From positions 3,534,001 through 3,598,000 of the forward strand of contig NZ_CP030034.1 in the NCBI RefSeq assembly GCF_006874625.1: 64,000 nucleotides of DNA, read 5' to 3'. The DNA is from Bdellovibrio sp. NC01 (GTDB lineage: Bacteria; Bdellovibrionota; Bdellovibrionia; Bdellovibrionales; Bdellovibrionaceae). The notes below the pieces were generated by a model. It was not told where the DNA came from. It did not search any database and saw only the letters and a program-made list of their open reading frames with translations. The translations under genes were made by a program, and so were the position numbers. Shown here piece by piece: positions 1 to 64,000 of this stretch (its first letter is position 1; each line of letters opens with the position of its first letter).

Positions 1-485
1 GTAAAATCATCGGTGGTGGTTTCCCAGTAGGTTGCTACGGCGGTCGCGCGGAATTGATGAACATGGTTGCACCAAGCGGTGACGTTTACCAAGCCGGCAC
101 ATTGTCAGCAAATCCAATCGGTATGCGTGCAGGTCTTGTGACTTTAAAGAAAATGCAACGCCTTGACGGTTGGAATGTTCTAGAAAAACGCACGCAAAAA
201 TTCGTTCAAACATTGCGTGATGGTTTTGCGAAAAAAGGTTTGCCGTTGAAAGTTGAACAGCACTCTTCGTTGTTCTGGATTCACGGTAATTCAACAAACA
301 CAATCCGTACGATCGAGCAAATCCCTGCGGACCAAGGTGCGACTTTCAAAAAGTTGTTCCTGAAGTCTTTGGATAAAGGTGTTTACTTGGCTCCAAACGC
401 TTACGAAGTTGGTTTCGTATCAATGGCTCACTCGGATGAGCTTTTGGCAGAAGCTGCCCACATCATCATTGATTCAGCAGAGTAA
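1..485 (+). CDS. hemL: Glutamate-1-semialdehyde 2,1-aminomutase, 3' part
   Basis: Partial gene entering from the left edge; the frame is open from the first base, so the ATG at 54 is internal. The enzyme is PLP-dependent and converts glutamate-1-semialdehyde to 5-aminolevulinate in the C5 heme pathway. The first full codon (3-5) is the lysine of KIIGGGFPVGCYGGR, the PLP Schiff-base segment of the family, followed by TLSANPIGMRAG. About 160 residues remain, as expected for the portion after the catalytic Lys in a protein of about 427. It ends 5 bases before the next gene, so it is probably the promoter-proximal member of the heme operon. Confidence 0.95.
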   Translation, partial: KIIGGGFPVGCYGGRAELMNMVAPSGDVYQAGTLSANPIGMRAGLVTLKKMQRLDGWNVLEKRTQKFVQTLRDGFAKKGLPLKVEQHSSLFWIHGNSTNTIRTIEQIPADQGATFKKLFLKSLDKGVYLAPNAYEVGFVSMAHSDELLAEAAHIIIDSAE

Positions 486-490
486 GAAGC

Positions 491-1339
491 ATGATGAAGA
501 AACTCCTTAAACCTAATGTGAAAACGTTGCTTGCGATCATCTGGTTCGCATTCACGTTTTCGCTTGTAACATGGTGGTGGATTTTCTTCCTTTTGCGTTT
601 CCAATCTTCTGCTTCACACCGCATGTTCGCTTGGGAAGGTAGCATCTTGATTGCTGCCATCCTGATCGGCGGTATCGCATTGATCGTCTTCAGTTACCGC
701 GATCAAAAACGTCATCAGCGTTTGCGCTTCTTCTTTTCAACTTTCAGTCACGATATCAAGACATCGATTGCTCGCCTGCGCCTGCAAGCGGAAGTTCTGG
801 AAGAAGATCTTAATGGCAACAACAGCCCGGTGATGAAACGTTTGATTCAAGATATTCAGCGTTTAGACCTGCAACTGGAAAACTCTTTGCTGCTAGCAAA
901 CCTTGAAGAAGGCCACATGCTTCGCGAAGACGTTTCTTTGAATACGCTCTTCGGGTCTTTGAAGAACGAATTCCCTGATTTGTCGTTAGAAATCGAAAAA
1001 GAAGCTTCCATCAAAGGCGATCGTCGCGCTTTGATGAGTGTTTTTAGAAATCTTCTGCAAAACGCTGTCTTGCATGGCAAAGCGGATACGATTCGTATTA
1101 AGGTCCGTGCCTTAAACTCTCACCGTTTGGAAATTGTGGTTTCTGATAACGGCTTAGGTTTTAAGGGACATCTTAACAAACTAGGTTCCGAGATTTTAAT
1201 TTCCACAGATTCACGCGGCAACGGTATCGGTCTGCTTATCACCAAACGTCTTCTTGAAAAGATGAATGGTGACGTAAAATTTGAATCAAAAGAAAATGCT
1301 GGCTTTAGCTCTATCATTCAAGTGGAGGGTCGTCTGTGA
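491..1339 (+). CDS. Membrane sensor histidine kinase (intramembrane-sensing type)
   Basis: 282 residues. Two membrane helices at about 13-37 and 50-69 are joined by only about 12 residues, so there is essentially no periplasmic sensor domain. Next come a short HisKA domain with the phospho-acceptor His87 (STFSHDIKTS), an N box (FRNLLQNAVLHGK, about 166-178), and G boxes DNGLGF and RGNGIGLL. It would autophosphorylate and pass phosphate to the response regulator encoded by the next gene, which it overlaps by 4 bases. Its position inside a heme operon suggests it senses a heme-, redox- or envelope-related state; the signal itself cannot be read from sequence. Confidence 0.9.
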   Translation: MMKKLLKPNVKTLLAIIWFAFTFSLVTWWWIFFLLRFQSSASHRMFAWEGSILIAAILIGGIALIVFSYRDQKRHQRLRFFFSTFSHDIKTSIARLRLQAEVLEEDLNGNNSPVMKRLIQDIQRLDLQLENSLLLANLEEGHMLREDVSLNTLFGSLKNEFPDLSLEIEKEASIKGDRRALMSVFRNLLQNAVLHGKADTIRIKVRALNSHRLEIVVSDNGLGFKGHLNKLGSEILISTDSRGNGIGLLITKRLLEKMNGDVKFESKENAGFSSIIQVEGRL

Positions 1340-2013
1340 AAAGAAAGATCCTTTTAGTTGAAGATGATTTATCGCTGGGTGAAACGCTGACAGAACGTCT
1401 GCGTAAAGACTATGACGTCGAATGGGGTAAGACCCTGGCTGACGCGTGGAACTTGTTTTCTAAAGGCAAAGATTTTGATCTTGTGCTTTTAGATGTGGGC
1501 CTTCCTGATGGCAGTGGCTTTGAATTAGCCGCTAAAATCAAAGAGGTTTCCCCGGTGTTGTTTTTATTCCTGACAGCACAGGCCGACGCCGAGTCGCGCT
1601 TACAAGGGTTTGAGTTGGGTGCGGAAGAATATATTCCGAAGCCATTCCATCTTAAGGAATTACTGATTCGTGTGAAACACGTTTTGGATGCGCATGCACC
1701 CGTTCGTGAAATCGCATTGGACAATTGTGTGATTAATTTTACAAACATGTCGGTAAAGAAAAAATCAGGTCAGATTGAATATCCGCCTGTGACTGACATG
1801 AAGATCTTGCAGTTATTAATTGATAAATCGCCCCGAGTACTCAGCCGTGATGAAATCATGAATGAGATTTGGGGCGTTGATAAAAATCCCAGCGTTCGCA
1901 CCATCGACAATACAATTGTCCGCCTAAGACAACTCTTGGGTGACGACGGAGAAAAATACATCCGCTCTGTTCGCGGTGTGGGCTATCAATGGGCTACGGA
2001 GGAAACACCATGA
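1336..2013 (+). CDS. OmpR-family response regulator
   Basis: 225 residues from a GTG start that overlaps the kinase stop (GTGA). The receiver domain has the acidic pair D10/D11, phospho-acceptor D53 (LLDVGLPDG), T80 and K102. A winged-helix DNA-binding domain follows (about 128-220, with the typical VRTIDNTIVRLRQLLG and VRGVGYQW segments). It forms a two-component system with the upstream kinase. The stop overlaps the hemE ATG, so its translation is coupled to heme enzymes. Target promoters are not evident in the window; control of this operon is a reasonable inference only. Confidence 0.93.
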   Translation: MKRKILLVEDDLSLGETLTERLRKDYDVEWGKTLADAWNLFSKGKDFDLVLLDVGLPDGSGFELAAKIKEVSPVLFLFLTAQADAESRLQGFELGAEEYIPKPFHLKELLIRVKHVLDAHAPVREIALDNCVINFTNMSVKKKSGQIEYPPVTDMKILQLLIDKSPRVLSRDEIMNEIWGVDKNPSVRTIDNTIVRLRQLLGDDGEKYIRSVRGVGYQWATEETP

Positions 2014-3029
2014 ATGAACTTTTTAAAAACGCTTTGAACAGAACCCCACAAAAAACTCCTCCGATCTGGTTCATGCGTCAGGCAGGTCGTTATCACCAGC
2101 ACTACCAAGCGCTTCGTGCGAAACACTCGTTCATGGAACTTTGTAAAAATCCAGAACTGGCAGCACAAGTTGCTTTAGGCCCGGTTGAAGAATTCGATTT
2201 CGACGTTTCAATCTTGTTCAGCGATATCTTGTTCCCACTTGAAGCTTTGGGTATGGGTTTGGATTACACAGATCACGGCCCACAATTGGGTTTCCGCCTG
2301 AATCAAGAAACTATTTCCAAATTGGGCGACGTTGATCAAGCCATCGACTTTATGTCATTCCAAAAACAAGCGGTGATTGAAACGCGCAAAGTTCTTCCTA
2401 AAAATAAATCTTTGATCGGTTTCGTTGGCGGCTTGTGGACATTGTTTGTGTATGCGATGGAAGGTTCTCACGCGGGCTCTTTGATCGCTTCAAAAGCACA
2501 AATTAATCTTTTCCCTCAATTCTTGGAAAAAATGTATCCGTTGATTAAAGCTAACATCGCTTTGCAATTGGCTGGTGGTGTTGAAGTTGTGATGATCTTC
2601 GATACGGCTGCTGGTGAAGTGTCACCAATGTTCTTCCAAGAATGGATTCAACCGGTATTGACGAATCTTGCAAAAGAATTCCCTGGTAAGATCGGTTACT
2701 ACTCGAAGGGCACACAACCTGTGTTCTTCAATAAAGCCTTCACGGAACTTCCGTGGGCGGGCCAAGGTTTTGACCACCGTTGCTTCATTCCAGATTGCTT
2801 CAAAGTTCAAAACAAAGGTTTTGTTCAAGGCAATTTCGACCAAAGCTTACTTTTCATGGAAGAGTCGCAATTTAAAAAGAACCTAATGACTTTCTTGGCA
2901 CCAATGAAAGATATGTCATTAGAACAACGTGCAGGCTGGGTTTGCGGTCTAGGTCACGGTGTTCTGCCTAAAACTCCGGAAAGAAATGTTAAACTCTTCG
3001 TAGATACAGTTCGCGAGGTGTTGTCATGA
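2010..3029 (+). CDS. hemE: Uroporphyrinogen decarboxylase
   Basis: 339 residues. Decarboxylates the four acetate side chains of uroporphyrinogen III to give coproporphyrinogen III. The signature PPIWFMRQAGRYH is at the N terminus, the catalytic Asp lies in FSDILFPLEALGM, and the C-terminal GLGHGVLPKTP motif is present. The ATG at 2010 is chosen over an in-frame start at 1989 because GGAGGA (1998-2003) sits at the right distance and it gives an ATGA overlap with the response regulator. The 3' end overlaps hemN by 4 bases. Confidence 0.96.
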   Translation: MNELFKNALNRTPQKTPPIWFMRQAGRYHQHYQALRAKHSFMELCKNPELAAQVALGPVEEFDFDVSILFSDILFPLEALGMGLDYTDHGPQLGFRLNQETISKLGDVDQAIDFMSFQKQAVIETRKVLPKNKSLIGFVGGLWTLFVYAMEGSHAGSLIASKAQINLFPQFLEKMYPLIKANIALQLAGGVEVVMIFDTAAGEVSPMFFQEWIQPVLTNLAKEFPGKIGYYSKGTQPVFFNKAFTELPWAGQGFDHRCFIPDCFKVQNKGFVQGNFDQSLLFMEESQFKKNLMTFLAPMKDMSLEQRAGWVCGLGHGVLPKTPERNVKLFVDTVREVLS

Positions 3030-4375
3030 AGAAAGAGCTCTTAGCAAAATACGACGTTCCAGCACCACGTTACACGTCTTATCCAACGGTTCCTTACTGG
3101 GAAACAAACCCAACGACAGATCAATGGGTGAATCACCTTCGTGCCACTTTGAAGGACGGTGACGGCGGTTATTCTTTGTATCTGCATATTCCTTACTGCG
3201 AATCTTTGTGCACGTTCTGCGGTTGCAATACGATCATCACGAAAGATCACAAAAAAGAATATCCTTACGTCGAAATGATTCTTAAAGAATGGCAGTTGTA
3301 TCTTGATCAAGTGCCAGAGCTTTTGGAAAAACCACTGAAGCACATTCATTTGGGTGGCGGTACGCCGACATTCTTGTCAGCGGAAGCGTTAACGCAACTT
3401 CTTCGCCCGATCTTATCGCGTGTAAAAATCGCGGAACATGATTTTGAAGGCTCTATCGAAGTGGATCCACGTCGCACGAATGCCGAGCAATTAAAGGCAT
3501 TGCGCGAATTAGGTTTCACACGTGTCAGCATGGGCGTGCAAGACTTCAACCCTGAAGTGCAACGTCTGGTAAATCGTATTCAACCTTACGAAATCACAGC
3601 CGGCCTTACACAGGCTGCGCGTGATATGGGTTATACGTCAGTGAACTTTGATTTGATTTATGGCTTGGCAAAACAAACAGCAGAATCCATTCGCGAAACG
3701 GCTGAGTTGACGGTGAAACTTCGTCCGGATCGTATTGCCTTGTACAGCTTTGCCCTGGTTCCTTGGATTAAACCACAACAGCGTTTGTTCAAAGACGAAG
3801 ACCTTCCTAAGGCAGCCGAAAAGCGTGAGCTTTATAATATCGCACGCGAAATCTTGTTGAACGCAGGTTATGTGGAAGTGGGCATGGATCACTTTGCTTT
3901 GCCGACGGACAACCTTAGCATCGCGATGAACGAAAAGCGCCTGCACAGAAACTTCATGGGTTACACGGATCAACGCACGGACGTTTTGTTGGGCCTGGGT
4001 GTTTCCTCTATTTCTGAAACTCCGTACAGCTTCCACCAAAATGAAAAAGTTTTGCCGTTGTACGAAGCTTCTTTGAACGAAGGCCGCTTGCCGACTTTGC
4101 GTGGGCACGTTCTAACTGAAGAAGATCGCGTTCGCCGTCAGCAAATCTTGAACTTGATGACTCAATATGAAGTTGAATTCATTAACGCCGATCAAGAACA
4201 AGCTTCAAAAGAATTCTTGAAAGAAATGTTGAACGACCATTTGATCGAAATCAACAATCACAAACTTGTTGTGAAAGAGGAAGGCCGTCCTTTCCTTCGC
4301 AATGCGTGTGTGTTCTTCGATGAACGTTTGAAAACAAAACAACCTCAGACAAAAATCTTTTCGCAATCTATATGA
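3026..4375 (+). CDS. hemN: Oxygen-independent coproporphyrinogen III oxidase
   Basis: 449 residues, a full-length radical SAM enzyme converting coproporphyrinogen III to protoporphyrinogen IX without O2. The [4Fe-4S]/SAM motif is IPYCESLCTFCGC with Cys58, 62, 65 and an extra Cys67 as in true HemN, followed by HLGGGTPTFL. The N terminus (YDVPAPRYTSYPTVPYW) is characteristic of HemN rather than the HemW heme chaperone. It overlaps hemE by 4 bases upstream and hemY by 4 bases downstream. Pairing an O2-independent HemN with the FAD-type next enzyme suggests heme synthesis across changing oxygen. Confidence 0.96.
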   Translation: MKKELLAKYDVPAPRYTSYPTVPYWETNPTTDQWVNHLRATLKDGDGGYSLYLHIPYCESLCTFCGCNTIITKDHKKEYPYVEMILKEWQLYLDQVPELLEKPLKHIHLGGGTPTFLSAEALTQLLRPILSRVKIAEHDFEGSIEVDPRRTNAEQLKALRELGFTRVSMGVQDFNPEVQRLVNRIQPYEITAGLTQAARDMGYTSVNFDLIYGLAKQTAESIRETAELTVKLRPDRIALYSFALVPWIKPQQRLFKDEDLPKAAEKRELYNIAREILLNAGYVEVGMDHFALPTDNLSIAMNEKRLHRNFMGYTDQRTDVLLGLGVSSISETPYSFHQNEKVLPLYEASLNEGRLPTLRGHVLTEEDRVRRQQILNLMTQYEVEFINADQEQASKEFLKEMLNDHLIEINNHKLVVKEEGRPFLRNACVFFDERLKTKQPQTKIFSQSI

Positions 4376-5583
4376 AAAAAGTCAGCGTCATTGGCGCTGG
4401 CTTTGCGGGCCTGACGGTTTCGCTTCGACTTGCGCAAAAAGGATTCACTGTCGATCTTTATGAAAAGTCTGCCCGTGTGGGTGGACTTTTGGGGACTGAT
4501 CAAACCGAGTACGGTATTGCGGAGCGAGCTGCGAATGCTTTGATGCGCACAAAAAAGTCTGAAGACTTATTTACCGAACTGGGTGTTGAAAAAAGTCTGC
4601 CCCTGAAAGAATCCCGTCGTCGTTTTATTTATCGTTATACTCCGAAACAATGGCCGCTGACATTCCTTGAGACTTTGTTCTTTATTGGCAAAGTTGTTCC
4701 ACGCGCCTTGTTTGCAAAAAAATCCATGAAGCCGGTTGCAGGTGAAACTTTAGAAAGCTGGGGTCAGCGCATCTTGGGTGGCACTGCGACCGAGCACATC
4801 TTGGGACCTGCGATGCAGGGAATTTATGGCAACGATATCTCGGGTTTGAGTTCTAAATTGATCCTGTCTCCCCTATTCACGAAAAAGAAAAAAGACGGTT
4901 ACAAAGGACTGTTAACGGGTCCCGGCGGTATGCAGGATCTTGTGAATCACTTGGAAACTCGCCTGCGTGCATTGGGTGTTCATATTCATTTGAATTCGGA
5001 AGTCAATGTGGCGAAACTTGACGGTCCCGTGATAGTCGCGACTTCTGCATCAACGGCTGCGAAGTTGTTAGAAACAGCGGAGCCCGAAACTTCGTCCGTT
5101 CTTAAAAAAATCCGCATGTCTTCATTGATGAGTGTCACGATGTTCTTCAAAAAGCCGCAAGAGACTTACAAAGGCTTTGGCTGCTTGATCCCGCGGGGCT
5201 TTGATCTGAAAGCTTTAGGTGTCTTGATGAACTCCTACATCTTTAAAGATCGCGATAAGACTTATAACGAAACATGGATCCTAGGCGGCGTGAAAGAGGC
5301 GCAACTTTTAGATCTGAGCGATGCCGAGCTTTTAAAGCTTATCGCCGAAGAGCGCTTCAGAATTCTTGGCAACAAAGAAGGCCTTCTTGATTATCGCATC
5401 AACCGTTGGCACGAAGCTTTGCCGTATTACGATTTAAACCTTGAAAAGGCTCAAGAAGAGCTGACTCAATTGCCTAAAAGCAGATTTGTTCTTCATGGCA
5501 ATTATTTAAGTGGCATTGGCCTTAGTAAAATTTTAGAACGCAGTGAGATTATTGCAGACGAAATCGCAGGACAACATGGCTAA
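4372..5583 (+). CDS. hemY: Protoporphyrinogen oxidase, FAD-dependent HemY type
   Basis: 403 residues. Oxidises protoporphyrinogen IX to protoporphyrin IX. The N-terminal Rossmann FAD site VIGAGFAGLTVSLRLA ends with the acidic residue of VDLYEK and is followed by GGLL. A C-terminal GNYLSGIGLSK segment is the second FAD-binding region of the amine-oxidase fold. It is shorter than the usual 450-470 residues. It is also called hemG in some schemes, but it is not the small flavodoxin-like HemG of enterobacteria. It overlaps hemN by 4 and hemH by 8 bases. Confidence 0.9.
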   Translation: MKKVSVIGAGFAGLTVSLRLAQKGFTVDLYEKSARVGGLLGTDQTEYGIAERAANALMRTKKSEDLFTELGVEKSLPLKESRRRFIYRYTPKQWPLTFLETLFFIGKVVPRALFAKKSMKPVAGETLESWGQRILGGTATEHILGPAMQGIYGNDISGLSSKLILSPLFTKKKKDGYKGLLTGPGGMQDLVNHLETRLRALGVHIHLNSEVNVAKLDGPVIVATSASTAAKLLETAEPETSSVLKKIRMSSLMSVTMFFKKPQETYKGFGCLIPRGFDLKALGVLMNSYIFKDRDKTYNETWILGGVKEAQLLDLSDAELLKLIAEERFRILGNKEGLLDYRINRWHEALPYYDLNLEKAQEELTQLPKSRFVLHGNYLSGIGLSKILERSEIIADEIAGQHG

Positions 5584-6613
5584 AACAGGTGTGATTTTAT
5601 TTAATATCGGGACTCCAAAATCTTATGAAGTTGAAGATGTAAAATCCTATCTTCTGGATTTCCTCATGGATAAAGACGTTATCAATCTGCCGTTCGTGCT
5701 ACGCTACCCACTGGTGCATGGCTTGATTGTACCGAAGCGTGCGCCCAACTCTGCCGAAAACTACAAAAAAGTATGGATGGAAGAAGGCTCACCACTGTGG
5801 GTATATTCCAAACACTTCGCGGATAAATTGCAGAACGAATTGGGATCTGAGTTCGTTGTGAAGATGGGCATGCGCTACAGTGCGCCCCGTATTGAAGATT
5901 CTTTGAAAGAACTTGCGGAAGCGAAGGTCGATTCTATTTTGCTGGTACCGATGTTCCCGCAGTACGCCGAAGCAACTACGGGTTCGGTGTTGAAAGAGTT
6001 TGAACGTGTTCGCAAAAAGTACGGCGTGCAAATTCCGACTAAAACTTTGCGCGACTTTTATGCCGATCCAAGCTTCATCACTCCATCAGTGGAAATTTTA
6101 GATGAAACTTTAAAAAACAAAAAAATCGATCATTACTTGTTCTCGTTCCATGGTTTGCCTGAAAGCCATATTCGTAAAAACGAAGGCTGCTTGCGCAGCG
6201 AGGACTGCTGCTTTGAAAAATCCGCTTGTGATAAACCTTGTTATCGCGCGCAGTGTTTTGCCACAGCCACAAAGATCGCTGAAAGCTTGAATCTTGCGCC
6301 TTCGCACTGGAGCGTTTCATTCCAATCGCGCCTTGGCCGTGCGGAATGGTTAAAACCAGCAACGGATCACACGTTGGAAGTCTTAGCGAAAACCGGTAAG
6401 AAAAATGTTGCTGTTATCTGCCCGTCTTTCGTTGCCGACTGCATTGAAACCCTTGAAGAGATCGCTATCGGTGGACAGGAAACCTTCAAACACGCCGGTG
6501 GTGAAGGTTTTTATATGATTCCATGTGTGAACGAAAACAATAGCTGGGTGACAGGCTTCGCTTCTTTATTGAAAGCGCAAGTTAAGGAATCAGAAACAGT
6601 AACAGCGGAATAA
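5576..6613 (+). CDS. hemH: Ferrochelatase with internal cysteine cluster
   Basis: 345 residues from ATG 5576, preferred over an upstream in-frame start at 5543 because GCAGGA precedes it and the family N terminus (KTGVILFNIGTP) begins there. Inserts Fe2+ into protoporphyrin IX, the last step to protoheme. Conserved segments are FSFHGLPESH (catalytic His), SFQSRLGRAEWLKP and PSFVADCIETLEE. Between the first two lies a cysteine-rich stretch with Cys205, 211, 212, 218, 222 and 227. This matches the known class of ferrochelatases (for example Myxococcus) that bind a [2Fe-2S] cluster through an internal four-Cys segment. The 3' end overlaps the convergent lrgB by 32 bases. Confidence 0.95.
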   Translation: MAKTGVILFNIGTPKSYEVEDVKSYLLDFLMDKDVINLPFVLRYPLVHGLIVPKRAPNSAENYKKVWMEEGSPLWVYSKHFADKLQNELGSEFVVKMGMRYSAPRIEDSLKELAEAKVDSILLVPMFPQYAEATTGSVLKEFERVRKKYGVQIPTKTLRDFYADPSFITPSVEILDETLKNKKIDHYLFSFHGLPESHIRKNEGCLRSEDCCFEKSACDKPCYRAQCFATATKIAESLNLAPSHWSVSFQSRLGRAEWLKPATDHTLEVLAKTGKKNVAVICPSFVADCIETLEEIAIGGQETFKHAGGEGFYMIPCVNENNSWVTGFASLLKAQVKESETVTAE

Positions 6614-7262
6614 TAATCGCTGTTACTAATCCATTTAAGGCCATCGCAAGTCCCGCGAAGGCTCCCGCAATTGACGACACCTGAAAGGCACGCGCAGTTC
6701 CTAGACCGTGCGACGACAAGCCTAACGCAAAACCGCGTACCGCGGGATCATGCACTCGCACAAGACTTAACACTGTTGTCGCAATCGCAGCACCGAACAA
6801 TCCCGTGATCATCACAAACACTGTCGATAAAGAAGCAATACCGCCGATTTTTTCAGATACACTCATCGCAATCGGCGTGGTCACTGATTTTGGCGCTAGT
6901 GATAATAAAATATCATGCGGCAAATGAAAGCTTGCACCAATCAACACCGCACTAAAAATACCAATGATCGAACCAATCACCAGTGACACACACAACGGCA
7001 CGAGAACTTTTTTAAGTCGTGAGAGCTGTTCATACAACGGCAATGCTAAAGCGACAGTTGCAGGTCCCAACATATAGTGAATAGGACGTGCTCCCTGAAA
7101 ATACTCTTGGTAAGGAATGTGGAATAAAAGCAGAATCCCACTGATCACTAATATAGATAGAACTGCAGGGCTTAATAACGGATGGTTGTTCAAACGGGAA
7201 CTGGCCCTGCGTGACGCTAAATAAATTCCCAGGGTCATAAGGAGTGATAATAACTCAATCAT
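6582..7262 (-). CDS. lrgB: LrgB/CidB-family membrane protein
   Basis: About 226 residues, almost entirely hydrophobic with several membrane helices. The segment LAPKSVTTPIAMSVSEKIGG and the later SSHGLGTARAF are typical of LrgB/CidB/YohK. In Gram-positive bacteria the LrgAB and CidAB pairs modulate murein hydrolase export and act in metabolite (pyruvate) transport; the role here is unknown. ATG 7262 gives an 8-base overlap with lrgA; a GTG at 7271 is also in frame. It ends inside the 3' end of hemH, on the opposite strand. Confidence 0.88.
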   Translation of the reverse strand: MIELLSLLMTLGIYLASRRASSRLNNHPLLSPAVLSILVISGILLLFHIPYQEYFQGARPIHYMLGPATVALALPLYEQLSRLKKVLVPLCVSLVIGSIIGIFSAVLIGASFHLPHDILLSLAPKSVTTPIAMSVSEKIGGIASLSTVFVMITGLFGAAIATTVLSLVRVHDPAVRGFALGLSSHGLGTARAFQVSSIAGAFAGLAMALNGLVTAIIIPLLLFLIP

Positions 7263-7614
7263 GGCTTTCACCGCTTTTTGTTATACGAAGCAGCCACTGA
7301 AATATCAGCGCCGTCGCGATGATAGTGATGAAGGTGCTGACTATAATAGTGATCACCATGCCCACGCCGTATTTTCCAAACAGATCGAAGTACTCGATCA
7401 TCCCCACCCCAGCAGGAATATAGAACAAAGACAGATGCGTCGTGATGAACTTCGTTAAATCATCGACATGTCCTTTTAGAGGTCTCCATAAAAGTAACGC
7501 CACGAAGAAGTACACCATTCCTAAAACGGGGCCAGGAATAAACAGGTGGAAGAGGCGCACGGTCCCTTCTCCTAGGAATTGAAAGCTCAGCAGTATAAAT
7601 AGGGCCAAAAGCAT
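7255..7614 (-). CDS. lrgA: LrgA/CidA-family holin-like membrane protein
   Basis: 119 residues with about four hydrophobic helices. IPGPVLGMVYFFVALL and LSLFYIPAGVGMI are the hallmark segments of the LrgA/CidA family (holin-like regulators of murein hydrolase activity or autolysis). It is the first gene of a two-gene minus-strand operon with lrgB and its stop overlaps the lrgB start. The intergenic region upstream (7615-7780) is shared with the divergent dacB gene, which also concerns the cell wall; a functional link is only suggested by position. Confidence 0.88.
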   Translation of the reverse strand: MLLALFILLSFQFLGEGTVRLFHLFIPGPVLGMVYFFVALLLWRPLKGHVDDLTKFITTHLSLFYIPAGVGMIEYFDLFGKYGVGMVITIIVSTFITIIATALIFQWLLRITKSGESHD

Positions 7615-7780
7615 GCTTAAAACCTATACCCGTGTTGAGGGGCTGAAAAGACGCTGTGTCTCATTTTGAACCCCAAATTTTGGCACTGTCTAACAATGAT
7701 ACAGCTGTAACTGAAGGAAACACACTTGGAGCTGGTATAGAACTTGGACTTCGCACCACGAGTTTGAAAGTTAGGAGCCT

Positions 7781-9133
7781 ATGATGATTTCACGTAAGTT
7801 GGTATATGTTGCTTCCCTTTCTTTGGGTTTGAGCTTGTTAGCGTCTACCGCTATGGCCAAGGTAGAAATGAATGCTATGTGTTTCATGAAACAAAGTGAA
7901 AGCACTGCGCACGCATTCAATCCCACAAAAGAAGAGATCGCCGACAGTTCGATTCTGAAAAAGAATCCTACGAACGTTACTGATGCAGACGTCGATGCGA
8001 AATTCCGTATCGCCTCTTTATCTAAAGTCATCACGACTGATTGGGCTATTGCGAAGTTGGGACCTGAATACCGCTTCAAAACGAAGATTTATGTTACGCC
8101 AGGAACGAAGGCAGGTAATTGCAATCTGCATATCGAAGGTGACATGGATCCTTATATGGGTCGCGAGATGCTTACGCGCATCTTCACTCAGCTTAAACCA
8201 AAATTGACGGCACAAAGCTGTAAGTACATCGAGACATTCTCGTACGATCAGTACTTCCCTGTTTATTTGGATGCGATGAAACATCAAACGAATCATGATT
8301 TGGGTTGGGAAGATCCAGCTCGTTACTTCAATTCAACGAAAACTAAAAACGATCTTGCGGCGTTCTTGAAAGTGAAATCAGGTCTTAAAGGTGATTTCTC
8401 TAACATCGGCGTTGTGACGAAAGATCGTTACCAAGAATATTTAAAGGGTGTTCCTTCAAAAGTTTACTCTGTTAAATCTCGTCCGTTGTTCATGATCGCA
8501 AAAGATATGAATAAGTATTCTTACAACTACCCACCGAATGTTCTTTTCGAAAAATTGGGTGGCGCTGAAGCTTATAAGAAATTTGCTGCGGATCGCTTGA
8601 AATTGGATGGCGAGGACGTTGAGATGTACAACGGTTCTGGTTACCCAGCGATGATCGACGGTAAAAAAATGTACAACCTTGTATCATGCAGTGCCCTTGT
8701 GCATATCATGCAAGACTTGGATAAAACGCTTGAGGCTTACAAAGGGACTCGCAAGTTCCAAATGGCAGACGTGATGGCTGTTGGTGGTCCAGGCGAATCT
8801 TACTCGACGTTCAAAGGTTTGTACGCCGGTGGTACTTACGACAATACAATGGTTGCTAAAACAGGTTCTGCTGACAAAGCGATTACTTTCGGTGGTATGC
8901 TTTCAACTGCAGATGGCGACATGTACTTCGCAGTTTTGACAAGCCCCGAAACATACGGTGGCGCGGATACGACGAAGGCGCGTGTAATCATCCGTGAATT
9001 GGTTCAGACTTTGGCTGAAAGACAAAAACTGAAGAAGTTTGAATACAAACAAATTGGCGATATGAATGCGACTGACGATCAATCGACGTTAGTTGAAGAA
9101 CCAAAACAAACACCAGCAGGAAGTTTGAAATAG
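7781..9133 (+). CDS. dacB: D-Ala-D-Ala carboxypeptidase/endopeptidase DacB (peptidase S13)
   Basis: 450 residues with an N-terminal signal peptide cut near AMA-27. The S13 active site is complete: S79-L-S-K82, S247-Y-N249 and K360-T-G362, with the family segment YNGSGYPAM. It cleaves the D-Ala-mDap crosslink or terminal D-Ala of peptidoglycan in a periplasm. In Bdellovibrio, DacB enzymes exported into prey de-crosslink the wall and round the prey, and one is encoded directly before an ankyrin protein that shields the predator. This gene and its neighbour reproduce that arrangement 8 bases apart. SD TTAGGAG lies just upstream. Confidence 0.93.
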   Translation: MMISRKLVYVASLSLGLSLLASTAMAKVEMNAMCFMKQSESTAHAFNPTKEEIADSSILKKNPTNVTDADVDAKFRIASLSKVITTDWAIAKLGPEYRFKTKIYVTPGTKAGNCNLHIEGDMDPYMGREMLTRIFTQLKPKLTAQSCKYIETFSYDQYFPVYLDAMKHQTNHDLGWEDPARYFNSTKTKNDLAAFLKVKSGLKGDFSNIGVVTKDRYQEYLKGVPSKVYSVKSRPLFMIAKDMNKYSYNYPPNVLFEKLGGAEAYKKFAADRLKLDGEDVEMYNGSGYPAMIDGKKMYNLVSCSALVHIMQDLDKTLEAYKGTRKFQMADVMAVGGPGESYSTFKGLYAGGTYDNTMVAKTGSADKAITFGGMLSTADGDMYFAVLTSPETYGGADTTKARVIIRELVQTLAERQKLKKFEYKQIGDMNATDDQSTLVEEPKQTPAGSLK

Positions 9134-9141
9134 GAATTCTT

Positions 9142-9795
9142 ATGAATAAAAAAATCGCAGTCATCGTTTCTTTGTCCCTGGCTTTAGTTGCACAATCTGC
9201 TTGTGCTAGCACAAGCAAGAAAGAAGCTGCGACGACTCCCCTAATGACTGCTTCGGCAGAGGGGAATGTTAAGACCTTAGAAGCTCTTTTGAAGTCTAAG
9301 GTTGCAGTAGACGCGAAAGACCAAAAAGGTTTCACCGCTTTGATGCTTGCCGCTTCAAACGGTCACCAAGCAGCTACGAAGTTGTTGTTGGCTAACAAAG
9401 CAAACATCAACGAGCAAAATGATGATGGCGAAATGCCTTTGTACTTTGCTTTGATTAACGAACATCCTGAAGTGGCGATTGATTTGATTAACTCAGGCGC
9501 CAACATTCAAGATGTAAACGGCGAAGGTGAATCGGCATTGTTGATAGCAACAACTGCGAATCAAAATGATGTGATGGCTTTGTTGATTAAAAAAGACAAG
9601 TCGCTTGTGAACAAAGCAAGCTCTTCAAGCACGACTCCTTTGATGGAGGCTGCACGCTTCGGAACTGAAAAGACGATCAACATGCTGCTAAAAGCAGGTG
9701 CGGATAAGAAAGCGAAAAACCAAAACGGTAAAACAGCTTTGGATATCGCAATCAAAGCTCAGAACGATGCTGCTATCAAAATCTTGAAAAAGTAA
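9142..9795 (+). CDS. Periplasmic ankyrin-repeat protein, probable DacB self-protection inhibitor
   Basis: 217 residues: signal peptide to about residue 23 (QSACA), then about five to six ankyrin repeats covering the rest (recurring TPLM/TALM...AA...G...LLL...A patterns, for example GFTALMLAASNGHQAATKLL). It follows dacB by 8 bases in one operon and is closed by a terminator. Established work in Bdellovibrio bacteriovorus shows that an ankyrin protein encoded next to a DacB binds and blocks these enzymes so that the predator does not round itself during invasion. Identity with that system is inferred from order, signal peptide and repeat content. The Cys in the signal region is not in a standard lipobox. 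Confidence 0.88.
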   Translation: MNKKIAVIVSLSLALVAQSACASTSKKEAATTPLMTASAEGNVKTLEALLKSKVAVDAKDQKGFTALMLAASNGHQAATKLLLANKANINEQNDDGEMPLYFALINEHPEVAIDLINSGANIQDVNGEGESALLIATTANQNDVMALLIKKDKSLVNKASSSSTTPLMEAARFGTEKTINMLLKAGADKKAKNQNGKTALDIAIKAQNDAAIKILKK

Positions 9796-9815
9796 TTTGC
9801 TCTAGATCAAAAAAG

Positions 9816-9845
9816 AAAAGGGACCCACAAGGTCCCTTTTTTTAT
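9816..9845. terminator. Bidirectional terminator between ankyrin gene and helicase
   Basis: Stem GGGACC/GGTCCC (9820-9825 with 9831-9836, loop CACAA) extended by AAAA/TTTT and followed by T-rich sequence on the plus strand; the A-run at 9809-9819 gives a T-run for the minus-strand helicase transcript. Confidence 0.88.
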
Positions 9846-9867
9846 TTCTAAATCTGTCGTCTTAAAA

Positions 9868-11544
9868 TTAAGAGAACAATTTTTTGAAGAATCCCGCGAT
9901 TTTTTGTCCCACAGATTTTGGTGCTGCTGGAGCTTTCTTAGGTACGTAACCACCTTTGCGGTTATCGTGTCTTCTGTTTTGGTTTTGGCCTTGGCCTTGA
10001 CCACCACGATTGTCATGACGTCTTTGACCGCCTTGACCTTGAGGACGTGGTCCGCTGTGCTTGTGCTCTGGACGAGGACCACGGTTGTCATTGCGTTGAC
10101 CTTGTGGATTTTGTCCACCACCTTGGCCTTGAGCATTTTTATGCTCGCCACGTTCAGGACGTTCACCACGAGGGCCTCTGTTGTTATCACGAGGTCCACG
10201 ATTATCACGGCCGCCTTCACGACGAGGTCCGCGATCGCCACCCTTACGAGGGCCACGGTCGCCACCACCTTCACGGCGTGGACCACGATCACCACGATCC
10301 AATGATTTTGGATAGTGACCATCGAAGTGAGAAGGGAACGGTTTGAATTCTTGAAGAAGCTGTTCGTTTTCCAAATAGCCCACTTCAATTTTGTGTTTCA
10401 AATATTCTTCAATGCGTGCCAAAGACTCGATGTCTTTATCGCCAACCAATGAAAACGCTTGGCCTGTTGTTCCTGCACGGCCTGTACGACCGATACGGTG
10501 AACGTAAGATTCGCTGTCCATTGGAAGTTCGTAGTTGATCACAAGGTCCACACCTTTGATGTCCAAACCACGAGCTGCAACGTCTGTTGCTACTAGAATG
10601 TTCAAATGATTTTCAGCTTTGAATTGCTCAATCACGCGATTGCGTTGTGCTTGAGTTAACAAGCTTGAGATCGCCATTGCCGGCACACCATTATCAACCA
10701 AGAACTTCGTGATCTTCTCAACATTCAATTTGAAGTTTGTGAAGATGATCGCTTGTTTTGGATTGTGCAACTTCAACAGTGACAACAAGTGCTGAGGTTT
10801 TTCCTCGCTGCCCACGTGGAAGATTTGGTCTTTCACGTTTTCTGCTTTGGCTTGGTCACGGCTGATGTTGATTTCAACTGGCTCTGAACCAAATTGGTAA
10901 ACTGTGTTCAACACGTCGAAGTTCAATGTTGCAGAGAAAACCAAAAGCTGACGCTCGCGTGGGATTCTTTGCAAGATGTACTTCATGTCGTCTTTGAAGC
11001 CCATATCGAACATGCGATCGGCTTCGTCGAAAACAACTGCGCGAACTTGTTTCAAATCAACAAGGTGCTCTTTGTACAAATCGATCAAACGACCTGGAGT
11101 TGCAACGATGAACTCTACGCCATTTTTCAATGCTTCTTTTTGTTTGTCGTAGCCTGTGCCGCCGTAGATCGCGAAACCTTTAAGACCAGAATCAACGCTC
11201 AATTTGATGATGTTATCTTGAACTTGTTCTGCAAGCTCGCGAGTTGGAACCAAAATCAAAATAAAGTTTTGTGGTTTCCAATCTTTGAAAGCGCGTTTTT
11301 CGATGATCTCTTTTTGTTCGTCTGTCACGTCACCTGGTGCTGGGCGAGCGCGCAAAATGCGCTCCATCAAAGGAAGAACGAAGGCTGCTGTTTTTCCTGT
11401 ACCAGTTTGTGCTAGGCCGGCGACGTCTTTGCCATCAAGGATATGAGGGATGGCTTGCTCTTGAATCGGTGTGCAATCAGAGAAACCCAATTTCTCGATT
11501 GCTGACGCCAAACTCGGTTCTAAATTTAACTCTGCGAATTTCAA
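9868..11544 (-). CDS. DEAD-box RNA helicase with long RG/Q-rich tail (RhlE-like)
   Basis: 558 residues. ATP-dependent RNA unwinding or remodelling in the cytoplasm. Motifs in order: Q motif (about 3-28), AQTGTGKT (45-52), PTRELAEQ (100-107), TPGRLID (149), DEAD (173-176), SAT (204), RGLDIKGV (325) and HRIGRTGR (349-356). A roughly 30-residue charged insert separates motif I from Ia. From about 417 to 545 the protein is a low-complexity tail rich in Arg, Gly, Asn and Gln with repeated DRGPR and GGDRGPR units, likely a disordered RNA-binding or condensate-forming region, and ends in a short basic segment. Confidence 0.95.
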   Translation of the reverse strand: MKFAELNLEPSLASAIEKLGFSDCTPIQEQAIPHILDGKDVAGLAQTGTGKTAAFVLPLMERILRARPAPGDVTDEQKEIIEKRAFKDWKPQNFILILVPTRELAEQVQDNIIKLSVDSGLKGFAIYGGTGYDKQKEALKNGVEFIVATPGRLIDLYKEHLVDLKQVRAVVFDEADRMFDMGFKDDMKYILQRIPRERQLLVFSATLNFDVLNTVYQFGSEPVEINISRDQAKAENVKDQIFHVGSEEKPQHLLSLLKLHNPKQAIIFTNFKLNVEKITKFLVDNGVPAMAISSLLTQAQRNRVIEQFKAENHLNILVATDVAARGLDIKGVDLVINYELPMDSESYVHRIGRTGRAGTTGQAFSLVGDKDIESLARIEEYLKHKIEVGYLENEQLLQEFKPFPSHFDGHYPKSLDRGDRGPRREGGGDRGPRKGGDRGPRREGGRDNRGPRDNNRGPRGERPERGEHKNAQGQGGGQNPQGQRNDNRGPRPEHKHSGPRPQGQGGQRRHDNRGGQGQGQNQNRRHDNRKGGYVPKKAPAAPKSVGQKIAGFFKKLFS

Positions 11545-11574
11545 CTTTTCTTACTCCGGTATTAAGCCCCAAAA

Positions 11575-12405
11575 CTACTTTTCAGAGGCCGGAAAGTCAC
11601 CAACAAAGCTCTTAAGCGCCTGTACAAAGGCCTGAACTTGATCTGAATGGACCCAGTGGCCCGCACCTGCGATTTCGACGCCCTTAATCAAAGGGTTGCT
11701 AGCTAACATTTCCTGATAAGTCTCATGGCTGAGCTCTTTCGAATGCTCCCCGCGAATCAACAGGGTCGGCATTTTCAGGGCCTTCACCTCTTGCCAACGG
11801 TCGATGTTGCGACCCGCTTTCACAGACTCGATGATCGCATTTTTCGAAAAACGCCAATCCAATGTGCCATCTGGCTGTTCTTCCATATTGCTATAAAAGA
11901 ACTTCGACATGACTTCGACGTTTTCTCGGGTCTTGGCATTTTGCACGAAATCTTCCGCAAAGAAGCGACGGGCTTCATCACGATTCGGGAATGGCGTTGG
12001 CGCCAAGTTCAACAAATACTCGTAATACTCAGATGCGTTAGCGGCAGCTTCGGGCCCGATGTCCTCGATCACCAATTTTTCAACATACTGCGGGTACTTG
12101 GCAGCAAAAACCAAAACATTTCGGCCCCCCATGGAGTGACCAACCAAGATGAACTTTTTCCAACCAAGCTCATCCACGATTTTCTTAAGATCATCGGCAT
12201 AATCCTCTGGCGAGTAACCTGTCTCTGGTTTAAACGAGCGGCCATGACCTCTTTGATCGTAAGCAAGGCAGCGTTCAGTTTGCTCTAAGCCTGAAATAAT
12301 TCGGCGCCAGTTTTGCCCGAAACCCATAAGCCCGTGAATAAAGATCCATTTTCGGCCATTTTCAGGACCATAGAACTGGTGATGGAAGTTTGCTAGATAT
12401 GACAT
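11575..12405 (-). CDS. Alpha/beta hydrolase (YbfF/ABHD11-like esterase)
   Basis: 276 residues from ATG 12405 (GCGGAAA upstream; in-frame sequence to 12504 is probably untranslated). FIHGLMGFGQNW is the oxyanion-hole region, YDQRGHGRS follows, GHSMGG carries the nucleophile Ser, and GAGHWVH carries the catalytic His. The acyl-ester hydrolase family is clear; the substrate is not. It lies 30 bases downstream of the helicase start on the same strand and diverges from pcnB; the roughly 77-base gap to pcnB must hold both promoters. Confidence 0.87.
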   Translation of the reverse strand: MSYLANFHHQFYGPENGRKWIFIHGLMGFGQNWRRIISGLEQTERCLAYDQRGHGRSFKPETGYSPEDYADDLKKIVDELGWKKFILVGHSMGGRNVLVFAAKYPQYVEKLVIEDIGPEAAANASEYYEYLLNLAPTPFPNRDEARRFFAEDFVQNAKTRENVEVMSKFFYSNMEEQPDGTLDWRFSKNAIIESVKAGRNIDRWQEVKALKMPTLLIRGEHSKELSHETYQEMLASNPLIKGVEIAGAGHWVHSDQVQAFVQALKSFVGDFPASEK

Positions 12406-12482
12406 AATTTCCGCATCTTGCGCCCTCAAATCGGGTATTTCAAGTTTGAATTTTAGGCCGAAAGAGATTAGATTCAGCGACG

Positions 12483-13670
12483 ATGAGTCCAACACAGAAG
12501 CCACAGCTACACGAAGACTGGATTGATTCCTTTGCCCTTCGAATCGTAAAAAACCTCCAAGAATCTGGTTTCGAAACCTATTTGGTGGGCGGCTGCGTGC
12601 GCGACTTGCTTGTTGGTATTCATCCTAAAGACTTCGACATCGCGACCAGTGCTCTTCCAAATCAAGTTCGCAAAAAAGTTTCGAATGCTTACGTGATCGG
12701 CCGCCGCTTTAAACTGGTATTGGTTAAACGTGGCGATCAGCAATTTGAAGTAGCAACTTTCCGTCGTAACGTTACAACTGAAGAACTTGCGACTTTGAAC
12801 GAAGGCGAAACTGTTGAAGGCGATAACTACTTCGGCACTTGCGAAGAAGATGCGAAACGCCGCGACTTCACAGCTAACGCTGTTTTCTATGATCCTGTAA
12901 AACACAAACTTCTGGATTTCTGCGGTGGTATTCAAGATATCAACGACCGTGTTTTACGTATGATCGGCGACCCCAAAGAGCGCTTCATCGAAGATCCGAT
13001 TCGTATTTTGCGTGCGATTCGTCTTTCCCATAAATTGCATTTCTCGATTGAATCGACAATGCGTGCAGCGATTGCCGAATGCAGTCCTGAATTGAAGAAA
13101 GCCGTTTTGCCTCGTCGCCGTGAAGAGTGGTTGAAGTTCTTGCGTTTGAAAGAACCGCACTTGGCCTTCATGGAGCTTTTTGATTTGCATATCTTGGAGC
13201 AAATCTTGCCGGGCCTTCACTCTGTATTCGTTGATCCGACAAAAATGGAAATTTTTGAAATGCACTTGGCGCGTATCAATCAAGCCGGCATCGACAAACA
13301 AGATCCAACGGAATTGTTTGCAGCCTTCATGTTTGCGTTTATGAAAGCGCAATACGGTGAAGAGCCTTGGACGAATGCTGCGGTTTACGATGATCCAAAA
13401 CTTGCGTATTTCATGCGTGAAGAGATGGGCATCTTTAAACAAGAAGCAGCCGTATTGATGAAAGCGATGCACTTGATGGCGGGTCTTCGCAAGATTGATC
13501 TTTACTCTCGTAAAGGTGAACGCCGTCAAATGGCTTTCGTGATGAACGATTGCTTTGGTTTGGCTTTGAAACTTTCGATCATGGATTACTCTTTGTCTGG
13601 TAGCGAGATTCACTACTGGCTTCAACAAATCGAAAAATACTCTGGCGCGCAACCCGCTCCAACTCACTAG
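12483..13670 (+). CDS. pcnB: Poly(A) polymerase / tRNA nucleotidyltransferase family
   Basis: 395 residues. The nucleotidyltransferase head domain has YLVGGCVRDLLVG and the metal-binding DFD, then IGRRFKLVLV, EVATFRRN, RRDFTANAVFYDP and EDPIRILRAIRLSHK. The GRRFKL segment and the absence of an HD domain favour poly(A) polymerase I (adds 3' A tails that promote RNA decay) over the CCA-adding enzyme, which cannot be fully excluded. No strong SD is visible before ATG 12483. A 166-residue unknown follows 20 bases downstream, probably co-transcribed. Confidence 0.9.
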   Translation: MSPTQKPQLHEDWIDSFALRIVKNLQESGFETYLVGGCVRDLLVGIHPKDFDIATSALPNQVRKKVSNAYVIGRRFKLVLVKRGDQQFEVATFRRNVTTEELATLNEGETVEGDNYFGTCEEDAKRRDFTANAVFYDPVKHKLLDFCGGIQDINDRVLRMIGDPKERFIEDPIRILRAIRLSHKLHFSIESTMRAAIAECSPELKKAVLPRRREEWLKFLRLKEPHLAFMELFDLHILEQILPGLHSVFVDPTKMEIFEMHLARINQAGIDKQDPTELFAAFMFAFMKAQYGEEPWTNAAVYDDPKLAYFMREEMGIFKQEAAVLMKAMHLMAGLRKIDLYSRKGERRQMAFVMNDCFGLALKLSIMDYSLSGSEIHYWLQQIEKYSGAQPAPTH

Positions 13671-13690
13671 TCCCTTTTTAGGAGTTCCCT

Positions 13691-14191
13691 TTGAAACAAG
13701 TCCCTTTTAAGACTTTAGATGCGGCTATCGAACTTGTCTCTACAATCGATAGCGATGAAAACATGATCAAACTGACTGACGGTTTGTTTGAAGGCCAACC
13801 GGACCTGGCACAATTCCTAGTCGACTTCGCAGAAGATTTGAATGAAGAAGCGCAAGATCTGATCGTGATCATGGGCTTGATCATCTGGCGCGCTATGATC
13901 GCTACCTACGGCGAATTGCGTGTCATGAACGAAGATGAAGTGGCTGCAAATTACGAAGCCTTTGAAGCTTCAATGCCAGACGATGAAAACATCACTGAAG
14001 AGTGGTTTGTTTCTTTGATCAAAGATGTTGAAAACTTCTGCCAACCAGAAATTTTCAAATACATCATCGCGGAACTTTTCCAAGAAGCTCCGGAAGACAG
14101 CACTTTGACTGACGTTGAAAATACGCAACTGACTTTAGGTTTGCGATTCTTCACGGAAGCTTTGAATAAGCTTGCACAAGAAAAGAATTAA
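13691..14191 (+). CDS. Conserved acidic hypothetical protein
   Basis: 166 residues from a TTG start with TTAGGAG 7-8 bases upstream. Strongly acidic, with no signal peptide and a mostly helical pattern; a hydrophobic segment (DLIVIMGLIIWRAMIA, about 57-72) is probably a buried helix rather than a membrane span because acidic residues flank it. I do not recognise a family. Follows pcnB closely and precedes a terminator, so it may be part of the pcnB transcript. Confidence 0.75.
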   Translation: MKQVPFKTLDAAIELVSTIDSDENMIKLTDGLFEGQPDLAQFLVDFAEDLNEEAQDLIVIMGLIIWRAMIATYGELRVMNEDEVAANYEAFEASMPDDENITEEWFVSLIKDVENFCQPEIFKYIIAELFQEAPEDSTLTDVENTQLTLGLRFFTEALNKLAQEKN

Positions 14192-14195
14192 TAAA

Positions 14196-14231
14196 TAAAA
14201 AAAGCCGCTCTTTCGAAGCGGCTTTTTTATT
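14196..14231. terminator. Bidirectional terminator
   Basis: Stem AAAGCCGCT/AGCGGCTTT around 14201-14225 with flanking A and T runs. It serves the pcnB-side plus-strand genes and the minus-strand cheB that ends at 14251. Confidence 0.88.
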
Positions 14232-14250
14232 TCTGTATTTTGTATACGAA

Positions 14251-15312
14251 CTAAGCGGCGTTTCTTTGATTCACTTGCTTCAACAAGTCACCAGCGATTT
14301 TATCAAGTGCCAGAACCTTATCTGCTGCACCCAACGCCACTGCCGCTGCTGGCATACCGTACACCACACATGTTTCTTCATTCTGTGCGACAGTGTAAGC
14401 GCCTGCGTTTTTCATCTCTAGCAAACCTTCTGCGCCGTCTTTACCCATACCAGTCAAGACCACACCCAAGGCATTTTTACCCACGTATTTCGCAACTGAT
14501 TTCATCAAATAGTCTGCTGCCGGACGAACGCTGTGCAACTGAGGACCTTGATGAAGCTTTACGTAATAGAAGGCACCACTACGAGTGATTTCCATGTGAT
14601 AGTTACCCGGAGCAATCAACACACGACCCGGCACAACCTGATCGCCTTCTTGCGCTTCCTTCACTTCAAACGGAAACATATTATTCAAATTATCAGCGAA
14701 CGATTTCGTAAAACCAGGAGGCATGTGTTGCACCACAACCGTACCTGGAATATCCGCTGGCATCCCTGACAAGAAAACTTTCAATGCCTCTGTACCACCT
14801 GTTGAAGAGGCTACAGCGATCATTTGATGGGTTGTTCTTGCAAGTGAAGTTGTCGCTATCTTCTGCACAGGGCCTGAAGGCGAAACCACTTTCTTCACTG
14901 GATTAATACGAGCTTTTGCAACCTCGCGCACTTTTTCAACGATGGTGCGACCCAAAGTTTCAAGAGTTTGCGAAACGTCGATCGATGGTTTTTCCATGAT
15001 CTCGATCGCGCCTGCTTCAAGAGCTCTGAAATAAGTTTCAGAACCTGTTTTTGCAAGGGAAGAGAAAATAATTGTACGAGTTGGAAAGTGTTGCATGACT
15101 TTTTCAAGGAATGAAATGCCGTCCATACGAGGCATCTCAACGTCCAAAGTCATCACATCTGGCTTCAACGCAACCAGTTTATCGCGTGCGATATAAGGAT
15201 CAGACGCAGTCCCAACAACTTCAATATCAGAAGCTGAAGAGAAAATTTTCTCTAACAACTTACGAATCACAGCGGAGTCATCAACGATGAGAACTTTAAT
15301 TTTTGAACTCAT
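14251..15312 (-). CDS. cheB: Chemotaxis protein-glutamate methylesterase/deamidase
   Basis: 353 residues. Removes methyl groups from chemoreceptors and deamidates their glutamines during adaptation. The N-terminal receiver domain has D11/D12 and phospho-acceptor D57 (TLDVEMPRMDG). The linker is about 125-160. The C-terminal esterase domain carries the catalytic triad Ser170 (SSTGGTEAL), His196 (VVQHMPPGFT) and Asp292 (TGMGKDGAEG). Third gene of the cheA-cheR-cheB minus-strand operon; 9 bases after cheR with GAGGCG as SD. Confidence 0.96.
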   Translation of the reverse strand: MSSKIKVLIVDDSAVIRKLLEKIFSSASDIEVVGTASDPYIARDKLVALKPDVMTLDVEMPRMDGISFLEKVMQHFPTRTIIFSSLAKTGSETYFRALEAGAIEIMEKPSIDVSQTLETLGRTIVEKVREVAKARINPVKKVVSPSGPVQKIATTSLARTTHQMIAVASSTGGTEALKVFLSGMPADIPGTVVVQHMPPGFTKSFADNLNNMFPFEVKEAQEGDQVVPGRVLIAPGNYHMEITRSGAFYYVKLHQGPQLHSVRPAADYLMKSVAKYVGKNALGVVLTGMGKDGAEGLLEMKNAGAYTVAQNEETCVVYGMPAAAVALGAADKVLALDKIAGDLLKQVNQRNAA

Positions 15313-15321
15313 GATTCGCCT

Positions 15322-16191
15322 CTATGTTTTCTGATAAACCGCTCTGGAGAGTGGCTTCAAGTTTGGATGTTTTACGTTACCTGACTCGGAGTGACCTAAT
15401 ACAAGGTAACCACCTGGAGCCAAGCAAGATGTCAAACTGTCGATAACCTTCTTTGTCGTTGGCTCATCGAAGTAGATCAATACGTTTCTGCAGAAGATCA
15501 CGTGGAACTTATGCTGGAATTCGTATTTTGGATTCATCAAATTGAAAGGCGCAAAACGAATCATGTTGTGCAATTGATCTTTCGCACGGAAGTATTCGTC
15601 ACCATCAAGTTTTACTTTTTCAAAATATTTAGAGCGTTGCACAGGTGGAAGACCTTGCATTTCGCGCTCTTCGTAAGTACCGATTGAAGCTTTTTTCAAA
15701 ACTTGCAAATCGATATCCGTCGCAAGCAAACGCACTTTTGCGCCTGGCATCTCTGGTTGCGCTTCACACGCCGTCATCGCCAAAGTATATGGCTCTTGCC
15801 CCGTACTTGCAGCTGCACACCAAATGCGTAGATCGTTGCCGAACTTCTTCGCAAGATCAGGCAAAGCTTTTTGCAAGAAATCAAAGTGATTCGATTCGCG
15901 ATAGAATGAAGTCATGTTCGTCGTCAGTGCAGAGATATACTCTTGAATCACGTCGTTCGAACCTCTTTCAAGCATTGACCAATACTCTTCGTAAGTCTTC
16001 ATGTTGTGACGACGAAGAAGCTTCACGATACGATTACGAATCAACGCATGATTTTTAGGAGTCAGCGGAAGATCAACACCCGCAAGTTCGTACATACGAG
16101 CCGCGAATTTTTCGAACATCTTGTCTGATAACTTAATTTCTTCGAAATCATACAGCGCGTTTGTTGCGTCTGTCTTTTTTACTGCGCTCAT
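15322..16191 (-). CDS. cheR: Chemotaxis protein methyltransferase
   Basis: 289 residues. SAM-dependent methylation of receptor glutamates. A helical N-terminal domain carries TTNMTSFYRE; the Rossmann SAM-binding domain has WCAAASTGQEPYTLAM, LLATDID and FCRNVLIYFD. Tyr replaces the second Phe of the common TxFFRE motif. The ATG overlaps the cheA stop (ATGA), giving translational coupling. No C-terminal receptor-tethering pentapeptide reader insert is obvious. Confidence 0.95.
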   Translation of the reverse strand: MSAVKKTDATNALYDFEEIKLSDKMFEKFAARMYELAGVDLPLTPKNHALIRNRIVKLLRRHNMKTYEEYWSMLERGSNDVIQEYISALTTNMTSFYRESNHFDFLQKALPDLAKKFGNDLRIWCAAASTGQEPYTLAMTACEAQPEMPGAKVRLLATDIDLQVLKKASIGTYEEREMQGLPPVQRSKYFEKVKLDGDEYFRAKDQLHNMIRFAPFNLMNPKYEFQHKFHVIFCRNVLIYFDEPTTKKVIDSLTSCLAPGGYLVLGHSESGNVKHPNLKPLSRAVYQKT

Positions 16192-18239
16192 GCTGCCATC
16201 TCCCTGCCTTTAGAAACATTGCTGACCAATGCTCCCGGCTCAAGAATCAATACAGTTCTGCCATCACCTAGGATTGCCGCACCTGCGACCTCTGGAATGT
16301 GTTGGCCTGTTGTAATAGGTTTAACGACCACTTGCGCTTGACCTAAAACGTCGTCTACTGGGAAGGCCATTTGACCTGTCATAGATTCGATGATCACAAG
16401 CATTGTTTCTTCACGACGCGCACTCAAAGAGTTTTCGCGGCGTTGAGCAAGTTGTTGGTCTTTCTTATTCAGTGTCCAATTGATTGAACCCAATGTTTTC
16501 GAAACATCGATCACCGGTAACAAGTGACCACGAATGCTTGCCACTTTTCCTGCTTTTGAAACGTTTGTATAATCTTTCGGTTGTACACGAACGATTTCGC
16601 GGATCGAGTGAATCGGCAAGATGTAACGAGCGCCATCCAAAGCCACGATGATACCGTCAGTGATCGCGGTGCTAAGTGGAATCGTCAAACGGAATGTTGT
16701 ACCAACACCTGCCTTAGAAAGGATGTTGATCTTACCGTTGATTTTATCCAAGTTCGATTTCACGACGTCCAAACCAACACCACGGCCTGACAAGTCAGAA
16801 ATTTTATCTGCTGTCGAAAAACCAGGTTGGAAGATGTATTGGAAAACAGTTTCGTCAGGAATAGTCGCAGGGTCCACACCTTGTGGTACCAAGCCGCGCT
16901 CGATCGCTTTACCCAAAACTTTTTCACGGTTGATACCGCCACCGTCGTCGACGATTTCGATAATAACGTTACCGCCATTTTGTTTTGCAGATACAGTCAC
17001 TTTCGCCGTCGCAGGTTTACCGCGTTGCTGACGAGTCTCTTTCTTTTCGATACCGTGGTCCATCGAGTTACGAACCAAGTGAACCAAAGGGTCACCCAAA
17101 AGTTCAAAGACCGTTCTTTCAACCTCTGTCTCTTCACCGATCAATTGCAAATCCACTGGTTTATCAAGAGTCAAAGACACGTCACGCACGATACGTTGAA
17201 TTTTTACGAACATTGATTTCAACGGAGTCATGCGGATGCTCAAAGTTTTTTCGTACAACTCACGAACCGCTTTATCCAATTGATCAACGATAGCTTCTAA
17301 ACGCAAGTTCACACCACTGCGAACAGTTTCATCGTGTACAAGCTGATTTTTTAATACAACAAGCTCACCCACTGCATCCAATACTGAGTCAACACGGCCC
17401 GTATCAACTTTGATTGCTGCCACTGCAGGTTTGCCTTTACCATTACCGCCACCACTTGCAGCAGGAGGCTCACTTGCTGCTGGAGCTTTAGGAACTACTT
17501 TCAAAGCCGGCGCTGGTTTTTCAACGACTGGTTCTGGAGCAGCCATCACTGGCGCTGGAGTTGGTTCAACCGGAGCCGCTGCTACCGGAGCTGGCGTGGG
17601 AGCTACTGCCGATGCCGCAGCTTCCGCAGCTTCTTTCGCATGGAACTCTGCTTGATCTTCCGGAGACAATTGCGCCAAAAGCTCTGCTAGCAAATCATGA
17701 TTCGTGTGATCTTCACCAGATTCAGCACTTGCTTCCGCAGCAGGAGCCGCTGCAAAGAAATCATCAGGAGCTTGTTCTTTTACTTCTTCAGTCGCAACTG
17801 GAGCGGGAGCTGCTTCTGCAGAACTATGTTTTGAAGTTTTACCTGACAGAGATTCTGTCAAAGCAATCAATTCAGCTTTCAATTTTGAAGTATCCCACTC
17901 TGAAGAATTACCTTGTTGCAGGAACGTGATGCGATTTTTCAATTCGTCACCTGATTGCAACAACAACGAAATCGCTGTTGAATTAACAAGCTCAGGACGA
18001 GAACGAAGAAGATCCAAAAGGTCTTCCATAACGTGTGCGAACTTCGCAAGATCCATCAAGCCAACGGCTGCTGCACCACCTTTTACAGAGTGGGCCACGC
18101 GGAAAATATCCGTCAGATCTTTTGCAGGTTCTTGACTGGTTTCAAGTTTGATCATCGACTCTTCATATGTCTCCATCATGAAAGCTGATTCATTCAAGAA
18201 ATCCATCTGCAGTTCTTCAAAGAAAGAATTATCGCTCAT
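16188..18239 (-). CDS. cheA: Chemotaxis histidine kinase CheA, no P2 domain
   Basis: 683 residues. P1 HPt domain with His50 (VAHSVKGGAAAVGL). A long Ala/Pro/Glu-rich linker (about 140-275) replaces a P2 domain. The P3 dimerisation domain is about 275-345. The P4 ATPase domain has the N box (HLVRNSMDHGIEKK, 387-400), DDGGGI, and the G2 box LSGRGVGLDVV. The P5 CheW-like domain is about 525-683, with a charged insert at 588-612. Without P2, phosphotransfer to CheY and CheB would rely on direct docking. No cheY lies in the window. The first gene of the operon, divergent from cheW. Confidence 0.95.
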   Translation of the reverse strand: MSDNSFFEELQMDFLNESAFMMETYEESMIKLETSQEPAKDLTDIFRVAHSVKGGAAAVGLMDLAKFAHVMEDLLDLLRSRPELVNSTAISLLLQSGDELKNRITFLQQGNSSEWDTSKLKAELIALTESLSGKTSKHSSAEAAPAPVATEEVKEQAPDDFFAAAPAAEASAESGEDHTNHDLLAELLAQLSPEDQAEFHAKEAAEAAASAVAPTPAPVAAAPVEPTPAPVMAAPEPVVEKPAPALKVVPKAPAASEPPAASGGGNGKGKPAVAAIKVDTGRVDSVLDAVGELVVLKNQLVHDETVRSGVNLRLEAIVDQLDKAVRELYEKTLSIRMTPLKSMFVKIQRIVRDVSLTLDKPVDLQLIGEETEVERTVFELLGDPLVHLVRNSMDHGIEKKETRQQRGKPATAKVTVSAKQNGGNVIIEIVDDGGGINREKVLGKAIERGLVPQGVDPATIPDETVFQYIFQPGFSTADKISDLSGRGVGLDVVKSNLDKINGKINILSKAGVGTTFRLTIPLSTAITDGIIVALDGARYILPIHSIREIVRVQPKDYTNVSKAGKVASIRGHLLPVIDVSKTLGSINWTLNKKDQQLAQRRENSLSARREETMLVIIESMTGQMAFPVDDVLGQAQVVVKPITTGQHIPEVAGAAILGDGRTVLILEPGALVSNVSKGREMAA

Positions 18240-18541
18240 TTGTGTATGCTCCGTGAACGCATTTAAGTGCTTTTAATCATTGAAAGTATCGGCACCAATG
18301 GGTGTTTGCTATTTACTTCCTAAGTCCAGAGAAGCAACCAAGCCACGTGAACTAGTCTTTAGTTAAAAAAGAAAGCCTTATTCATCTCTTCCCCTCTCCT
18401 TAGGGTGGAGTTGTCTCAGTCTGAGGCGGACACAGGGGACTTTATTAATTTTTAACAGATAGGCAAAAATCCCTTAAGTCTCCTGCCCAAAAATTCGAAA
18501 AGTAAATGTCAGCTTTTATTTCCACTGTGAAAGGCAAACAA
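18240..18541. promoter_or_regulatory. Divergent control region between cheA and cheW
   Basis: About 300 bases with no gene. It must contain promoters for cheA (-) and cheW (+). I see AT-rich blocks at 18361-18375 and 18440-18462, and a short CTCAG/CTGAG inverted repeat near 18416-18426, but no confident -35/-10 pair and no flagellar sigma-28 motif. Confidence 0.5.
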
Positions 18542-19036
18542 ATGAGCGATGTATCTTTGAAAGCAAAACCAGGTCAGTATCTAACTTTCCAATTGATGTC
18601 TGAACAATATGGTGTCGCTATTGAAACAGTTCGTGAGATCAATCAATTTGGTGAGATCACTCCTGTTCCGCGCACGCCAGACTACGTAAAAGGTGTTATG
18701 AATCTTCGCGGTAAGATCATCCCTGTAGTAAATCTTCGCATTAAATTTGGTATGGATTCGCAAGACACAACTCGCGACACATGCATCATCGTGATCGACA
18801 CTGAAATCGGTCAAGTAGGCATGATCGTAGACTCTGTGAAAGAGGTTGTTGATCTTCAAGAATCACAAATCGAACCTTCACCAGTACTAGGCAACGAAAA
18901 CGCAATGTCGTTCGTTCGTGGTATGGGTAAAGTTGATAACAAAGTTGTTATCCTTGTGGATATCGTTTCTGCTTTCTCGGCAGATCAAATGGGCGCAATG
19001 GCTCATTTCTCTCACGACGAAGCAAAAGCGGCTTAA
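18542..19036 (+). CDS. cheW: Chemotaxis adaptor protein CheW
   Basis: 164 residues from ATG 18542 (AAAGG upstream); an in-frame ATG at 18506 would add 12 residues. Single CheW domain linking receptors to CheA: YLTFQLMSEQYGVAIETVREI, with PRTPDYVKGVMNLRGKIIPV and VGMIVDSVKEVV as family landmarks. Written here as separate short stretches; the domain fills the protein apart from about 15 residues at the N terminus. Transcribed away from cheA and ended by a strong hairpin terminator. Confidence 0.94.
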   Translation: MSDVSLKAKPGQYLTFQLMSEQYGVAIETVREINQFGEITPVPRTPDYVKGVMNLRGKIIPVVNLRIKFGMDSQDTTRDTCIIVIDTEIGQVGMIVDSVKEVVDLQESQIEPSPVLGNENAMSFVRGMGKVDNKVVILVDIVSAFSADQMGAMAHFSHDEAKAA

Positions 19037-19061
19037 TCTCGCTCCTTTCTTTCGTTTTCTT

Positions 19062-19100
19062 AAAGGCGTTTGGTTTGTTCCAAGCGCCTTTTCTTTTTTT
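19062..19100 (+). terminator. cheW terminator
   Basis: 12-bp stem (19062-19073 with 19080-19091, one G-T pair, loop TTTGTT) followed by TTCTTTTTTT. Confidence 0.9.
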
Positions 19101-19138
19101 GGATTCAGTTTACTAAGAATGATCTCGGTAGTGCGGGG

Positions 19139-19286
19139 ATTTGCGGCAAGATCCGTAAGGCTTCTGCTTCTTCGGCACGCCTTCCGGGCTCGGTCGTGGC
19201 CCACGAGCCTTTGGCTCGCGGGTGCGCGCCATCGTGGCGCCCACGAAGGCCTCATACGCAGAAGCCTTACGGACCTTTCCGCAAAT
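19139..19286. repeat. Large nested GC-rich palindromic element
   Basis: Two 29-base arms (19139-19167 and 19258-19286) are inverted copies with two mismatches. The 90 bases between them are GC-rich and contain further palindromes: CGAGCC-TTT-GGCTCG (19204-19218), GCGCCA-TCG-TGGCGC (19226-19240), and GTGG-C-CCAC (19196-19204). No credible ORF crosses it. It sits between a terminator and a convergent gene end, as expected for a dispersed palindromic repeat or a structured RNA. Composition is clearly richer in GC than the flanks. Confidence 0.85.
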
Positions 19287-19326
19287 TTTGCCTTCGAGTT
19301 TATTTATTGAACTGATTTCAAATTAG

Positions 19327-19356
19327 AAAATGCGATGGAAGGACCATCGCTTTTTG
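19327..19356. terminator. Probable bidirectional terminator
   Basis: Stem GCGATGG/CCATCGC (19332-19338 with 19344-19350, loop AAGGA) with AAAA before and TTTTT after. Two more hairpins follow: ATGGAG/CTCCAT near 19364-19383 and CCGCCAC/GTGGCGG (19405-19411 with 19428-19434), downstream of the minus-strand gene ending at 19457. Confidence 0.7.
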
Positions 19357-19456
19357 AAACTTAGATGGAGTGTTTTAGCTCCATTTGGATTCGTGAGATA
19401 AATACCGCCACGACGTTTTGGGGTTTGGTGGCGGAACTTCATTGGATTTCTTTTTT

Positions 19457-20440
19457 TTATTTTGAGTTTTGGGCTGTTGTTGTTAGGGCTTTGGGGTCGA
19501 TGAAGCTTTCTTGGCTTTCTTTTAGTTTATATCTTCTGCTTACCATTGAGAATATGTTGTCGGCTGCTACTCCTATTGGTTCGCCGTTGTAGTTTTTTGT
19601 TAGGCCTGCCACTAGCGTTGGGTCTACTCCTGAGTTTTTACCTAGACCGTTTTTTGGGTTTTTTCCTGTGTTTGCCAGTCCTGTATTGTCTTCTTCAGAG
19701 CTTGCTATGGCTCTGTTGTTGCTACCGCTGCCTTCTTCATAGCCGTTTTCTGCTGTGGCGTTAGCTTTTACTTTTTCTAGTTTTGCTAGGGCTTTCTTTT
19801 CTAAGTCGTTACTTAAGGCCATTGCGGAATCGATTGTGCTTTGGGGGATGCCTGCGTCTGCCATTGATGATGTCGAAGCTAAGTCTGATGATGAATACGT
19901 TTTATCGCCCACTGTGAATGAACCGGTTTTTGGATTGTAAACTCCGCTGGCTTCTAAGGCTTTTAATGTCGAGCCCACGGCTTGATAGTTTGGGTCTGCT
20001 AAAGCCGCTGCGACTGTCGCATCTGTCGTGCCACTTGTCCCCGTGCTGCTTAACGAACCATAGCCGTCCGTTTGAAAACCTGTTGTGTCGGCGCTGCTTG
20101 CTGCGGCTCCATGATCAGACCCTTGCGCTATGTTTGTTAGACCCATGCTGACCATCAACACTCCCATCGCAACCTCGCCATAGTTGTGGCTGGCGCTTCC
20201 GGTTTTAATCATCACGCCACCCATCACGACTTCGGCTCCGCCTGTGACATAGTTCACTGCTTGCGCCAAACCATTGCCGCTACTTGATTGATTTGCTGAA
20301 TCCGTTACTGCAGGAGTCGTCGATGTTGTCGTTGTTCCATTTTCAACACCGTCACTGCCTGAATTTGAAGAAGTCGTGGTCGCCAGAGCTGTCGACACCA
20401 TGAGGCCTACCATTCCGAATACAAATGCTTTTTTCTTCAT
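19457..20440 (-). CDS. Secreted Ser/Thr-rich protein with glycine-rich hydrophobic repeats, unknown
   Basis: 327 residues with a signal peptide (to about ATALA-20), then a Ser/Thr/Asn-rich stretch. A hydrophobic region at about 58-105 holds two similar units (GGAEVVMGGVMIKTG and GEVAMGVLMVSMGL) that look like glycine-zipper membrane hairpins. The rest is polar. It lies 11 bases after the larger secreted gene on the same strand, so the two form an operon. The last third uses many A-ending codons (ATA, AGA, CTA, GGA, GTA) unlike neighbouring genes. I do not recognise a family; an envelope or surface role is inferred. Confidence 0.75.
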   Translation of the reverse strand: MKKKAFVFGMVGLMVSTALATTTSSNSGSDGVENGTTTTSTTPAVTDSANQSSSGNGLAQAVNYVTGGAEVVMGGVMIKTGSASHNYGEVAMGVLMVSMGLTNIAQGSDHGAAASSADTTGFQTDGYGSLSSTGTSGTTDATVAAALADPNYQAVGSTLKALEASGVYNPKTGSFTVGDKTYSSSDLASTSSMADAGIPQSTIDSAMALSNDLEKKALAKLEKVKANATAENGYEEGSGSNNRAIASSEEDNTGLANTGKNPKNGLGKNSGVDPTLVAGLTKNYNGEPIGVAADNIFSMVSRRYKLKESQESFIDPKALTTTAQNSK

Positions 20441-20451
20441 AAATTCCGCCC

Positions 20452-22002
20452 CTAGTTTCCAATCAAAGTGTTAGTGTTATCACGGTATCGTTCACGAATT
20501 TTTTCCCAGTTCGATTTACCCGCTTGGCTTGTGACTTCTTTGGTCCAATTCGACTGACCAGCAACCTTATTTGGATCCTTGTCGCCTCCAGGTAAGTACG
20601 AACGATATTTCGATTCGTCAGAGGCTGTTGAGCGTGAGCCCCAGCCTCCTCCCCCACCGCCACTGGCACCTCCGCCAAGAATGTTGGCGTTCAAGGCACT
20701 TTTAGTGTTCCCCTCTGTGCCTGTGCCCGTTCCGCTAGAGTTCCCACCGCCACTACTTAAACTACTTGCACCACCCACGGGTGCGCCCGCTGCTGACGAG
20801 CCCGATGAATCCGAAGAAGTTCCCGAGGTTGTTGCCATTGTGCCGTCAGAGGCAAGATCCGCACTGGTTAATCCACTTGCGGTTGAACTTGCAGCATTCG
20901 GTGATGACAACGCAGAGACTGTTGTTGTTGCCGCGTCACCTGCTTTTTCTAAAGCATTCGCACAACCGGCAAGACGTGGGTTCGCTGCACAAATACACTC
21001 TGGCAAATTGGCATTCGCAGCAACGGAGCATGTATCTGTTGTGGATGTTGTGGTTGAAGTCGAAGTACCATCGGTTTCGTCTTCACACTCATTCGCAGCC
21101 TTCGCACTTTGGATCACACCTAAAATACCCGTCCCCGCAGAAATAATCATACTGGCATATGTATAAGTGCAGGCTTTGTTCTTAGAGATCATTGATTTCG
21201 AAGGATTCGCATCGTTGTAGTTGTTTTCTTTTTCCGCAACCAACACAACATTGGTTTTAAAAGTGGTGTGCAATTCGTTAGAAAACTGCACACACATCGA
21301 TGCCGTCGATTGTATTGCTGCTGTTTGTGCCGCAGGAGTCGTCGCTTCCGGAGGATAGCCGCCAACACAAACATCTGCAGCATTCATTAAACTCTTAGAA
21401 AGATCGTTGATGTTTTTGATATTCGAATACACAGTCGAACAAGAGCTTTCACAAGCCGCGCGAGCCGCAGAACAAGCAGCCGTATAAGCCGTCAATCCCG
21501 CTTGAGCCATCGTCATGATTTTACCGAATGTACTACACGCATCCGTCACACCCGAAGCAGTTACTGCACCCATTAACGTATTCACCTGATTTAAAGTGTC
21601 CTGAAGTTTTGGAGACGTTTCTTCACGGCACACGAATTTCGCAGAAGCCTGACTTGTCGTACAAGTGCCATGAAGATTTGCATAATAAGAAGCAAAGCTA
21701 TCGATCTTTTTTAAAACTTCCATGACTAAAACTTTGCCGCCCGCCGTTTGAATCTTTTCCGCAAAAGCTAGAATAGCCTTCGTTTCAGCTTTCAATTTTG
21801 CAGCGTCTTCAGAATAACCATCAGAGCTAATCGCAGCAGCTGTGGCCGCAGAAGAAGCATCACCGCTCGCGGTGGCACCACTTGCTGTCGCTCCCGTCGC
21901 ATCGGCTGCATAAACCGTTTGCGCACTCAGCATCGATAAAGTCGCAATTCCTGCGACGATAGATCTCAATTGAATTTTAAAAACGTACTTCGCAAATCTC
22001 AC
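20452..22002 (-). CDS. Secreted cysteine-rich, Ser/Gly/Ala-rich protein, unknown
   Basis: About 516 residues from GTG 22002, chosen because GGGAG lies 6 bases upstream and gives a clean signal peptide ending in QTVYA; in-frame starts at 22020 (ATG) and 22044 (GTG) have no SD. The mature part has a helical Cys-containing domain (about 16 Cys in pairs, including AACESSC and PECICAANP), a hydrophobic helix (YASMIISAGTGILGVIQSA), then a low-complexity Ser/Thr/Gly region with a GGGASGGGGGG run. Even cysteine numbers suggest disulfides outside the cytoplasm. No family is recognised. First gene of a two-gene secreted operon. Confidence 0.75.
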   Translation of the reverse strand: MRFAKYVFKIQLRSIVAGIATLSMLSAQTVYAADATGATASGATASGDASSAATAAAISSDGYSEDAAKLKAETKAILAFAEKIQTAGGKVLVMEVLKKIDSFASYYANLHGTCTTSQASAKFVCREETSPKLQDTLNQVNTLMGAVTASGVTDACSTFGKIMTMAQAGLTAYTAACSAARAACESSCSTVYSNIKNINDLSKSLMNAADVCVGGYPPEATTPAAQTAAIQSTASMCVQFSNELHTTFKTNVVLVAEKENNYNDANPSKSMISKNKACTYTYASMIISAGTGILGVIQSAKAANECEDETDGTSTSTTTSTTDTCSVAANANLPECICAANPRLAGCANALEKAGDAATTTVSALSSPNAASSTASGLTSADLASDGTMATTSGTSSDSSGSSAAGAPVGGASSLSSGGGNSSGTGTGTEGNTKSALNANILGGGASGGGGGGWGSRSTASDESKYRSYLPGGDKDPNKVAGQSNWTKEVTSQAGKSNWEKIRERYRDNTNTLIGN

Positions 22003-22091
22003 GGTGAACTCCCAACCCATGAACTTCTCGGGCGGATTTTTCACTCGCTAGATGATCGTTCGTTACGCGAAAAATAAATAAGACAACATGT

Positions 22092-22172
22092 TGGAAGAAC
22101 TTCCACACTTTCCCGAGGGAAAATTCAACTATGGAAGCAATTGTGGAAGACAGTGTGGAGACGATTCCACAA
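22092..22172. promoter_or_regulatory. Cluster of TGTGGAA / TTCCACA operator-like sites
   Basis: Upstream of the secreted pair: TGGAAG-AA-CTTCCA (22092-22105), then TTGTGGAA (22141-22148) and TTCCACAA (22165-22172) as perfect inverted arms, plus TGTGGAG between them and ATGGAAG at 22131. Repeated half-sites of one sequence in both orientations look like binding sites for a regulator, or a stem in the leader. Confidence 0.5.
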
Positions 22173-22206
22173 TCAGACTAGGATCAGTTAGATACCCAAA
22201 ATGAAA

Positions 22207-22232
22207 AAAGCCCCGGTATAGACCGAGGCTTT
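22207..22232 (-). terminator. Terminator of the tkt-gloA operon
   Basis: Stem AAAGCCCCGGT/ACCGAGGCTTT (one mismatch, loop ATAG) followed on the minus strand by a T-run (complement of 22203-22209). Confidence 0.8.
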
Positions 22233-22246
22233 ATAAGAATGAAAAT

Positions 22247-22759
22247 TTACAGCAAACCAGGTTGCACAATTTCGACCCAATAATTATCCGGGTCTTTAAT
22301 GAACGCGATGTTTTTCATACCGCCTTCACCAAGCTTTTTCTGAAATGGCACGCCTAACTTTTCAAAACGCTCGCAGGCTGCTTTGATATCGGGAACTGTC
22401 ACGCAGATGTGACCGAAGCCGCGTGGCTCTGTATTGCCATTATGGTAAGGAGTTTCCGCTTTTTCTTCAGTGCCCCAGTTATGAGTCAGCTCAAGAACGC
22501 TTTCACGACCGTTGACGTACTTCGCATTATCAGCACCAGCACCTGAAGGAATGACGGTCCCTTCAGGAACATAGGCCAAGAAATACAAAGAGAACTTCCA
22601 ATCAGCAAAATCCACGTTACGAATCAACTTCATGCCCAATACACGCGTGTAGAAATCCAAAGATACCTTTGGATCACGCACACGCAACATTGTGTGATTG
22701 AAGATATAACCTTTTGTCTCCGCATCCGGAGTCAAGCATACGCCAGGAATAGAACTCAC
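22247..22759 (-). CDS. gloA: Lactoylglutathione lyase (glyoxalase I)
   Basis: 170 residues. Isomerises the methylglyoxal-glutathione hemithioacetal to S-lactoylglutathione. Likely metal ligands are His22 (FNHTMLRVRDP), Glu90 (VLELTHNWGTE), His117 (GFGHICVTV) and Glu163 (YWVEIVQP). The longer form with the DNAKYVNGRESVLEL insert resembles the eukaryotic/Pseudomonas Zn-type enzymes rather than the short E. coli Ni-type. It overlaps the tkt stop by 4 bases and is the last gene of that operon, fitting methylglyoxal arising from triose phosphates. Confidence 0.93.
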   Translation of the reverse strand: MSSIPGVCLTPDAETKGYIFNHTMLRVRDPKVSLDFYTRVLGMKLIRNVDFADWKFSLYFLAYVPEGTVIPSGAGADNAKYVNGRESVLELTHNWGTEEKAETPYHNGNTEPRGFGHICVTVPDIKAACERFEKLGVPFQKKLGEGGMKNIAFIKDPDNYWVEIVQPGLL

Positions 22760-24762
22760 AGCGCCGCCTCAACAATCGCAGAAGCATCTACTTTGTGTTT
22801 TTTGTAAAGTTCAAGAGCTGTGTAAGAACTTTGCCCGAACTCACCGTGTACACCCAAAGATTTCAATTTCAAGTTAACGCCCGCTTGCAACAAACCGTGC
22901 GCCAACATTTGACCGAAGCCACCGATGATTTGGTGATCTTCAACTGTGATCATACGACCATCTGTTTTCGCCAAGGCCGCTTTGAATGTTTCAACGTCGA
23001 TGTGATTTACTTTCGCAACATTTACAACCACTGAACCGATACCTTTTGTTTCCAAAGTTTTAGCAGCTTCTAAAGCCTGTGGAACCAACGAACCTGTTGT
23101 TGCGATTGTCACAGACTTAGATTTTCCTGCGGTTGTATCAGCTAAGATTTGTGCTTTATTCAAATCGTATTTTGCACCAGCGACGAATGTCTTCGGGAAG
23201 TTTTCACGACCCAAGAAGAACACAGAGCTGTTTGGAACTTTACCCGCTTTACGATCCGCTGCGAATTTTTCAATCGCTGCGAAGACCAATGCATCGGCTT
23301 CTTCACTACAAGACAATGAATAAACATCCACGTGCGGAATAGAAGAAACCATCGCCATGTAGCTCAACGCTTGGTGAGACGCACCGTCAGCCGCATCTTG
23401 GAAACCTGTGTGCGAGAAGATCGCGATGATTGGCGCTTCCGACAATGCACCCATCGTCAAAGGCAATGCACCTTTCGTCACACCAAATTGTGCGAACGTA
23501 TCAACAACTGGAATGTAACCGATTTTTGAAAAACCAGCCGCTGTTGAAACCATGTTGCTTTCCGCAACACCTACGTCGAATGAATCTGCTGCAAATTCTT
23601 TTCTGAAACCTGCAACACCTGTTGAACCCGGAAGATCCGAAGTCACAGACACAACTGGAAGACCCGCTTTACGAGCACGGATCATCGCAGAAGAAACACC
23701 GACTTGAATTTTCTCGCCAGTATCTTTCACCGCATTTGCTTTAATTTCTGCTTCCCAAGTATTCAATTCAGAAATCCAAGAATTGAAAACTTCAGGATAC
23801 GCTTCGCCACCATAAATTTCAGAAACGAATGCTGGCAATTCAGAAGGAGATTTCAATGGGAAACCGTGACCACCAGAAGCAGACTCTGCCGTCTTCTTCG
23901 TGCCGATACCTTTGATTGTTTTTGCCCAGATCGCCACTGGAACTTTAGGATTTGCTTTTGCAGACTCAACTGCTTCCGCAATCGCATCGTAACACTTTTG
24001 CAAGTTGTTACCTTCAGGCAACGCAATCACTTTCCAACCCAAAGCTTTCAAAGCTTCGAAAGAAGGATTCATTGAGAATGATTCCGCATCAATACGACCC
24101 GTTAGTTTTGTGTTGTTATCGCTGATAACCAAAACGTAAGGACCCATTTTACCAGAAGCCGCCAAACCCGGAATAGCAGAGAAAGATTCTTTCGCCTCGC
24201 CTTCCATGCTGGCACCATCAGAAATCGCCGTGATCGTCACACGATTTTTGCCAGAGAAAGCTTCAGCCATCGCCAAACCTTGAGTTTGTGGGAACGCAGA
24301 ACCCAACGGACCGTTAGAAACAAAAACGCCTTCAGGGAAACAGTGAACTTCACCGTGACCCGTCAAACCACTTTCGATCGAGCGGAATTTTTTAAGAGAA
24401 TTCAAAGTCAAACCCGCCATGCCATAGTTTGCTTTCAATGCATACAGTCCGTTTTCACAGTGACCTGCATCGTTCACAAGATGGAAAAGATCGAACCATT
24501 GCTTTTTCTCTTTAGCAGCGACATCAAAAACAAGTCCATGCATCGCGGACATTAACTCTGCGAAAGCCGCAGGACCGCCGTAGTGACAAGCAGCTCCGCC
24601 CAAAACCGCATTCATGTCCATCAAAGACACAAGCGCACGAGTTGAACGAGGGTCCGCCACTGGAATGGAGCGTCCATCTTTGCTTTTCACAAAGCTTTTG
24701 AATTGAGGTTCTTGAGTAGGGTTGCCACCGAGTTTTGTTTTAATTTGAATAGGTTCTGTCAT
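22756..24762 (-). CDS. tkt: Transketolase (divergent)
   Basis: 668 residues, the full-length size. ThDP enzyme moving two-carbon ketol units between sugar phosphates; supplies erythrose-4-phosphate for the shikimate genes in this window. The ThDP motif reads SDGASMEGE...ISDNNTKLTGRI, with GASM in place of the usual GCxxEG. GHCENGLYALKANYG replaces the common N-terminal SAGHG. The pyrimidine-binding domain (GVAESNMVSTAAGFSKIG) and the C-terminal domain (VEDHQIIGGFGQ) are present. The last part, LGVHGEFGQSSYTALELYKK, fits the family. A clear but distant member. Confidence 0.9.
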   Translation of the reverse strand: MTEPIQIKTKLGGNPTQEPQFKSFVKSKDGRSIPVADPRSTRALVSLMDMNAVLGGAACHYGGPAAFAELMSAMHGLVFDVAAKEKKQWFDLFHLVNDAGHCENGLYALKANYGMAGLTLNSLKKFRSIESGLTGHGEVHCFPEGVFVSNGPLGSAFPQTQGLAMAEAFSGKNRVTITAISDGASMEGEAKESFSAIPGLAASGKMGPYVLVISDNNTKLTGRIDAESFSMNPSFEALKALGWKVIALPEGNNLQKCYDAIAEAVESAKANPKVPVAIWAKTIKGIGTKKTAESASGGHGFPLKSPSELPAFVSEIYGGEAYPEVFNSWISELNTWEAEIKANAVKDTGEKIQVGVSSAMIRARKAGLPVVSVTSDLPGSTGVAGFRKEFAADSFDVGVAESNMVSTAAGFSKIGYIPVVDTFAQFGVTKGALPLTMGALSEAPIIAIFSHTGFQDAADGASHQALSYMAMVSSIPHVDVYSLSCSEEADALVFAAIEKFAADRKAGKVPNSSVFFLGRENFPKTFVAGAKYDLNKAQILADTTAGKSKSVTIATTGSLVPQALEAAKTLETKGIGSVVVNVAKVNHIDVETFKAALAKTDGRMITVEDHQIIGGFGQMLAHGLLQAGVNLKLKSLGVHGEFGQSSYTALELYKKHKVDASAIVEAAL

Positions 24763-24799
24763 AGGATTATGTTTTACTTCTCAAGACGAGGAACTTCAA

Positions 24800-25822
24800 A
24801 TGCAAAAGCTCTTTTCCCAGAACATTCGCGATCTTTTGAAAGTCGATTTGCATCGTCACCTAGACTGCTCAGTGCGTTGGAGCACGCTGATTGAATTAGC
24901 CCCACAAGTCGGCATCGAATTAGCGCCAACTTCGCAAGGACAAAAGGACCAATTTCTTATTACATCGCCTATGAAAGACCTGAGCTCGGTTCTGAATAAG
25001 TTCCTAAACGCTCAGAAAGTCTTAGCCAGCGAAGAAATTCTGACTCGCGTTGCCTATGAGGCCTGCGAGGACGCTTATAACGACGGCATTCGCGTGCTCG
25101 AGCTGCGTTATGCACCGACTTTCATCGCTGAAGGTCATCAAGATTTGGATTACGACAAGATTCATTTAGCTTTTGTAAAAGGCATCGAAAAGGCCAAGAA
25201 ACATTTCCCAATGGCCGTAGGTCTGATCTGCATCGTGCAAAGAATTAAATCCTTCGAGCTTGCGGAAAAAGTTGTGGATTTCGCCATTTACCACAAAGAC
25301 AGCTTTTTGGCTCTGGACTTGGCTGACAACGAGGAAGGCTTCGATCCCAAACCGTTCGCGCCCCTGTTTCAAAAAGCAAAAAAAGCAGGTCTTCACATCA
25401 CAATCCATTCCGGCGAAACACCAAACGACTTGGCAGCAAAATGGGTTAAAGATTCCGTCGAGATTTTAGGAGCCGAACGCATCGGTCACGGCATCCAAAT
25501 CGTGCGCGATCCGCAGGTGATGCAATTCATTCGTGACAGACAAATTCCATTGGAAGTCTGTCCGATCAGCAACTACCTGACACAATCTTTTCCGACTTAT
25601 GAGCAACATCCTGTGCGCGAGCTTCTAAAACAAGGAATTAAAATCACCATCAATTCCGACGACCCAGGAGTTTTCGCCACCAATTTAAGCGACGATTACG
25701 AAGTACTACATCGCGTGCACGGTTTTACACAGGAAGAGTTCCGTCTGTGCAACCAAAATGCGTTTAACGCCAGTTTCATTCCGGCAAAACAAAAAGATCT
25801 ATTCAAACAGGATTTCTTCTAA
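24800..25822 (+). CDS. add: Adenosine deaminase
   Basis: 340 residues. Hydrolyses adenosine or deoxyadenosine to inosine plus ammonia, a purine-salvage step that suits a predator recycling prey nucleosides. Zinc and catalytic motifs: VDLHRHLDCSV (HxH), IHSGE (His and Glu), ERIGHGI (His), CPISNYLT, and INSDDPGVF (metal-binding Asp). The common HVHLDG is HRHLDC here. SD GAGGAA precedes ATG 24800. It diverges from tkt across 37 bases and its stop overlaps the next ATG (TAATG). Confidence 0.93.
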   Translation: MQKLFSQNIRDLLKVDLHRHLDCSVRWSTLIELAPQVGIELAPTSQGQKDQFLITSPMKDLSSVLNKFLNAQKVLASEEILTRVAYEACEDAYNDGIRVLELRYAPTFIAEGHQDLDYDKIHLAFVKGIEKAKKHFPMAVGLICIVQRIKSFELAEKVVDFAIYHKDSFLALDLADNEEGFDPKPFAPLFQKAKKAGLHITIHSGETPNDLAAKWVKDSVEILGAERIGHGIQIVRDPQVMQFIRDRQIPLEVCPISNYLTQSFPTYEQHPVRELLKQGIKITINSDDPGVFATNLSDDYEVLHRVHGFTQEEFRLCNQNAFNASFIPAKQKDLFKQDFF

Positions 25823-26418
25823 TGGCAAAAACTTGGAAAGAGATTGACGAAGAACTTTTACACATGATCCGCGAAGACGAAGCGGTTCGCGAAGCTCTTG
25901 CCCAAACTGGCGAGCTCTATCACGGCTATCATCCCGCGATGGAGAAAGTTCATTTGAAACACGCCAAGCGTCTTAAAGAAATCATCGACGACATGGGCAC
26001 GTTTCCAACTCGCGATAACGTCAGTGAAGAAGCAGTGGTTGCAGCGTTACGCCTTACACTGCACGCGATCAGTTGGCCTGAATTCATGCGCGCCCAAGAA
26101 GTGACATTGCAGGATTTAGCAAAGGCAAATAAAGTTCCCAAACAATATGTCGCCTTCTTGATTGATCGCATCCGTTTTTACGAAGGCCGCAAACAAGTCT
26201 ACGCGACCAACAAAGATTGGGATGAAAACGGTATCATGAAAGTCAGCGACGTCGAAGATGAAGAACATCTTAACGAGCGTCGCGCAACAATGGATCTTGA
26301 ACCGTTAGAAAGTTTGGTGGTGACTCCGTTGACTGGAGAATATCATCCACCCCAACCACAAAAACGTTATCAAGAATTTATCGAATGGACTCACAAAACG
26401 GGCTGGCGTACAACGTAA
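25822..26418 (+). CDS. DUF6624-like hypothetical protein
   Basis: 198 residues, soluble, no signal peptide. The pattern of a His-rich N-terminal helix (HLKHAKRLKEIIDDMGTFPTR), EEAVVAALRLTLHAI, and FLIDRIRFYEGRKQVYATN resembles the DUF6624 family (often LKEIIDEHGWPTR...YLTDRVLV.EGR.Q.YGTQ). The biochemical role is unknown. Its start codon overlaps the add stop by one base, so it is translationally coupled to adenosine deaminase. Confidence 0.75.
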   Translation: MAKTWKEIDEELLHMIREDEAVREALAQTGELYHGYHPAMEKVHLKHAKRLKEIIDDMGTFPTRDNVSEEAVVAALRLTLHAISWPEFMRAQEVTLQDLAKANKVPKQYVAFLIDRIRFYEGRKQVYATNKDWDENGIMKVSDVEDEEHLNERRATMDLEPLESLVVTPLTGEYHPPQPQKRYQEFIEWTHKTGWRTT

Positions 26419-26481
26419 CGGCTACGCCGGCAGTGCCGACCGGTGACCCAGGCTGGAGCAACTCTGAAAGGAATTTTAAAA

Positions 26482-27444
26482 ATGATAAACACACCAAATC
26501 GCGAATTTTATCCAGAGATCGAACCGTACAATAAAGGTTTCTTCAAAACTTCTGAACTTCATAACTTATATTTTGAAGAAGTCGGCAATCCCCAAGGTAA
26601 ACCCGTTGTGTTCCTTCACGGCGGACCCGGTGGCGGCATTCACCCCGATCATCGTCGTTTCTTTGATCCAAAAACTTATCGTATTATTTTGTTCGATCAA
26701 CGCGGTTCGGGCCAATCAACTCCAAGCGCAGAACTTCGTGACAACTCAACTTGGGATCTAGTCAGCGACATTGAAAAGCTCCGCGAGTTTTTCAAAATCG
26801 AAAACTGGGTTGTGTTCGGTGGCAGCTGGGGTTCAACTCTGGCGTTGGCCTACGCGATCACTCATCCTGAACGAGTCAAAGCGTTGGTCTTGCGTGGAAT
26901 TTTCTTGTGTCGTCCTTCAGAAATTAAATGGTTTTATCAAGAAGGTGCTTCACACATTTTCCCAGACGTGTGGGATGAATACTTGAAACCAATTCCAGTC
27001 AACGAACGTCACGACATGGTGGCAGCGTACTACAAACGCCTGACTCACGCAGATGCGAACATCCGCTTGGAAGCCGCAAAAGCCTGGAGCAAGTGGGAAG
27101 CAGCAACTTCGCGCCTTTACGTTGATCCAAAAGCAGTCGATGAGTTTGACGATCCTGAATATGCATTAAGCTTCGCGCGTATCGAATGCCACTACTTCAC
27201 GAACAACGCGTTCTTTAAGACTAACAATTGGCTTTTAGAAAACGTCGATAAGATTCGTAAGATTCCTGGCTTCATCGTGCAAGGACGTTACGATGTTGTG
27301 TGCCCAGCAACCTCTGCATGGGAGCTTCACAAGGCATGGCCAGAAGCAAAATTTACAATCGTTGCGGATGCCGGACATGCAGCTGCAGAGCCCGGAACTC
27401 GCTCAGCTCTAATAGAAGCGACAGACGCTTGCAGAAGCTTGTAA
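26482..27444 (+). CDS. pip: Proline iminopeptidase (alpha/beta hydrolase, S33)
   Basis: 320 residues from ATG 26482 (AAAGGA 9 bases upstream; the in-frame ATG at 26443 lacks an SD). Removes N-terminal proline from peptides, useful when digesting prey protein. Signatures: FLHGGPGGGIHPDHRRFFDP, FDQRGSGQS, VFGGSWGSTLALAY with the nucleophile Ser, VQGRYDVVCP with the catalytic Asp, and a GHAAAEPG His near the C terminus. Cytoplasmic (no signal). Followed by a perfect 12-bp hairpin. Confidence 0.94.
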   Translation: MINTPNREFYPEIEPYNKGFFKTSELHNLYFEEVGNPQGKPVVFLHGGPGGGIHPDHRRFFDPKTYRIILFDQRGSGQSTPSAELRDNSTWDLVSDIEKLREFFKIENWVVFGGSWGSTLALAYAITHPERVKALVLRGIFLCRPSEIKWFYQEGASHIFPDVWDEYLKPIPVNERHDMVAAYYKRLTHADANIRLEAAKAWSKWEAATSRLYVDPKAVDEFDDPEYALSFARIECHYFTNNAFFKTNNWLLENVDKIRKIPGFIVQGRYDVVCPATSAWELHKAWPEAKFTIVADAGHAAAEPGTRSALIEATDACRSL

Positions 27445-27453
27445 GTCTTTCAC

Positions 27454-27480
27454 ATAAGAGGTCTCACAGAGACCTCTTAT
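27454..27480 (+). terminator. Perfect hairpin after pip
   Basis: 12-bp perfect stem (27454-27465 with 27469-27480, loop ACA). No T-run follows, so termination or 3'-end protection is likely but not certain. Confidence 0.55.
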
Positions 27481-27579
27481 GGCACCTATAAGTATTAATT
27501 TGTTGTAAAGTGGTTCCAAATTGGGTTTATTCAACCCACGCATTGCATATAGTAATGCAACTTAATCCGGGGGGATTTG

Positions 27580-28554
27580 GTGGGGTTGAATAAAGGTCTT
27601 GTACTAGGGGTTCTTTCAACACTTACATTCGCAGCTTGCTCTCCAAATAAAGCTGCCGACACAAACGCTCAAGTAGACGCTTCGAGCACTCAAGACTCTG
27701 CAATCATTAACGGAAAATTAGTTACTGCAGACGATCAAATCTCTAAAAATATCGTGGGCATCATCAGCGCCAACAAAGACGAAGAAGGCGAAGCAATCTG
27801 CACAGGCTCACTTCTTCCAGGTAACTTGGTTCTGACAGCTGCACACTGCCTAGGCGATTACATGATGATCGTTTTCGCTCCAGATATGGATACAGCAACT
27901 GAAGGCCAAATGCTTCCAGTTGATAAAGCAGCGGCTTCTCCTTACTGGGAATCTCGCAAAAACCAAGATAAAGACACAGGTGACGTTGCACTTCTTCACT
28001 ACAAAGGCACGACTCCAAAAGGCTTCATCCCTGCGACAATGTTGACGGATATGTCAGTGTTGCAAAAGGGTGCGAAAGTGACTCTTGCTGGTTACGGTGC
28101 GAACAAAGTGACGTTGACTCCAATCGACAGCAAAACTTACCCAGACATCATCAACGCGATCCAAACTGGTAAAGTTATCTGCGATGACAACATGAAGCTT
28201 ACAAACTGTGTAGAGAACAACATGTTCGGTGCAGGTCAACTTCGCAAAACTGACAACGTTAAGATCGAAGATCCTAAGTTCTCTTTGACTGAAGTTCTTT
28301 TGAATCAAAAACAAGGCGAGGGTGCTTGCCACGGTGACTCTGGCGGCCCAGCGTACATCACTGTTAAAGGCAAAATCTACTTGTGGGGTATCACAAACCG
28401 TGGAGAGAGAGATCCTAAAAACGATTGCTCTCAATACTCTGTGTACACAAAAGCTTACTCTTACAAAACTTGGTTGAATGGCGTAGCGAAACAATTCACT
28501 GCTCCTTCAATCACAGATCCAAATCGTCTTGGTTCTTCGCAAACTGCTAACTAA
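27580..28554 (+). CDS. Trypsin-like serine protease, probable lipoprotein
   Basis: About 324 residues. Secretion signal ending in LTFAAC, a probable though not ideal lipobox, then a polar linker. Chymotrypsin-fold catalytic residues: His in LTAAHCLG, Asp in DVALLHYK, Ser in GACHGDSGGPAY; IINGK resembles the mature N terminus IVGG. Start is uncertain: GTG 27580 has GGGGGA just upstream, and TTG 27577 or TTG 27586 are possible. Followed by a terminator and by a second protease of the same fold, so the pair probably arose by duplication. Likely degrades prey or external protein. Confidence 0.9.
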   Translation: MGLNKGLVLGVLSTLTFAACSPNKAADTNAQVDASSTQDSAIINGKLVTADDQISKNIVGIISANKDEEGEAICTGSLLPGNLVLTAAHCLGDYMMIVFAPDMDTATEGQMLPVDKAAASPYWESRKNQDKDTGDVALLHYKGTTPKGFIPATMLTDMSVLQKGAKVTLAGYGANKVTLTPIDSKTYPDIINAIQTGKVICDDNMKLTNCVENNMFGAGQLRKTDNVKIEDPKFSLTEVLLNQKQGEGACHGDSGGPAYITVKGKIYLWGITNRGERDPKNDCSQYSVYTKAYSYKTWLNGVAKQFTAPSITDPNRLGSSQTAN

Positions 28555-28583
28555 CACGATCTAGAAACATTTTTTCAAAATCT

Positions 28584-28622
28584 AAAAGGGCTGCTACTAA
28601 ACGAGCAGCCCTTTTGTTATTT
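28584..28622 (+). terminator. Terminator between the two proteases
   Basis: 12-bp stem (28584-28595 with 28604-28615, loop ACTAAACG) ending in CTTTTGTTATTT. Confidence 0.85.
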
Positions 28623-28630
28623 CCTTCACC

Positions 28631-29482
28631 ATGAAAACGAAAATGTTGTACGTCGGCTCTTTAGTCGTTTTTGTCCTTTGCGGATGTCAGAACAACTCTG
28701 ACCGCAAGGTTGAGTTATTGCCTGCATCGCAGCCTGCGATTGTTGGTGGTAATGAGACTAGTCCCACATATGCTCCAGGTCGCACCGTGGCCTTCTTGGT
28801 GGATTCTTCTACCAACATGTCGTGCACGGGCACCATTATCCATGAGCGCCTGATACTCACGGCGGCTCACTGTATTGGCCCGGCCAAACAAATCACGATG
28901 GCGTTCGGTAACTTGCCTTTGCAAGGTCCCTTTGATCTTCGTCGCAGCAAAGACGTGATCGTCCATGACGAATACAATAAAGCCAGCACAGACGCGCGTA
29001 ACGATCTGGCGTTGATTTTATTGGATCAACCCATCCCAGAAGGCTTCTTCCCGGTGAAGCTGCCTTCAACAAGCTTTAGCCTTTCTACAAACGAAGTGTT
29101 CTTGGCTTTGGGTTACGGTCGCACAACTGGCAAACGTTCCAACAATCCAGCCGATATGCAGGGTTCGGGCGTTCTTCGCCACGTGGGCTTGCAAATCGAT
29201 TCTGTCAGTCAAGACGGCAAGCAGTTTCGCGTGGATCAAAGCAACGGCACAGGGATTTGCAATGGCGACTCTGGCGGCCCGGCATTGATCCGTTTCCGTA
29301 ATACTTATTATGTCATGGGTATTGCTTCTGCGACGTTGTGGACAGTGCCACGCGAATTAAGCGGCGATGAAAAAGACACGTACATTGAACAGAAAGATTT
29401 CTGCAAAGAAAAATCAATCTACATGAACGTGATTAATTATTTGCCGTGGATTCAAGAACAATCACAAAAGCTGTTGAATTAA
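28631..29482 (+). CDS. Trypsin-like serine protease lipoprotein
   Basis: 283 residues. Lipobox LCGC (Cys19) gives an acylated N terminus, so it is anchored in a membrane. The activation-type motif IVGG follows about 20 residues later. Catalytic residues are in LTAAHCIG, NDLALILL and ICNGDSGGPAL. It starts just after the preceding terminator and may have its own promoter inside that short gap. The 3' end overlaps the convergent menH by 21 bases. Confidence 0.9.
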   Translation: MKTKMLYVGSLVVFVLCGCQNNSDRKVELLPASQPAIVGGNETSPTYAPGRTVAFLVDSSTNMSCTGTIIHERLILTAAHCIGPAKQITMAFGNLPLQGPFDLRRSKDVIVHDEYNKASTDARNDLALILLDQPIPEGFFPVKLPSTSFSLSTNEVFLALGYGRTTGKRSNNPADMQGSGVLRHVGLQIDSVSQDGKQFRVDQSNGTGICNGDSGGPALIRFRNTYYVMGIASATLWTVPRELSGDEKDTYIEQKDFCKEKSIYMNVINYLPWIQEQSQKLLN

Positions 29483-30229
29483 GATCTTAATCTTTTCCGC
29501 AAGATCCTTGGGGCTATCGAATAAAACTCGGTGGGACGCTTCAGGGATCACATCCGTCTTAAGCTGTTTAATATCCGCACGTAAAGTTTCAGCAAGTGCC
29601 ACAAACTTTTCGTCACGCTCCCCGACAACCCAGCTAATTTTATTTGCTAGCTCTTGAATCAGCGGACGCATGTTTTTTTGCTGAGCCAACGACCATTGAG
29701 TCAGCGCTAAGCCCAACAATTCGCGCGAATAATCTTTTTCGATACGCGTGGGTTCTTTTTCACTGCCCCCGAATACGGGCTGCGCATTCCAGTTGTTGAT
29801 CAAAGTTTCCCATGACGATTTCAAAAACTCTTCGGCCCAATATGAATCACTCATCCAACGTTGACGGCGTTCTTCCGATTGCGGATCAAAGTTTGCGAAG
29901 TGATCGTTGAAACCAGGATTTGTCGAAATTAATAAAGACTTGTACCACAGTGCTGGCTTCTGCTCGAGCGCGTGCAAAGCAAGGCGACCGCCCAACGAAT
30001 AGCCGATCAGCACGTTGCGATCTGCTCCGTGCGTTTCCATCTGCACCCAGCGATTGAAGTTCTGCGCCCACGTTGCAAAGTTATGTGTCGGACTTAGATT
30101 TTTATCTTTGAAATAGTCGGGCGTATAGATCTTGATACGATCATTCTTAGGCAAAGACGCTTTTACAGCCTCCCAATCTGCCGGTCTTCCAAGAAATCCG
30201 TGAAGTAAGAAAAGATTTACTCTTTCCAC
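29462..30229 (-). CDS. menH: MenH-like alpha/beta hydrolase (SHCHC synthase)
   Basis: 255 residues from a GTG start with GGAG upstream. MenH eliminates pyruvate from SEPHCHC to give SHCHC in menaquinone synthesis. Nucleophile Ser78 in LIGYSLGGRLALH, oxyanion segment LLHGFLGRPADW, and His in EASHRVLF. The start overlaps the menD stop by 13 bases, which supports MenH over a generic hydrolase. Convergent with, and overlapping, the serine protease gene. Confidence 0.88.
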   Translation of the reverse strand: MERVNLFLLHGFLGRPADWEAVKASLPKNDRIKIYTPDYFKDKNLSPTHNFATWAQNFNRWVQMETHGADRNVLIGYSLGGRLALHALEQKPALWYKSLLISTNPGFNDHFANFDPQSEERRQRWMSDSYWAEEFLKSSWETLINNWNAQPVFGGSEKEPTRIEKDYSRELLGLALTQWSLAQQKNMRPLIQELANKISWVVGERDEKFVALAETLRADIKQLKTDVIPEASHRVLFDSPKDLAEKIKILIQQLL

Positions 30230-31788
30230 AGAGCTTCCAGCTCCTTCCAGAACTCCTGCGTCTGTTGCGCATCAGGGATGAGTTCAATGATCTGTTTATC
30301 AGCTAAGTCAGTAGTCACAGGTATATTATGCCACTGCTGATAAGACCAATTCCACATCTTTGCCCATGATTCGAAAGAAATCTGATGTTTGTTTATGAAA
30401 ATCTCTTTCTTAAACATTCTCGAGAAGATCTGACCACCACCGTTGTTGATAACAACCAGACGGAACTTCTGTGCTTCAAGCTGCGAAGTTACCCAAAGTG
30501 ACGATAAATCATACATCGCTGTTAAATCTCCAACAAGACACCAGTTTTCAGTCTCTGTTGACGACCAACCCAGGAATGTAGAGATCTGACCATCGATACC
30601 ATTCGCACCGCGATTCGCAGCCACACGCAAAGGCAAGCTGTGCAAATCTGCGCACGAATCCCATTCACGAATCGGCAACGAGTTACCAAGATACACCGAT
30701 GCACCTTTTGCTTTTTTCGACAAAGAGTGAATCATACCTTGTTCTGAGTTCGGATATTTTTCTAAAAGCGCGCGAACCTTCGCTGCTTTTTCTGAATCGT
30801 CAAAATTGATTTTCACGTTTTCAGAATGTTTCGACGTGAATTCAACCTGACTTAAAAGATCCAATGAATTGATATGCTGAACTTCACGACTTAAACCCGT
30901 GTAGTGATTAAAGCCGACAGAGAACACTGGGATATCACGGTATTTATCTTCAAGATCACGCCACAAACGCACCGTCGGCACACCACCGATACGCAAGATC
31001 GAATCGCACTCGCCCGATTTCAAAATTCGGTGAATCATTTGTTCGCCGGATTGAATCAAGATGTCTTGCAATTCAGGATGACCACGCAGACTTGAAATAC
31101 CTTCCGCATATGTTGGCGCTTTGTAGTGTTTCAAAAATTCCAAAACCGTGCCATAGGCTTTTTCCGGTAAGATACCGACAATCACCAGTGGCTTATGCGT
31201 GTTCAAGAATTTTTCCATCTCTTTCAAAGTTCCCAATGGCAACTGACCTGGAAGTCTGATTCTTTCAGGATGTTGAGGAATTTTGATTTGTGGAATTGGG
31301 CCGTCGATCAATGGTTCTTCAAAGCACACGTTGACGTGAACTGGTTTTTTCCACGACAAGCTTTTGAAAGACAAATGCGAATTTTCCGCATCGATATCCA
31401 AAGCCACTTCGTTGTAGTAAGAAAAGATACCCACTTGTTCAATCGTTTGCGGAGCCCCTGAACCACGATAGTGTTTCGGGCGATCGGCGGTGACCATAAT
31501 CAATGGCAACGAAGAATAAGTCCCTTCAACTGCTGCTGGCAAAAGTTCTGCCACCGCAGTTCCTGAAGTTGTCATGATCGCAACCGGACGACGAGTGCTT
31601 GCAATTCTACCAAGCGCAAAAAACGCAGCCGAGCGTTCTTCGAAGAATGTGTACACCTTCAAATTGCGATTCTCATCCAAGACGTGAACCAATGGGCTAT
31701 TACGAGCGCCCGCGCATAACACAAATTCGCGCACACCCGTGTCCACTAATGCTTGGACAACTTTTGCTGCTAGTTCCATATTTGTCAT
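30217..31788 (-). CDS. menD: SEPHCHC synthase MenD
   Basis: 523 residues. ThDP- and Mg-dependent addition of 2-oxoglutarate to isochorismate. Motifs: FFEERSAAFFALGRIA (ThDP-activating Glu), GTAVAELLPAAVEG, VTADRP, NRGANGIDGQISTFLG and the GDLTAMYDLSSLW metal/ThDP segment near the C terminus. Overlaps menF by 4 bases upstream and menH by 13 downstream. Slightly shorter than the 550-residue enterobacterial enzyme. Confidence 0.94.
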   Translation of the reverse strand: MTNMELAAKVVQALVDTGVREFVLCAGARNSPLVHVLDENRNLKVYTFFEERSAAFFALGRIASTRRPVAIMTTSGTAVAELLPAAVEGTYSSLPLIMVTADRPKHYRGSGAPQTIEQVGIFSYYNEVALDIDAENSHLSFKSLSWKKPVHVNVCFEEPLIDGPIPQIKIPQHPERIRLPGQLPLGTLKEMEKFLNTHKPLVIVGILPEKAYGTVLEFLKHYKAPTYAEGISSLRGHPELQDILIQSGEQMIHRILKSGECDSILRIGGVPTVRLWRDLEDKYRDIPVFSVGFNHYTGLSREVQHINSLDLLSQVEFTSKHSENVKINFDDSEKAAKVRALLEKYPNSEQGMIHSLSKKAKGASVYLGNSLPIREWDSCADLHSLPLRVAANRGANGIDGQISTFLGWSSTETENWCLVGDLTAMYDLSSLWVTSQLEAQKFRLVVINNGGGQIFSRMFKKEIFINKHQISFESWAKMWNWSYQQWHNIPVTTDLADKQIIELIPDAQQTQEFWKELEALWKE

Positions 31789-32870
31789 AATTCAAGCCCC
31801 AAAATCTTTTTCACTGACAGACGTTTCTGGAAGAGTTCTCTCCACTCGCGATCAAGTTCACTTGCTGGAACAATCCCGCATCCTGATCCAATCATCGCTT
31901 CTTCGCTATTCCACTGCAAATTTCTAATGCCGACAAGACACACAGCCTTATCCTGAGCAATGAATGCCATCGGCCCGCCATAACCGCCGCGCCCTTCTTG
32001 CCCCGGATACTGCGCCATCCACTTATAACCTGCTGAACGAGGTGCCACGCCCAATGCCGGCGTCGGGTGAAGCTCTTTCGTCAACGCCACAAAATCAGGA
32101 CGGGTCTGACATTGCACAGAGAAATCGGTTTTTAAGTGGTACAACGTCGGCAATTCCAAAATGTAAGGGCCTTTGGTTTTAATCGCGCCCCATTTTGCCA
32201 AACGTTGTTTTAAATCTTGAACAACCAGATCGTGCTCTTCCATCTCTTTTGCGTCTTGCAGAAGTGATTCACGTTCTGTGCTTTCGCTTTTTGGGCAAGT
32301 GCCCGCTAACGCCATCGTGTTCAACTGATCATTTTCAAAATCAAATAAAGTTTCTGGAGTTGCACCCAACACGCCTTCACCGTTTTGCCAAAATCCATAC
32401 ACAAACAAAGTGTCTGGTGCTTTTGTTAATGTCAGCAACATGCGCGCGCGATCAACAGCTGCCACGGTTTGCTTGCTGCGAGCGAAAATCACAGGAACTG
32501 CTTTTTGAATTTCACCGTGACGAATTTTCTCCTGCATCGAGTTCAATGCTACGGCAAAATCGTCTTTGCTTGGCTCGTTCCACGGCGCTTTACTTAGGAG
32601 ACCTTCACTGCTGTTTTTCTGCAAAAAGCTCTCACATACTGCGACGATTTGTGATGTGTTCAACTCATAGGTGCAAACGCCTTGATAAAGTGGTTTGCTG
32701 TCGAGATCGTAGAAATCGGGCCAAAATACTGAAATTCCTTGGGTATTGGCATTTTTTACAGGCTCGAAAGGGCCCTCAATGACAGTCCATAGGCCTTTGT
32801 GTCGCAAGAGTGCCCCTGACTGCAAAAAGTTTGTAAAGCTTGGAAGCGTTATGCTATTCTGCCGATCCAC
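31785..32870 (-). CDS. menF: Isochorismate synthase
   Basis: 361 residues from GTG 32870 with GAGGGG 8 bases upstream. Converts chorismate to isochorismate, committing it to menaquinone. Chorismate-binding fold: GATPETLFD, ALAGTCPK, EMEEHDLVVQDL, LHPTPALGVAPRSAG, RGGYGGPMAF and GCGIVPASELDREW. Shorter than E. coli MenF because the variable N-terminal region is reduced. First gene of the menF-menD-menH operon; the gap to the divergent DAHP synthase gene is only 43 bases. Confidence 0.92.
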   Translation of the reverse strand: MDRQNSITLPSFTNFLQSGALLRHKGLWTVIEGPFEPVKNANTQGISVFWPDFYDLDSKPLYQGVCTYELNTSQIVAVCESFLQKNSSEGLLSKAPWNEPSKDDFAVALNSMQEKIRHGEIQKAVPVIFARSKQTVAAVDRARMLLTLTKAPDTLFVYGFWQNGEGVLGATPETLFDFENDQLNTMALAGTCPKSESTERESLLQDAKEMEEHDLVVQDLKQRLAKWGAIKTKGPYILELPTLYHLKTDFSVQCQTRPDFVALTKELHPTPALGVAPRSAGYKWMAQYPGQEGRGGYGGPMAFIAQDKAVCLVGIRNLQWNSEEAMIGSGCGIVPASELDREWRELFQKRLSVKKILGLEL

Positions 32871-32913
32871 AATAAGGCCCCTCTTTCATGGGTGAACAGA
32901 AGAAGTTCGTATT

Positions 32914-33756
32914 ATGGAAATTCAAACTATGCAAACAAGTCCCTCAACCCAAATAGTCAATATCGGCGGGTTTGATATCGGTGGTCCTAACTTCACGGTG
33001 ATTGCAGGTCCTTGCTCTATCGAAAGTCCTTCGCAATTTTTGGAAACAGCACAAGGAGTGAAAGCCGCGGGCGCTCACCTTCTTCGTGGTGGCATCTGGA
33101 AAATGCGTACGTCTTCTAAAGATTTCCAAGGCTTGGGTCCTTCGGCATTCGATTTCGTCAAAGATATCTGCAAAGAAGTGAATATGTCTTTGGTTTCTGA
33201 AGTGACTGACGCTCGTCAGATCGCTGAAGTTTATGACGTTGTTGAGTGCTTCCAAGTCGGTTCGCGCAGCATGCAAAATTACGAGCTTCTTCGTGAGCTT
33301 GGTAAACAACGCAAACCTGTTTTGTTGAAGCGCGGCCTGGCTGCTTACATCAACGAATGGATCAAAGCGGCAGAGTACGTTACAAACGGTGGCAATCCGA
33401 ATGTTATTTTGTGTGAACGTGGTATTCGTACTTTCGAAACTGCAACTCGCAACACTTTGGATTTGAACGCCGTTGCTTTTGCTAAGAAAAATACAAATCT
33501 TCCTGTGATCGTGGATCCTTCTCATGCGGTAGGTATTCGCGCTCTTGTTCCGGATCTTGCTTATGCCGCTGCCGCTGTTGGCGCTGACGGTATCATCGTT
33601 GAAGTTCATCCTCGTCCTGCAGAAGCTCTTTCTGATGGTATGCAGGCTCTGACTTTGGGTGACTTCAGCACAATGATGAAGAAGCTTGATAAAATTCTGA
33701 CGGCAATCGATAGACCTCTACACCAGACTGCTGGAGTAACTGTTCATGCACACTAA
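32914..33756 (+). CDS. aroF: 3-deoxy-7-phosphoheptulonate (DAHP) synthase, type I-beta
   Basis: 280 residues. Condenses PEP and erythrose-4-phosphate, the entry to the shikimate pathway. The compact KDO8P-synthase-like form: VIAGPCSIES, LLRGGIWKMRTSSKDFQG, QVGSRSMQNYELL, PVLLKRGL, VIVDPSHAVG and EVHPRPAEALSDG. No N-terminal ferredoxin-like or chorismate-mutase regulatory domain, so allosteric feedback is probably absent. A second in-frame ATG at 32929 is possible. Overlaps menG by 11 bases, tying chorismate supply to quinone methylation. Confidence 0.95.
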   Translation: MEIQTMQTSPSTQIVNIGGFDIGGPNFTVIAGPCSIESPSQFLETAQGVKAAGAHLLRGGIWKMRTSSKDFQGLGPSAFDFVKDICKEVNMSLVSEVTDARQIAEVYDVVECFQVGSRSMQNYELLRELGKQRKPVLLKRGLAAYINEWIKAAEYVTNGGNPNVILCERGIRTFETATRNTLDLNAVAFAKKNTNLPVIVDPSHAVGIRALVPDLAYAAAAVGADGIIVEVHPRPAEALSDGMQALTLGDFSTMMKKLDKILTAIDRPLHQTAGVTVHAH

Positions 33757-34459
33757 GCATTCTCCAAATCCAGAAATCATTCGCAATATGTTCTCTAAAG
33801 TCGCAGCGAACTACGACAAAGGGAACAACGTTCTTTCTATGGGTGTTCATCACTTGTGGAGAAAAAAACTTGTGAAATACGCTGGCACAAAGCCAGGTCA
33901 AAAAGTTTTGGATTGCGCCACTGGTACTGGTGACCTTGCGATTGAATTCAAAAAAACTGTGGGTGCTGATGGCGCGGTTATCGGTACTGATTTCTGTGCA
34001 GAGATGTTGATCCCTGCTCCAGGCAAAGCCAAAGAGCGCGGTCTTGAGATTCAGTTTGAACAAGCTGACGTGACACAACTTCAATACGCTGACAAAAACT
34101 TCGATATCACAAGCATCTCTTTTGGTATTCGTAACGTTGGCAATCCTGTGAAGGCTCTTCAAGAAATGGGACGTGTTACGAAATCAGGTGGCCATGTGAT
34201 GGTTCTTGAATTCGGCCAAGTGAACATTCCTGTGTTCGGTCCACTTTACAATTTCTATTCACAAAATATTTTGCCGAAGATCGGTGGCTTGGTGACAGGT
34301 CAAAAAGATGCTTACGAGTATCTACAAAAATCTTCAGCAGCATTCCCATGCCGCGAAGGTTTCATCGATTTGATGAAAGAAAGCGGTCAGTTCTCGAAGA
34401 TGGAATACATCTCTTTGACTGGCGGAATCGCTTATATCTACAAAGGCACTGTAAAATAA
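33746..34459 (+). CDS. menG: Demethylmenaquinone methyltransferase
   Basis: 237 residues. SAM-dependent C-methylation of demethylmenaquinone (UbiE/MenG family). N-terminal MFSKVAANYDKGNNVLSMG and KVLDCATGTGDLAIEF (SAM motif I), then SFGIRNV and the VLEFGQ...FYSQNILPKIG segment typical of the family. Because the window holds menaquinone but no ubiquinone genes, MenG is the likelier role. Ends before a strong terminator. Confidence 0.94.
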   Translation: MHTKHSPNPEIIRNMFSKVAANYDKGNNVLSMGVHHLWRKKLVKYAGTKPGQKVLDCATGTGDLAIEFKKTVGADGAVIGTDFCAEMLIPAPGKAKERGLEIQFEQADVTQLQYADKNFDITSISFGIRNVGNPVKALQEMGRVTKSGGHVMVLEFGQVNIPVFGPLYNFYSQNILPKIGGLVTGQKDAYEYLQKSSAAFPCREGFIDLMKESGQFSKMEYISLTGGIAYIYKGTVK

Positions 34460-34487
34460 TTTTGAAATTTAAAATTTCGATAATGAG

Positions 34488-34518
34488 AAAGCCGAACTGA
34501 ACGTTCGGCTTTTTTTAT
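34488..34518 (+). terminator. Terminator of aroF-menG
   Basis: Stem AAAGCCGAAC/GTTCGGCTTT (34488-34497 with 34503-34512, loop TGAAC) followed by a T-run. Confidence 0.9.
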
Positions 34519-34797
34519 TTAATCCCACCAGTAAAACACGTAGCCGCAGATCAAAAGGCCGATTACCCAAGTGTAAAGCGCACCCGAAACGAAATAGGGA
34601 TAGATCATCAAAGCTAAGCCAGAATAGACGTTGCGGGGATTGACATTTTTTTTGCCGTGACGATACAGATACCAGCCGACGGTGCTAAATAAAATGCCAG
34701 CAACGATGGCCCAAACGCTGAAGCTTAAGTCGATGGGCATTGCTTCCATGACCGTGCTTAGATTCTGTTTGAATTGTTGCTGAAATTCTTCGTTCAC
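34519..34797 (-). CDS. Small inner-membrane protein, unknown
   Basis: 92 residues with about three membrane helices (roughly 24-45, 58-75, 75-92): FSVWAIVAGILFSTVGWYLY and GLALMIYPYFVSGALYTWVIG. The GWYLYRHGKK and LALMIYPYFVS pattern occurs in a widespread small membrane-protein family without assigned function. Its end abuts the menG terminator. Nothing in the context defines a role. Confidence 0.7.
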   Translation of the reverse strand: MNEEFQQQFKQNLSTVMEAMPIDLSFSVWAIVAGILFSTVGWYLYRHGKKNVNPRNVYSGLALMIYPYFVSGALYTWVIGLLICGYVFYWWD

Positions 34798-34816
34798 TGC
34801 TCAAGTCTAAAGGATA

Positions 34817-35041
34817 CTAGGCCAACATGCGATAGAAATAAGGGGCTGGACCAACCAGAGGCGCCATTCCTTTTAAAATCTCTACGACGTCATCCATCTC
34901 ATAAGCCATCTCACCTTGAACCTTTACTTTTTCAACTTGCGGTTCAGGCGGTTTTTGAGGAGGCGGTACTTTCTGTTTCTCAGGACAACCTGAGAGGAAG
35001 AGGACCGCAATAAAAAGGAGAAAACAAGACTGCCTTTTCAT
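34817..35041 (-). CDS. Small lipoprotein with proline-rich linker
   Basis: 74 residues. Signal peptide and lipobox LSGC (Cys19), then a PPPQKPPEPQ linker and a short C-terminal segment (YEMDDVVEILKGMAPLVGPA). No family recognised. Lies 19 bases before the small membrane protein on the same strand, possibly one transcript. Confidence 0.75.
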   Translation of the reverse strand: MKRQSCFLLFIAVLFLSGCPEKQKVPPPQKPPEPQVEKVKVQGEMAYEMDDVVEILKGMAPLVGPAPYFYRMLA

Positions 35042-35096
35042 GGCTCTTATTTTCTCTCTTAGAAAGGCTTCCGCCTAGATGTTTTGTTACAGTCTG

Positions 35097-35149
35097 CCTC
35101 CGCCCGCTACTGCAGGCGGCTTTAGGAAATACTTCGGCGGAGCCGAAGT
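35097..35149. repeat. Tandem palindromes after menB
   Basis: CCGCC/GGCGG (about 35099-35118) and the perfect ACTTCGGC-GGA-GCCGAAGT (35131-35149), right after the menB stop on the minus strand. No T-run, so they may stabilise the mRNA 3' end or be copies of a dispersed palindromic repeat. Confidence 0.55.
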
Positions 35150-35150
35150 G

Positions 35151-36050
35151 CTAATAGTGCCAAGGGAACTTCGTGAAGTCTTTCGGGCGTTTCTCTACGA
35201 AAGAATTGCGACCTTCGACTGCTTCTTCAGTACCATAGGCAAGACGAGTGGCTTCACCGGCGAACAATTGTTGGCCTACCAAACCATCATCAATCATGTT
35301 GAAACCGAACTTCAACATGCGCATCGCTGTCGGGCTTTTCGAATTCATTTCTTTTGCCCACTCAAGTGCGACTTTTTCTAAATCTTTATGAGGCACAACG
35401 GCGTTAACCATACCCATATCGAAAGCTTCTTGCGCCGAATAGTTACGTCCCAAGAAGAAGATTTCACGCGCACGTTTTTGTCCAACCATGCGTGCAAGGT
35501 AAGCCGAACCGTAACCGCTATCGAACGATGCAACGTCTGGATCCGTCTGTTTAAAGATCGCATGTTCTTGGCTGGCAATCGTAAGATCACATACCACGTG
35601 CAATGAGTGACCACCACCAACAGACCAACCTGGAACAACCGCAACAACCACTTTAGGCATGAAGCGAATCAAACGTTGTACTTCAAGAATATGCAAACGA
35701 CCTAGGCGAGCAAGATCGACTTTGCCAGCAGCAACTTTGTCTTCGTATTTATAACCGTCTTTACCGCGAATACGTTGGTCACCACCAGAACAGAATGCCC
35801 AGCCACCATCTTTTGGTGAAGGACCGTTCCCTGTGATCAATACAACGCCGACATCTGGAGTGATGCGTGCGTGTTCAAGAGCTGTGTAAAGTTCATCGAC
35901 CGTTTGAGGACGGAATGCATTGCGCACTTCTGGGCGATTGAATGCGATACGTACAGTGCCTTGATCTTTGGCGCGGTGATAAGTGATGTCTTTAAATTTA
36001 AAGCCTTCTACTTCTGTCCACCACTCTGGATTGAAAATATCTGAAACCAT
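35151..36050 (-). CDS. menB: 1,4-dihydroxy-2-naphthoyl-CoA synthase
   Basis: 299 residues, crotonase fold. Ring closure of o-succinylbenzoyl-CoA in menaquinone synthesis. Diagnostic segments: FCSGGDQRIRG, PGWSVGGGHSLHVVCDLTIA, QTDPDVASFDSGYGSAYLAR, and the C-terminal FTKFPWHY. The Asp of QTDPDV sits where bicarbonate-dependent (type I) enzymes have Gly, so it is probably a bicarbonate-independent type II MenB. It follows aroC by 11 bases with SD AAGGGGA and is the last gene of the aro operon, coupling chorismate synthesis to quinone synthesis. Confidence 0.94.
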   Translation of the reverse strand: MVSDIFNPEWWTEVEGFKFKDITYHRAKDQGTVRIAFNRPEVRNAFRPQTVDELYTALEHARITPDVGVVLITGNGPSPKDGGWAFCSGGDQRIRGKDGYKYEDKVAAGKVDLARLGRLHILEVQRLIRFMPKVVVAVVPGWSVGGGHSLHVVCDLTIASQEHAIFKQTDPDVASFDSGYGSAYLARMVGQKRAREIFFLGRNYSAQEAFDMGMVNAVVPHKDLEKVALEWAKEMNSKSPTAMRMLKFGFNMIDDGLVGQQLFAGEATRLAYGTEEAVEGRNSFVEKRPKDFTKFPWHY

Positions 36051-36061
36051 GTTGTCCCCTT

Positions 36062-37087
36062 TTAAACTCTATCTGTCTTAGCCCATAGGTAATGATCTGC
36101 CAACACGAGCCATGTCATGGCTTCAAGTACTGGGATTGCGCGAGTCACAATGCAAGGATCATGACGACCTTTTTTCGCAACATCTAAAATGGAGCTTGTT
36201 GGTTTGAATGATACTCTTAATAAAATGCTTTCTCCTGTCGAGATGCCACCGCGAATGCCGCCGTAAGCATCTTGACCACCTTGATGAAAGCTTGTGCCTT
36301 GCACGCCAGCCGAATCAAAGCCTAAACCCAGTTCAAAACCATTGGTTGCGCCAACACTTAGAAAGGCCATTGCTAAATCCGATTTCAATTTATGAAATAC
36401 GGGCTGACCTAATGAAGCCGGAGGATTCTGAATAAGAATTTCGGCAACGCCACCGTAACTTTCGCCGGCCTCTTGGGCTTTTAACAACATTGCTGCGATA
36501 TCTTTATCGCGTGAAGAAGGAAAACGCGCTTGGAAAGAATCAATGTCTTGCGAAGTAACTTGCGCACGTTCATCGGGAGTTAATTCGTAAGAACCAATTT
36601 GCGAAGCATAACCGATGACTTTTGTTGGTGCACTCACATGCGCCATCATCATCTGCGCGATTGATCCCGCCATCACACGCGATACCGTTTCACGACCCGA
36701 AGATCTGCCGCCACCGCGATGATCGCTGTGACCAAATTTATTCTTCCACATGTCGTCGGCATGCCCTGCGCGTGGTGCCGCCTTAATCGTCGCATAGTCT
36801 TGTGAACGTGCATCTTGATTGCGCACGATCATCGCAATCGGCGTACCTAAAGTTTTACCTTCGAAAACACCGCTTAATACTTCCGCTTGATCCGCTTCGT
36901 TACGGCCAGACACGACTTGATTTGAAGAGTGTTTACCAGGTCTACGACGTTCAAGATTTTTCGTCAAAAGACTTTCATTGAATTGAACACCTGCTGGGCA
37001 ACCGTCAATCAAGACACCTAAAGCGGTGCCATGACTTTCGCCAAACGATGTGATTGTAAATCTGGAACCGAAGGAATTAGCACTCAT
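36062..37087 (-). CDS. aroC: Chorismate synthase
   Basis: 341 residues. FMN-dependent conversion of EPSP to chorismate. Signatures GSRFTITSFGESHG, FGHSDHRGGGRSSGRET, YGGIRGGISTGESI and KKGRHDPC, all family hallmarks. The start overlaps the last base of the aroKDE stop. This is the only shikimate enzyme missing from the eukaryotic AROM protein (apart from DAHP synthase), and it is the one left as a separate downstream gene here. Confidence 0.96.
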   Translation of the reverse strand: MSANSFGSRFTITSFGESHGTALGVLIDGCPAGVQFNESLLTKNLERRRPGKHSSNQVVSGRNEADQAEVLSGVFEGKTLGTPIAMIVRNQDARSQDYATIKAAPRAGHADDMWKNKFGHSDHRGGGRSSGRETVSRVMAGSIAQMMMAHVSAPTKVIGYASQIGSYELTPDERAQVTSQDIDSFQARFPSSRDKDIAAMLLKAQEAGESYGGVAEILIQNPPASLGQPVFHKLKSDLAMAFLSVGATNGFELGLGFDSAGVQGTSFHQGGQDAYGGIRGGISTGESILLRVSFKPTSSILDVAKKGRHDPCIVTRAIPVLEAMTWLVLADHYLWAKTDRV

Positions 37088-38910
37088 TATTTCTTCTCCT
37101 CACACTCGAGCCAGAATTTTCTTTGCAACTGTGCTTGGGCAATAAACATTGTTAGACCCGATTGATAGTTCGCTGCACATTTCTGCGCATATTCACGGCC
37201 CATCGAATCTTCTTTATAATTTAAATCGTAAACCATAACCGGCTGCCATTCTGCTGGAGGCAACACGGTATCTGGTGTGCGTGGCGCAGCCCAAATCACG
37301 ATCTTAGGTTTCACACCTTCAAGATCTTCAGTGCCGGGACGAGCCGAGCCCTGACGTGACGAAAAGTAACTTGCGTGCGGCAATGCTTTTTGAATCATGC
37401 CTAAAGTGCCGCCGCCGCCCCATACAAAAATTTCTTTCTGTAACGGAGCAATCATACCGACACCATCAATCAATTCCAAAAAACCAGCATCGTCCGTCGA
37501 AGTGCCATGCCATTTCTGTGAATCGAAATACAACGTGTTTAAAGCATGCAATTCCGGATGACCACACCACTTCGCCGCAGCTTCTTTATGCGGAGCTGTG
37601 ACGGCTGCGTATTTCAAACCCAGCACCTGCAGAACCGGCATTGCTTGATCCCATTCTTCACGTTCGATGTGAATTGCAAAAACCGGCAAACCACGCTTAT
37701 GGAAGAATTCTGCATGTTCAATCGGGGTAAAGCTGTGTGCTACTGGTGCGCCCAAAACAGCCGCGAAATGTGCGGGCTTTGTTGGGCACATCATCCATTG
37801 GAACAAACTTGGTTGATCACCAGAACTGCCTTCTCCTTCTTTGATGAAGTTAATTTTCTGCTGACCCTTTTGTAAAAGACGATACCACGCCCAACGCTGT
37901 TGATTCGAACGTGGCAAGAAACTGCGGCGTGATTCATCAGAGCGTTGCCATTCATGAAACGCAAGGATGTCGCTGAAGTTTTCAACTAGCGGTGCAAACT
38001 TTAAATGTCCCGCATAGTTTTCATAGGACTGCAAATCGTCGAATTGATAGCGCTCATGACACGAAATGATCAGCTTCGCTTTGGGAATTCGCACCTGAAC
38101 TTCTTCTGGTAAAGGCCCAAGCTCTATTGGCCAATCAAACAACTGGCAATGCGCCAAGATGTTTTTCCATTGTTCAGACTGCCAGAATTCGCTGCGATCT
38201 TTCACTTCGCGGAAAGAATACAAAACAGTTTCGCCTTCCAGGTCAGGCAAGATCTTTTGAATGAAATCAGAAGTTAGATAATCGTCACGAAGTTCAAATC
38301 CCTGAACGCCTTTTTTAAAGAAGCGGTCTTTAAAGATTTGCCAGCGCAATTCTTTATCTTGCACTGACGGCATCACCGTGATGAAGCCACCAATATCCTG
38401 CAAGGTATGGGTCAAAATTGCTTTTTCGATCCCCAAGACAAAGTGATGGTTTTCAAAAAGACCTTCTGGCATCAGATAAATTTCGTCGGCCGCTTTCGAA
38501 TAATTTTCTTCGCGAATGACAGCACGTTTTAAGAACTCATCAATCGGTGCCATTTCTGGATTTAAACGCGGACGATCTAAAAAAATGCGCCCATCAAGAT
38601 CCGATTTTCTGCGCACCCACAATGTACGTACGTTTTCAGGAATTATCGAAACGTCGAAGCCAGCGCCTACTACCAGGTAAATATCTTGATAGGGCTTTTG
38701 CAGAGTCTCTAGAAAAAGCTGACGTTCTAAATCTCGAAAGTAAGCTTCTCCATGTTCAAGGAAAAGCTCCATGATGCTTTTGTCGATTTTTTGTTCGATC
38801 TCGTAATCTAAATCAACAAAGGCAGTTGATTGCTGTGGCAATGATACTTGTAAACGCTTTACAAGTTCCGTTTTACCTGTGCCACGGTGACCAATCAAAA
38901 CTGTGATCAT
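37087..38910 (-). CDS. aroKDE: Trifunctional AroK-AroD-AroE fusion: shikimate kinase, 3-dehydroquinate dehydratase (type I), shikimate dehydrogenase
   Basis: 607 residues from ATG 38910, which overlaps the aroA stop as ATGA (an in-frame TTG lies at 38934). Shikimate kinase about 1-165: GHRGTGKT (7-14), D33/D35, R59, lid RPRL (113-116). Type I dehydroquinase about 172-375: ELRDD (E206, R208), SFRE (R234), SCHE (His285) and LKFAP (Schiff-base Lys304), then a C-terminal SSGDQ. Shikimate dehydrogenase about 380-607: AHSFTP (S393, T395), APHKE (Lys442), LNT (Asn458), STDD (Asp473) and NADP loop WGGGG (497-501). All key catalytic residues that I can place are present, so each part is probably active. 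The order K-D-E equals the C-terminal half of AROM. Confidence 0.92.
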   Translation of the reverse strand: MITVLIGHRGTGKTELVKRLQVSLPQQSTAFVDLDYEIEQKIDKSIMELFLEHGEAYFRDLERQLFLETLQKPYQDIYLVVGAGFDVSIIPENVRTLWVRRKSDLDGRIFLDRPRLNPEMAPIDEFLKRAVIREENYSKAADEIYLMPEGLFENHHFVLGIEKAILTHTLQDIGGFITVMPSVQDKELRWQIFKDRFFKKGVQGFELRDDYLTSDFIQKILPDLEGETVLYSFREVKDRSEFWQSEQWKNILAHCQLFDWPIELGPLPEEVQVRIPKAKLIISCHERYQFDDLQSYENYAGHLKFAPLVENFSDILAFHEWQRSDESRRSFLPRSNQQRWAWYRLLQKGQQKINFIKEGEGSSGDQPSLFQWMMCPTKPAHFAAVLGAPVAHSFTPIEHAEFFHKRGLPVFAIHIEREEWDQAMPVLQVLGLKYAAVTAPHKEAAAKWCGHPELHALNTLYFDSQKWHGTSTDDAGFLELIDGVGMIAPLQKEIFVWGGGGTLGMIQKALPHASYFSSRQGSARPGTEDLEGVKPKIVIWAAPRTPDTVLPPAEWQPVMVYDLNYKEDSMGREYAQKCAANYQSGLTMFIAQAQLQRKFWLECEEKK

Positions 38911-40082
38911 GGACGAATTCCAATCATATCCCAAAACTCGGGGAAACTTTTATTAATGACTTGCGGCTCTTCGATCGTGATGCCGTGACCTTTAAGTTTC
39001 ATCAACATCGCCGCCATCACCATACGGTGATCCTTATCAGGATTAAAGCGAACATTTTGTTTCAGACTTTGTCGAGGATTTCCATGAATGATCATGCCAT
39101 CTGGCAGGATCTCGTACTTGATACCCAAAAGATCGAAAAGATCCGCAATCTTTTGAATACGATTCGATTCCTTTTTCACCAAGTGTGGAGCATTGTGCAG
39201 TTTCGAAATGCCTTCAGCCCACGAACACACCACGGCAAGCACCGGAAACAAATCTGGCGATTGAAATAAATCACAATCCACAGATTTCATGGATTCTGCT
39301 TTAGCTACCGTCAGAGTATTTCCTTCCAGCTGAACAGGAATATTCATGCGTTTAAAAATATCGACAAAAACTTTATCGGGCTGTTCGGTTTGCGGGGGGA
39401 AATTTGTAATTTCAGATTTTCCAGCCAAAGCCCCGGCCGCAGCCATGGTGAAAGTCGAGCTGACGTCAGCTTCAACTTCATAAAAAAGCTTTTCAATGCG
39501 TTGACCTGCAGGAATCAAATAACCTTTCGCAGTTTTTTGAAAACGCATGCCCATGTATTTCACCATCTGCATTGTCAGATCGAAATACGACTCGGAAACT
39601 TTATCGCCGACCAATTCAAATTCCATATCGTGATCAAGTAACCACGCATTTAGAATCAACGCCGAAGCATACTGACTTGATTCAGATGTATCGACACGAA
39701 TAGGAACGCGTGGAGTTTTCCACCCTTCGCTGATCACATACATTTCATTTCTTTTGATGGTACTTTGTACGCCCACCTGTAGAAGCAAATCTTGCAATCC
39801 TTTTTGTGGACGTTCTAACAAACGTGGCTCTGCTTCCAAAATGTGAACGCCACGATGACGTGAAGCACGTAATGCCATAAAGCGGAATGTAGTTCCACCT
39901 TCACCACAATAAATGCGGCTGCGATCACGAATTTTTGTTAAGCCTTCGCGCATGTACTTAACGTCATCACAACCCGCGAAGCCCTTTAGATCCAAAGCAG
40001 GAAAATAACTTTGCACAATCAGTGCACGGTTAAAAACAGATTTGGATGAAGGGATATCCCCGCGGAAGTGAAAATTAGCCAT
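38907..40082 (-). CDS. aroA: 3-phosphoshikimate 1-carboxyvinyltransferase (EPSP synthase), divergent
   Basis: 391 residues. Transfers enolpyruvyl from PEP to shikimate-3-phosphate. The start is right at the substrate loop (FRGDIPSSKSVFNRAL), so the N terminus is about 10 residues shorter than usual. Other motifs: GEGGTTFRFM (in place of NAGTxxR), ESSQYASAL, DVSSTFTMAAAG, VKKESNRIQK, and DHRMVMAAMLM. Divergent but complete. Overlaps aroB by 8 bases and the aroKDE start by 4. Confidence 0.92.
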   Translation of the reverse strand: MANFHFRGDIPSSKSVFNRALIVQSYFPALDLKGFAGCDDVKYMREGLTKIRDRSRIYCGEGGTTFRFMALRASRHRGVHILEAEPRLLERPQKGLQDLLLQVGVQSTIKRNEMYVISEGWKTPRVPIRVDTSESSQYASALILNAWLLDHDMEFELVGDKVSESYFDLTMQMVKYMGMRFQKTAKGYLIPAGQRIEKLFYEVEADVSSTFTMAAAGALAGKSEITNFPPQTEQPDKVFVDIFKRMNIPVQLEGNTLTVAKAESMKSVDCDLFQSPDLFPVLAVVCSWAEGISKLHNAPHLVKKESNRIQKIADLFDLLGIKYEILPDGMIIHGNPRQSLKQNVRFNPDKDHRMVMAAMLMKLKGHGITIEEPQVINKSFPEFWDMIGIRP

Positions 40083-41127
40083 TCAGTTCTTCTTCTCTTT
40101 GGCGAATGATTTCGACAAGGACGTCATCGACATGAACTTCTTGAATTGAAACTTGTCCTGGCTTTTTCAAAAACACAAAACGCAAAGTTTCGGATTTCGT
40201 TTTCTTCTTATCATTTAACAACAGACGACGGAATTCTTTTAAAGCATTCGCTTTAACGTCAAGTAATTGATCGGCAGATGCCGATAACAAGTACGCAGCA
40301 ACCGGCTGACGTTGGAATTTATCAAACTCCCCGACGGCCATGATTTTCTTTTCAACCGACCAGCGTAACGCGAACTCTAAGCCGTAATTGATGGCGATAC
40401 CGTGCGGAAGTTCGTAATAACTTTCAAGCACGTGCCCTAAGGTGTGACCCAAGTTCAAGGCATGACGAACGCCAGACTTTTCTTCCGGATCTTTATTGAC
40501 GATTTTGTATTTCGCGTTGATCGCGGCCGAAAGATATTTCCACAATGTGTCGGCATTGACTTCGAATTCTTTTGAAAGCTCAGCCCACAACGGGCCGCCG
40601 TGAAGTAATGCAATTTTTAACAACTCACCGAACGCTTCAAAAGTGCGCGCCGGGGGTTGTGCGAACAACAATGGTTTTACCAAGACGATTTCAGATGCCG
40701 GATAGAAAGTACCGATTTGGTTTTTCGCACCACCGACATTCAGTGCCGTCTTACCACCGTGCGCGGAGTCGATTGCCGCAAGCCATGTACTTGGCAAGTG
40801 CACCAAACGCACACCACGCTTCAAGATACTTGCAACGAATCCGCCGAAGTCCCCGACACTGCCACCGCCGACGACAACCACAGTCAGTTTTTTCACGGAA
40901 GTATTTTCACACAACGCCATAATCTTTGCGATGTGTTCAGGAAACATGTCGACACTTTTTAAACCTTCGCCCGCATCAACGGCGTAGCGAAGTTTAATTT
41001 GTTTGCTCCAGGTACGAAACGCTGGTGATTTTTGCGCAAGAACTTTGTCGTGAATAAGCAAGAGCTCTTCACCCAAATCGCGAGGCTTCGGAAAATTCTG
41101 CGCAAAGCGCACCATACTTTGTTTCAT
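40075..41127 (-). CDS. aroB: 3-dehydroquinate synthase
   Basis: 350 residues. NAD- and metal-dependent cyclisation of DAHP to 3-dehydroquinate. GGGSVGDFGGFVAS (NAD), AIDSAHGGKTALNVGGAKNQ, FGELLKIAL (metal-ligand Glu and Lys), and NLGHTLGHVLE plus LPHGIAIN (metal His). The common VDSSVGGKTG is replaced by IDSAHGGKTA. Start overlaps the stop of the upstream coiled-coil gene (TAATG). Confidence 0.94.
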   Translation of the reverse strand: MKQSMVRFAQNFPKPRDLGEELLLIHDKVLAQKSPAFRTWSKQIKLRYAVDAGEGLKSVDMFPEHIAKIMALCENTSVKKLTVVVVGGGSVGDFGGFVASILKRGVRLVHLPSTWLAAIDSAHGGKTALNVGGAKNQIGTFYPASEIVLVKPLLFAQPPARTFEAFGELLKIALLHGGPLWAELSKEFEVNADTLWKYLSAAINAKYKIVNKDPEEKSGVRHALNLGHTLGHVLESYYELPHGIAINYGLEFALRWSVEKKIMAVGEFDKFQRQPVAAYLLSASADQLLDVKANALKEFRRLLLNDKKKTKSETLRFVFLKKPGQVSIQEVHVDDVLVEIIRQREEELNG

Positions 41128-41546
41128 TATTTATTATCTTCGTTGAAATGAGCTTTCGCTTTTTCATAAGACGCAGACAATGAATTCCAAGCGTTGCTTA
41201 CGCCTGTTTTCATTTCAGCCCAAGCAGCGCCAGAGCTTTTGCTAAGCTTCGCCATATCTTTTTTCATTTCTGCTTGTTTCTTTTCAAGGATAGCGATTTG
41301 TTCGTTCATCGCTTTTTTAGCTTCGCCAGTTTCTTTAGCAGCTTCTGCTTTCATTTCAGCGATTTCAGTTTTCAAAGAGTCATACTTTGCTTGCATGTCT
41401 TTTTCAAACTGCTCTTTTTGTTCTTTTGTGTAACTGGCAGCTGCGGATGCTGCCTCAGATGTTTTTTGCTGAACTTCTTCTTTCGTTGTCGCGAACGAAA
41501 CTGGTGAGAATGACAATGCGATCAATGCAATTAAAATAGCCTTCAT
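41127..41546 (-). CDS. Periplasmic coiled-coil protein, unknown
   Basis: 139 residues. Signal peptide ending near SFA-19, then an almost wholly helical Lys/Glu/Ala-rich sequence (about 25-110) with heptad character and no Cys. No family recognised. The stop codon overlaps the aroB start codon, making it the first gene of the aroB-aroA-aroKDE-aroC-menB transcript, an odd partner for cytosolic enzymes. Confidence 0.78.
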   Translation of the reverse strand: MKAILIALIALSFSPVSFATTKEEVQQKTSEAASAAASYTKEQKEQFEKDMQAKYDSLKTEIAEMKAEAAKETGEAKKAMNEQIAILEKKQAEMKKDMAKLSKSSGAAWAEMKTGVSNAWNSLSASYEKAKAHFNEDNK

Positions 41547-41586
41547 AGCTGGTCTCCTTCTAAGGAAACCAGTTTATCTTACGGGC

Positions 41587-41889
41587 TTATTTCACATCAA
41601 GAATATTGAGCTGCGAAGAATCAACTGTGACGCTTACAGGCTTTTTATTGCTCAGGCTGTTTTGCAGAGTTTTCTTCTTAGCATCATAGCCAGCCACTGT
41701 GCGACGCAAACGGTAATTACCAGCAGTGCGCGCGAAGGCGATGCTCGCTCCCTCTTTGTCCTCGCTAATATTTTTAACGGTATCTTCAACGCCATCAGAC
41801 GCGATCACTCGAATCGACATACCGGCGTGCACTGGAACACTCAGAAATGCGGAGGTCACTAAAAGCAAAGCTGACAAAACGGCCTTCAT
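41587..41889 (-). CDS. Small periplasmic protein, unknown
   Basis: 100 residues with signal peptide ending VHA-22. The mature part looks beta-rich (SIRVIASDGVEDTVKNISED, later SVTVDSSQLNILDVK). No recognised family. It lies 40 bases before the coiled-coil gene on the same strand and may belong to the same transcript. SD GGAG precedes ATG. Confidence 0.72.
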   Translation of the reverse strand: MKAVLSALLLVTSAFLSVPVHAGMSIRVIASDGVEDTVKNISEDKEGASIAFARTAGNYRLRRTVAGYDAKKKTLQNSLSNKKPVSVTVDSSQLNILDVK

Positions 41890-41983
41890 AACAACTCCTT
41901 CTTTAATCAGAGTATAGTTCTTATCGGCCGCTGTCGACTGCTGCTAGAGCAAATTGCCTAACTTAAATGTCTTTTGTTGAGAA

Positions 41984-42670
41984 TTAAAGAGACCAATCCA
42001 CTTCTGAAATGCCTTGGGATCTTAAGTAAGCATTCGCTCGTGAAAATGGTTTGGTACCGAAGAATCCGCGATGCGCAGACAGTGGTGACGGATGCACCGA
42101 CTCGATAACAAAATGTTTCTTGCGATCAACGAACGCTGCTTTCTTTTGCGCGTACGAGCCCCACAAAATAAACACCACATGTTCTTTTTCTTCATTCACG
42201 ATGTGAATCACTTTGTCAGTGAACTCTTCCCAGCCTTTACCTTGGTGCGAAGCTGCTTTGCCGTCCTCAACAGTCAGAACTGCATTCAACAACAACACGC
42301 CATGCTCGGCCCACTTTTTTAATGAACCTGATTTTGGAATCTCGATGCCAAGATCCGAATGCAGTTCTTTAAATATATTTTTCAGCGACGGAGGGAAACG
42401 CACGCCATCTTGCACAGAAAAACAAAGTCCATGCGCTTGACCAGGGCCATGATAAGGATCTTGCCCTACGATAACAACTTTCACCCTATCAAGCGGAGTT
42501 AAATTCAACGCTGCGAAATAATCGTCATGACTTGGATAAATAACTTTACCTGCTGCATTTTCTTTTTTGAGAAATGCATTCAACTTCACCATTGAATCTT
42601 TGTCGAATTCCGGTTGCAGTTTTTGTTTCCAAGAAGAATGTAATTTTACTTCGCTTTTGATTTGTTCCAT
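41984..42670 (-). CDS. ung: Uracil-DNA glycosylase (family 1)
   Basis: 228 residues from ATG 42670, preferred because AGGA lies just upstream; ATG 42685 has no SD. Excises uracil from DNA to start base-excision repair. Family-1 motifs: [20 protein letters not shown] (catalytic Asp), [21 protein letters not shown] cut short here as [10 protein letters not shown], and the Leu-loop [13 protein letters not shown] (catalytic His). Single gene between unrelated neighbours. Confidence 0.96.
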
Positions 42671-42818
42671 CTCATCCTGATACATGACATTGGTCTAGGA
42701 CCGGGATTCTAAATCAAGCGTATTGGTTTTCAATTTATTTTTCATGCCGACCTCAACTTGACCAGACAAATTTAAGCCTCATTGTTAGACTAATACTAAG
42801 AGGAAAAGGAGGACGCCT

Positions 42819-43220
42819 ATGACGAACCTTCCAAACCCCACAATAGAACTTATCGAGCAAAACCCGGATGTTAAGTCCTTCATCTACCAGCAAATCGCGG
42901 AATTTGATGGTTTCGTAACACCGGAAACAGTCGTGGCCGTCGTGGCCAGAGATCCAAGAAAACTCGCGCTCCAGTATGAAACGGAAGGCCGAGATTTCAA
43001 TAAAGCTGATCTCAAAAAGCTATACCGCATCGCGATTGTTCTGACCGAAGCCGACGCGAAGGTAGAGGCCGAAGGAGTCAGTGAGGATATCTATGACGCC
43101 ATTCGCATGGCCAAAGATAACCTTCTAAAAAAATTGGTTGAGATTCAAGATTCTGTCATTAGCCAACAAGACCGAATCATCGAGATCAACCACGTCATGC
43201 AGAACTCGACATTGCATTAA
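42819..43220 (+). CDS. Conserved hypothetical protein, unknown
   Basis: 133 residues, soluble, acidic and largely helical, with strong SD AAAGGAGG 8 bases before ATG. No motif or family recognised; the C-terminal third (NLLKKLVEIQDSVISQQDRI) may be a coiled coil. It is followed within about 60 bases by the aldo/keto reductase gene on the same strand. Confidence 0.7.
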   Translation: MTNLPNPTIELIEQNPDVKSFIYQQIAEFDGFVTPETVVAVVARDPRKLALQYETEGRDFNKADLKKLYRIAIVLTEADAKVEAEGVSEDIYDAIRMAKDNLLKKLVEIQDSVISQQDRIIEINHVMQNSTLH

Positions 43221-43277
43221 TCAGAAACTGGACATGGAGTGCTTCACGAGGGAAGCTTTTCCAATAAGGAGCTTTCC

Positions 43278-44234
43278 ATGTCCAATCCTAATATGCCCTA
43301 CCGCAACATGGGTCGTTGCGGCCTTAAGCTTTCACAATACTCTTTAGGCGGATGGACCACGTACGGTGGATCTGTCAGTGACTTCACAACAGTCAAAAGC
43401 ATTTTGCGTCTGGCGTATGAAGCCGGAATTAATTTTTTTGATATCGCCGATGTTTACGCCAAAGGTGAGTCGGAAAAAATTATGGGTGCAGCACTTAAGG
43501 ATTTTCCTCGTCACGAGCTGGTCATCTCTTCCAAAGTTTTTTGGCCGATGAGTGAAGATGTCAATGATCGCGGTCTTTCTCGCAAGCACATCATCGAATC
43601 GGTCAACAAAAGTCTGCAACGCATCGGCACCGATTATTTGGATATTTATTTCTGCCATCGCTACGATCCGGAAACTCCTGTCGAAGAAACCGTGCGCATC
43701 ATGGATGATTTGATTCATCACGGAAAAATTTTGTATTGGGGCACCAGCGAATGGACTGCTGAAGAAATTCAAGAAGCCATCGATATTTGCAACAAAGGTG
43801 GTTACTACAAACCCCAAGTCGAACAACCGCAGTATTCACTGATTGCACGTGAAAAGGTGGAACGCTACGTTCAGCCGAAAGCTTCGCAACATGGAATGGG
43901 CTTGGTCACATGGTCTCCGTTAGCTTCCGGTATGCTGACCGGCAAATACGACAATGGCGTTAGCGAAGGTCGCTTGGCAAAAATGGAATGGCTGAAGGAA
44001 ACTCTTTACACCGAAAAAAATATCGAACGTGTTCGTTCCATGAAGAAAATTGCTGACGAGCTTGATTGTTCGCGCACTCAACTCGCATTAGCGTGGCTTG
44101 CAGCTCAGCCGGGAATGACAAGTGTCATTCTTGGTGCAACTAATATTGAGCAATTACAAGAAAATCTAGGTGCATTGAAAGTGCAAATGAATCCGGAAGT
44201 TGATAAAGAGCTTAAAAGACTGTTTGCCTACTAA
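43278..44234 (+). CDS. Aldo/keto reductase (YghZ/K-channel-beta-like)
   Basis: 318 residues from ATG 43278 (AAGGAG 8 bases upstream; the upstream in-frame ATG at 43239 is not supported). NADPH-dependent carbonyl reductase. Catalytic tetrad Asp55, Tyr60 (DIADVYAKGESE), Lys86 (ISSKVF), His127 (FCHRYD). WGTSEWTAEEI, WSPLASGMLTGKY and the C-terminal ILGATNIEQLQENL are the Kv-beta-like subfamily features. Substrate unknown; aldehyde detoxification is plausible. Confidence 0.92.
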   Translation: MSNPNMPYRNMGRCGLKLSQYSLGGWTTYGGSVSDFTTVKSILRLAYEAGINFFDIADVYAKGESEKIMGAALKDFPRHELVISSKVFWPMSEDVNDRGLSRKHIIESVNKSLQRIGTDYLDIYFCHRYDPETPVEETVRIMDDLIHHGKILYWGTSEWTAEEIQEAIDICNKGGYYKPQVEQPQYSLIAREKVERYVQPKASQHGMGLVTWSPLASGMLTGKYDNGVSEGRLAKMEWLKETLYTEKNIERVRSMKKIADELDCSRTQLALAWLAAQPGMTSVILGATNIEQLQENLGALKVQMNPEVDKELKRLFAY

Positions 44235-44293
44235 GCGTTTATTTAAAGCAACCCTGCATGTATTTGCTCAGTGTTATGACCTTCAGATCCTCT

Positions 44294-44325
44294 TGAAGCA
44301 TTGTTTGGTAAACAATAGGGCTTCA
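44294..44325. promoter_or_regulatory. Palindromic operator or leader hairpin before the alkylsulfatase gene
   Basis: ATTGTTT-GGT-AAACAAT is perfect (44300-44316), enclosed by TGAAGC (44294) and GCTTCA (44320-44325). It ends about 11 bases before the start codon and overlaps the SD region, so it could bind a repressor or fold in the mRNA. Confidence 0.5.
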
Positions 44326-44336
44326 GGAGGAAAAAC

Positions 44337-46376
44337 ATGAAAACACTCTCTACAGCGGTGATCACACTGCTTTCTGTAAGTACGCTTGCGAATGCCGCAG
44401 ATAAACTTCCAGAAGGTACTGCAACATCATTTACACGCAAAGCGAACGACGCCGTTTATCAAGAACTTAATTTTAACGATAAAGAGTCCTTCGATGATGC
44501 GACAAAAGGGTTGATTGCAACGCTTCCAGATGGCGTTATCAAAGCGACTCCCTATAATTACGACACCAAGGCTTTTGAATTCACTCATGGAAAAAAAGCA
44601 CCCGACACTACCAATCCAAGCTTGTGGCGCCAATCACAACTGACATCCCTGAACGGATTATTTAAAGTCGCCGACAAAATTTATCAAATTCGCGGCTTTG
44701 ACCTTGCGAACATGACTTTGATTGAAGGAAAAAACGGTTGGATCATTATTGATCCACTGACCTCAGTCGAAACCGCAGCCGCTGGTTTAAAACTTGCAAA
44801 TGAAAAACTCGGCGCACGCAAAGTTTCAGCTGTCATCTACACCCACAGTCACGTCGATCATTTCGGCGGCGTTATGGGTGTACTGACTCCACAAGAAGTT
44901 AAAGATAAAAAGATTCCGATCATTGCACCTGAAGGCTTCATGGAAGAGGCTGTCAGTGAAAACCTTTACGCAGGCAACGCGATGAACCGCAGGGCCACTT
45001 ATATGTATGGCGTGGGCTTGGATAATAATCCTAAAGGAAACCTAGGAACGGGTTTAGGTTCGGGACTTTCTGTCGGCACTCGTTCAATCGCAGAGCCGAA
45101 TAAGCTCATTACAAAAACTGGCGAAAAAATGACGATTGATGGTGTCGATATTGTTTTCCAAATGGCGCCAGGAACCGAAGCGCCATCTGAAATGATTTTC
45201 TACTTCCCGCAAATGAAAGCTTTGTGCTTGTCTGAAGATGCCACGTCAACAATGCATAACTTATACACATTACGTGGTGCCAAAGTACGTAGTCCTTTGG
45301 TTTGGTCAAACGCACTAACAACAACTTTGCAAATGTTCGGCAAAGATGCAGAAGTTTCCTTCGCTTCCCATCACTGGCCACGTTGGACAAATGCTAAGAT
45401 CACTCAGCACATCAAAGATCAACGTGACATGTATAAGTTTATCAACGATCAAACTTTGCGCTTAGCGAACATGGGTTATGACGCTGAAGAAATTGCAGAA
45501 AAAATTAAACTTCCCGATTCGTTGGGCAAAAAGTTTTACAACCGCGGTTACTACGGCTCGTTAAATCATGACGTGAAAGCGACGTATCAGCTGTACTTAG
45601 GTTTCTACAATGGCAATCCAGCGACTTTGCATGAACATCCTCGGGTTGAGGTCGCACAACGATATGTTAAGGCAATGGGCGGATCTGCAAAGGTTCTAAA
45701 AATTGGTCGTGAAGCCTTTAATTCCGGTGACTATCGTTGGGCTGCAGAAGTCGTAAATCACTTAGTGTATGCTGAACCAAAAAATAAAGATGCACGCATG
45801 TTGCAAGCCGCTGCTCTGGAACAAATGGGCTTCCAGGCTGAATCAGGTCCATGGCGTGACGTGTATTTGATGGGCGCAAAAGAACTTCGTGAAAACAAAG
45901 CGACTTATGCACCACCCCTTGTCGATCCAACAAGCTTACCGCTTGCGATGTTGATGGACTATACGGCGTTGCGTATGAATCCAGATAAATCAAAAAATAA
46001 GAAAATGAATTTTGGCGTGATGAACACGGATACAAAAGAGCGTATGAATGTTGTTGTTGAAAATTCCGTTCTGGTCGCAGTCCCTGCGGGCGAAAAAGAA
46101 AAATTTGACACGATGATTGAAGGCAACTCTGCGCAATTGGGGAAACTTTTTGGTGGCACTGCAAAGGCAGGCGAAATGCAAAATTCAGATTCGTTAAAAA
46201 TTTCTGGCGACCGTGGAGCCATTTCAGATTTGGTCGCGACACTTGATAATTTCGATGGCGCCTTCAATCTGGTGACGCCTGTAGAGCCACGACAAGTCAC
46301 TCCCCTTGGGAAACCAATGGCTGATTTAAATAAGAGCCCCAAAGAAGCTAGCAACGATGAGTCGATAACGAAGTAA
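44337..46376 (+). CDS. Secreted alkylsulfatase-type metallo-beta-lactamase-fold hydrolase
   Basis: 679 residues with signal peptide ending ANA-20. The metallo-beta-lactamase domain has THSHVDHFGG (His170, His172, Asp174, His175) and ASHHWPRW. The helical dimerisation domain (HEHPRVEVAQRYVKAMGG) and C-terminal SCP2-like domain follow, the layout of SdsA1/YjcS, which hydrolyse alkyl sulfates such as SDS. Likely periplasmic, allowing use or detoxification of sulfated surfactants. SD AGGAGG is present. Ends before a bidirectional terminator. Confidence 0.92.
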   Translation: MKTLSTAVITLLSVSTLANAADKLPEGTATSFTRKANDAVYQELNFNDKESFDDATKGLIATLPDGVIKATPYNYDTKAFEFTHGKKAPDTTNPSLWRQSQLTSLNGLFKVADKIYQIRGFDLANMTLIEGKNGWIIIDPLTSVETAAAGLKLANEKLGARKVSAVIYTHSHVDHFGGVMGVLTPQEVKDKKIPIIAPEGFMEEAVSENLYAGNAMNRRATYMYGVGLDNNPKGNLGTGLGSGLSVGTRSIAEPNKLITKTGEKMTIDGVDIVFQMAPGTEAPSEMIFYFPQMKALCLSEDATSTMHNLYTLRGAKVRSPLVWSNALTTTLQMFGKDAEVSFASHHWPRWTNAKITQHIKDQRDMYKFINDQTLRLANMGYDAEEIAEKIKLPDSLGKKFYNRGYYGSLNHDVKATYQLYLGFYNGNPATLHEHPRVEVAQRYVKAMGGSAKVLKIGREAFNSGDYRWAAEVVNHLVYAEPKNKDARMLQAAALEQMGFQAESGPWRDVYLMGAKELRENKATYAPPLVDPTSLPLAMLMDYTALRMNPDKSKNKKMNFGVMNTDTKERMNVVVENSVLVAVPAGEKEKFDTMIEGNSAQLGKLFGGTAKAGEMQNSDSLKISGDRGAISDLVATLDNFDGAFNLVTPVEPRQVTPLGKPMADLNKSPKEASNDESITK

Positions 46377-46404
46377 ATCTGTCTACACTTCCACGTCAGC
46401 AACA

Positions 46405-46441
46405 AATAAAAAAGCCGCTGGGAACAGCGGCTTTTTCTTTA
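46405..46441. terminator. Bidirectional terminator
   Basis: Stem AAAGCCGCTG/CAGCGGCTTT (46411-46420 with 46425-46434, loop GGAA) with A and T runs; shared by the sulfatase and the convergent peptidase. Confidence 0.9.
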
Positions 46442-47329
46442 TTTATTGATATCTAATGCGAGAGGAAGAAATTTCGTTTTACTGGTATCAGCCGTTGATT
46501 TCTTCGCTTCAAGTTTCACCAGTGTTCCGATGATATCTTGAAGTTTTTCAAACGGGCCGTAGTTCGGTGGAAGATTTTCTTTTAACTCCATCGTCAATAC
46601 AGGTGTACTTCTTTCCACCCACATATAACGACCTAAACTTCCTGGATAACTTCCCAAACTCTTCCACGGCAAATAATCAAATTTCGGTGGCGCCATCATT
46701 TTCGGTCCGTCAAAGTCTAAAACTTTAAGCGGCGTATGAACTGAAACGATGAAGTCAGGCTTGAAATCCTCGATGTGGTGAAGAGCACATTTTGTTTCTG
46801 GCTCACTACCACCTTCTTTACCTGGGAATCTGCGAATGTTTGCGCCTGTCGTACGCTTCCAATTTGGAATCGCAGCTGTATCCCAATCTCTTGTTGGAAA
46901 ATTACGATTCACGTCGATCTTGTTCGCGTTCGTGCGAGTTTTATATTTCACACCATCAGGATTCAACACCGGAACCACACGCCAAGAATTTCTTGGCGCA
47001 ATAGCTTCAAGTCTTTCCATCCAATAACGACCCACAGCTCCCGCTGGAGTTTCGTCACCATGGATAAGACTGAACACCAAAACTCTTTTCGCACCTGGCT
47101 CTGGAGCTAATTTTTCGTAGTGATATATAGGCCGACCCTCAACGCTGACACATTGAGCATCCACGATAGCCTTTTCACATGCTTGCCTTAAAAGCTTCTC
47201 ATCTAAAACGCCTGGAAATTTTCTGAGATCGTTCACGCAAGTTTCTTGTAGATTGGAAAACTCAGCATGCGCCGTCGTGGCAGCACACACTAAAGCAAAA
47301 CTTGTTATAAGTTGGCGAATTGTCATCAT
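46439..47329 (-). CDS. Secreted M14 peptidase, MpaA-like murein peptide amidase
   Basis: About 296 residues; start at 47329 (or ATG 47326) gives a good signal peptide (to TTAHA). Zinc site His90-x-x-Glu93 (LIHGDETPAG), NPDGVKYKTRTNANKIDVNR-NFP, IVSVHTPL (third ligand His) and LTMELKENLPP (catalytic Glu). These segments match MpaA, which cleaves the gamma-D-Glu-mDap bond of murein peptides. MpaA of E. coli is cytoplasmic, whereas this one is exported, so it could act on prey wall fragments. SD is weak at every candidate start. Confidence 0.85.
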   Translation of the reverse strand: MMTIRQLITSFALVCAATTAHAEFSNLQETCVNDLRKFPGVLDEKLLRQACEKAIVDAQCVSVEGRPIYHYEKLAPEPGAKRVLVFSLIHGDETPAGAVGRYWMERLEAIAPRNSWRVVPVLNPDGVKYKTRTNANKIDVNRNFPTRDWDTAAIPNWKRTTGANIRRFPGKEGGSEPETKCALHHIEDFKPDFIVSVHTPLKVLDFDGPKMMAPPKFDYLPWKSLGSYPGSLGRYMWVERSTPVLTMELKENLPPNYGPFEKLQDIIGTLVKLEAKKSTADTSKTKFLPLALDINK

Positions 47330-47487
47330 CACATGTCTATTATCACCGCACCTGACAAATCTCTCAAGATGAGAAATCGCCTTTTTTTGAATCAAGCTGA
47401 GAATACTTACAAAACGACTAAAGTCTTGCTGATTTTCGTCCGTTAGACATTGGGTGTGGATTTTCAGACTCAGTGTAGGAGGGACGT

Positions 47488-47700
47488 ATGATCAATAGAG
47501 GTGGTTTTAGTTTTGTGGCGATGTTGGTGATCAATCCCATCGTGATACTTTTTTATCAGAACTGCTCAATGGCACCTGTTAGCCAAGCTAAGAATATCAC
47601 CCCAGCTATTCGTCAAGTCGCTTCTGAATCAAAACCAGTGGTAGCTACGATTAAGCCCGCGTGCGAAGAAAATAAGAAAGACTGCTCTAAAGCCGAGTAG
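47488..47700 (+). CDS. Small exported protein, possible lipoprotein
   Basis: 70 residues, SD TAGGAGGG. One hydrophobic segment (about 8-23) ends in FYQNCSMAP. The Cys could be acylated but the preceding YQN does not fit the standard lipobox. The rest is short, with two further Cys (PACEENKKDC). No family recognised. Confidence 0.65.
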   Translation: MINRGGFSFVAMLVINPIVILFYQNCSMAPVSQAKNITPAIRQVASESKPVVATIKPACEENKKDCSKAE

Positions 47701-47807
47701 TCGTTATTCGTTTTGCGAATATCTGAATTCTTTATATGCCTTTTACTAATCATAGATCCCCTTGTAGAACTAATGCCTGAAGCATAGTTCGTTACAAGGA
47801 GGCTTCT

Positions 47808-48137
47808 ATGAAAAGTAAGGTTCTTTCTCTCATCACTCTTCTTACAATTTTCTCTCCATCAGCATTTGCTTTTCTGACTCCGCAAGAGGAATCTGCGTTT
47901 GTAACTGCTTTGAATAAATTGAGCGCTGACGATGGCGTAACATTCACTGGCGTGCACTGCTCAGGCCGTAGCCGCTTGTGCATCGTGAAGTTAACAATGG
48001 ATTCAAACTCTAACGCATGTGTAGTTGATCGTGTGATGGATTCATCGGACTTGATCACAACTTCTGCAGATAAAACTGTGCACGTTGCGCCTTACGCTCA
48101 ATCAGCGATCGCATCTTGCCTTCAAAAGTTTCAATAG
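47808..48137 (+). CDS. Small secreted cysteine-containing protein, unknown
   Basis: 109 residues with SD AAGGAGG and a signal peptide ending AFA-22. The mature domain has four Cys (VHCSGRSRLC, NACVV, ASCLQ), suggesting two disulfides. No recognised family. Own promoter region of about 100 bases and a terminator after it. Confidence 0.75.
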   Translation: MKSKVLSLITLLTIFSPSAFAFLTPQEESAFVTALNKLSADDGVTFTGVHCSGRSRLCIVKLTMDSNSNACVVDRVMDSSDLITTSADKTVHVAPYAQSAIASCLQKFQ

Positions 48138-48173
48138 TCAGACTGACCAAGTTTAAATAGAAAAAGAAGAGAT

Positions 48174-48211
48174 AAAAAAGGGGCTCCATTTCGGAAGCCC
48201 CTTTTGTTTTT
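48174..48211 (+). terminator. Terminator after small secreted gene
   Basis: Stem AAAAGGGGCT/AGCCCCTTTT around 48176-48205 followed by TTTTTG-rich sequence. Confidence 0.82.
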
Positions 48212-48321
48212 GTCGCGTGTGACGCCAGACCCCAGCTTGTAAGTATGCGAATCGCCTGAACTCCTTGAAAGTCGCGCGCAGCTTCAAAAAAATCTTTCTG
48301 GACCGTGCATTTTCCTGTTTG

Positions 48322-48359
48322 ACTTACATATTATTTACACTGTAAGTTCATATGTAAGT
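48322..48359. promoter_or_regulatory. LexA operator: nested palindrome with TTAC-N3-GTAA core
   Basis: TTACACTGTAA (48335-48345) matches the LexA box TTAC-N3-GTAA reported for Bdellovibrio. It is enclosed almost concentrically by ACTTACATAT (48322-48331) and ATATGTAAGT (48350-48359). It ends immediately before the lexA start codon, fitting autorepression. Confidence 0.85.
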
Positions 48360-48360
48360 T

Positions 48361-49080
48361 ATGACAAAGAAATTGCCCCTCCCCCCACTGACACCTAAAG
48401 AAAAATCGGTCCTCGAGTATATCGAGGCGCAACTCTTAAGTTCAGGAGTTTCTCCGTCATATCAGGAAATTAAGGACCACTTCGGGTTGGCTTCTTTCAA
48501 TTCGGTTCAGAATTATCTGAAGCAATTGACGAACAAAGGATACATCTCGAATCCGCAAAACCAGAAGCGGGCCATTCAGATTCTTCACTCTGCTTCGGCA
48601 GTGCAGGAGCATCTACAAGCAAAAGTCTCGACGACGACGGGATCTCACCGCACTAAGCTCCTCCAGGCTCGTGATGAGATCCTGTCCCTTCCCCTTCTCG
48701 GTAAGGTGGCAGCGGGACAGCCGATTGAAAATATCAAACACGACGAATACGTCGACGTTCCTCCTTCTATGGTCAGAAATCCTTCAAAGTCGTTTGCCTT
48801 AAAGGTTCAAGGTGATTCGATGATTGAAGATGGAATCTTTGATGAAGACATTATTTTGATTCAGGAACAAAAAGCCGCAACGAACGGAGACATTATCGTT
48901 GCGACTGTCGACAACGAAGCAACAGTAAAACGTTTCTACTTGCGCGCGCGCCCGGACTCTGGCGATTCCACAAAGCAAGTAGAGCTTCGTCCCGCAAACT
49001 CGACAATGAAATCAATGTGGTTCTCCCCTGACGAGGTAGAAATCCGCGGTATCGTCGTCGGTCTTATTCGTAAATTCTAA
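48361..49080 (+). CDS. lexA: SOS-response transcriptional repressor LexA
   Basis: 239 residues. N-terminal winged helix (about 8-73: LTPKEKSVLEYIE, SPSYQEIKDHFGL, SVQNYLKQL). Linker longer than usual (about 75-108). Autocleavage site Ala118-Gly119 (GKVAAGQPI), catalytic Ser153 (VQGDSMIEDGI) and Lys190 (EATVKRFY). RecA-stimulated self-cleavage would lift repression after DNA damage. The LexA box sits directly upstream, so the gene is self-regulated. Stop codon abuts that of the convergent lipoprotein gene. Confidence 0.96.
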   Translation: MTKKLPLPPLTPKEKSVLEYIEAQLLSSGVSPSYQEIKDHFGLASFNSVQNYLKQLTNKGYISNPQNQKRAIQILHSASAVQEHLQAKVSTTTGSHRTKLLQARDEILSLPLLGKVAAGQPIENIKHDEYVDVPPSMVRNPSKSFALKVQGDSMIEDGIFDEDIILIQEQKAATNGDIIVATVDNEATVKRFYLRARPDSGDSTKQVELRPANSTMKSMWFSPDEVEIRGIVVGLIRKF

Positions 49081-49641
49081 TTATAAATTACAATAGGTCG
49101 GCATATCTGTGTGCAGACCTTTATGTCCTTTGAAAACTCTGAAGCGCAGAGTTTGGTTTTTGATTTTGCTATCGTTCAAAATCTTATCGAAGGTGATGTC
49201 GTAGTAACTTCTTTTCGGAGTCGTTTTTACGTACGCATATCCCAGATCATCCATCTGAATTTTTCCAGTGTCTGAATCCATGGCGTAGTGGCCGCTATAA
49301 TATTGATCGAACATCGTGTTGCCGTCGAAATCAAATTCGCGATAACGGAATTGATAACTGCCGTCGTCTTTTTTCAAATACAACTCGATCTGCCCCGTTA
49401 GCACGGCGGCTGGATCATCCCACAACATCAAACCTGCACCACTTAGATTTGCGAAAACCAAAGTGCCGTCATTACATGTGCCTTCAGTGTGATAAAAGAA
49501 ATTGTCGGGAATGGATTTAGCGATGACTTCTTGATTCTGATTATTTTCGCCTAAATTTGAAATAAGCGACTGCATGTCTCCACACGCAGATAGACAAAAG
49601 CTCAGTGCCAAAACGCTCCAAAATAACAGTGGTTTGATCAT
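49081..49641 (-). CDS. Lipoprotein, unknown
   Basis: 186 residues. Signal peptide and lipobox LSAC (Cys20). The mature part is beta-rich with many aromatic residues (YQFRYREFDFDG, FDQYYSGHYAMD) and two further Cys (EGTCNDGTLVF and the C-terminal TYCNL). No family recognised. Convergent with lexA, the two stop codons touching (TAATTA), with no terminator between. Confidence 0.75.
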   Translation of the reverse strand: MIKPLLFWSVLALSFCLSACGDMQSLISNLGENNQNQEVIAKSIPDNFFYHTEGTCNDGTLVFANLSGAGLMLWDDPAAVLTGQIELYLKKDDGSYQFRYREFDFDGNTMFDQYYSGHYAMDSDTGKIQMDDLGYAYVKTTPKRSYYDITFDKILNDSKIKNQTLRFRVFKGHKGLHTDMPTYCNL

Positions 49642-49727
49642 GCTTTGATGCTAATCAGTCCTGTTCTCAGGGTCACATGAATAAAATTCGGATCTGGTCT
49701 AAAGAATGTGCTATACATACAAATGTT

Positions 49728-50228
49728 ATGGAAGCATCGACACGCGCAATTTCTTATTCAGACAAATCTAAATTCTACCGCGAACTTCAATCCGAGGTGA
49801 TCGGTATGTGCGAACCAGAATGGTTTGCGAATCTTGCCAACGTGTCTGCACTTTTGAAGCAGCACTTACCGCAAATTAATTGGGTTGGATTCTATTTAAA
49901 TCACAAAGAAGAACTTGTCCTAAGTTCGTTCCAGGGACTTCCTGCCTGCACCAGAATTCGTTTCGGCAAAGGAGTCTGTGGAACAGCCGCTGCCACTCGC
50001 GAAATTCAAATTGTTCCAGATGTCGATCAATTCCCTGGTCACATCGTGTGCGACAGCGCCTCACGCTCGGAAATCGTTCTGCCAATTATTCGCGACAACA
50101 AAGTGATCGGCGTCCTAGACATCGACTCACCCATCTTGAACCGTTTCGACCAAGCAGATGCCGACGGCCTAAAAAAAATCGTCGACATCCTTCTAGAAAA
50201 AACAATCTGGCCACCAAACTTCACATAA
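49728..50228 (+). CDS. msrC: Free methionine-(R)-sulfoxide reductase (GAF domain)
   Basis: 166 residues from ATG 49728, the usual family length; an in-frame ATG at 49677 (AGGG upstream) would add 17 residues. Reduces free Met-R-sulfoxide through three cysteines: Cys74 (LPACTRIRFG), Cys84 (GVCGTAAATRE) and Cys108 (GHIVCDSASRSEIVLP), all conserved. The GAF fold fills the protein (INWVGFYL at the N side, GVLDIDS near the C side). TGCTATACAT at 49709-49718 could be an extended -10. Followed by a repeat-like terminator. Confidence 0.9.
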   Translation: MEASTRAISYSDKSKFYRELQSEVIGMCEPEWFANLANVSALLKQHLPQINWVGFYLNHKEELVLSSFQGLPACTRIRFGKGVCGTAAATREIQIVPDVDQFPGHIVCDSASRSEIVLPIIRDNKVIGVLDIDSPILNRFDQADADGLKKIVDILLEKTIWPPNFT

Positions 50229-50351
50229 AAAGTGTCTGTCATTTTTTTGGGTCTACATTGCGTTACCAAAAAAACGACAGACACCTTTTTTCTAACGCAC
50301 CATGGGCCCAAAAAAGTGCCAGGCACTTTTGCGGAGAAAGTGGCAGGCACC
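50227..50351. repeat. REP-like palindromic cluster doubling as terminator
   Basis: First a 24-base inverted repeat with two mismatches (50227-50250 and 50266-50289) containing GTGTCTGTC. Next the perfect palindrome AAAAGTGCC-A-GGCACTTTT (50312-50330). Then a partial copy AAAGTGGCAGGCACC (50337-50351). The first hairpin ends in a T-run and would terminate msrC transcription. The unit resembles dispersed GTGTCTGTC/GTGCCAGGCAC palindromes seen in many bacterial genomes. Confidence 0.8.
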
Positions 50352-50352
50352 C

Positions 50353-51720
50353 CTAGAAACGGACCATCATTGCTAGGTTGATGCGGTCTTCGTGTTTGCG
50401 AAGATCCGGTTCCCAGCTTGTTGGGTGCGCTGTTGTATTCAAGTTATCTGGTGAGGTTACGCCGCCTGCTCCTGCGAAATAGTTTACGTTGGCTTCGCGG
50501 TGGATAAATTCTGTGCGGAACGTGATGAACTCTTCAGGCATATAGTCGAACGTAACGGATGCATCCCATGCGCGGAAATCATCACCTGGGTTTTGTGAGA
50601 AGTAGGGATTGCCATTGCTATCCAATGCTGGATTTGTGGCACTGGCTCCGCCACTGGCGCCTGTTTGTGATGTTTGAATTGGTGGAATCAAAACCAAGTA
50701 ACGACCTGGGTTGTTGATCATACCCGCACCTAACGTCAACGCAAACGTGTCGTGATCGAACCAGAAACGGTTGTATGCCATCAAGCCTAAGAAATACTGA
50801 CTTGGAGTATTTGCATCACCACCGGAACACTTCACTCCACCGCCGCTTTCGCAACCGATGTCAGCTGTGATAGAAAACGCAGCTTTGCTTAAAAACTTCG
50901 AAGGCGTGTCTAAGTATTTATACTGCACAGAAGAGTCACTGTGATAACGAGTTCTGCCTGGCGTACCCAAAGTATCAGAACCGACATAACCATTCGTCAC
51001 CCACGAAAAATCGCCTGTGGGACGACCGGCGAATTGATAACCTACACCTGGTGCTTCGTTAAACATGCCGTATGATTGCCAACCGTTGATCAACCAAAAT
51101 TCCATTTTCAGACGATCTGTTGGAAACACCTGCAAACGCAAACCATTAAAGAACCACGGTGTGTTCGCTGAAGTGTATGACGCTTGATAAGCCCAGTTTT
51201 CAAAATTGTAGTAACTGAATAAACCAATATACGACATGAAAATACCAGCATCCAAATTGATGCCGTTCATTTTATCCCAGTGATAACCACCATACGCTTC
51301 ACTGACATAACGATAAGCGGTGTTCATATCCCACTGCCCACGCGCCGTTGAAGCATCATTTCGCGGAGTCATGCTTGAATACATTCCAAACTGAGTCATC
51401 AAACGACCACGCACGTTCTTATAGTGGAAATCTCCACCGACACCTAATTGTGTAACTTGAAACTCACTAGTACGACCCGAAGAAGTCGAACCAACCAGGG
51501 TGTGATCTTGAGGACGATTGAAATCGTAAACGTAATTCGTGTCGGCCATGAATGAACCGGTGAAATATTTTGTGTCGAGCAAAGAAGAATGCTGACGGTT
51601 ATTCCCGTTCATCCAAGTGAAGTCGGCAAAACTAAACGGCTCTGCATCTTCAGCCTTTGCAGAGTAAGGCGCGATAAGGCACGCGCACGCAAGCGCAAGC
51701 CATGATCTTTTGCTGATCAT
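50353..51720 (-). CDS. Outer-membrane beta-barrel porin (BBP2/OmpL-like)
   Basis: 455 residues with signal peptide ending AKA-23. The mature protein alternates polar and aromatic/hydrophobic strands throughout and ends in a phenylalanine (NLAMMVRF), the outer-membrane assembly signal. The segment YNFENWAYQASYTSANTPWF resembles the beta-barrel porin-2 family. A Gly/Ser loop contains two Cys (IGCESGGGVKCSGG). Probably a general diffusion porin; specificity unknown. The stop lies directly after the REP-like cluster. Confidence 0.88.
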   Translation of the reverse strand: MISKRSWLALACACLIAPYSAKAEDAEPFSFADFTWMNGNNRQHSSLLDTKYFTGSFMADTNYVYDFNRPQDHTLVGSTSSGRTSEFQVTQLGVGGDFHYKNVRGRLMTQFGMYSSMTPRNDASTARGQWDMNTAYRYVSEAYGGYHWDKMNGINLDAGIFMSYIGLFSYYNFENWAYQASYTSANTPWFFNGLRLQVFPTDRLKMEFWLINGWQSYGMFNEAPGVGYQFAGRPTGDFSWVTNGYVGSDTLGTPGRTRYHSDSSVQYKYLDTPSKFLSKAAFSITADIGCESGGGVKCSGGDANTPSQYFLGLMAYNRFWFDHDTFALTLGAGMINNPGRYLVLIPPIQTSQTGASGGASATNPALDSNGNPYFSQNPGDDFRAWDASVTFDYMPEEFITFRTEFIHREANVNYFAGAGGVTSPDNLNTTAHPTSWEPDLRKHEDRINLAMMVRF

Positions 51721-51894
51721 ATAACTGTCTCCTGTTTCGGGCGGCGAACCACCACGTTCTTTGAGACTGTTATAAATTTTTGAGCATTAAGACTTCGTAA
51801 AGATTGAACCGCGGAAAGTAAAAAGATCGTCTATAAATCAGTGTCAGTTTGGAATGGCACCGACGTTGCTGTCACGAAGCCCAGGGAGGGTGCA

Positions 51895-52017
51895 ATGAGG
51901 ATCCTGATCTATTTCATGACGTTACTGAGCCTGATCAGTTGTGCCGAAGTGTTCTTGATGAAAGAGCATCGTGATAGTCTGAACAAATATTATGTGACTT
52001 CACACATGCAGCCTTAA
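51895..52017 (+). CDS. Very small lipoprotein (40 residues)
   Basis: ATG 51895 is preceded by AGGGAGGG at ideal spacing. The product is MRILIYFMTLLSLISC plus 24 residues: a hydrophobic leader with lipobox LISC (Cys16) and a short charged tail ending in HMQP. Too short to be assigned by family. The strong SD, the lipobox and the position in an otherwise empty 370-base gap support it as a real gene. It resembles entericidin-size lipoproteins only in size. Confidence 0.65.
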   Translation: MRILIYFMTLLSLISCAEVFLMKEHRDSLNKYYVTSHMQP

Positions 52018-52022
52018 ATAAC

Positions 52023-52055
52023 AAAGGGGACGAAGCCCTTCAGCCCATCCCCTTT
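52023..52055 (+). terminator. Weak hairpin after the 40-residue lipoprotein
   Basis: AAAGGGGA (52023-52030) pairs with TCCCCTTT (52048-52055), loop of 17 bases. There is no T-run, so its role is uncertain. Confidence 0.4.
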
Positions 52056-52090
52056 AAACCCCTCGAGATATATTCAAATCAAACTGTGAT

Positions 52091-52462
52091 CTAGCCGCGT
52101 GCGTAGCGTTTGTTCACTGATTCGCGGATTTCCGCGCCTTCAATGCTCAAACGTGTCCAAGGAATCGCGCGCAATCTTTCTGGTTCGATTTCTTCTTCAG
52201 TTTCTTCACAGTAACCGAAAGAACCATTTTCGATGCGAGCTAGAGCGCTTTCGATTTCCATAAGCTGACCACGAAGTCTTTCGTGCATGCTTAGGAATTC
52301 TTGTTCAGCCAAGACGCGAATTGTTTGATCGCCCTCGTCGCCGCCCTTTTCCTCATTCTGGTCTAGATTCAAACGAGCTTCCTTCACTCTATTGAGGATT
52401 TCTTGCTTCGTTTGCAAAAGTCTTTGTCTGCATTCGCCGACAAGCTTTTCAGAGATAGCCAT
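52091..52462 (-). CDS. DksA/TraR-family protein lacking most zinc cysteines
   Basis: 123 residues from ATG 52462 (GAGGGGG 7 bases upstream). The N-terminal two-thirds is a coiled coil with the DksA-like acidic region. The C-terminal globular part keeps GSFGYCEETEEEIEPERLRA but has only Cys85; the other three zinc positions are Thr88, Ser106 and Gly109. It should bind the RNA polymerase secondary channel like DksA and alter initiation, but without structural zinc, as in the redox-insensitive DksA2-type paralogs. Preceded by a roughly 300-base AT-rich regulatory gap. Confidence 0.88.
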   Translation of the reverse strand: MAISEKLVGECRQRLLQTKQEILNRVKEARLNLDQNEEKGGDEGDQTIRVLAEQEFLSMHERLRGQLMEIESALARIENGSFGYCEETEEEIEPERLRAIPWTRLSIEGAEIRESVNKRYARG

Positions 52463-52773
52463 AATTGCCCCCTCGTTCCTTCCGAGCTTAAGTGCCAATT
52501 TGGAACTGACCTATTAAGTTCTATGCATGTAAATATTGCAAGTAAATATTCTTACATTAACTTAAAAGTAACTAAACTAGTGAAAATCCTGACAAATTCA
52601 TGACCGTGGACAATGCTGCGGTTAGGCTAATGACTCTAAAATCGATGCAAATGTCGGGATCTTACACGTTTCTTAAATTCTAACTCGCCGCTCTTGGGCC
52701 TTCCGCAACTAAACATGCGTAGCGTTAAATTCTAGACCTTGGCGATTGAAAAGGAAACTGTTACGCCACTTGG
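52463..52773. other. Gene-free 311-base region
   Basis: AT-rich stretch upstream of the dksA-like gene. Contains GTAAATATT-GCA-AGTAAATATT (two copies of TAAATATT at 52531-52551 region) flanked by TACAT. No ORF with an SD and no convincing RNA structure. Probably holds promoters for both flanking divergent genes. Confidence 0.45.
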
Positions 52774-53316
52774 ATGCTTATCTTTCTCTTTTTGAGCCAA
52801 ATTTTATGGGCTTCTGAAAGCTCGCAAAGCCTTGCTGGGCGCTGGGTTCAGCCCTGCCAGCTCCAAACCCAACGGGAAGAGGTTTTCGCCGCCACGACGG
52901 CCGTATTGACGGAAAACTACTATTATAAGAAGGACTGCTCGCAGCCATTGATGTCGATTCGCAATTCGGGCGATGTCGTGATTACGGAAGAGCATATGGA
53001 TTTCACGTTCCAAGAAGTGGGTATCACGCTGAAGGATCAAATGATGATCGACGACTTCAACGGACGCGAAGTGTGCGGATTCAAAGATTGGACATTATAT
53101 AAAGAGAAGATCGTAACCGGCATGTGGTGTGCGATCATCACAGGCGCTAAAGCCATGAAGATGGCAGACGTCGGTTCACAAAGATTTGGTATTTATAAAA
53201 AGACAGGCGACCTACTTTACTTCGGTCGCCTCGAGCCTGGTCACGATGCTCTCTCCCCCGAAAGACGCCCCGTAACCCTTGATCCCCGTTTCTACGTCAG
53301 ATCCCCAGCGGAATAA
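52774..53316 (+). CDS. Secreted protein, unknown
   Basis: 180 residues. Short signal peptide (MLIFLFLSQILWA). An in-frame stop upstream rules out a longer product. The mature part begins SLAGRWVQPCQ, then beta-rich sequence with four Cys; the pattern is reminiscent of lipocalin-like small barrels, but that is a guess. No clear SD. Its stop abuts that of the convergent gene at 53317. Confidence 0.65.
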   Translation: MLIFLFLSQILWASESSQSLAGRWVQPCQLQTQREEVFAATTAVLTENYYYKKDCSQPLMSIRNSGDVVITEEHMDFTFQEVGITLKDQMMIDDFNGREVCGFKDWTLYKEKIVTGMWCAIITGAKAMKMADVGSQRFGIYKKTGDLLYFGRLEPGHDALSPERRPVTLDPRFYVRSPAE

Positions 53317-53652
53317 CTATTTAAGACAGGCAGACACGCGAGCGAAAAGATCTTCGGTCGCGTTGTTTAAACGGTCTGACATGCGCTTGCCCTGAACCCC
53401 GCGCGCACGAAAGGCCTTTGCTGATTGATCCATAGATTTAGAAACGGATTTTGAGTCTTTAGAATCGCTAAGAACTTCAGAATATTCTTCCATCGTTGAA
53501 GCGAATGTTTCGTGATTGCTGACAAGGCTGCGCATGATTTGCGCTTGAGCTTCCTGCATAGCAGACAGTTCTTTTTTAAGTTCAGCGCAGTTTGTAGAGG
53601 CGTGCGCCGTTGTTGCCGTAGCCAGAAGTAATGTGCAAAGAAGTGCTTTCAT
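53317..53652 (-). CDS. Small periplasmic helical protein, unknown
   Basis: 111 residues from ATG 53652 (AAGG upstream; TTG 53661 is in frame). Signal peptide ending AHA-18. The mature part is helical and charged, with a Cys near each end (STNCAELKKEL and the C-terminal SACLK) that could form one disulfide. No family recognised. Convergent, stop to stop, with the preceding gene. Confidence 0.7.
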   Translation of the reverse strand: MKALLCTLLLATATTAHASTNCAELKKELSAMQEAQAQIMRSLVSNHETFASTMEEYSEVLSDSKDSKSVSKSMDQSAKAFRARGVQGKRMSDRLNNATEDLFARVSACLK

Positions 53653-53742
53653 AGTTCTCAACCTTTCAGATTCGGTTAGAACTAAAGCAAGGGCTTTGCC
53701 ACCTCAGATCGAATTAATCGACACTAGAGGTGACGTTTTGTG

Positions 53743-54351
53743 CTAGGCCTTAAGAAATTTTTCAAACTCGTTCTTTGTTTCGCCAGATGTGTAAGGCAAA
53801 AGAAGACGAGCTACGTGGTGCTTACCGCGTTCGATTGTACGTTTACCCGGTTGCTTTTCCGCTGATTCGAAGAACTGCAAGAACGTTGTCGCCATCGCTA
53901 GCAAAGATTCTGCGATGTATTGCATTTCGCTGACTTGGTCGATCTTAGCCATTTTGCCGTCCTTTACCCATTGGCGGTAAAGGATGACCATCAACTTCAT
54001 CATTTTTTGGATGTGGGCTCTCCACATTTTCGCAAGCTGTTGATCTTTACGACGAAGAGCATACATCTCGCGGTGGAAGAAACGGTACTTCCAATAAAGT
54101 TCGAAGTTGTCGTTGATGAAGTCTAAAGGTGACGCCTTTTTAGTGCGGCGTGGATGCCAAACAGCGTAGGTGTCTTTCGCCATTCTCTTGAAAAGCTCAA
54201 CCAGAATTTCTTCTTTGTTGTCATAGTGAAAATACAGATTTCCAGGGCTGATCTCCATCGCTTTTGCGATGTGATTTGTCGTGATTGCTACGACGCCGCT
54301 GCGATTAAAGAGCTCGATTGAAGTAAGGAGAATGCGTTCTTTAGTCTTCAT
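53743..54351 (-). CDS. TetR-family transcriptional regulator
   Basis: 202 residues. N-terminal TetR DNA-binding domain: ILLTSIELFNRSGVVAITTN then HIAKAMEISPGNLYFHYDNK(EE)IL, with the recognition helix at about 33-45. The larger C-terminal ligand/dimer domain is all-helical and resembles the TetR_C group found in many gamma- and deltaproteobacterial regulators. Ligand unknown. It diverges from the transpeptidase gene at 54491, a candidate target. TAGTCTTTAGTCTAAG just upstream may be its own operator. Confidence 0.92.
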   Translation of the reverse strand: MKTKERILLTSIELFNRSGVVAITTNHIAKAMEISPGNLYFHYDNKEEILVELFKRMAKDTYAVWHPRRTKKASPLDFINDNFELYWKYRFFHREMYALRRKDQQLAKMWRAHIQKMMKLMVILYRQWVKDGKMAKIDQVSEMQYIAESLLAMATTFLQFFESAEKQPGKRTIERGKHHVARLLLPYTSGETKNEFEKFLKA

Positions 54352-54490
54352 GTCTTATAGTCTTTAGTCTAAGTTTCACCTTGAGTCACGAATTAACCGT
54401 AACTGAAAACGCTCGTCCAGAGCGAGTTTCCTGCGACTTCTTCTGAGAATGGCCTTGAAACTGCCAATTTGTTGATGCTACCATTTAGAG

Positions 54491-55774
54491 ATGCGGTCTA
54501 AAACAAAATCTAAGTTACTAAAACTATTCGTATTTTCTGGCGCTTCAGTTGTCGCTTTGTACTCTCTTATGGGCTTTACTGCCTCAGAGACAACTGAAAC
54601 TACAGCTCAGAAGAAATCTGCAACTCAGTTGGAAGAACGCCAACATATCGCCAAACTTTTTGGCGAGAAGATTAAGGCAAATGAGCTTCCTTCAAAAACG
54701 AATTTGAACTGGGACGGCAAAGACCAAAATCTTACGGTTAAATACACGCTTGATGATGATCTTCAAAAAGAAGCAGACCGCCTTTTGAAATCTTATAAGC
54801 CTGACTACGGCGCGATCTTCGTGATGGATGCTTCGACCGGTGAAGTTTTGGCGATGTCGAGCTTCCAACGTGACGATGCCCACGCTCCGAACATGAACTT
54901 GCAAGCGACGTTTCCAGCAGCTTCCGTTTTCAAAGTTGTGACTGCAACGGCGGCGGTTGATAAGGCTGGGGTCAATCCTGAACACAAAATTCACTACAAT
55001 GGTGGCGCCCACACTCTTTACAAGAAAAACGTTCTTTCTGAACGTGTGACTCGTTGGACGAATGTGATCACATTGAAGGATGCTTTTGCTCGCTCGATCA
55101 ATACCGCATTTGGTCGTTTGAGCATCGAAAACCTTCACCCTGAAGATTTGAACGAGTACTCAAACCGTTTCATGTTCAACCAAGAAATCCCAGCGGACTT
55201 CCCGGTTGAGATGGGTGTTGCTTACATCCCGCCTGGCAAAGGTTTCGAAATGGCCGAGGCCGCTTCAGGTTACACGAAGTCAAACCGCATGAGCCCCGTT
55301 CAAGGTGCCATGATCGCAGCTTCAGTTGCAAACGATGGCCAAGTGGTTGTTCCTTACCTTGTTAGCTCTTTGCAAGACGATGCTGGCAAAACTCTTTATC
55401 AAGGTGCCACAATGAACAAAGGTACAACGATGAGCAAAGAGTCATCTGTGAAAATCCGTGAGTTGATGTCACAAACGGTTTTAGCAGGAACTTCTCGCCG
55501 CTCATTCCGTCCGATCATGAAGGACCGCAAGTTTAGAGAGATCGAAATGGGCGGTAAGACAGGTCACTTAACGGGTGACAACCCTCGTGGCCGTGTTGAC
55601 TGGTTCGTTGGTTACGCTTTGGATGAAGATCGTAAGATCGCAGTTGCCGCGATCACTGTGAACAGAAAATTCTGGACAGTGAAATCAGCGCATCTTGGAC
55701 AAAGTATGTTTAGAAAGTATTTTACGCCGATCGTGGCTCAGCAAAAACAAATGCGTAAAGTTTCTTCGCGCTAG
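54491..55774 (+). CDS. Penicillin-binding transpeptidase-only protein
   Basis: 427 residues. One N-terminal membrane anchor (about 10-28), a linker, then the transpeptidase domain: S145-V-F-K148, S202-I-N204 and K356-T-G358. The class B PBP pedestal domain is absent; only about 90 residues separate the anchor from the catalytic domain. It could be a monofunctional D,D-transpeptidase or carboxypeptidase acting in the periplasm. No SD is prominent. Downstream is a perfect terminator shared with fxsA. Confidence 0.9.
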   Translation: MRSKTKSKLLKLFVFSGASVVALYSLMGFTASETTETTAQKKSATQLEERQHIAKLFGEKIKANELPSKTNLNWDGKDQNLTVKYTLDDDLQKEADRLLKSYKPDYGAIFVMDASTGEVLAMSSFQRDDAHAPNMNLQATFPAASVFKVVTATAAVDKAGVNPEHKIHYNGGAHTLYKKNVLSERVTRWTNVITLKDAFARSINTAFGRLSIENLHPEDLNEYSNRFMFNQEIPADFPVEMGVAYIPPGKGFEMAEAASGYTKSNRMSPVQGAMIAASVANDGQVVVPYLVSSLQDDAGKTLYQGATMNKGTTMSKESSVKIRELMSQTVLAGTSRRSFRPIMKDRKFREIEMGGKTGHLTGDNPRGRVDWFVGYALDEDRKIAVAAITVNRKFWTVKSAHLGQSMFRKYFTPIVAQQKQMRKVSSR

Positions 55775-55796
55775 TTCTTCTTAAAAATTTTGAAAA

Positions 55797-55832
55797 TAAA
55801 AAAAAGCGGAGTTTCGACTCCGCTTTTTTTAT
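55797..55832. terminator. Bidirectional terminator
   Basis: Perfect stem AAAAAGCGGAGT/ACTCCGCTTTTT (55801-55812 with 55817-55828) with a TTCG tetraloop, and A and T runs. Confidence 0.93.
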
Positions 55833-56434
55833 TCGTCCTTTTTCTTTTCTTCGTGAGTAATTTCAAGTGGTGTCACGTCGACGACTTCAGCCTGAATCTC
55901 GCGCTCTTCACGCTCTTCGCTGACATCGTGGAAACCAGTGCCGTCATTGCGGAACTCGTAATAGCGGAAGCCTTGTTGGCCCATACCGCCCATTCCTCCC
56001 ATACCACCAGGACCGTTACCCATGCCCGTGCCGAAGCCAAACGGACCGCCTGCGCCGAAATTGAAAACGCGGGCCGAGCCTTTGGCGATTTGTTTCGCCA
56101 TAAAGATTTTAAATCTCCATACAGCCAAGTGACGAAGACCTGGTAACAATAAAACCAACGCAAGCACACGAGTAAAGAATGAAGGAATACAGAACAAGAA
56201 ACCTGAAATAAAGATCGCGCCCGAGTGCAAGATTTTATTTCCAGGAACCTGCCCACGAGTCATCGTGCTTTGCAAAGTCATCATCGCCATGCGACCGACC
56301 GTGCTTAAGATAAGCATTCCCAATAAACACGGAGCTAGATAAATTCCAACAGCGTTAAAGAAGCCCCACTCTTGCACAGCAAAATAGAAAATCACAAATT
56401 CTGCGATAATGAATGGCAATGGAATCGTTAACAT
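55829..56434 (-). CDS. fxsA: FxsA-family membrane protein
   Basis: 201 residues. N-terminal membrane part of about 120 residues with three helices (PFIIAEFVIFYFAV, GIYLAPCLLGMLIL, IFISGFLFCIPSFFTRVLAL), matching FxsA, a membrane protein whose overproduction relieves phage T7 exclusion in E. coli; its normal role is unclear. A cytoplasmic tail follows with a Gly/Met run (GNGPGGMGGMGGMG) and an acidic end (HEEKKKDE). Downstream of xth, 9 bases apart. Confidence 0.85.
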   Translation of the reverse strand: MLTIPLPFIIAEFVIFYFAVQEWGFFNAVGIYLAPCLLGMLILSTVGRMAMMTLQSTMTRGQVPGNKILHSGAIFISGFLFCIPSFFTRVLALVLLLPGLRHLAVWRFKIFMAKQIAKGSARVFNFGAGGPFGFGTGMGNGPGGMGGMGGMGQQGFRYYEFRNDGTGFHDVSEEREEREIQAEVVDVTPLEITHEEKKKDE

Positions 56435-56443
56435 AAATATCCT

Positions 56444-57214
56444 TTACGGAAAGCTTAACTCCGCAACCACCGGACAGTGATCCGAGCCTTCAACCGTGTC
56501 GAGAATATCTGCGGAAGTCAGATATTTCTCAAGTCCTTTTGAGATACAAACATAGTCAATACGCCATCCGCGGTTTTTCTCACGCGCGAAGTCTTGATAG
56601 GACCACCACGTATAGCGGTTTTTAGCCATTGGATTAAAATAACGAAAGGTGTCGATGAAGCCTAATTCCAGGAACGAATTAAACCACGCTCTTTCTTCTG
56701 GGAAAAAACCGCTGACTTTTGAAAGACGAATTGGATCAAAGACATCGAACGTTTGGTGAGCCACGTTGTAATCACCCACAACAATCACCTCGCGGCCTTT
56801 ATTTAATTTTTCGCGCAAGTGCATGTTCAGATCTTTTAAAAATTCTTGTTTGAAAGCGTGACGTTCATCACCGGAACCGCCATTTGGAAAATAAATATTA
56901 TAAAGATCGAAGGGACCATGATCGGTAATAACGATACGACCTTCGCTGTCGTATCTATCAATTCCCATACCGTGAGCAATTTGCGCTGGCTCGACGTTAC
57001 AGAAAGTGGCTACACCGGAATAACCCTTACGCACGCCTGATGACCAGTACGCATAATTGCGATGAAGCTGACGAGCTTCTGTCTCAACTTGATCAATATG
57101 AGCTTTCGTCTCTTGCACGCAGAAAATGTCAGGATTTTCTTTGTTCACAAAATCAACCAGACCTTTTTTGTGACAAGCTCTAATTCCGTTCACATTCCAA
57201 GAGATGATTTTCAC
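56444..57214 (-). CDS. xth: Exodeoxyribonuclease III / AP endonuclease
   Basis: 256 residues. Cleaves abasic sites and 3' blocking groups in DNA repair. EEP-fold motifs: SWNVNGIRA, CVQETKA (metal Glu), KGYSGVATF, YFPNGG, VGDYNVAH (Asp/Asn), WRIDYVC and the GSDHCPVVA catalytic His. Closely related to ExoA. Divergent from the peroxiredoxin gene across about 60 bases, and probably co-transcribed with fxsA. Confidence 0.95.
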   Translation of the reverse strand: MKIISWNVNGIRACHKKGLVDFVNKENPDIFCVQETKAHIDQVETEARQLHRNYAYWSSGVRKGYSGVATFCNVEPAQIAHGMGIDRYDSEGRIVITDHGPFDLYNIYFPNGGSGDERHAFKQEFLKDLNMHLREKLNKGREVIVVGDYNVAHQTFDVFDPIRLSKVSGFFPEERAWFNSFLELGFIDTFRYFNPMAKNRYTWWSYQDFAREKNRGWRIDYVCISKGLEKYLTSADILDTVEGSDHCPVVAELSFP

Positions 57215-57276
57215 AGTTTCTCCTTGTATTTCGACTCTAAAAGGCTATCAATAACAGATACAAGGAGACAGTGTCT

Positions 57277-57804
57277 ATGCCTATGATTAATCAAGCTGCC
57301 CCGCAATTCTCTGCCCAAGCCGTTTTCGACGGTGGTGAAGTTCGTGATATTAATTTGGCCGACTACAAAGGAAAATGGGTTGTACTGTTCTTCTACCCTC
57401 TTGATTTCACTTTTGTCTGCCCAACAGAATTAACTCAATTCCGTGAACACCTTGCTGACTTTGCATTGGCTGGCGCGGTTGTTATGGGTTGCAGTGTGGA
57501 TTCAGTTCACTCGCACAAACGTTGGTTGCGCGATGACCTTGGCAACTTGGGTTATCCGTTGATTTCGGATTTGAACAAACGCATCGCTCGTGATTACGGC
57601 GTATTGTTCGAAGATCGTGGTATCGCAACTCGCGGTACATTCATTATCGATCCCGATGGTAAAATTCAATACATGGGCATCCACAACACATCTGTAGGTC
57701 GTGATGCCAAAGAAATCTTGCGCGTCCTTCAAGGCTGCCAATCTGGCGAACTTTGTGCTGCTGGTTGGAAAAAAGGCGACGTTCACATCATTCCATTGAA
57801 GTAA
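57277..57804 (+). CDS. 2-Cys peroxiredoxin (AhpC/Prx1 type)
   Basis: 175 residues from ATG 57277, 9 bases after AAGGAG (a GTG at 57271 is too close to the SD). Reduces H2O2 and organic peroxides. Peroxidatic Cys48 in FYPLDFTFVCPTE, resolving Cys160 in SGELCAAGW, with an additional Cys154. Arg in TRGTFIIDPDG completes the active site. Lies one base before the start of an ATP-grasp-like gene, so the two are translationally linked. Confidence 0.94.
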   Translation: MPMINQAAPQFSAQAVFDGGEVRDINLADYKGKWVVLFFYPLDFTFVCPTELTQFREHLADFALAGAVVMGCSVDSVHSHKRWLRDDLGNLGYPLISDLNKRIARDYGVLFEDRGIATRGTFIIDPDGKIQYMGIHNTSVGRDAKEILRVLQGCQSGELCAAGWKKGDVHIIPLK

Positions 57805-57805
57805 G

Positions 57806-58972
57806 ATGGATCAGAAAGCCGCATTTATTTCTCAACTTAGAAAATCCTTTCAGGGGCTCGAACAAGAGCCCCTTGAAGCTATTGTCGCTGACAATTTGAT
57901 TTCACCGTTCGACGTTGTTCTGCCTGCAAGCGTTTTAAAACAAGCGCAAGATATCGTGGCGGGGCTGTTTTCTTTACGCGAAAAGAAATCCTATCAAACA
58001 CATTATTTGGAATTAGCTGCCATGAAGGGCGTTAAAGACCCGGGCAATAAATCCATCATGATGAGCTATGATTTTCACTTGGATCAAAATCAAGATTTGA
58101 AGTTGATCGAAGTGAACACCAACGCTTCATTCTTAGCACTCGGTCACGAGATGTATCGCGCCAAAGGTCATCCGCTGCCTGTTTCTAATTTTTCTTTCGA
58201 AGAAGTGCGTTTGGATATTTTAAACGAAATGCAACTGCAAGGGAAAGACATCCCGGCACCATTGAAAGTGGCGATCACCGATGACAAACCTTCTGAGCAA
58301 AGATTGTTTGTGGAATTCCTGGTGTATAACGAAATGTTCAAATCGTTCGGCTGGGATTCGCGCATCGTCGATTACCGCGAGTTGTTCCAGGATTTTAATC
58401 CGGACTTTGTCTATAACCGCTACACTGATTTCTTCTTAAGCGATAGCAGCAGCCAAGTTTTACGCGAAAAATATCTTTCCCGTGATGTGTGCTTGTCACC
58501 GAATCCTTACGAATACCTGATGCTGGCAGATAAGCAGCGCTTGATCGAATGGAGCCAAGAAGGTTTCTTTGAAGCACACGGTTTGGATGAAAAGACGATC
58601 GCCTTATTGCGCAAAGCGGTTCCTGCTTCTTACGACGTCAACTTATCTTCATCCGAAGAAGTGTGGGCGAAACGTAAAACCTTATTCTTTAAACCTAAGA
58701 ACGCCTTTGGTTCTAAACAATCGTACCGTGGGTCTTCTATCAGCCGTAAAGCTTTTGAAGAACTTATGAAAGAAGATACGATCGCGATGGAATACGTCCC
58801 AGCCAGCGAACAACAGTTCGTGACTCCTGACGGTCCTCAAGATTTCAAATTCGATTTGCGTTGTTATGCTTATCAAGGGCGCTTACAGCTTGTCGTTGCG
58901 CGCCTTTATCAAGGACAGGTTACGAATCTACGCACGCCATACGGTGGCTTTGCGTGCGTTTTATTCAAATAA
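57806..58972 (+). CDS. Probable ATP-grasp ligase-like protein
   Basis: 388 residues, cytoplasmic. LKLIEVNTNASF, NPYEYLMLADKQRLIEW, a Lys-rich strand (TLFFKPKNAFGSKQSYRG) and KFDLRCYAYQGRLQLVVARL...LRTPYGGFA suggest an ATP-grasp fold with the usual Arg/Asp and final Asn/Gly segments, as in peptide or glutathione-synthetase-like ligases. The substrate is unknown. It is one base from the peroxiredoxin stop, so a thiol or redox-related product is an attractive inference. Its own stop abuts the convergent gene at 58973. Confidence 0.65.
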   Translation: MDQKAAFISQLRKSFQGLEQEPLEAIVADNLISPFDVVLPASVLKQAQDIVAGLFSLREKKSYQTHYLELAAMKGVKDPGNKSIMMSYDFHLDQNQDLKLIEVNTNASFLALGHEMYRAKGHPLPVSNFSFEEVRLDILNEMQLQGKDIPAPLKVAITDDKPSEQRLFVEFLVYNEMFKSFGWDSRIVDYRELFQDFNPDFVYNRYTDFFLSDSSSQVLREKYLSRDVCLSPNPYEYLMLADKQRLIEWSQEGFFEAHGLDEKTIALLRKAVPASYDVNLSSSEEVWAKRKTLFFKPKNAFGSKQSYRGSSISRKAFEELMKEDTIAMEYVPASEQQFVTPDGPQDFKFDLRCYAYQGRLQLVVARLYQGQVTNLRTPYGGFACVLFK

Positions 58973-59599
58973 TTATTTTAATCGAGGAACAGCGTCGTAC
59001 GTGATCGACAGATACTCTGTCGTTTCACCCGTTTTCTTAACTAACATCAGTTCGAATTCCGTGTGTGTCTTTTGATAAATCTTGTACGTCGCACCCGAAG
59101 TCTTCAAAAAATCTTCCAAATTTTGCTTCGGTTTCAACGAAGTGCTCTTAAAATTCCAGAACGCAAACTTGCCAGAATCCGCTAAGAGCTGGAATTGCCA
59201 TAAACTATGCCCGACCTTTGGCACCTTTTTCGTGTCAATCAACGTGGGAGCATAAATCGAGAAGCGTTCTTTAAAATCAGCCGGCGTCGTTGCACACAAA
59301 ATCTCTGCGGAACTGCCTTCTGGCTTCAAAAACGACTGATACGCGTGGATTTTAAAGGCCTCACCATTCACTGTTCCATCAACAAAGACTTCCGCGTCTC
59401 GCGCTACCAGCACGGTTTCTGGGATTTGCGCGATACTTCCAAGCAAGTCACTGCGAAGCTCCGTAAGAAATTCGGGACGATCTTGGCAAACAGGTGCTGA
59501 GCGCAACTCCGGCATCAGCAAACGGCCTGCAGGATCGCGTTTCACCGCGAAAGATGATGTCGAAAGCAGTACAAGAAGTAAAATCCCAGATGTTTTCAT
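58973..59599 (-). CDS. Secreted protein, unknown
   Basis: 208 residues with signal peptide ending SFA-18. The mature part starts VKRDPAGRLLMPELR and has two Cys (APVCQDRPEF, ILCATTP). No recognised family. Head-on neighbour of the ATP-grasp gene with adjacent stop codons, and divergent from the SelO-like gene. Confidence 0.7.
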   Translation of the reverse strand: MKTSGILLLVLLSTSSFAVKRDPAGRLLMPELRSAPVCQDRPEFLTELRSDLLGSIAQIPETVLVARDAEVFVDGTVNGEAFKIHAYQSFLKPEGSSAEILCATTPADFKERFSIYAPTLIDTKKVPKVGHSLWQFQLLADSGKFAFWNFKSTSLKPKQNLEDFLKTSGATYKIYQKTHTEFELMLVKKTGETTEYLSITYDAVPRLK

Positions 59600-59729
59600 C
59601 GTTTATGTGCCCCTCATTATGTCCAGTCTAGTATTCGGAATAAAATTTTTAGGGCTTAATATTAAAGTACAGAGTTTGTTTACCGATGAGGAGAGTGTCT
59701 CATTTTTCTACAAGGAGCGTAGAAGCAAC

Positions 59730-61586
59730 ATGACCATGAAGCACAATGGCGCTAAAAAGCATTCGCAATTGACGAACTTTTATTCAGGCTTTGAACAACT
59801 CAATGGAGTGCATCCTTGGATGGATGCCGTCAAAGAAGGTTTTGTAGCTTACAGAGTTCGCCAACTGAATACCGGCAACATCGCTTACTTCAACTTCGCT
59901 CTTGCTAAAGAAATGGGACTGATCGCTCCAAATCATCCCGAGCAAATGACTGAAGAGCTTCAACAAAAACTCATCGAAACTTTTTCCATCCAAATTATCA
60001 ATGAATATGACGAGTTAACAAATCGTCGCATCGATCCCGCAACCATCCTTCCAAATAAATTTATGGCGACTCGTTACTTGCAACTGCAACACGCCAACAA
60101 GCAGGGGAAAACTTCGGGCGACGGTCGTGGTATTTGGAATGGCACAGTTTACCATAAGGGCACAACGTGGGACGTTTCTTCACGTGGCACTGGCGTGACT
60201 CGTTTATCACCGGGATCTGTGGAAGCAAACAAACCATTAAAAACAGGTGGCACTGAATTCGGTTACGGTTGCGGCCTTGCAGAAATTGATGAACTTTTGG
60301 GTGCATCGATTCTTGCGGAAGTTATGCATCTTCAAGGGATTCGCACAGAACGCGTCTTGTGCATTATCGATTTAGGTAAAGGTTATGGCATCGGCGTGCG
60401 CGCTGGTCAGAACTTAATCCGCCCTGCCCATTTATTTTTGTATTTGAAACAAGAACGTTACCCTGAATTAAAAGCAGCTACTGACTATTTGATCGACCGC
60501 CAGGTTTCAAACAAAGTTTGGGACATCAAAGGCAAAGGTAACGCAAAATATGATGAGCTTCTTGATGCTGTCTGCAAATCATTTGCGGAATTCACAGCCC
60601 AGTTAGACATCGACTACATCTTTGCATGGCTTGATTGGGATGGTGACAACGTTTTAGCAGACGCGGGCATCATCGATTACGGTAGTGTTCGTCAGTTCGG
60701 CATTCGTCACGATAAATATCGTTACGATGACGTTGAAAGATTCTCTACTAATTTGAACGAGCAAAAATCAAAGGCTCGTTTGATCGTGCAAGTCTTCGCG
60801 CAAATGGTTGACTACTTAAAAACGAAAAAGAAAAAACCTCTTCGTTCGTTTGCGCACCATGAAGTGATTCAAAAGTTCAATACTCAGTTTGATCAGTTCC
60901 GCGCACAACGTTTGTTGTACCGTATGGGTTTTAACGAAACACAACGTCGCAACATCCTTGAAGAAAAAGAATTGTTCTTGAAATTCGACCGCGAGTTTTC
61001 GTTCTTTGAGCGCGCCAAGGTCAGCGGCAACGAAGAAAAAGTGGCCGACGGTGTAAATCACCCTGCCCTCTATAATATGCGCCATATCTTTAAAGAGTTT
61101 CCAAAGTTCTTAATGGAAAGCCCTTTGCCATTTGAAAAACGTTGGATGCTTGAAAAAGACTTCTTTAAAACGATCCTTTCAAGCTTTGCCAAAAGCCGTG
61201 ATGCCCGCATGGGTGAAAAACAGCGCTTGCACATCGCTTACTTCCAACAGCTTTACCGTGAACTTGTCATTGTCGCCGCAGGTCGCAACAAACCTGAAAG
61301 CGTATTGAAAGGCATTTGCGAAAGAGCAGAGAAATTAAATTCTGATCGTCGCATCACTGGTAACGCGCTTATCGAAATGGTTGATGAAATCATCACCGAG
61401 AAAAAACGCGGTTTGCCGCTCGATCAAATTCAAAAGATCATCGATCGTTTGGTTTTCGATCACATCGGTATGCCAGAAGTTCCAGTTAGCAGATTCTATA
61501 AAGAGAAAGAATCAACTGCTGCTGTAAAAATGGATTTGTTCGCAAAACTTCTAAGTCTTGTCGAAGAAAATAAAGAGTCTATTTAA
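59730..61586 (+). CDS. SelO-like (YdiU-related) pseudokinase-fold protein, divergent
   Basis: 618 residues from ATG 59730 (CAAGGAG upstream; sequence back to 59607 is in frame but unsupported). SelO-type landmarks: GDGRGIWNG, TWDVSSRGTGVTRLSPG, LGASILAEVMHLQGIRTERVL, and WDGDNVLADAGIIDYGSV, where the Asn and Asp correspond to Mg-binding residues in SelO. SelO transfers AMP to Ser/Thr/Tyr of proteins in redox homeostasis. The sequence is distant (EFGYGCGLAEIDELL is not in typical SelO) and about 130 residues longer, with a charged helical C-terminal region. AMPylase activity is an inference. Confidence 0.75.
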   Translation: MTMKHNGAKKHSQLTNFYSGFEQLNGVHPWMDAVKEGFVAYRVRQLNTGNIAYFNFALAKEMGLIAPNHPEQMTEELQQKLIETFSIQIINEYDELTNRRIDPATILPNKFMATRYLQLQHANKQGKTSGDGRGIWNGTVYHKGTTWDVSSRGTGVTRLSPGSVEANKPLKTGGTEFGYGCGLAEIDELLGASILAEVMHLQGIRTERVLCIIDLGKGYGIGVRAGQNLIRPAHLFLYLKQERYPELKAATDYLIDRQVSNKVWDIKGKGNAKYDELLDAVCKSFAEFTAQLDIDYIFAWLDWDGDNVLADAGIIDYGSVRQFGIRHDKYRYDDVERFSTNLNEQKSKARLIVQVFAQMVDYLKTKKKKPLRSFAHHEVIQKFNTQFDQFRAQRLLYRMGFNETQRRNILEEKELFLKFDREFSFFERAKVSGNEEKVADGVNHPALYNMRHIFKEFPKFLMESPLPFEKRWMLEKDFFKTILSSFAKSRDARMGEKQRLHIAYFQQLYRELVIVAAGRNKPESVLKGICERAEKLNSDRRITGNALIEMVDEIITEKKRGLPLDQIQKIIDRLVFDHIGMPEVPVSRFYKEKESTAAVKMDLFAKLLSLVEENKESI

Positions 61587-61644
61587 GAACTCGATGTAAC
61601 AGAGTCGATTTAACACCGTTACGCAATTAGTTAAAAATAAAATG

Positions 61645-61678
61645 CACCAGTGACCTTTTGGTCGCTGGTGTTTTTATT
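61645..61678 (+). terminator. Terminator of the SelO-like gene
   Basis: 11-bp stem CACCAGTGACC/GGTCGCTGGTG with one G-T pair (61645-61655 with 61660-61670, loop TTTT), then TTTTTATTTG. Confidence 0.9.
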
Positions 61679-61796
61679 TGTACTCGCAGAAAATTTTCTG
61701 ACACCAGAATCATTTCGCATCCAAAAATACCTGGCCTAACGTTTGCTTTACTCCTTCAGCAGTGATCATTGATCACCACATATTGGAGGGGGACCC

Positions 61797-62555
61797 ATGG
61801 GAAGAAGTATTTTCTTTCTATTCGCACCGTTTTTTCTTTTATCAACTTCAGCTCTGGCGGAAACTCCGTCGGGAATTTCAATTCAAGGACTTAATGCTAA
61901 TGGAACAGGATGCCCACAAGGATCTTATTCAGCGAATATCTCACCGGACGGTCAAGCCTTCTCTCTTCTTTTGGATAATTACGTCGCAGCTTCTGACATG
62001 CGCAATCCTATTTCTCGTCTTAATTGCGAGCTAAGAGTGAACTTCCGCGTTCCGCGTGGTTGGCAATTCACTGTCGTCACTGCGGATTATCGTGGCTATG
62101 CTTATGCCGAAGCCAATACGACAGTCGTTCATCAAGCTCTTTATTCTTTCGATGGTAGCAAACCAATTAATGAAAGACCTGGTTACGAAAATAACGGCAA
62201 ATATTCTTTCCGCGCTTCAGAATTCCGCGGTCCTTATAATAACAACTACACAATTCACCAAGAACTTGATCCTCGAGTGGCGCCATGGGCTCCGTGTAAC
62301 AACAGCGACACACAAACGTTGTTCTTAACGACTTACATCATGGCTCGAAATCTCAATTTAAACTCAAACATTCAAGCCCAAATTTCTTTAGACAGTGTTG
62401 ACGGATCTGTGCAATCGCAGCGCTACCAACTTGCTTGGCGTAGATGTGCGACGACGAATCCCACTCCACCGCCTGCGCCCGGACCAAATCCTGGCAATCC
62501 AAACCCCGGCCCTGTCAAACCAGGCAACCCAGGGCGTCCACCAAGATTTCCATAA
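61797..62555 (+). CDS. Secreted DUF4360-like protein with Pro/Gly tail
   Basis: 252 residues with SD GGAGGGGG and signal peptide ending ALA-21. The core (about 25-215) has the DUF4360 pattern: GTGCPQGSYSANISPD, SRLNCELRVNFRVPRGWQF, DYRGYAYAE, FRGPYNNNY and a late WAPCNN and LAWRRC. Four Cys are conserved with the next gene. A C-terminal tail of about 35 residues is Pro/Gly/Asn-rich (PPPAPGPNPGNP). Exported; function unknown. First of two paralogs. Confidence 0.85.
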   Translation: MGRSIFFLFAPFFLLSTSALAETPSGISIQGLNANGTGCPQGSYSANISPDGQAFSLLLDNYVAASDMRNPISRLNCELRVNFRVPRGWQFTVVTADYRGYAYAEANTTVVHQALYSFDGSKPINERPGYENNGKYSFRASEFRGPYNNNYTIHQELDPRVAPWAPCNNSDTQTLFLTTYIMARNLNLNSNIQAQISLDSVDGSVQSQRYQLAWRRCATTNPTPPPAPGPNPGNPNPGPVKPGNPGRPPRFP

Positions 62556-62621
62556 TTAATAAGAAACTAAATTTGATTTTTTAAAACAACGAAACTTCAT
62601 CAACTACTATAAGGGGGAACG

Positions 62622-63227
62622 ATGAAATCCGGTATCCTATTGAAAATTGTCGCAGCAGCTTTAACATTCTCAGCAGTCTCTGCTCATGCAGATGCACTTC
62701 GCTTAGGCCAACCAGCTTACGGTGGAACAGGATGTCCTGCAGGATCTGCAAGCGTCACTGTCAGCCCTGATCAGTCGGCACTAAGTATCTTGTTTGATAG
62801 CTACGTCTCTGAAGCGGGTGCGACAACTGGAAAAACAATTGATCGTAAATCATGTAACATCTCAATCCCAGTAGCTGTACCAAATGGATATAGCGTTGCT
62901 GTTTTCCAAGTGGACTATCGCGGCTTCACTGCGGTTCCTCGCGGAGCACAGGCACGCTTTGATGCAGAATACTTCTGGGCAGGCAGCCGTGGTTTCAGAA
63001 TTTCTCGTATCTTCTCTGGCCCATACAACGATGCTTACACTCTGACGGATGCATTGCTTGCGAACACAATGGTGTGGACTCCATGCGGAGCGAGCGTGAA
63101 TCTTCGTGTGAACACATCTATGCTTGCACAAACGAACGCACGCAAAGAACAAACTCTAGCAACTGTGGATAGCGCTGACGTTTCTTCTGGTTTGATCTAC
63201 CACTTGCAATGGAGACGCTGCCAATAG
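62622..63227 (+). CDS. Secreted DUF4360-like protein, paralog
   Basis: 201 residues, SD AAGGGGG, signal peptide ending AHA-23. Shares with the preceding gene GTGCPAGSASVTVSPD, DRKSCNISIPVAVPNGYSV, DYRGFTAV, FSGPYNDAY and LQWRRC, but lacks the Pro/Gly tail. The two are probably a tandem duplication that diverged. Same strand, 66 bases apart, closed by one terminator, so likely one operon. Confidence 0.85.
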   Translation: MKSGILLKIVAAALTFSAVSAHADALRLGQPAYGGTGCPAGSASVTVSPDQSALSILFDSYVSEAGATTGKTIDRKSCNISIPVAVPNGYSVAVFQVDYRGFTAVPRGAQARFDAEYFWAGSRGFRISRIFSGPYNDAYTLTDALLANTMVWTPCGASVNLRVNTSMLAQTNARKEQTLATVDSADVSSGLIYHLQWRRCQ

Positions 63228-63256
63228 TTGAATTTTAAAAAAATTGAATGCAGAAA

Positions 63257-63291
63257 AAGAAAAGCCCGGTTTTATACCGGGCTTTTTTATT
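63257..63291. terminator. Bidirectional terminator
   Basis: Stem AAAGCCCGGT/ACCGGGCTTT (63261-63270 with 63276-63285, loop TTTAT) with A and T runs, shared with the convergent hemerythrin gene. Confidence 0.92.
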
Positions 63292-63700
63292 AGCTCGCTT
63301 TTTGACTTGCGATCACACCGTACTTCGTATCGATACCCATGATATGGGCCGTTAGCCACGTCTTCAAGAATTGGAAGAACGCTGGCGTCAACTGACCGGT
63401 CTTTTCAAACTCAGCCCCATGATCTTTCAAGCGCTGAATCAAATCCTTGTGGATCTTTTTATGAACTGAAGCTTGTGAATAATCCAAAGTATCAAAGAAT
63501 TTTTCTTCATGATCGAAGTGGGTCACTGTCCACGATACGAGGTCGCGAACAATGGAACCTAATTCATTCTTTGTCGCTTTAGCTTCGTGGCGTTCGTACA
63601 GACGATTCATGATATCAATAAGCTTTTTATGCTCATTGTCCATGGCATCTACGTGTGTTGTTAAACGCTCTTTGTCCCATTTAAAGAAAGTGTCACCCAT
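63290..63700 (-). CDS. Bacteriohemerythrin
   Basis: 136 residues, a single hemerythrin domain. The di-iron ligands are complete: His24, His61 and Glu65 (HFDHEEKFF), His80, His84 (HKKIH), His119 and Asp124 (HIMGID). Binds O2 and may sense it, store it or buffer iron; in motile bacteria such proteins can be linked to aerotaxis. No fused signalling domain. A hairpin GCACCTT/AAGGTGC lies just upstream in its leader. Confidence 0.93.
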   Translation of the reverse strand: MGDTFFKWDKERLTTHVDAMDNEHKKLIDIMNRLYERHEAKATKNELGSIVRDLVSWTVTHFDHEEKFFDTLDYSQASVHKKIHKDLIQRLKDHGAEFEKTGQLTPAFFQFLKTWLTAHIMGIDTKYGVIASQKAS

Positions 63701-63815
63701 TTTTTACCTCGGTCGGTCGGCACCTTTTTGTGGAAGGTGCTAGTTAGTCTCAACCAACTCATCGGATTTAATGTAAGCGACTACATGATGGGAATCATGA
63801 TTCTAAATTTTGTTT

Positions 63816-64000
63816 TTAGTTTTTTCGAAGATCAGAAAGTTTCTCGCGAACCCAGCGTCTAATAATGGGATACTCTTCTTCTTTTAAAGAGTGATCTTTA
63901 TCCATTTCAACCCACTCAACATCAAGGCCAGCGGTTTTAAGCTTTTCCACGCCGTATTTAGTTTCTTCCAACGGCAAAATATCGTCTTGATGACCGTGCG
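63816..64000 (-). CDS. Carboxylesterase/phospholipase-family hydrolase, 3' end
   Basis: Partial: enters from the right edge, 61 codons visible to the TAA at 63816-63818. The visible end reads HGHQDDILPLEETKYGVEKL and later DKDHSLKEEEYPIIRRW. HGxxD carries the catalytic Asp and the xxH of DKDHSL the catalytic His of the alpha/beta-hydrolase carboxylesterase (YpfH/EstB-type) family. The nucleophile Ser lies outside the window. Confidence 0.75.
   Translation of the reverse strand, partial: HGHQDDILPLEETKYGVEKLKTAGLDVEWVEMDKDHSLKEEEYPIIRRWVREKLSDLRKN

Follow-up and report, generated by a model that had tools for sequence, protein, structure and literature searches.

A dispersed palindromic element of Bdellovibrio with a conserved hairpin head and copy-specific, self-complementary arms

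We analyzed a window of 64,000 nucleotides from Bdellovibrio sp. NC01 (contig NZ_CP030034.1, positions 3,534,001 to 3,598,000 of the forward strand), whose genome is a single contig of 3.98 Mb; positions below are those of the window. Between cheW (PF01584) on the left and, on the right, a convergent gene with no match in Pfam lies a long nested palindrome, which an earlier note on this sequence had described as 29-base arms with two mismatches around a structured center at 19139-19286. A DNA search showed the palindrome to be genuine, with arms at 19139-19167 and 19258-19286 matching at 93%, and a repeat finder lengthened them to 38 nt at 84%. The RNA fold of 19139-19286 was predicted at -85.9 kcal/mol, compared to -54.3 +/- 4.0 kcal/mol for 200 dinucleotide shuffles (z of -7.9), none of which was as low. 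The palindrome therefore stood, but the extent of 148 bases did not: comparison with other copies gave a slightly longer unit of ~19125-19297 (Table 1). The terminators of both neighboring genes stand outside this unit, and one of them, that of cheW, is the separate upstream terminator to which the note had pointed. The whole had also been judged too long for a simple terminator; in agreement, a terminator scan returned the neighboring terminators and a partial inner stem, not the entire element. In the same scan the GC stem followed by a T run expected of an intrinsic terminator was absent, the right box being GCAAATTTTGCC, without a T tract.

Table 1. Features of the element and of the adjacent terminators, in window coordinates.
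Feature	Position	Strand	Observation
Whole element, box to box	19125..19297	+	Extent common to other copies (query 9-178 of 19120-19300)
Left outer box, TCGGTAGTGCGGGGATTTGC	19125..19144	+	At left edge in most of 21 own-genome copies
Left variable arm	19145..19167	+	Pairs with 19258-19280; sequence varies among copies
Conserved head, closed by P2 (19174-19176 with 19249-19251)	19174..19251	+	P2 100% paired, with double changes in 2/3 pairs
Hairpin Pa, tip TTCCG (other strand GGA)	19179..19189	+	97.9% of cells paired; tip-region TCC in 122/129 copies
Helix P3 (19195-19199 with 19241-19245)	19195..19245	+	100% paired; double change in window copy and L002
Hairpin P4, variable sequence, pairing kept	19200..19222	+	Both-side changes in 4/6 pairs
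Hairpin P5, tip ATCGT	19226..19240	+	98.9% of cells paired, nearly invariant
Right variable arm	19258..19280	+	Complementary to left arm
Right outer box, GCAAATTTTGCCTTCGA	19281..19297	+	At right edge in most of 21 own-genome copies
cheW intrinsic terminator, outside element	19062..19091	+	Terminator scan
Bidirectional terminator, downstream of element	19332..19350	both strands	Terminator scan

The palindrome is one of many. From 16 heads of type A we derived a covariance model, R1, which found 26 copies in the NC01 genome (E ≤ 1), with E values from 1.7e-25 to 1.2e-4; a DNA search of the same genome gave 35 matches at E ≤ 10, of which about 21 were whole copies by inspection. Across the genus, 22 of 24 genomes carried 2 to 30 R1 matches each at E ≤ 0.001, and genomes G003 and G004 carried none. 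The search for further copies and the covariance modeling across relatives that the earlier note had proposed thus bore out one of its suggestions, a dispersed palindromic element, and the possibility it had named beforehand as refuting, a single-copy and unconserved oddity, is ruled out by the 26 copies and their sharing throughout the genus. In a plain DNA search, matches came from 20 of 59 relatives (NC01 counted), all Bdellovibrio. A phylum-wide survey of 290 genomes at E ≤ 1e-4 yielded 25 with matches, 20 of them Bdellovibrio (again counting NC01) and five from outside the genus (G035, G277, G291, G270, and G175); these five gave weaker matches and have the same plan, their arms being variable and the enclosed heads tipped with CATCC-type sequences. 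The exact type-A head had no match outside the genus, in a genome collection apparently without Bdellovibrio records. No phage match to 18900-19400 was found, and the motif pattern was absent from viral contigs, leaving a phage or viral origin unsupported. In the literature that we searched, available mostly without full text, the repeat is not described in Bdellovibrio.

Each copy consists of two conserved outer boxes, a self-pairing arm of ~23 bp whose sequence is specific to the copy, and a conserved multi-hairpin head. The outer boxes are recurrent and asymmetric and are not full complements of one another, with GGGG on the left opposite TTTT on the right in many own-genome copies. The freedom of the arms is seen at loci L001 and L002, where the heads are near-identical and the arms very different, each arm being complementary to its own partner. 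Several competing hairpins had been anticipated within the center; covariation over 16 copies confirmed the hairpins and favored a single arrangement (P2, Pa, P3, P4, and P5), in which 93.5% of cells are paired and two-sided changes are found in 15 of 30 pairs. The covariation score of this arrangement was reached by none of 500 shuffles, and slid controls paired at 30 to 49%. For counts over the family we kept 129 distinct elements from 145 model matches among the matches listed, after removal of same-place duplicates; these are a subset of the genus-wide copies. The Pa tip bears a minus-strand GGA (TCC on the plus strand) in 122 of the 129. At the tip of P5, RTCG, which holds no GGA, occurs in 89 copies and RTCC in 46, and one copy can match both searches. 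Five own-genome copies carry a second type of head, B.

With neighboring genes called by a custom hexamer caller rather than taken from annotation, the copies were found mainly to adjoin gene 3' ends. The left neighbor was a sense gene for 88 of the 129 elements and an antisense gene for 34. Where both neighbors were called (n = 110), 53 copies lay between convergent genes and only 3 between divergent ones, with 27 each in the (+,+) and (-,-) orientations. A stop codon fell within 65 nt of the head model for 50 of 88 left sense genes, compared to 3 of 82 right antisense genes. This asymmetry orients the element, and neutral insertion need not show such an orientation. Inverted pairs of copies a few hundred bases apart also occur, and one such paired locus recurs in several species. 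Near two copies we noted c-di-GMP-I and TPP riboswitches (L077:1787-1867 and L080:2237-2335).

One copy lies within a published transcript. The accessible part of PMC3627812 lists APsRNA6 of strain HD100 as an attack-phase RNA at 1,338,787-1,339,441 on the plus strand, with a FliA promoter. Genome G005 has a c-di-GMP-I riboswitch at 1,073,868-1,073,951 on the minus strand, which falls within the merRNA published for HD100, and the coordinates of HD100 and G005 therefore agree. By the coordinates given there, one HD100 copy (head at 1,339,149-1,339,247, plus strand) is inside APsRNA6, behind a 92-amino-acid open reading frame of the same transcript and strand, and the RNA extends beyond the element, ending at 1,339,441 while the head ends at 1,339,247. 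The overlap involves 1 of 13 HD100 copies and 1 of the 8 RNAs listed, and it may be a coincidence, because copies and RNAs are both intergenic. The reading frame itself (L160:914-1192, about 1338813-1339091 in G005) has membrane-like stretches, a plausible ribosome site, and no Pfam match; from these sequence features, the published "sRNA" may be a message.

By comparison of flanks, many copies are orthologous between species, and others have been gained, lost, or gutted. The site occupied by L130 is empty in genome G020. Two copies at the APsRNA6 locus differ among genomes. The one on the plus strand is intact in G005, but its inner head has been lost in G002 and G023, in a different way in each; the second, inverted one is intact in those two genomes and gutted in G005. 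The inner-head deletion of that inverted copy in G005 (L160:1517-1592) falls between two similar hairpin tips. Between orthologues, the head is usually better conserved than the flanks, and in some pairs the arms change faster than the flanks. We considered whether arms form anew from the target upon insertion and rejected this, because recent paralogues, such as L081 and L083, have common arms. Import of arms from other known copies was likewise unsupported, the best non-orthologue arm matches being mostly weak.

The manner in which the arms change was followed in 23 orthologue pairs whose two flanks are each at least 84% identical; some of these pairs share a species. Among stem columns, both sides had changed in 57 and one side in 46, and 604 were unchanged; a further 65 were mismatched in both orthologues, and symmetry is therefore not always restored. 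The two-sided changes were bursty, with 53 of the 57 in six orthologue pairs, although these pairs, having species in common, are not independent. In one pair, L143 and L124, there were 14 double and 3 single changes between flanks that are 98.7% and 94.2% identical. The double changes comprised 30 transversions and 27 transitions, so at least half did not pass through G.U, and 15 of 35 runs spanned two or more columns. A burst could alternatively be a short tract imported from another strain.

On the plus strand, the inner arms of the 129 copies (127 distinct heads) contained 2,674 Watson-Crick pairs, 70 A.C, 22 G.T, and 156 other mismatches; with one copy per orthologue cluster (80 copies), G.T numbered 13 and A.C 46. 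No tRNAs were found in the window, and terminators at the same loci were used as the pairing control: they gave 25 G.T, 5 A.C, and 7 others, while other hairpins gave 138 G.T and 152 A.C. Since G.T is rarer than A.C in the arms, the opposite of the terminators, the plus strand is unlike a folded RNA. Such an asymmetry (22:70) is not expected from pure DNA symmetry and hints at a folded minus strand. The bias of the minus strand is RNA-like but weak, and the arm symmetry looks for the most part DNA-made; as a whole, the pattern is a better match to template switching in DNA than to stepwise compensation in RNA. As far as the available part of PMC8794818 goes, template switching yields paired changes on the two sides of hairpins in RNA genes, and in rRNA 61% of instantaneous double changes are of the transition type. 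The simultaneous paired changes on both stem sides are shared with the Bdellovibrio arms, which differ in having transitions in 27 of 57 double changes and in outpacing their flanks in some pairs.

Several known classes of repeat invite comparison. REPs and REPINs are dispersed, non-genic palindromes found near gene ends, non-autonomous and limited to a lineage, that are mobilized by a RAYT; a REP is 20 to 40 bp long and bears a GTAG or CGTC tag. ERIC/IRU elements of enterobacteria are imperfect intergenic palindromes of more than 100 bp, with no known enzyme of their own, whose sequence is generally kept over the full length. The Bdellovibrio element is like an ERIC/IRU in being a long intergenic palindrome without its own enzyme and unlike it in that only boxes and head are conserved. 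With the REPs (described in PMC3733652) and REPINs (in PMC3116915, to the extent available) it shares a dispersed, non-genic, non-autonomous, and lineage-limited existence near gene ends, but it measures about 173 bp and its arms differ between copies. A RAYT partner was not supported, the distributions being mismatched: the Y1 transposase domain PF01797 is missing from element carriers G007, G012, and G016 (12, 15, and 6 copies) and is present in both G003 and G004, which lack the element. PF01797 was most frequent in G011 (10 matches) and G022 (12), with 0 to 6 in the other genus genomes searched. At L059:1250-1360 (G000:C1, about 1181161-1181271), a long nested palindrome of different sequence adjoins a Y1 (PF01797) transposase gene and is possibly a separate REP-like element.

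Rfam offered no plausible match to a known RNA family at the window. The nearest likeness in anatomy is to the TwoAYGGAY motif (RF01731), whose model combines a long outer stem with two hairpins that are tipped by GGA. The external stem is long and poorly conserved in the description available from PMC4333381, a trait found here too in the variable, self-complementary arms. The two are further alike in having GGA-tipped hairpins (CATCC on the element's strand), in being dispersed, and in occurring as multiple copies at some loci; the element differs by an extra helix (P3), an extra hairpin (P4), and usual tips of CCGGAY and CGAY. AYGGAY occupied both terminal loops in 0 of 129 copies and, read strictly, Pa in 3 and P5 in 10. 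The RF01731 model (gathering cutoff, 43 bits) gave no match at E ≤ 10 in window positions 18900-19600, nor at E ≤ 5 in 18 copy-bearing loci. Scanning for GCCATCCATGGCTC followed by CATCCATG within 15 to 45 bases returned at least 119 stretches from many phyla, where by our own estimate chance would give about one under even base use; some, such as one from Bacteroidaceae, look like chance occurrences in coding DNA. Of ten such loci tested, five score as RF01731, in six places in total, and the places that cover the scanned motif lie on the strand opposite to the element's pattern. Tandem or repeated CATCCATG hairpins were seen in Shewanella, Dokdonella, and gammaproteobacterial bins (L269, L258, L309, and others). 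R1 matched G175 at E 4.6e-5, with tips GCCATCCATGGC, where RF01731 gives no score; it matched a nested palindrome of Shewanella at an E of only 0.09 and reached no TwoAYGGAY-type locus with significance. A demonstration of kinship through covariance models therefore failed in both directions, with R1 and with RF01731, and it is by resemblance, rather than as a proven member, that the element may be regarded as a TwoAYGGAY variant read on the opposite strand.

Given these observations of dispersal, conserved heads, variable self-complementary arms, vertical inheritance with gain and loss, and a preference for gene 3' ends, we favor a dispersed palindromic element that is non-coding, non-autonomous, and found genus-wide, with a REP-like life style and a TwoAYGGAY-like anatomy, and would put the probability of this reading at roughly 0.6. 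A single strand would fold as a long rod, formed by boxes and variable arms, that bears the multi-hairpin head. The head would be retained because it is read by contact with a protein or RNA, while the arms would need only to pair. Their symmetry may be kept mainly by template switching between the arms during replication, copying a change in one into the other. New copies would arise in trans through a putative enzyme, and insertions would be tolerated mostly behind stop codons and terminators. No mobilizing enzyme gene was tied to the copies and no target duplication was established for them, which counts against this reading. For the protein-binding or recombination site that the earlier note had also suggested, no partner protein was found.

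An alternative is a functional structured RNA, another suggestion of the earlier note: the GGAY-tipped minus strand might be transcribed and bound by CsrA or a similar protein, serving as a sponge or marking the 3' ends of messages, with arms that covary for folding. We think this rather unlikely, although the covariation of the head over 16 copies, the minus-strand GGA at nearly every Pa tip, and the more frequent G.U of the inner arms when read on the minus strand (70, against 22 on the plus strand; per cluster, 46 against 13) all argue for it. CsrA, to which TwoAYGGAY has been proposed to bind (PMC4333381, from the part available), is encoded by 24 of 24 genomes, but these include G003 and G004, which are without the element. 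The predominance of RTCG at the P5 tip also speaks against such a role, as does the finding that non-wobble mismatches exceed G.U on the minus strand as well (156 to 70), unlike in terminators, and the sole known transcript that spans a copy reads the plus strand.

The element might also belong to the plus-strand 3'-untranslated region of the gene just upstream and protect or terminate its message, in the manner of a very large REP or terminator. The frequent stop codon close to the head (50 of 88 copies with a left sense gene) and the HD100 copy that follows the 92-amino-acid frame on the same strand within APsRNA6 are consistent with this. We nevertheless hold it to be improbable: a gene on the opposite strand precedes 34 of 122 copies, the (+,+) and (-,-) orientations are equally frequent at 27, and the APsRNA6 transcript, as published in the accessible source, continues past the element. 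The right box without a T tract, the neighbors' own terminators outside the element in the window, and the rarity of plus-strand G.T relative to A.C argue in the same direction. Least credible, and in our judgment very improbable, is a recombination or transposition end in single-stranded DNA, belonging to an HUH (RAYT-type) or integrase system that recognizes folded DNA by its shape. A shape conserved while arm sequence is free, asymmetric outer boxes, and the gain, loss, and internal deletion of copies would all suit such an end, but the PF01797 distribution does not match and no enzyme gene was found alongside the copies.

The dispersed palindromic element offers a marker of genome change across the whole Bdellovibrio genus, and one of its copies lies within an attack-phase transcript. 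Elements of similar style recur across many phyla under the Rfam entry RF01731, whose function is not established. We speculate, tentatively, that these and the Bdellovibrio element form one bacteria-wide class of selfish palindromic DNA, in which the head is recognized and the arms are rewritten coordinately by replication template switching. If so, such motifs would have been catalogued as RNA on the strength of covariation that arises mainly in DNA. Covariation is the usual proof of RNA structure; here, with few plus-strand G.U pairs, bursts of two-sided change, and many transversions, it may be DNA-made, and the element lends itself to testing, in nature, the extent to which template switching can mimic RNA compensation.
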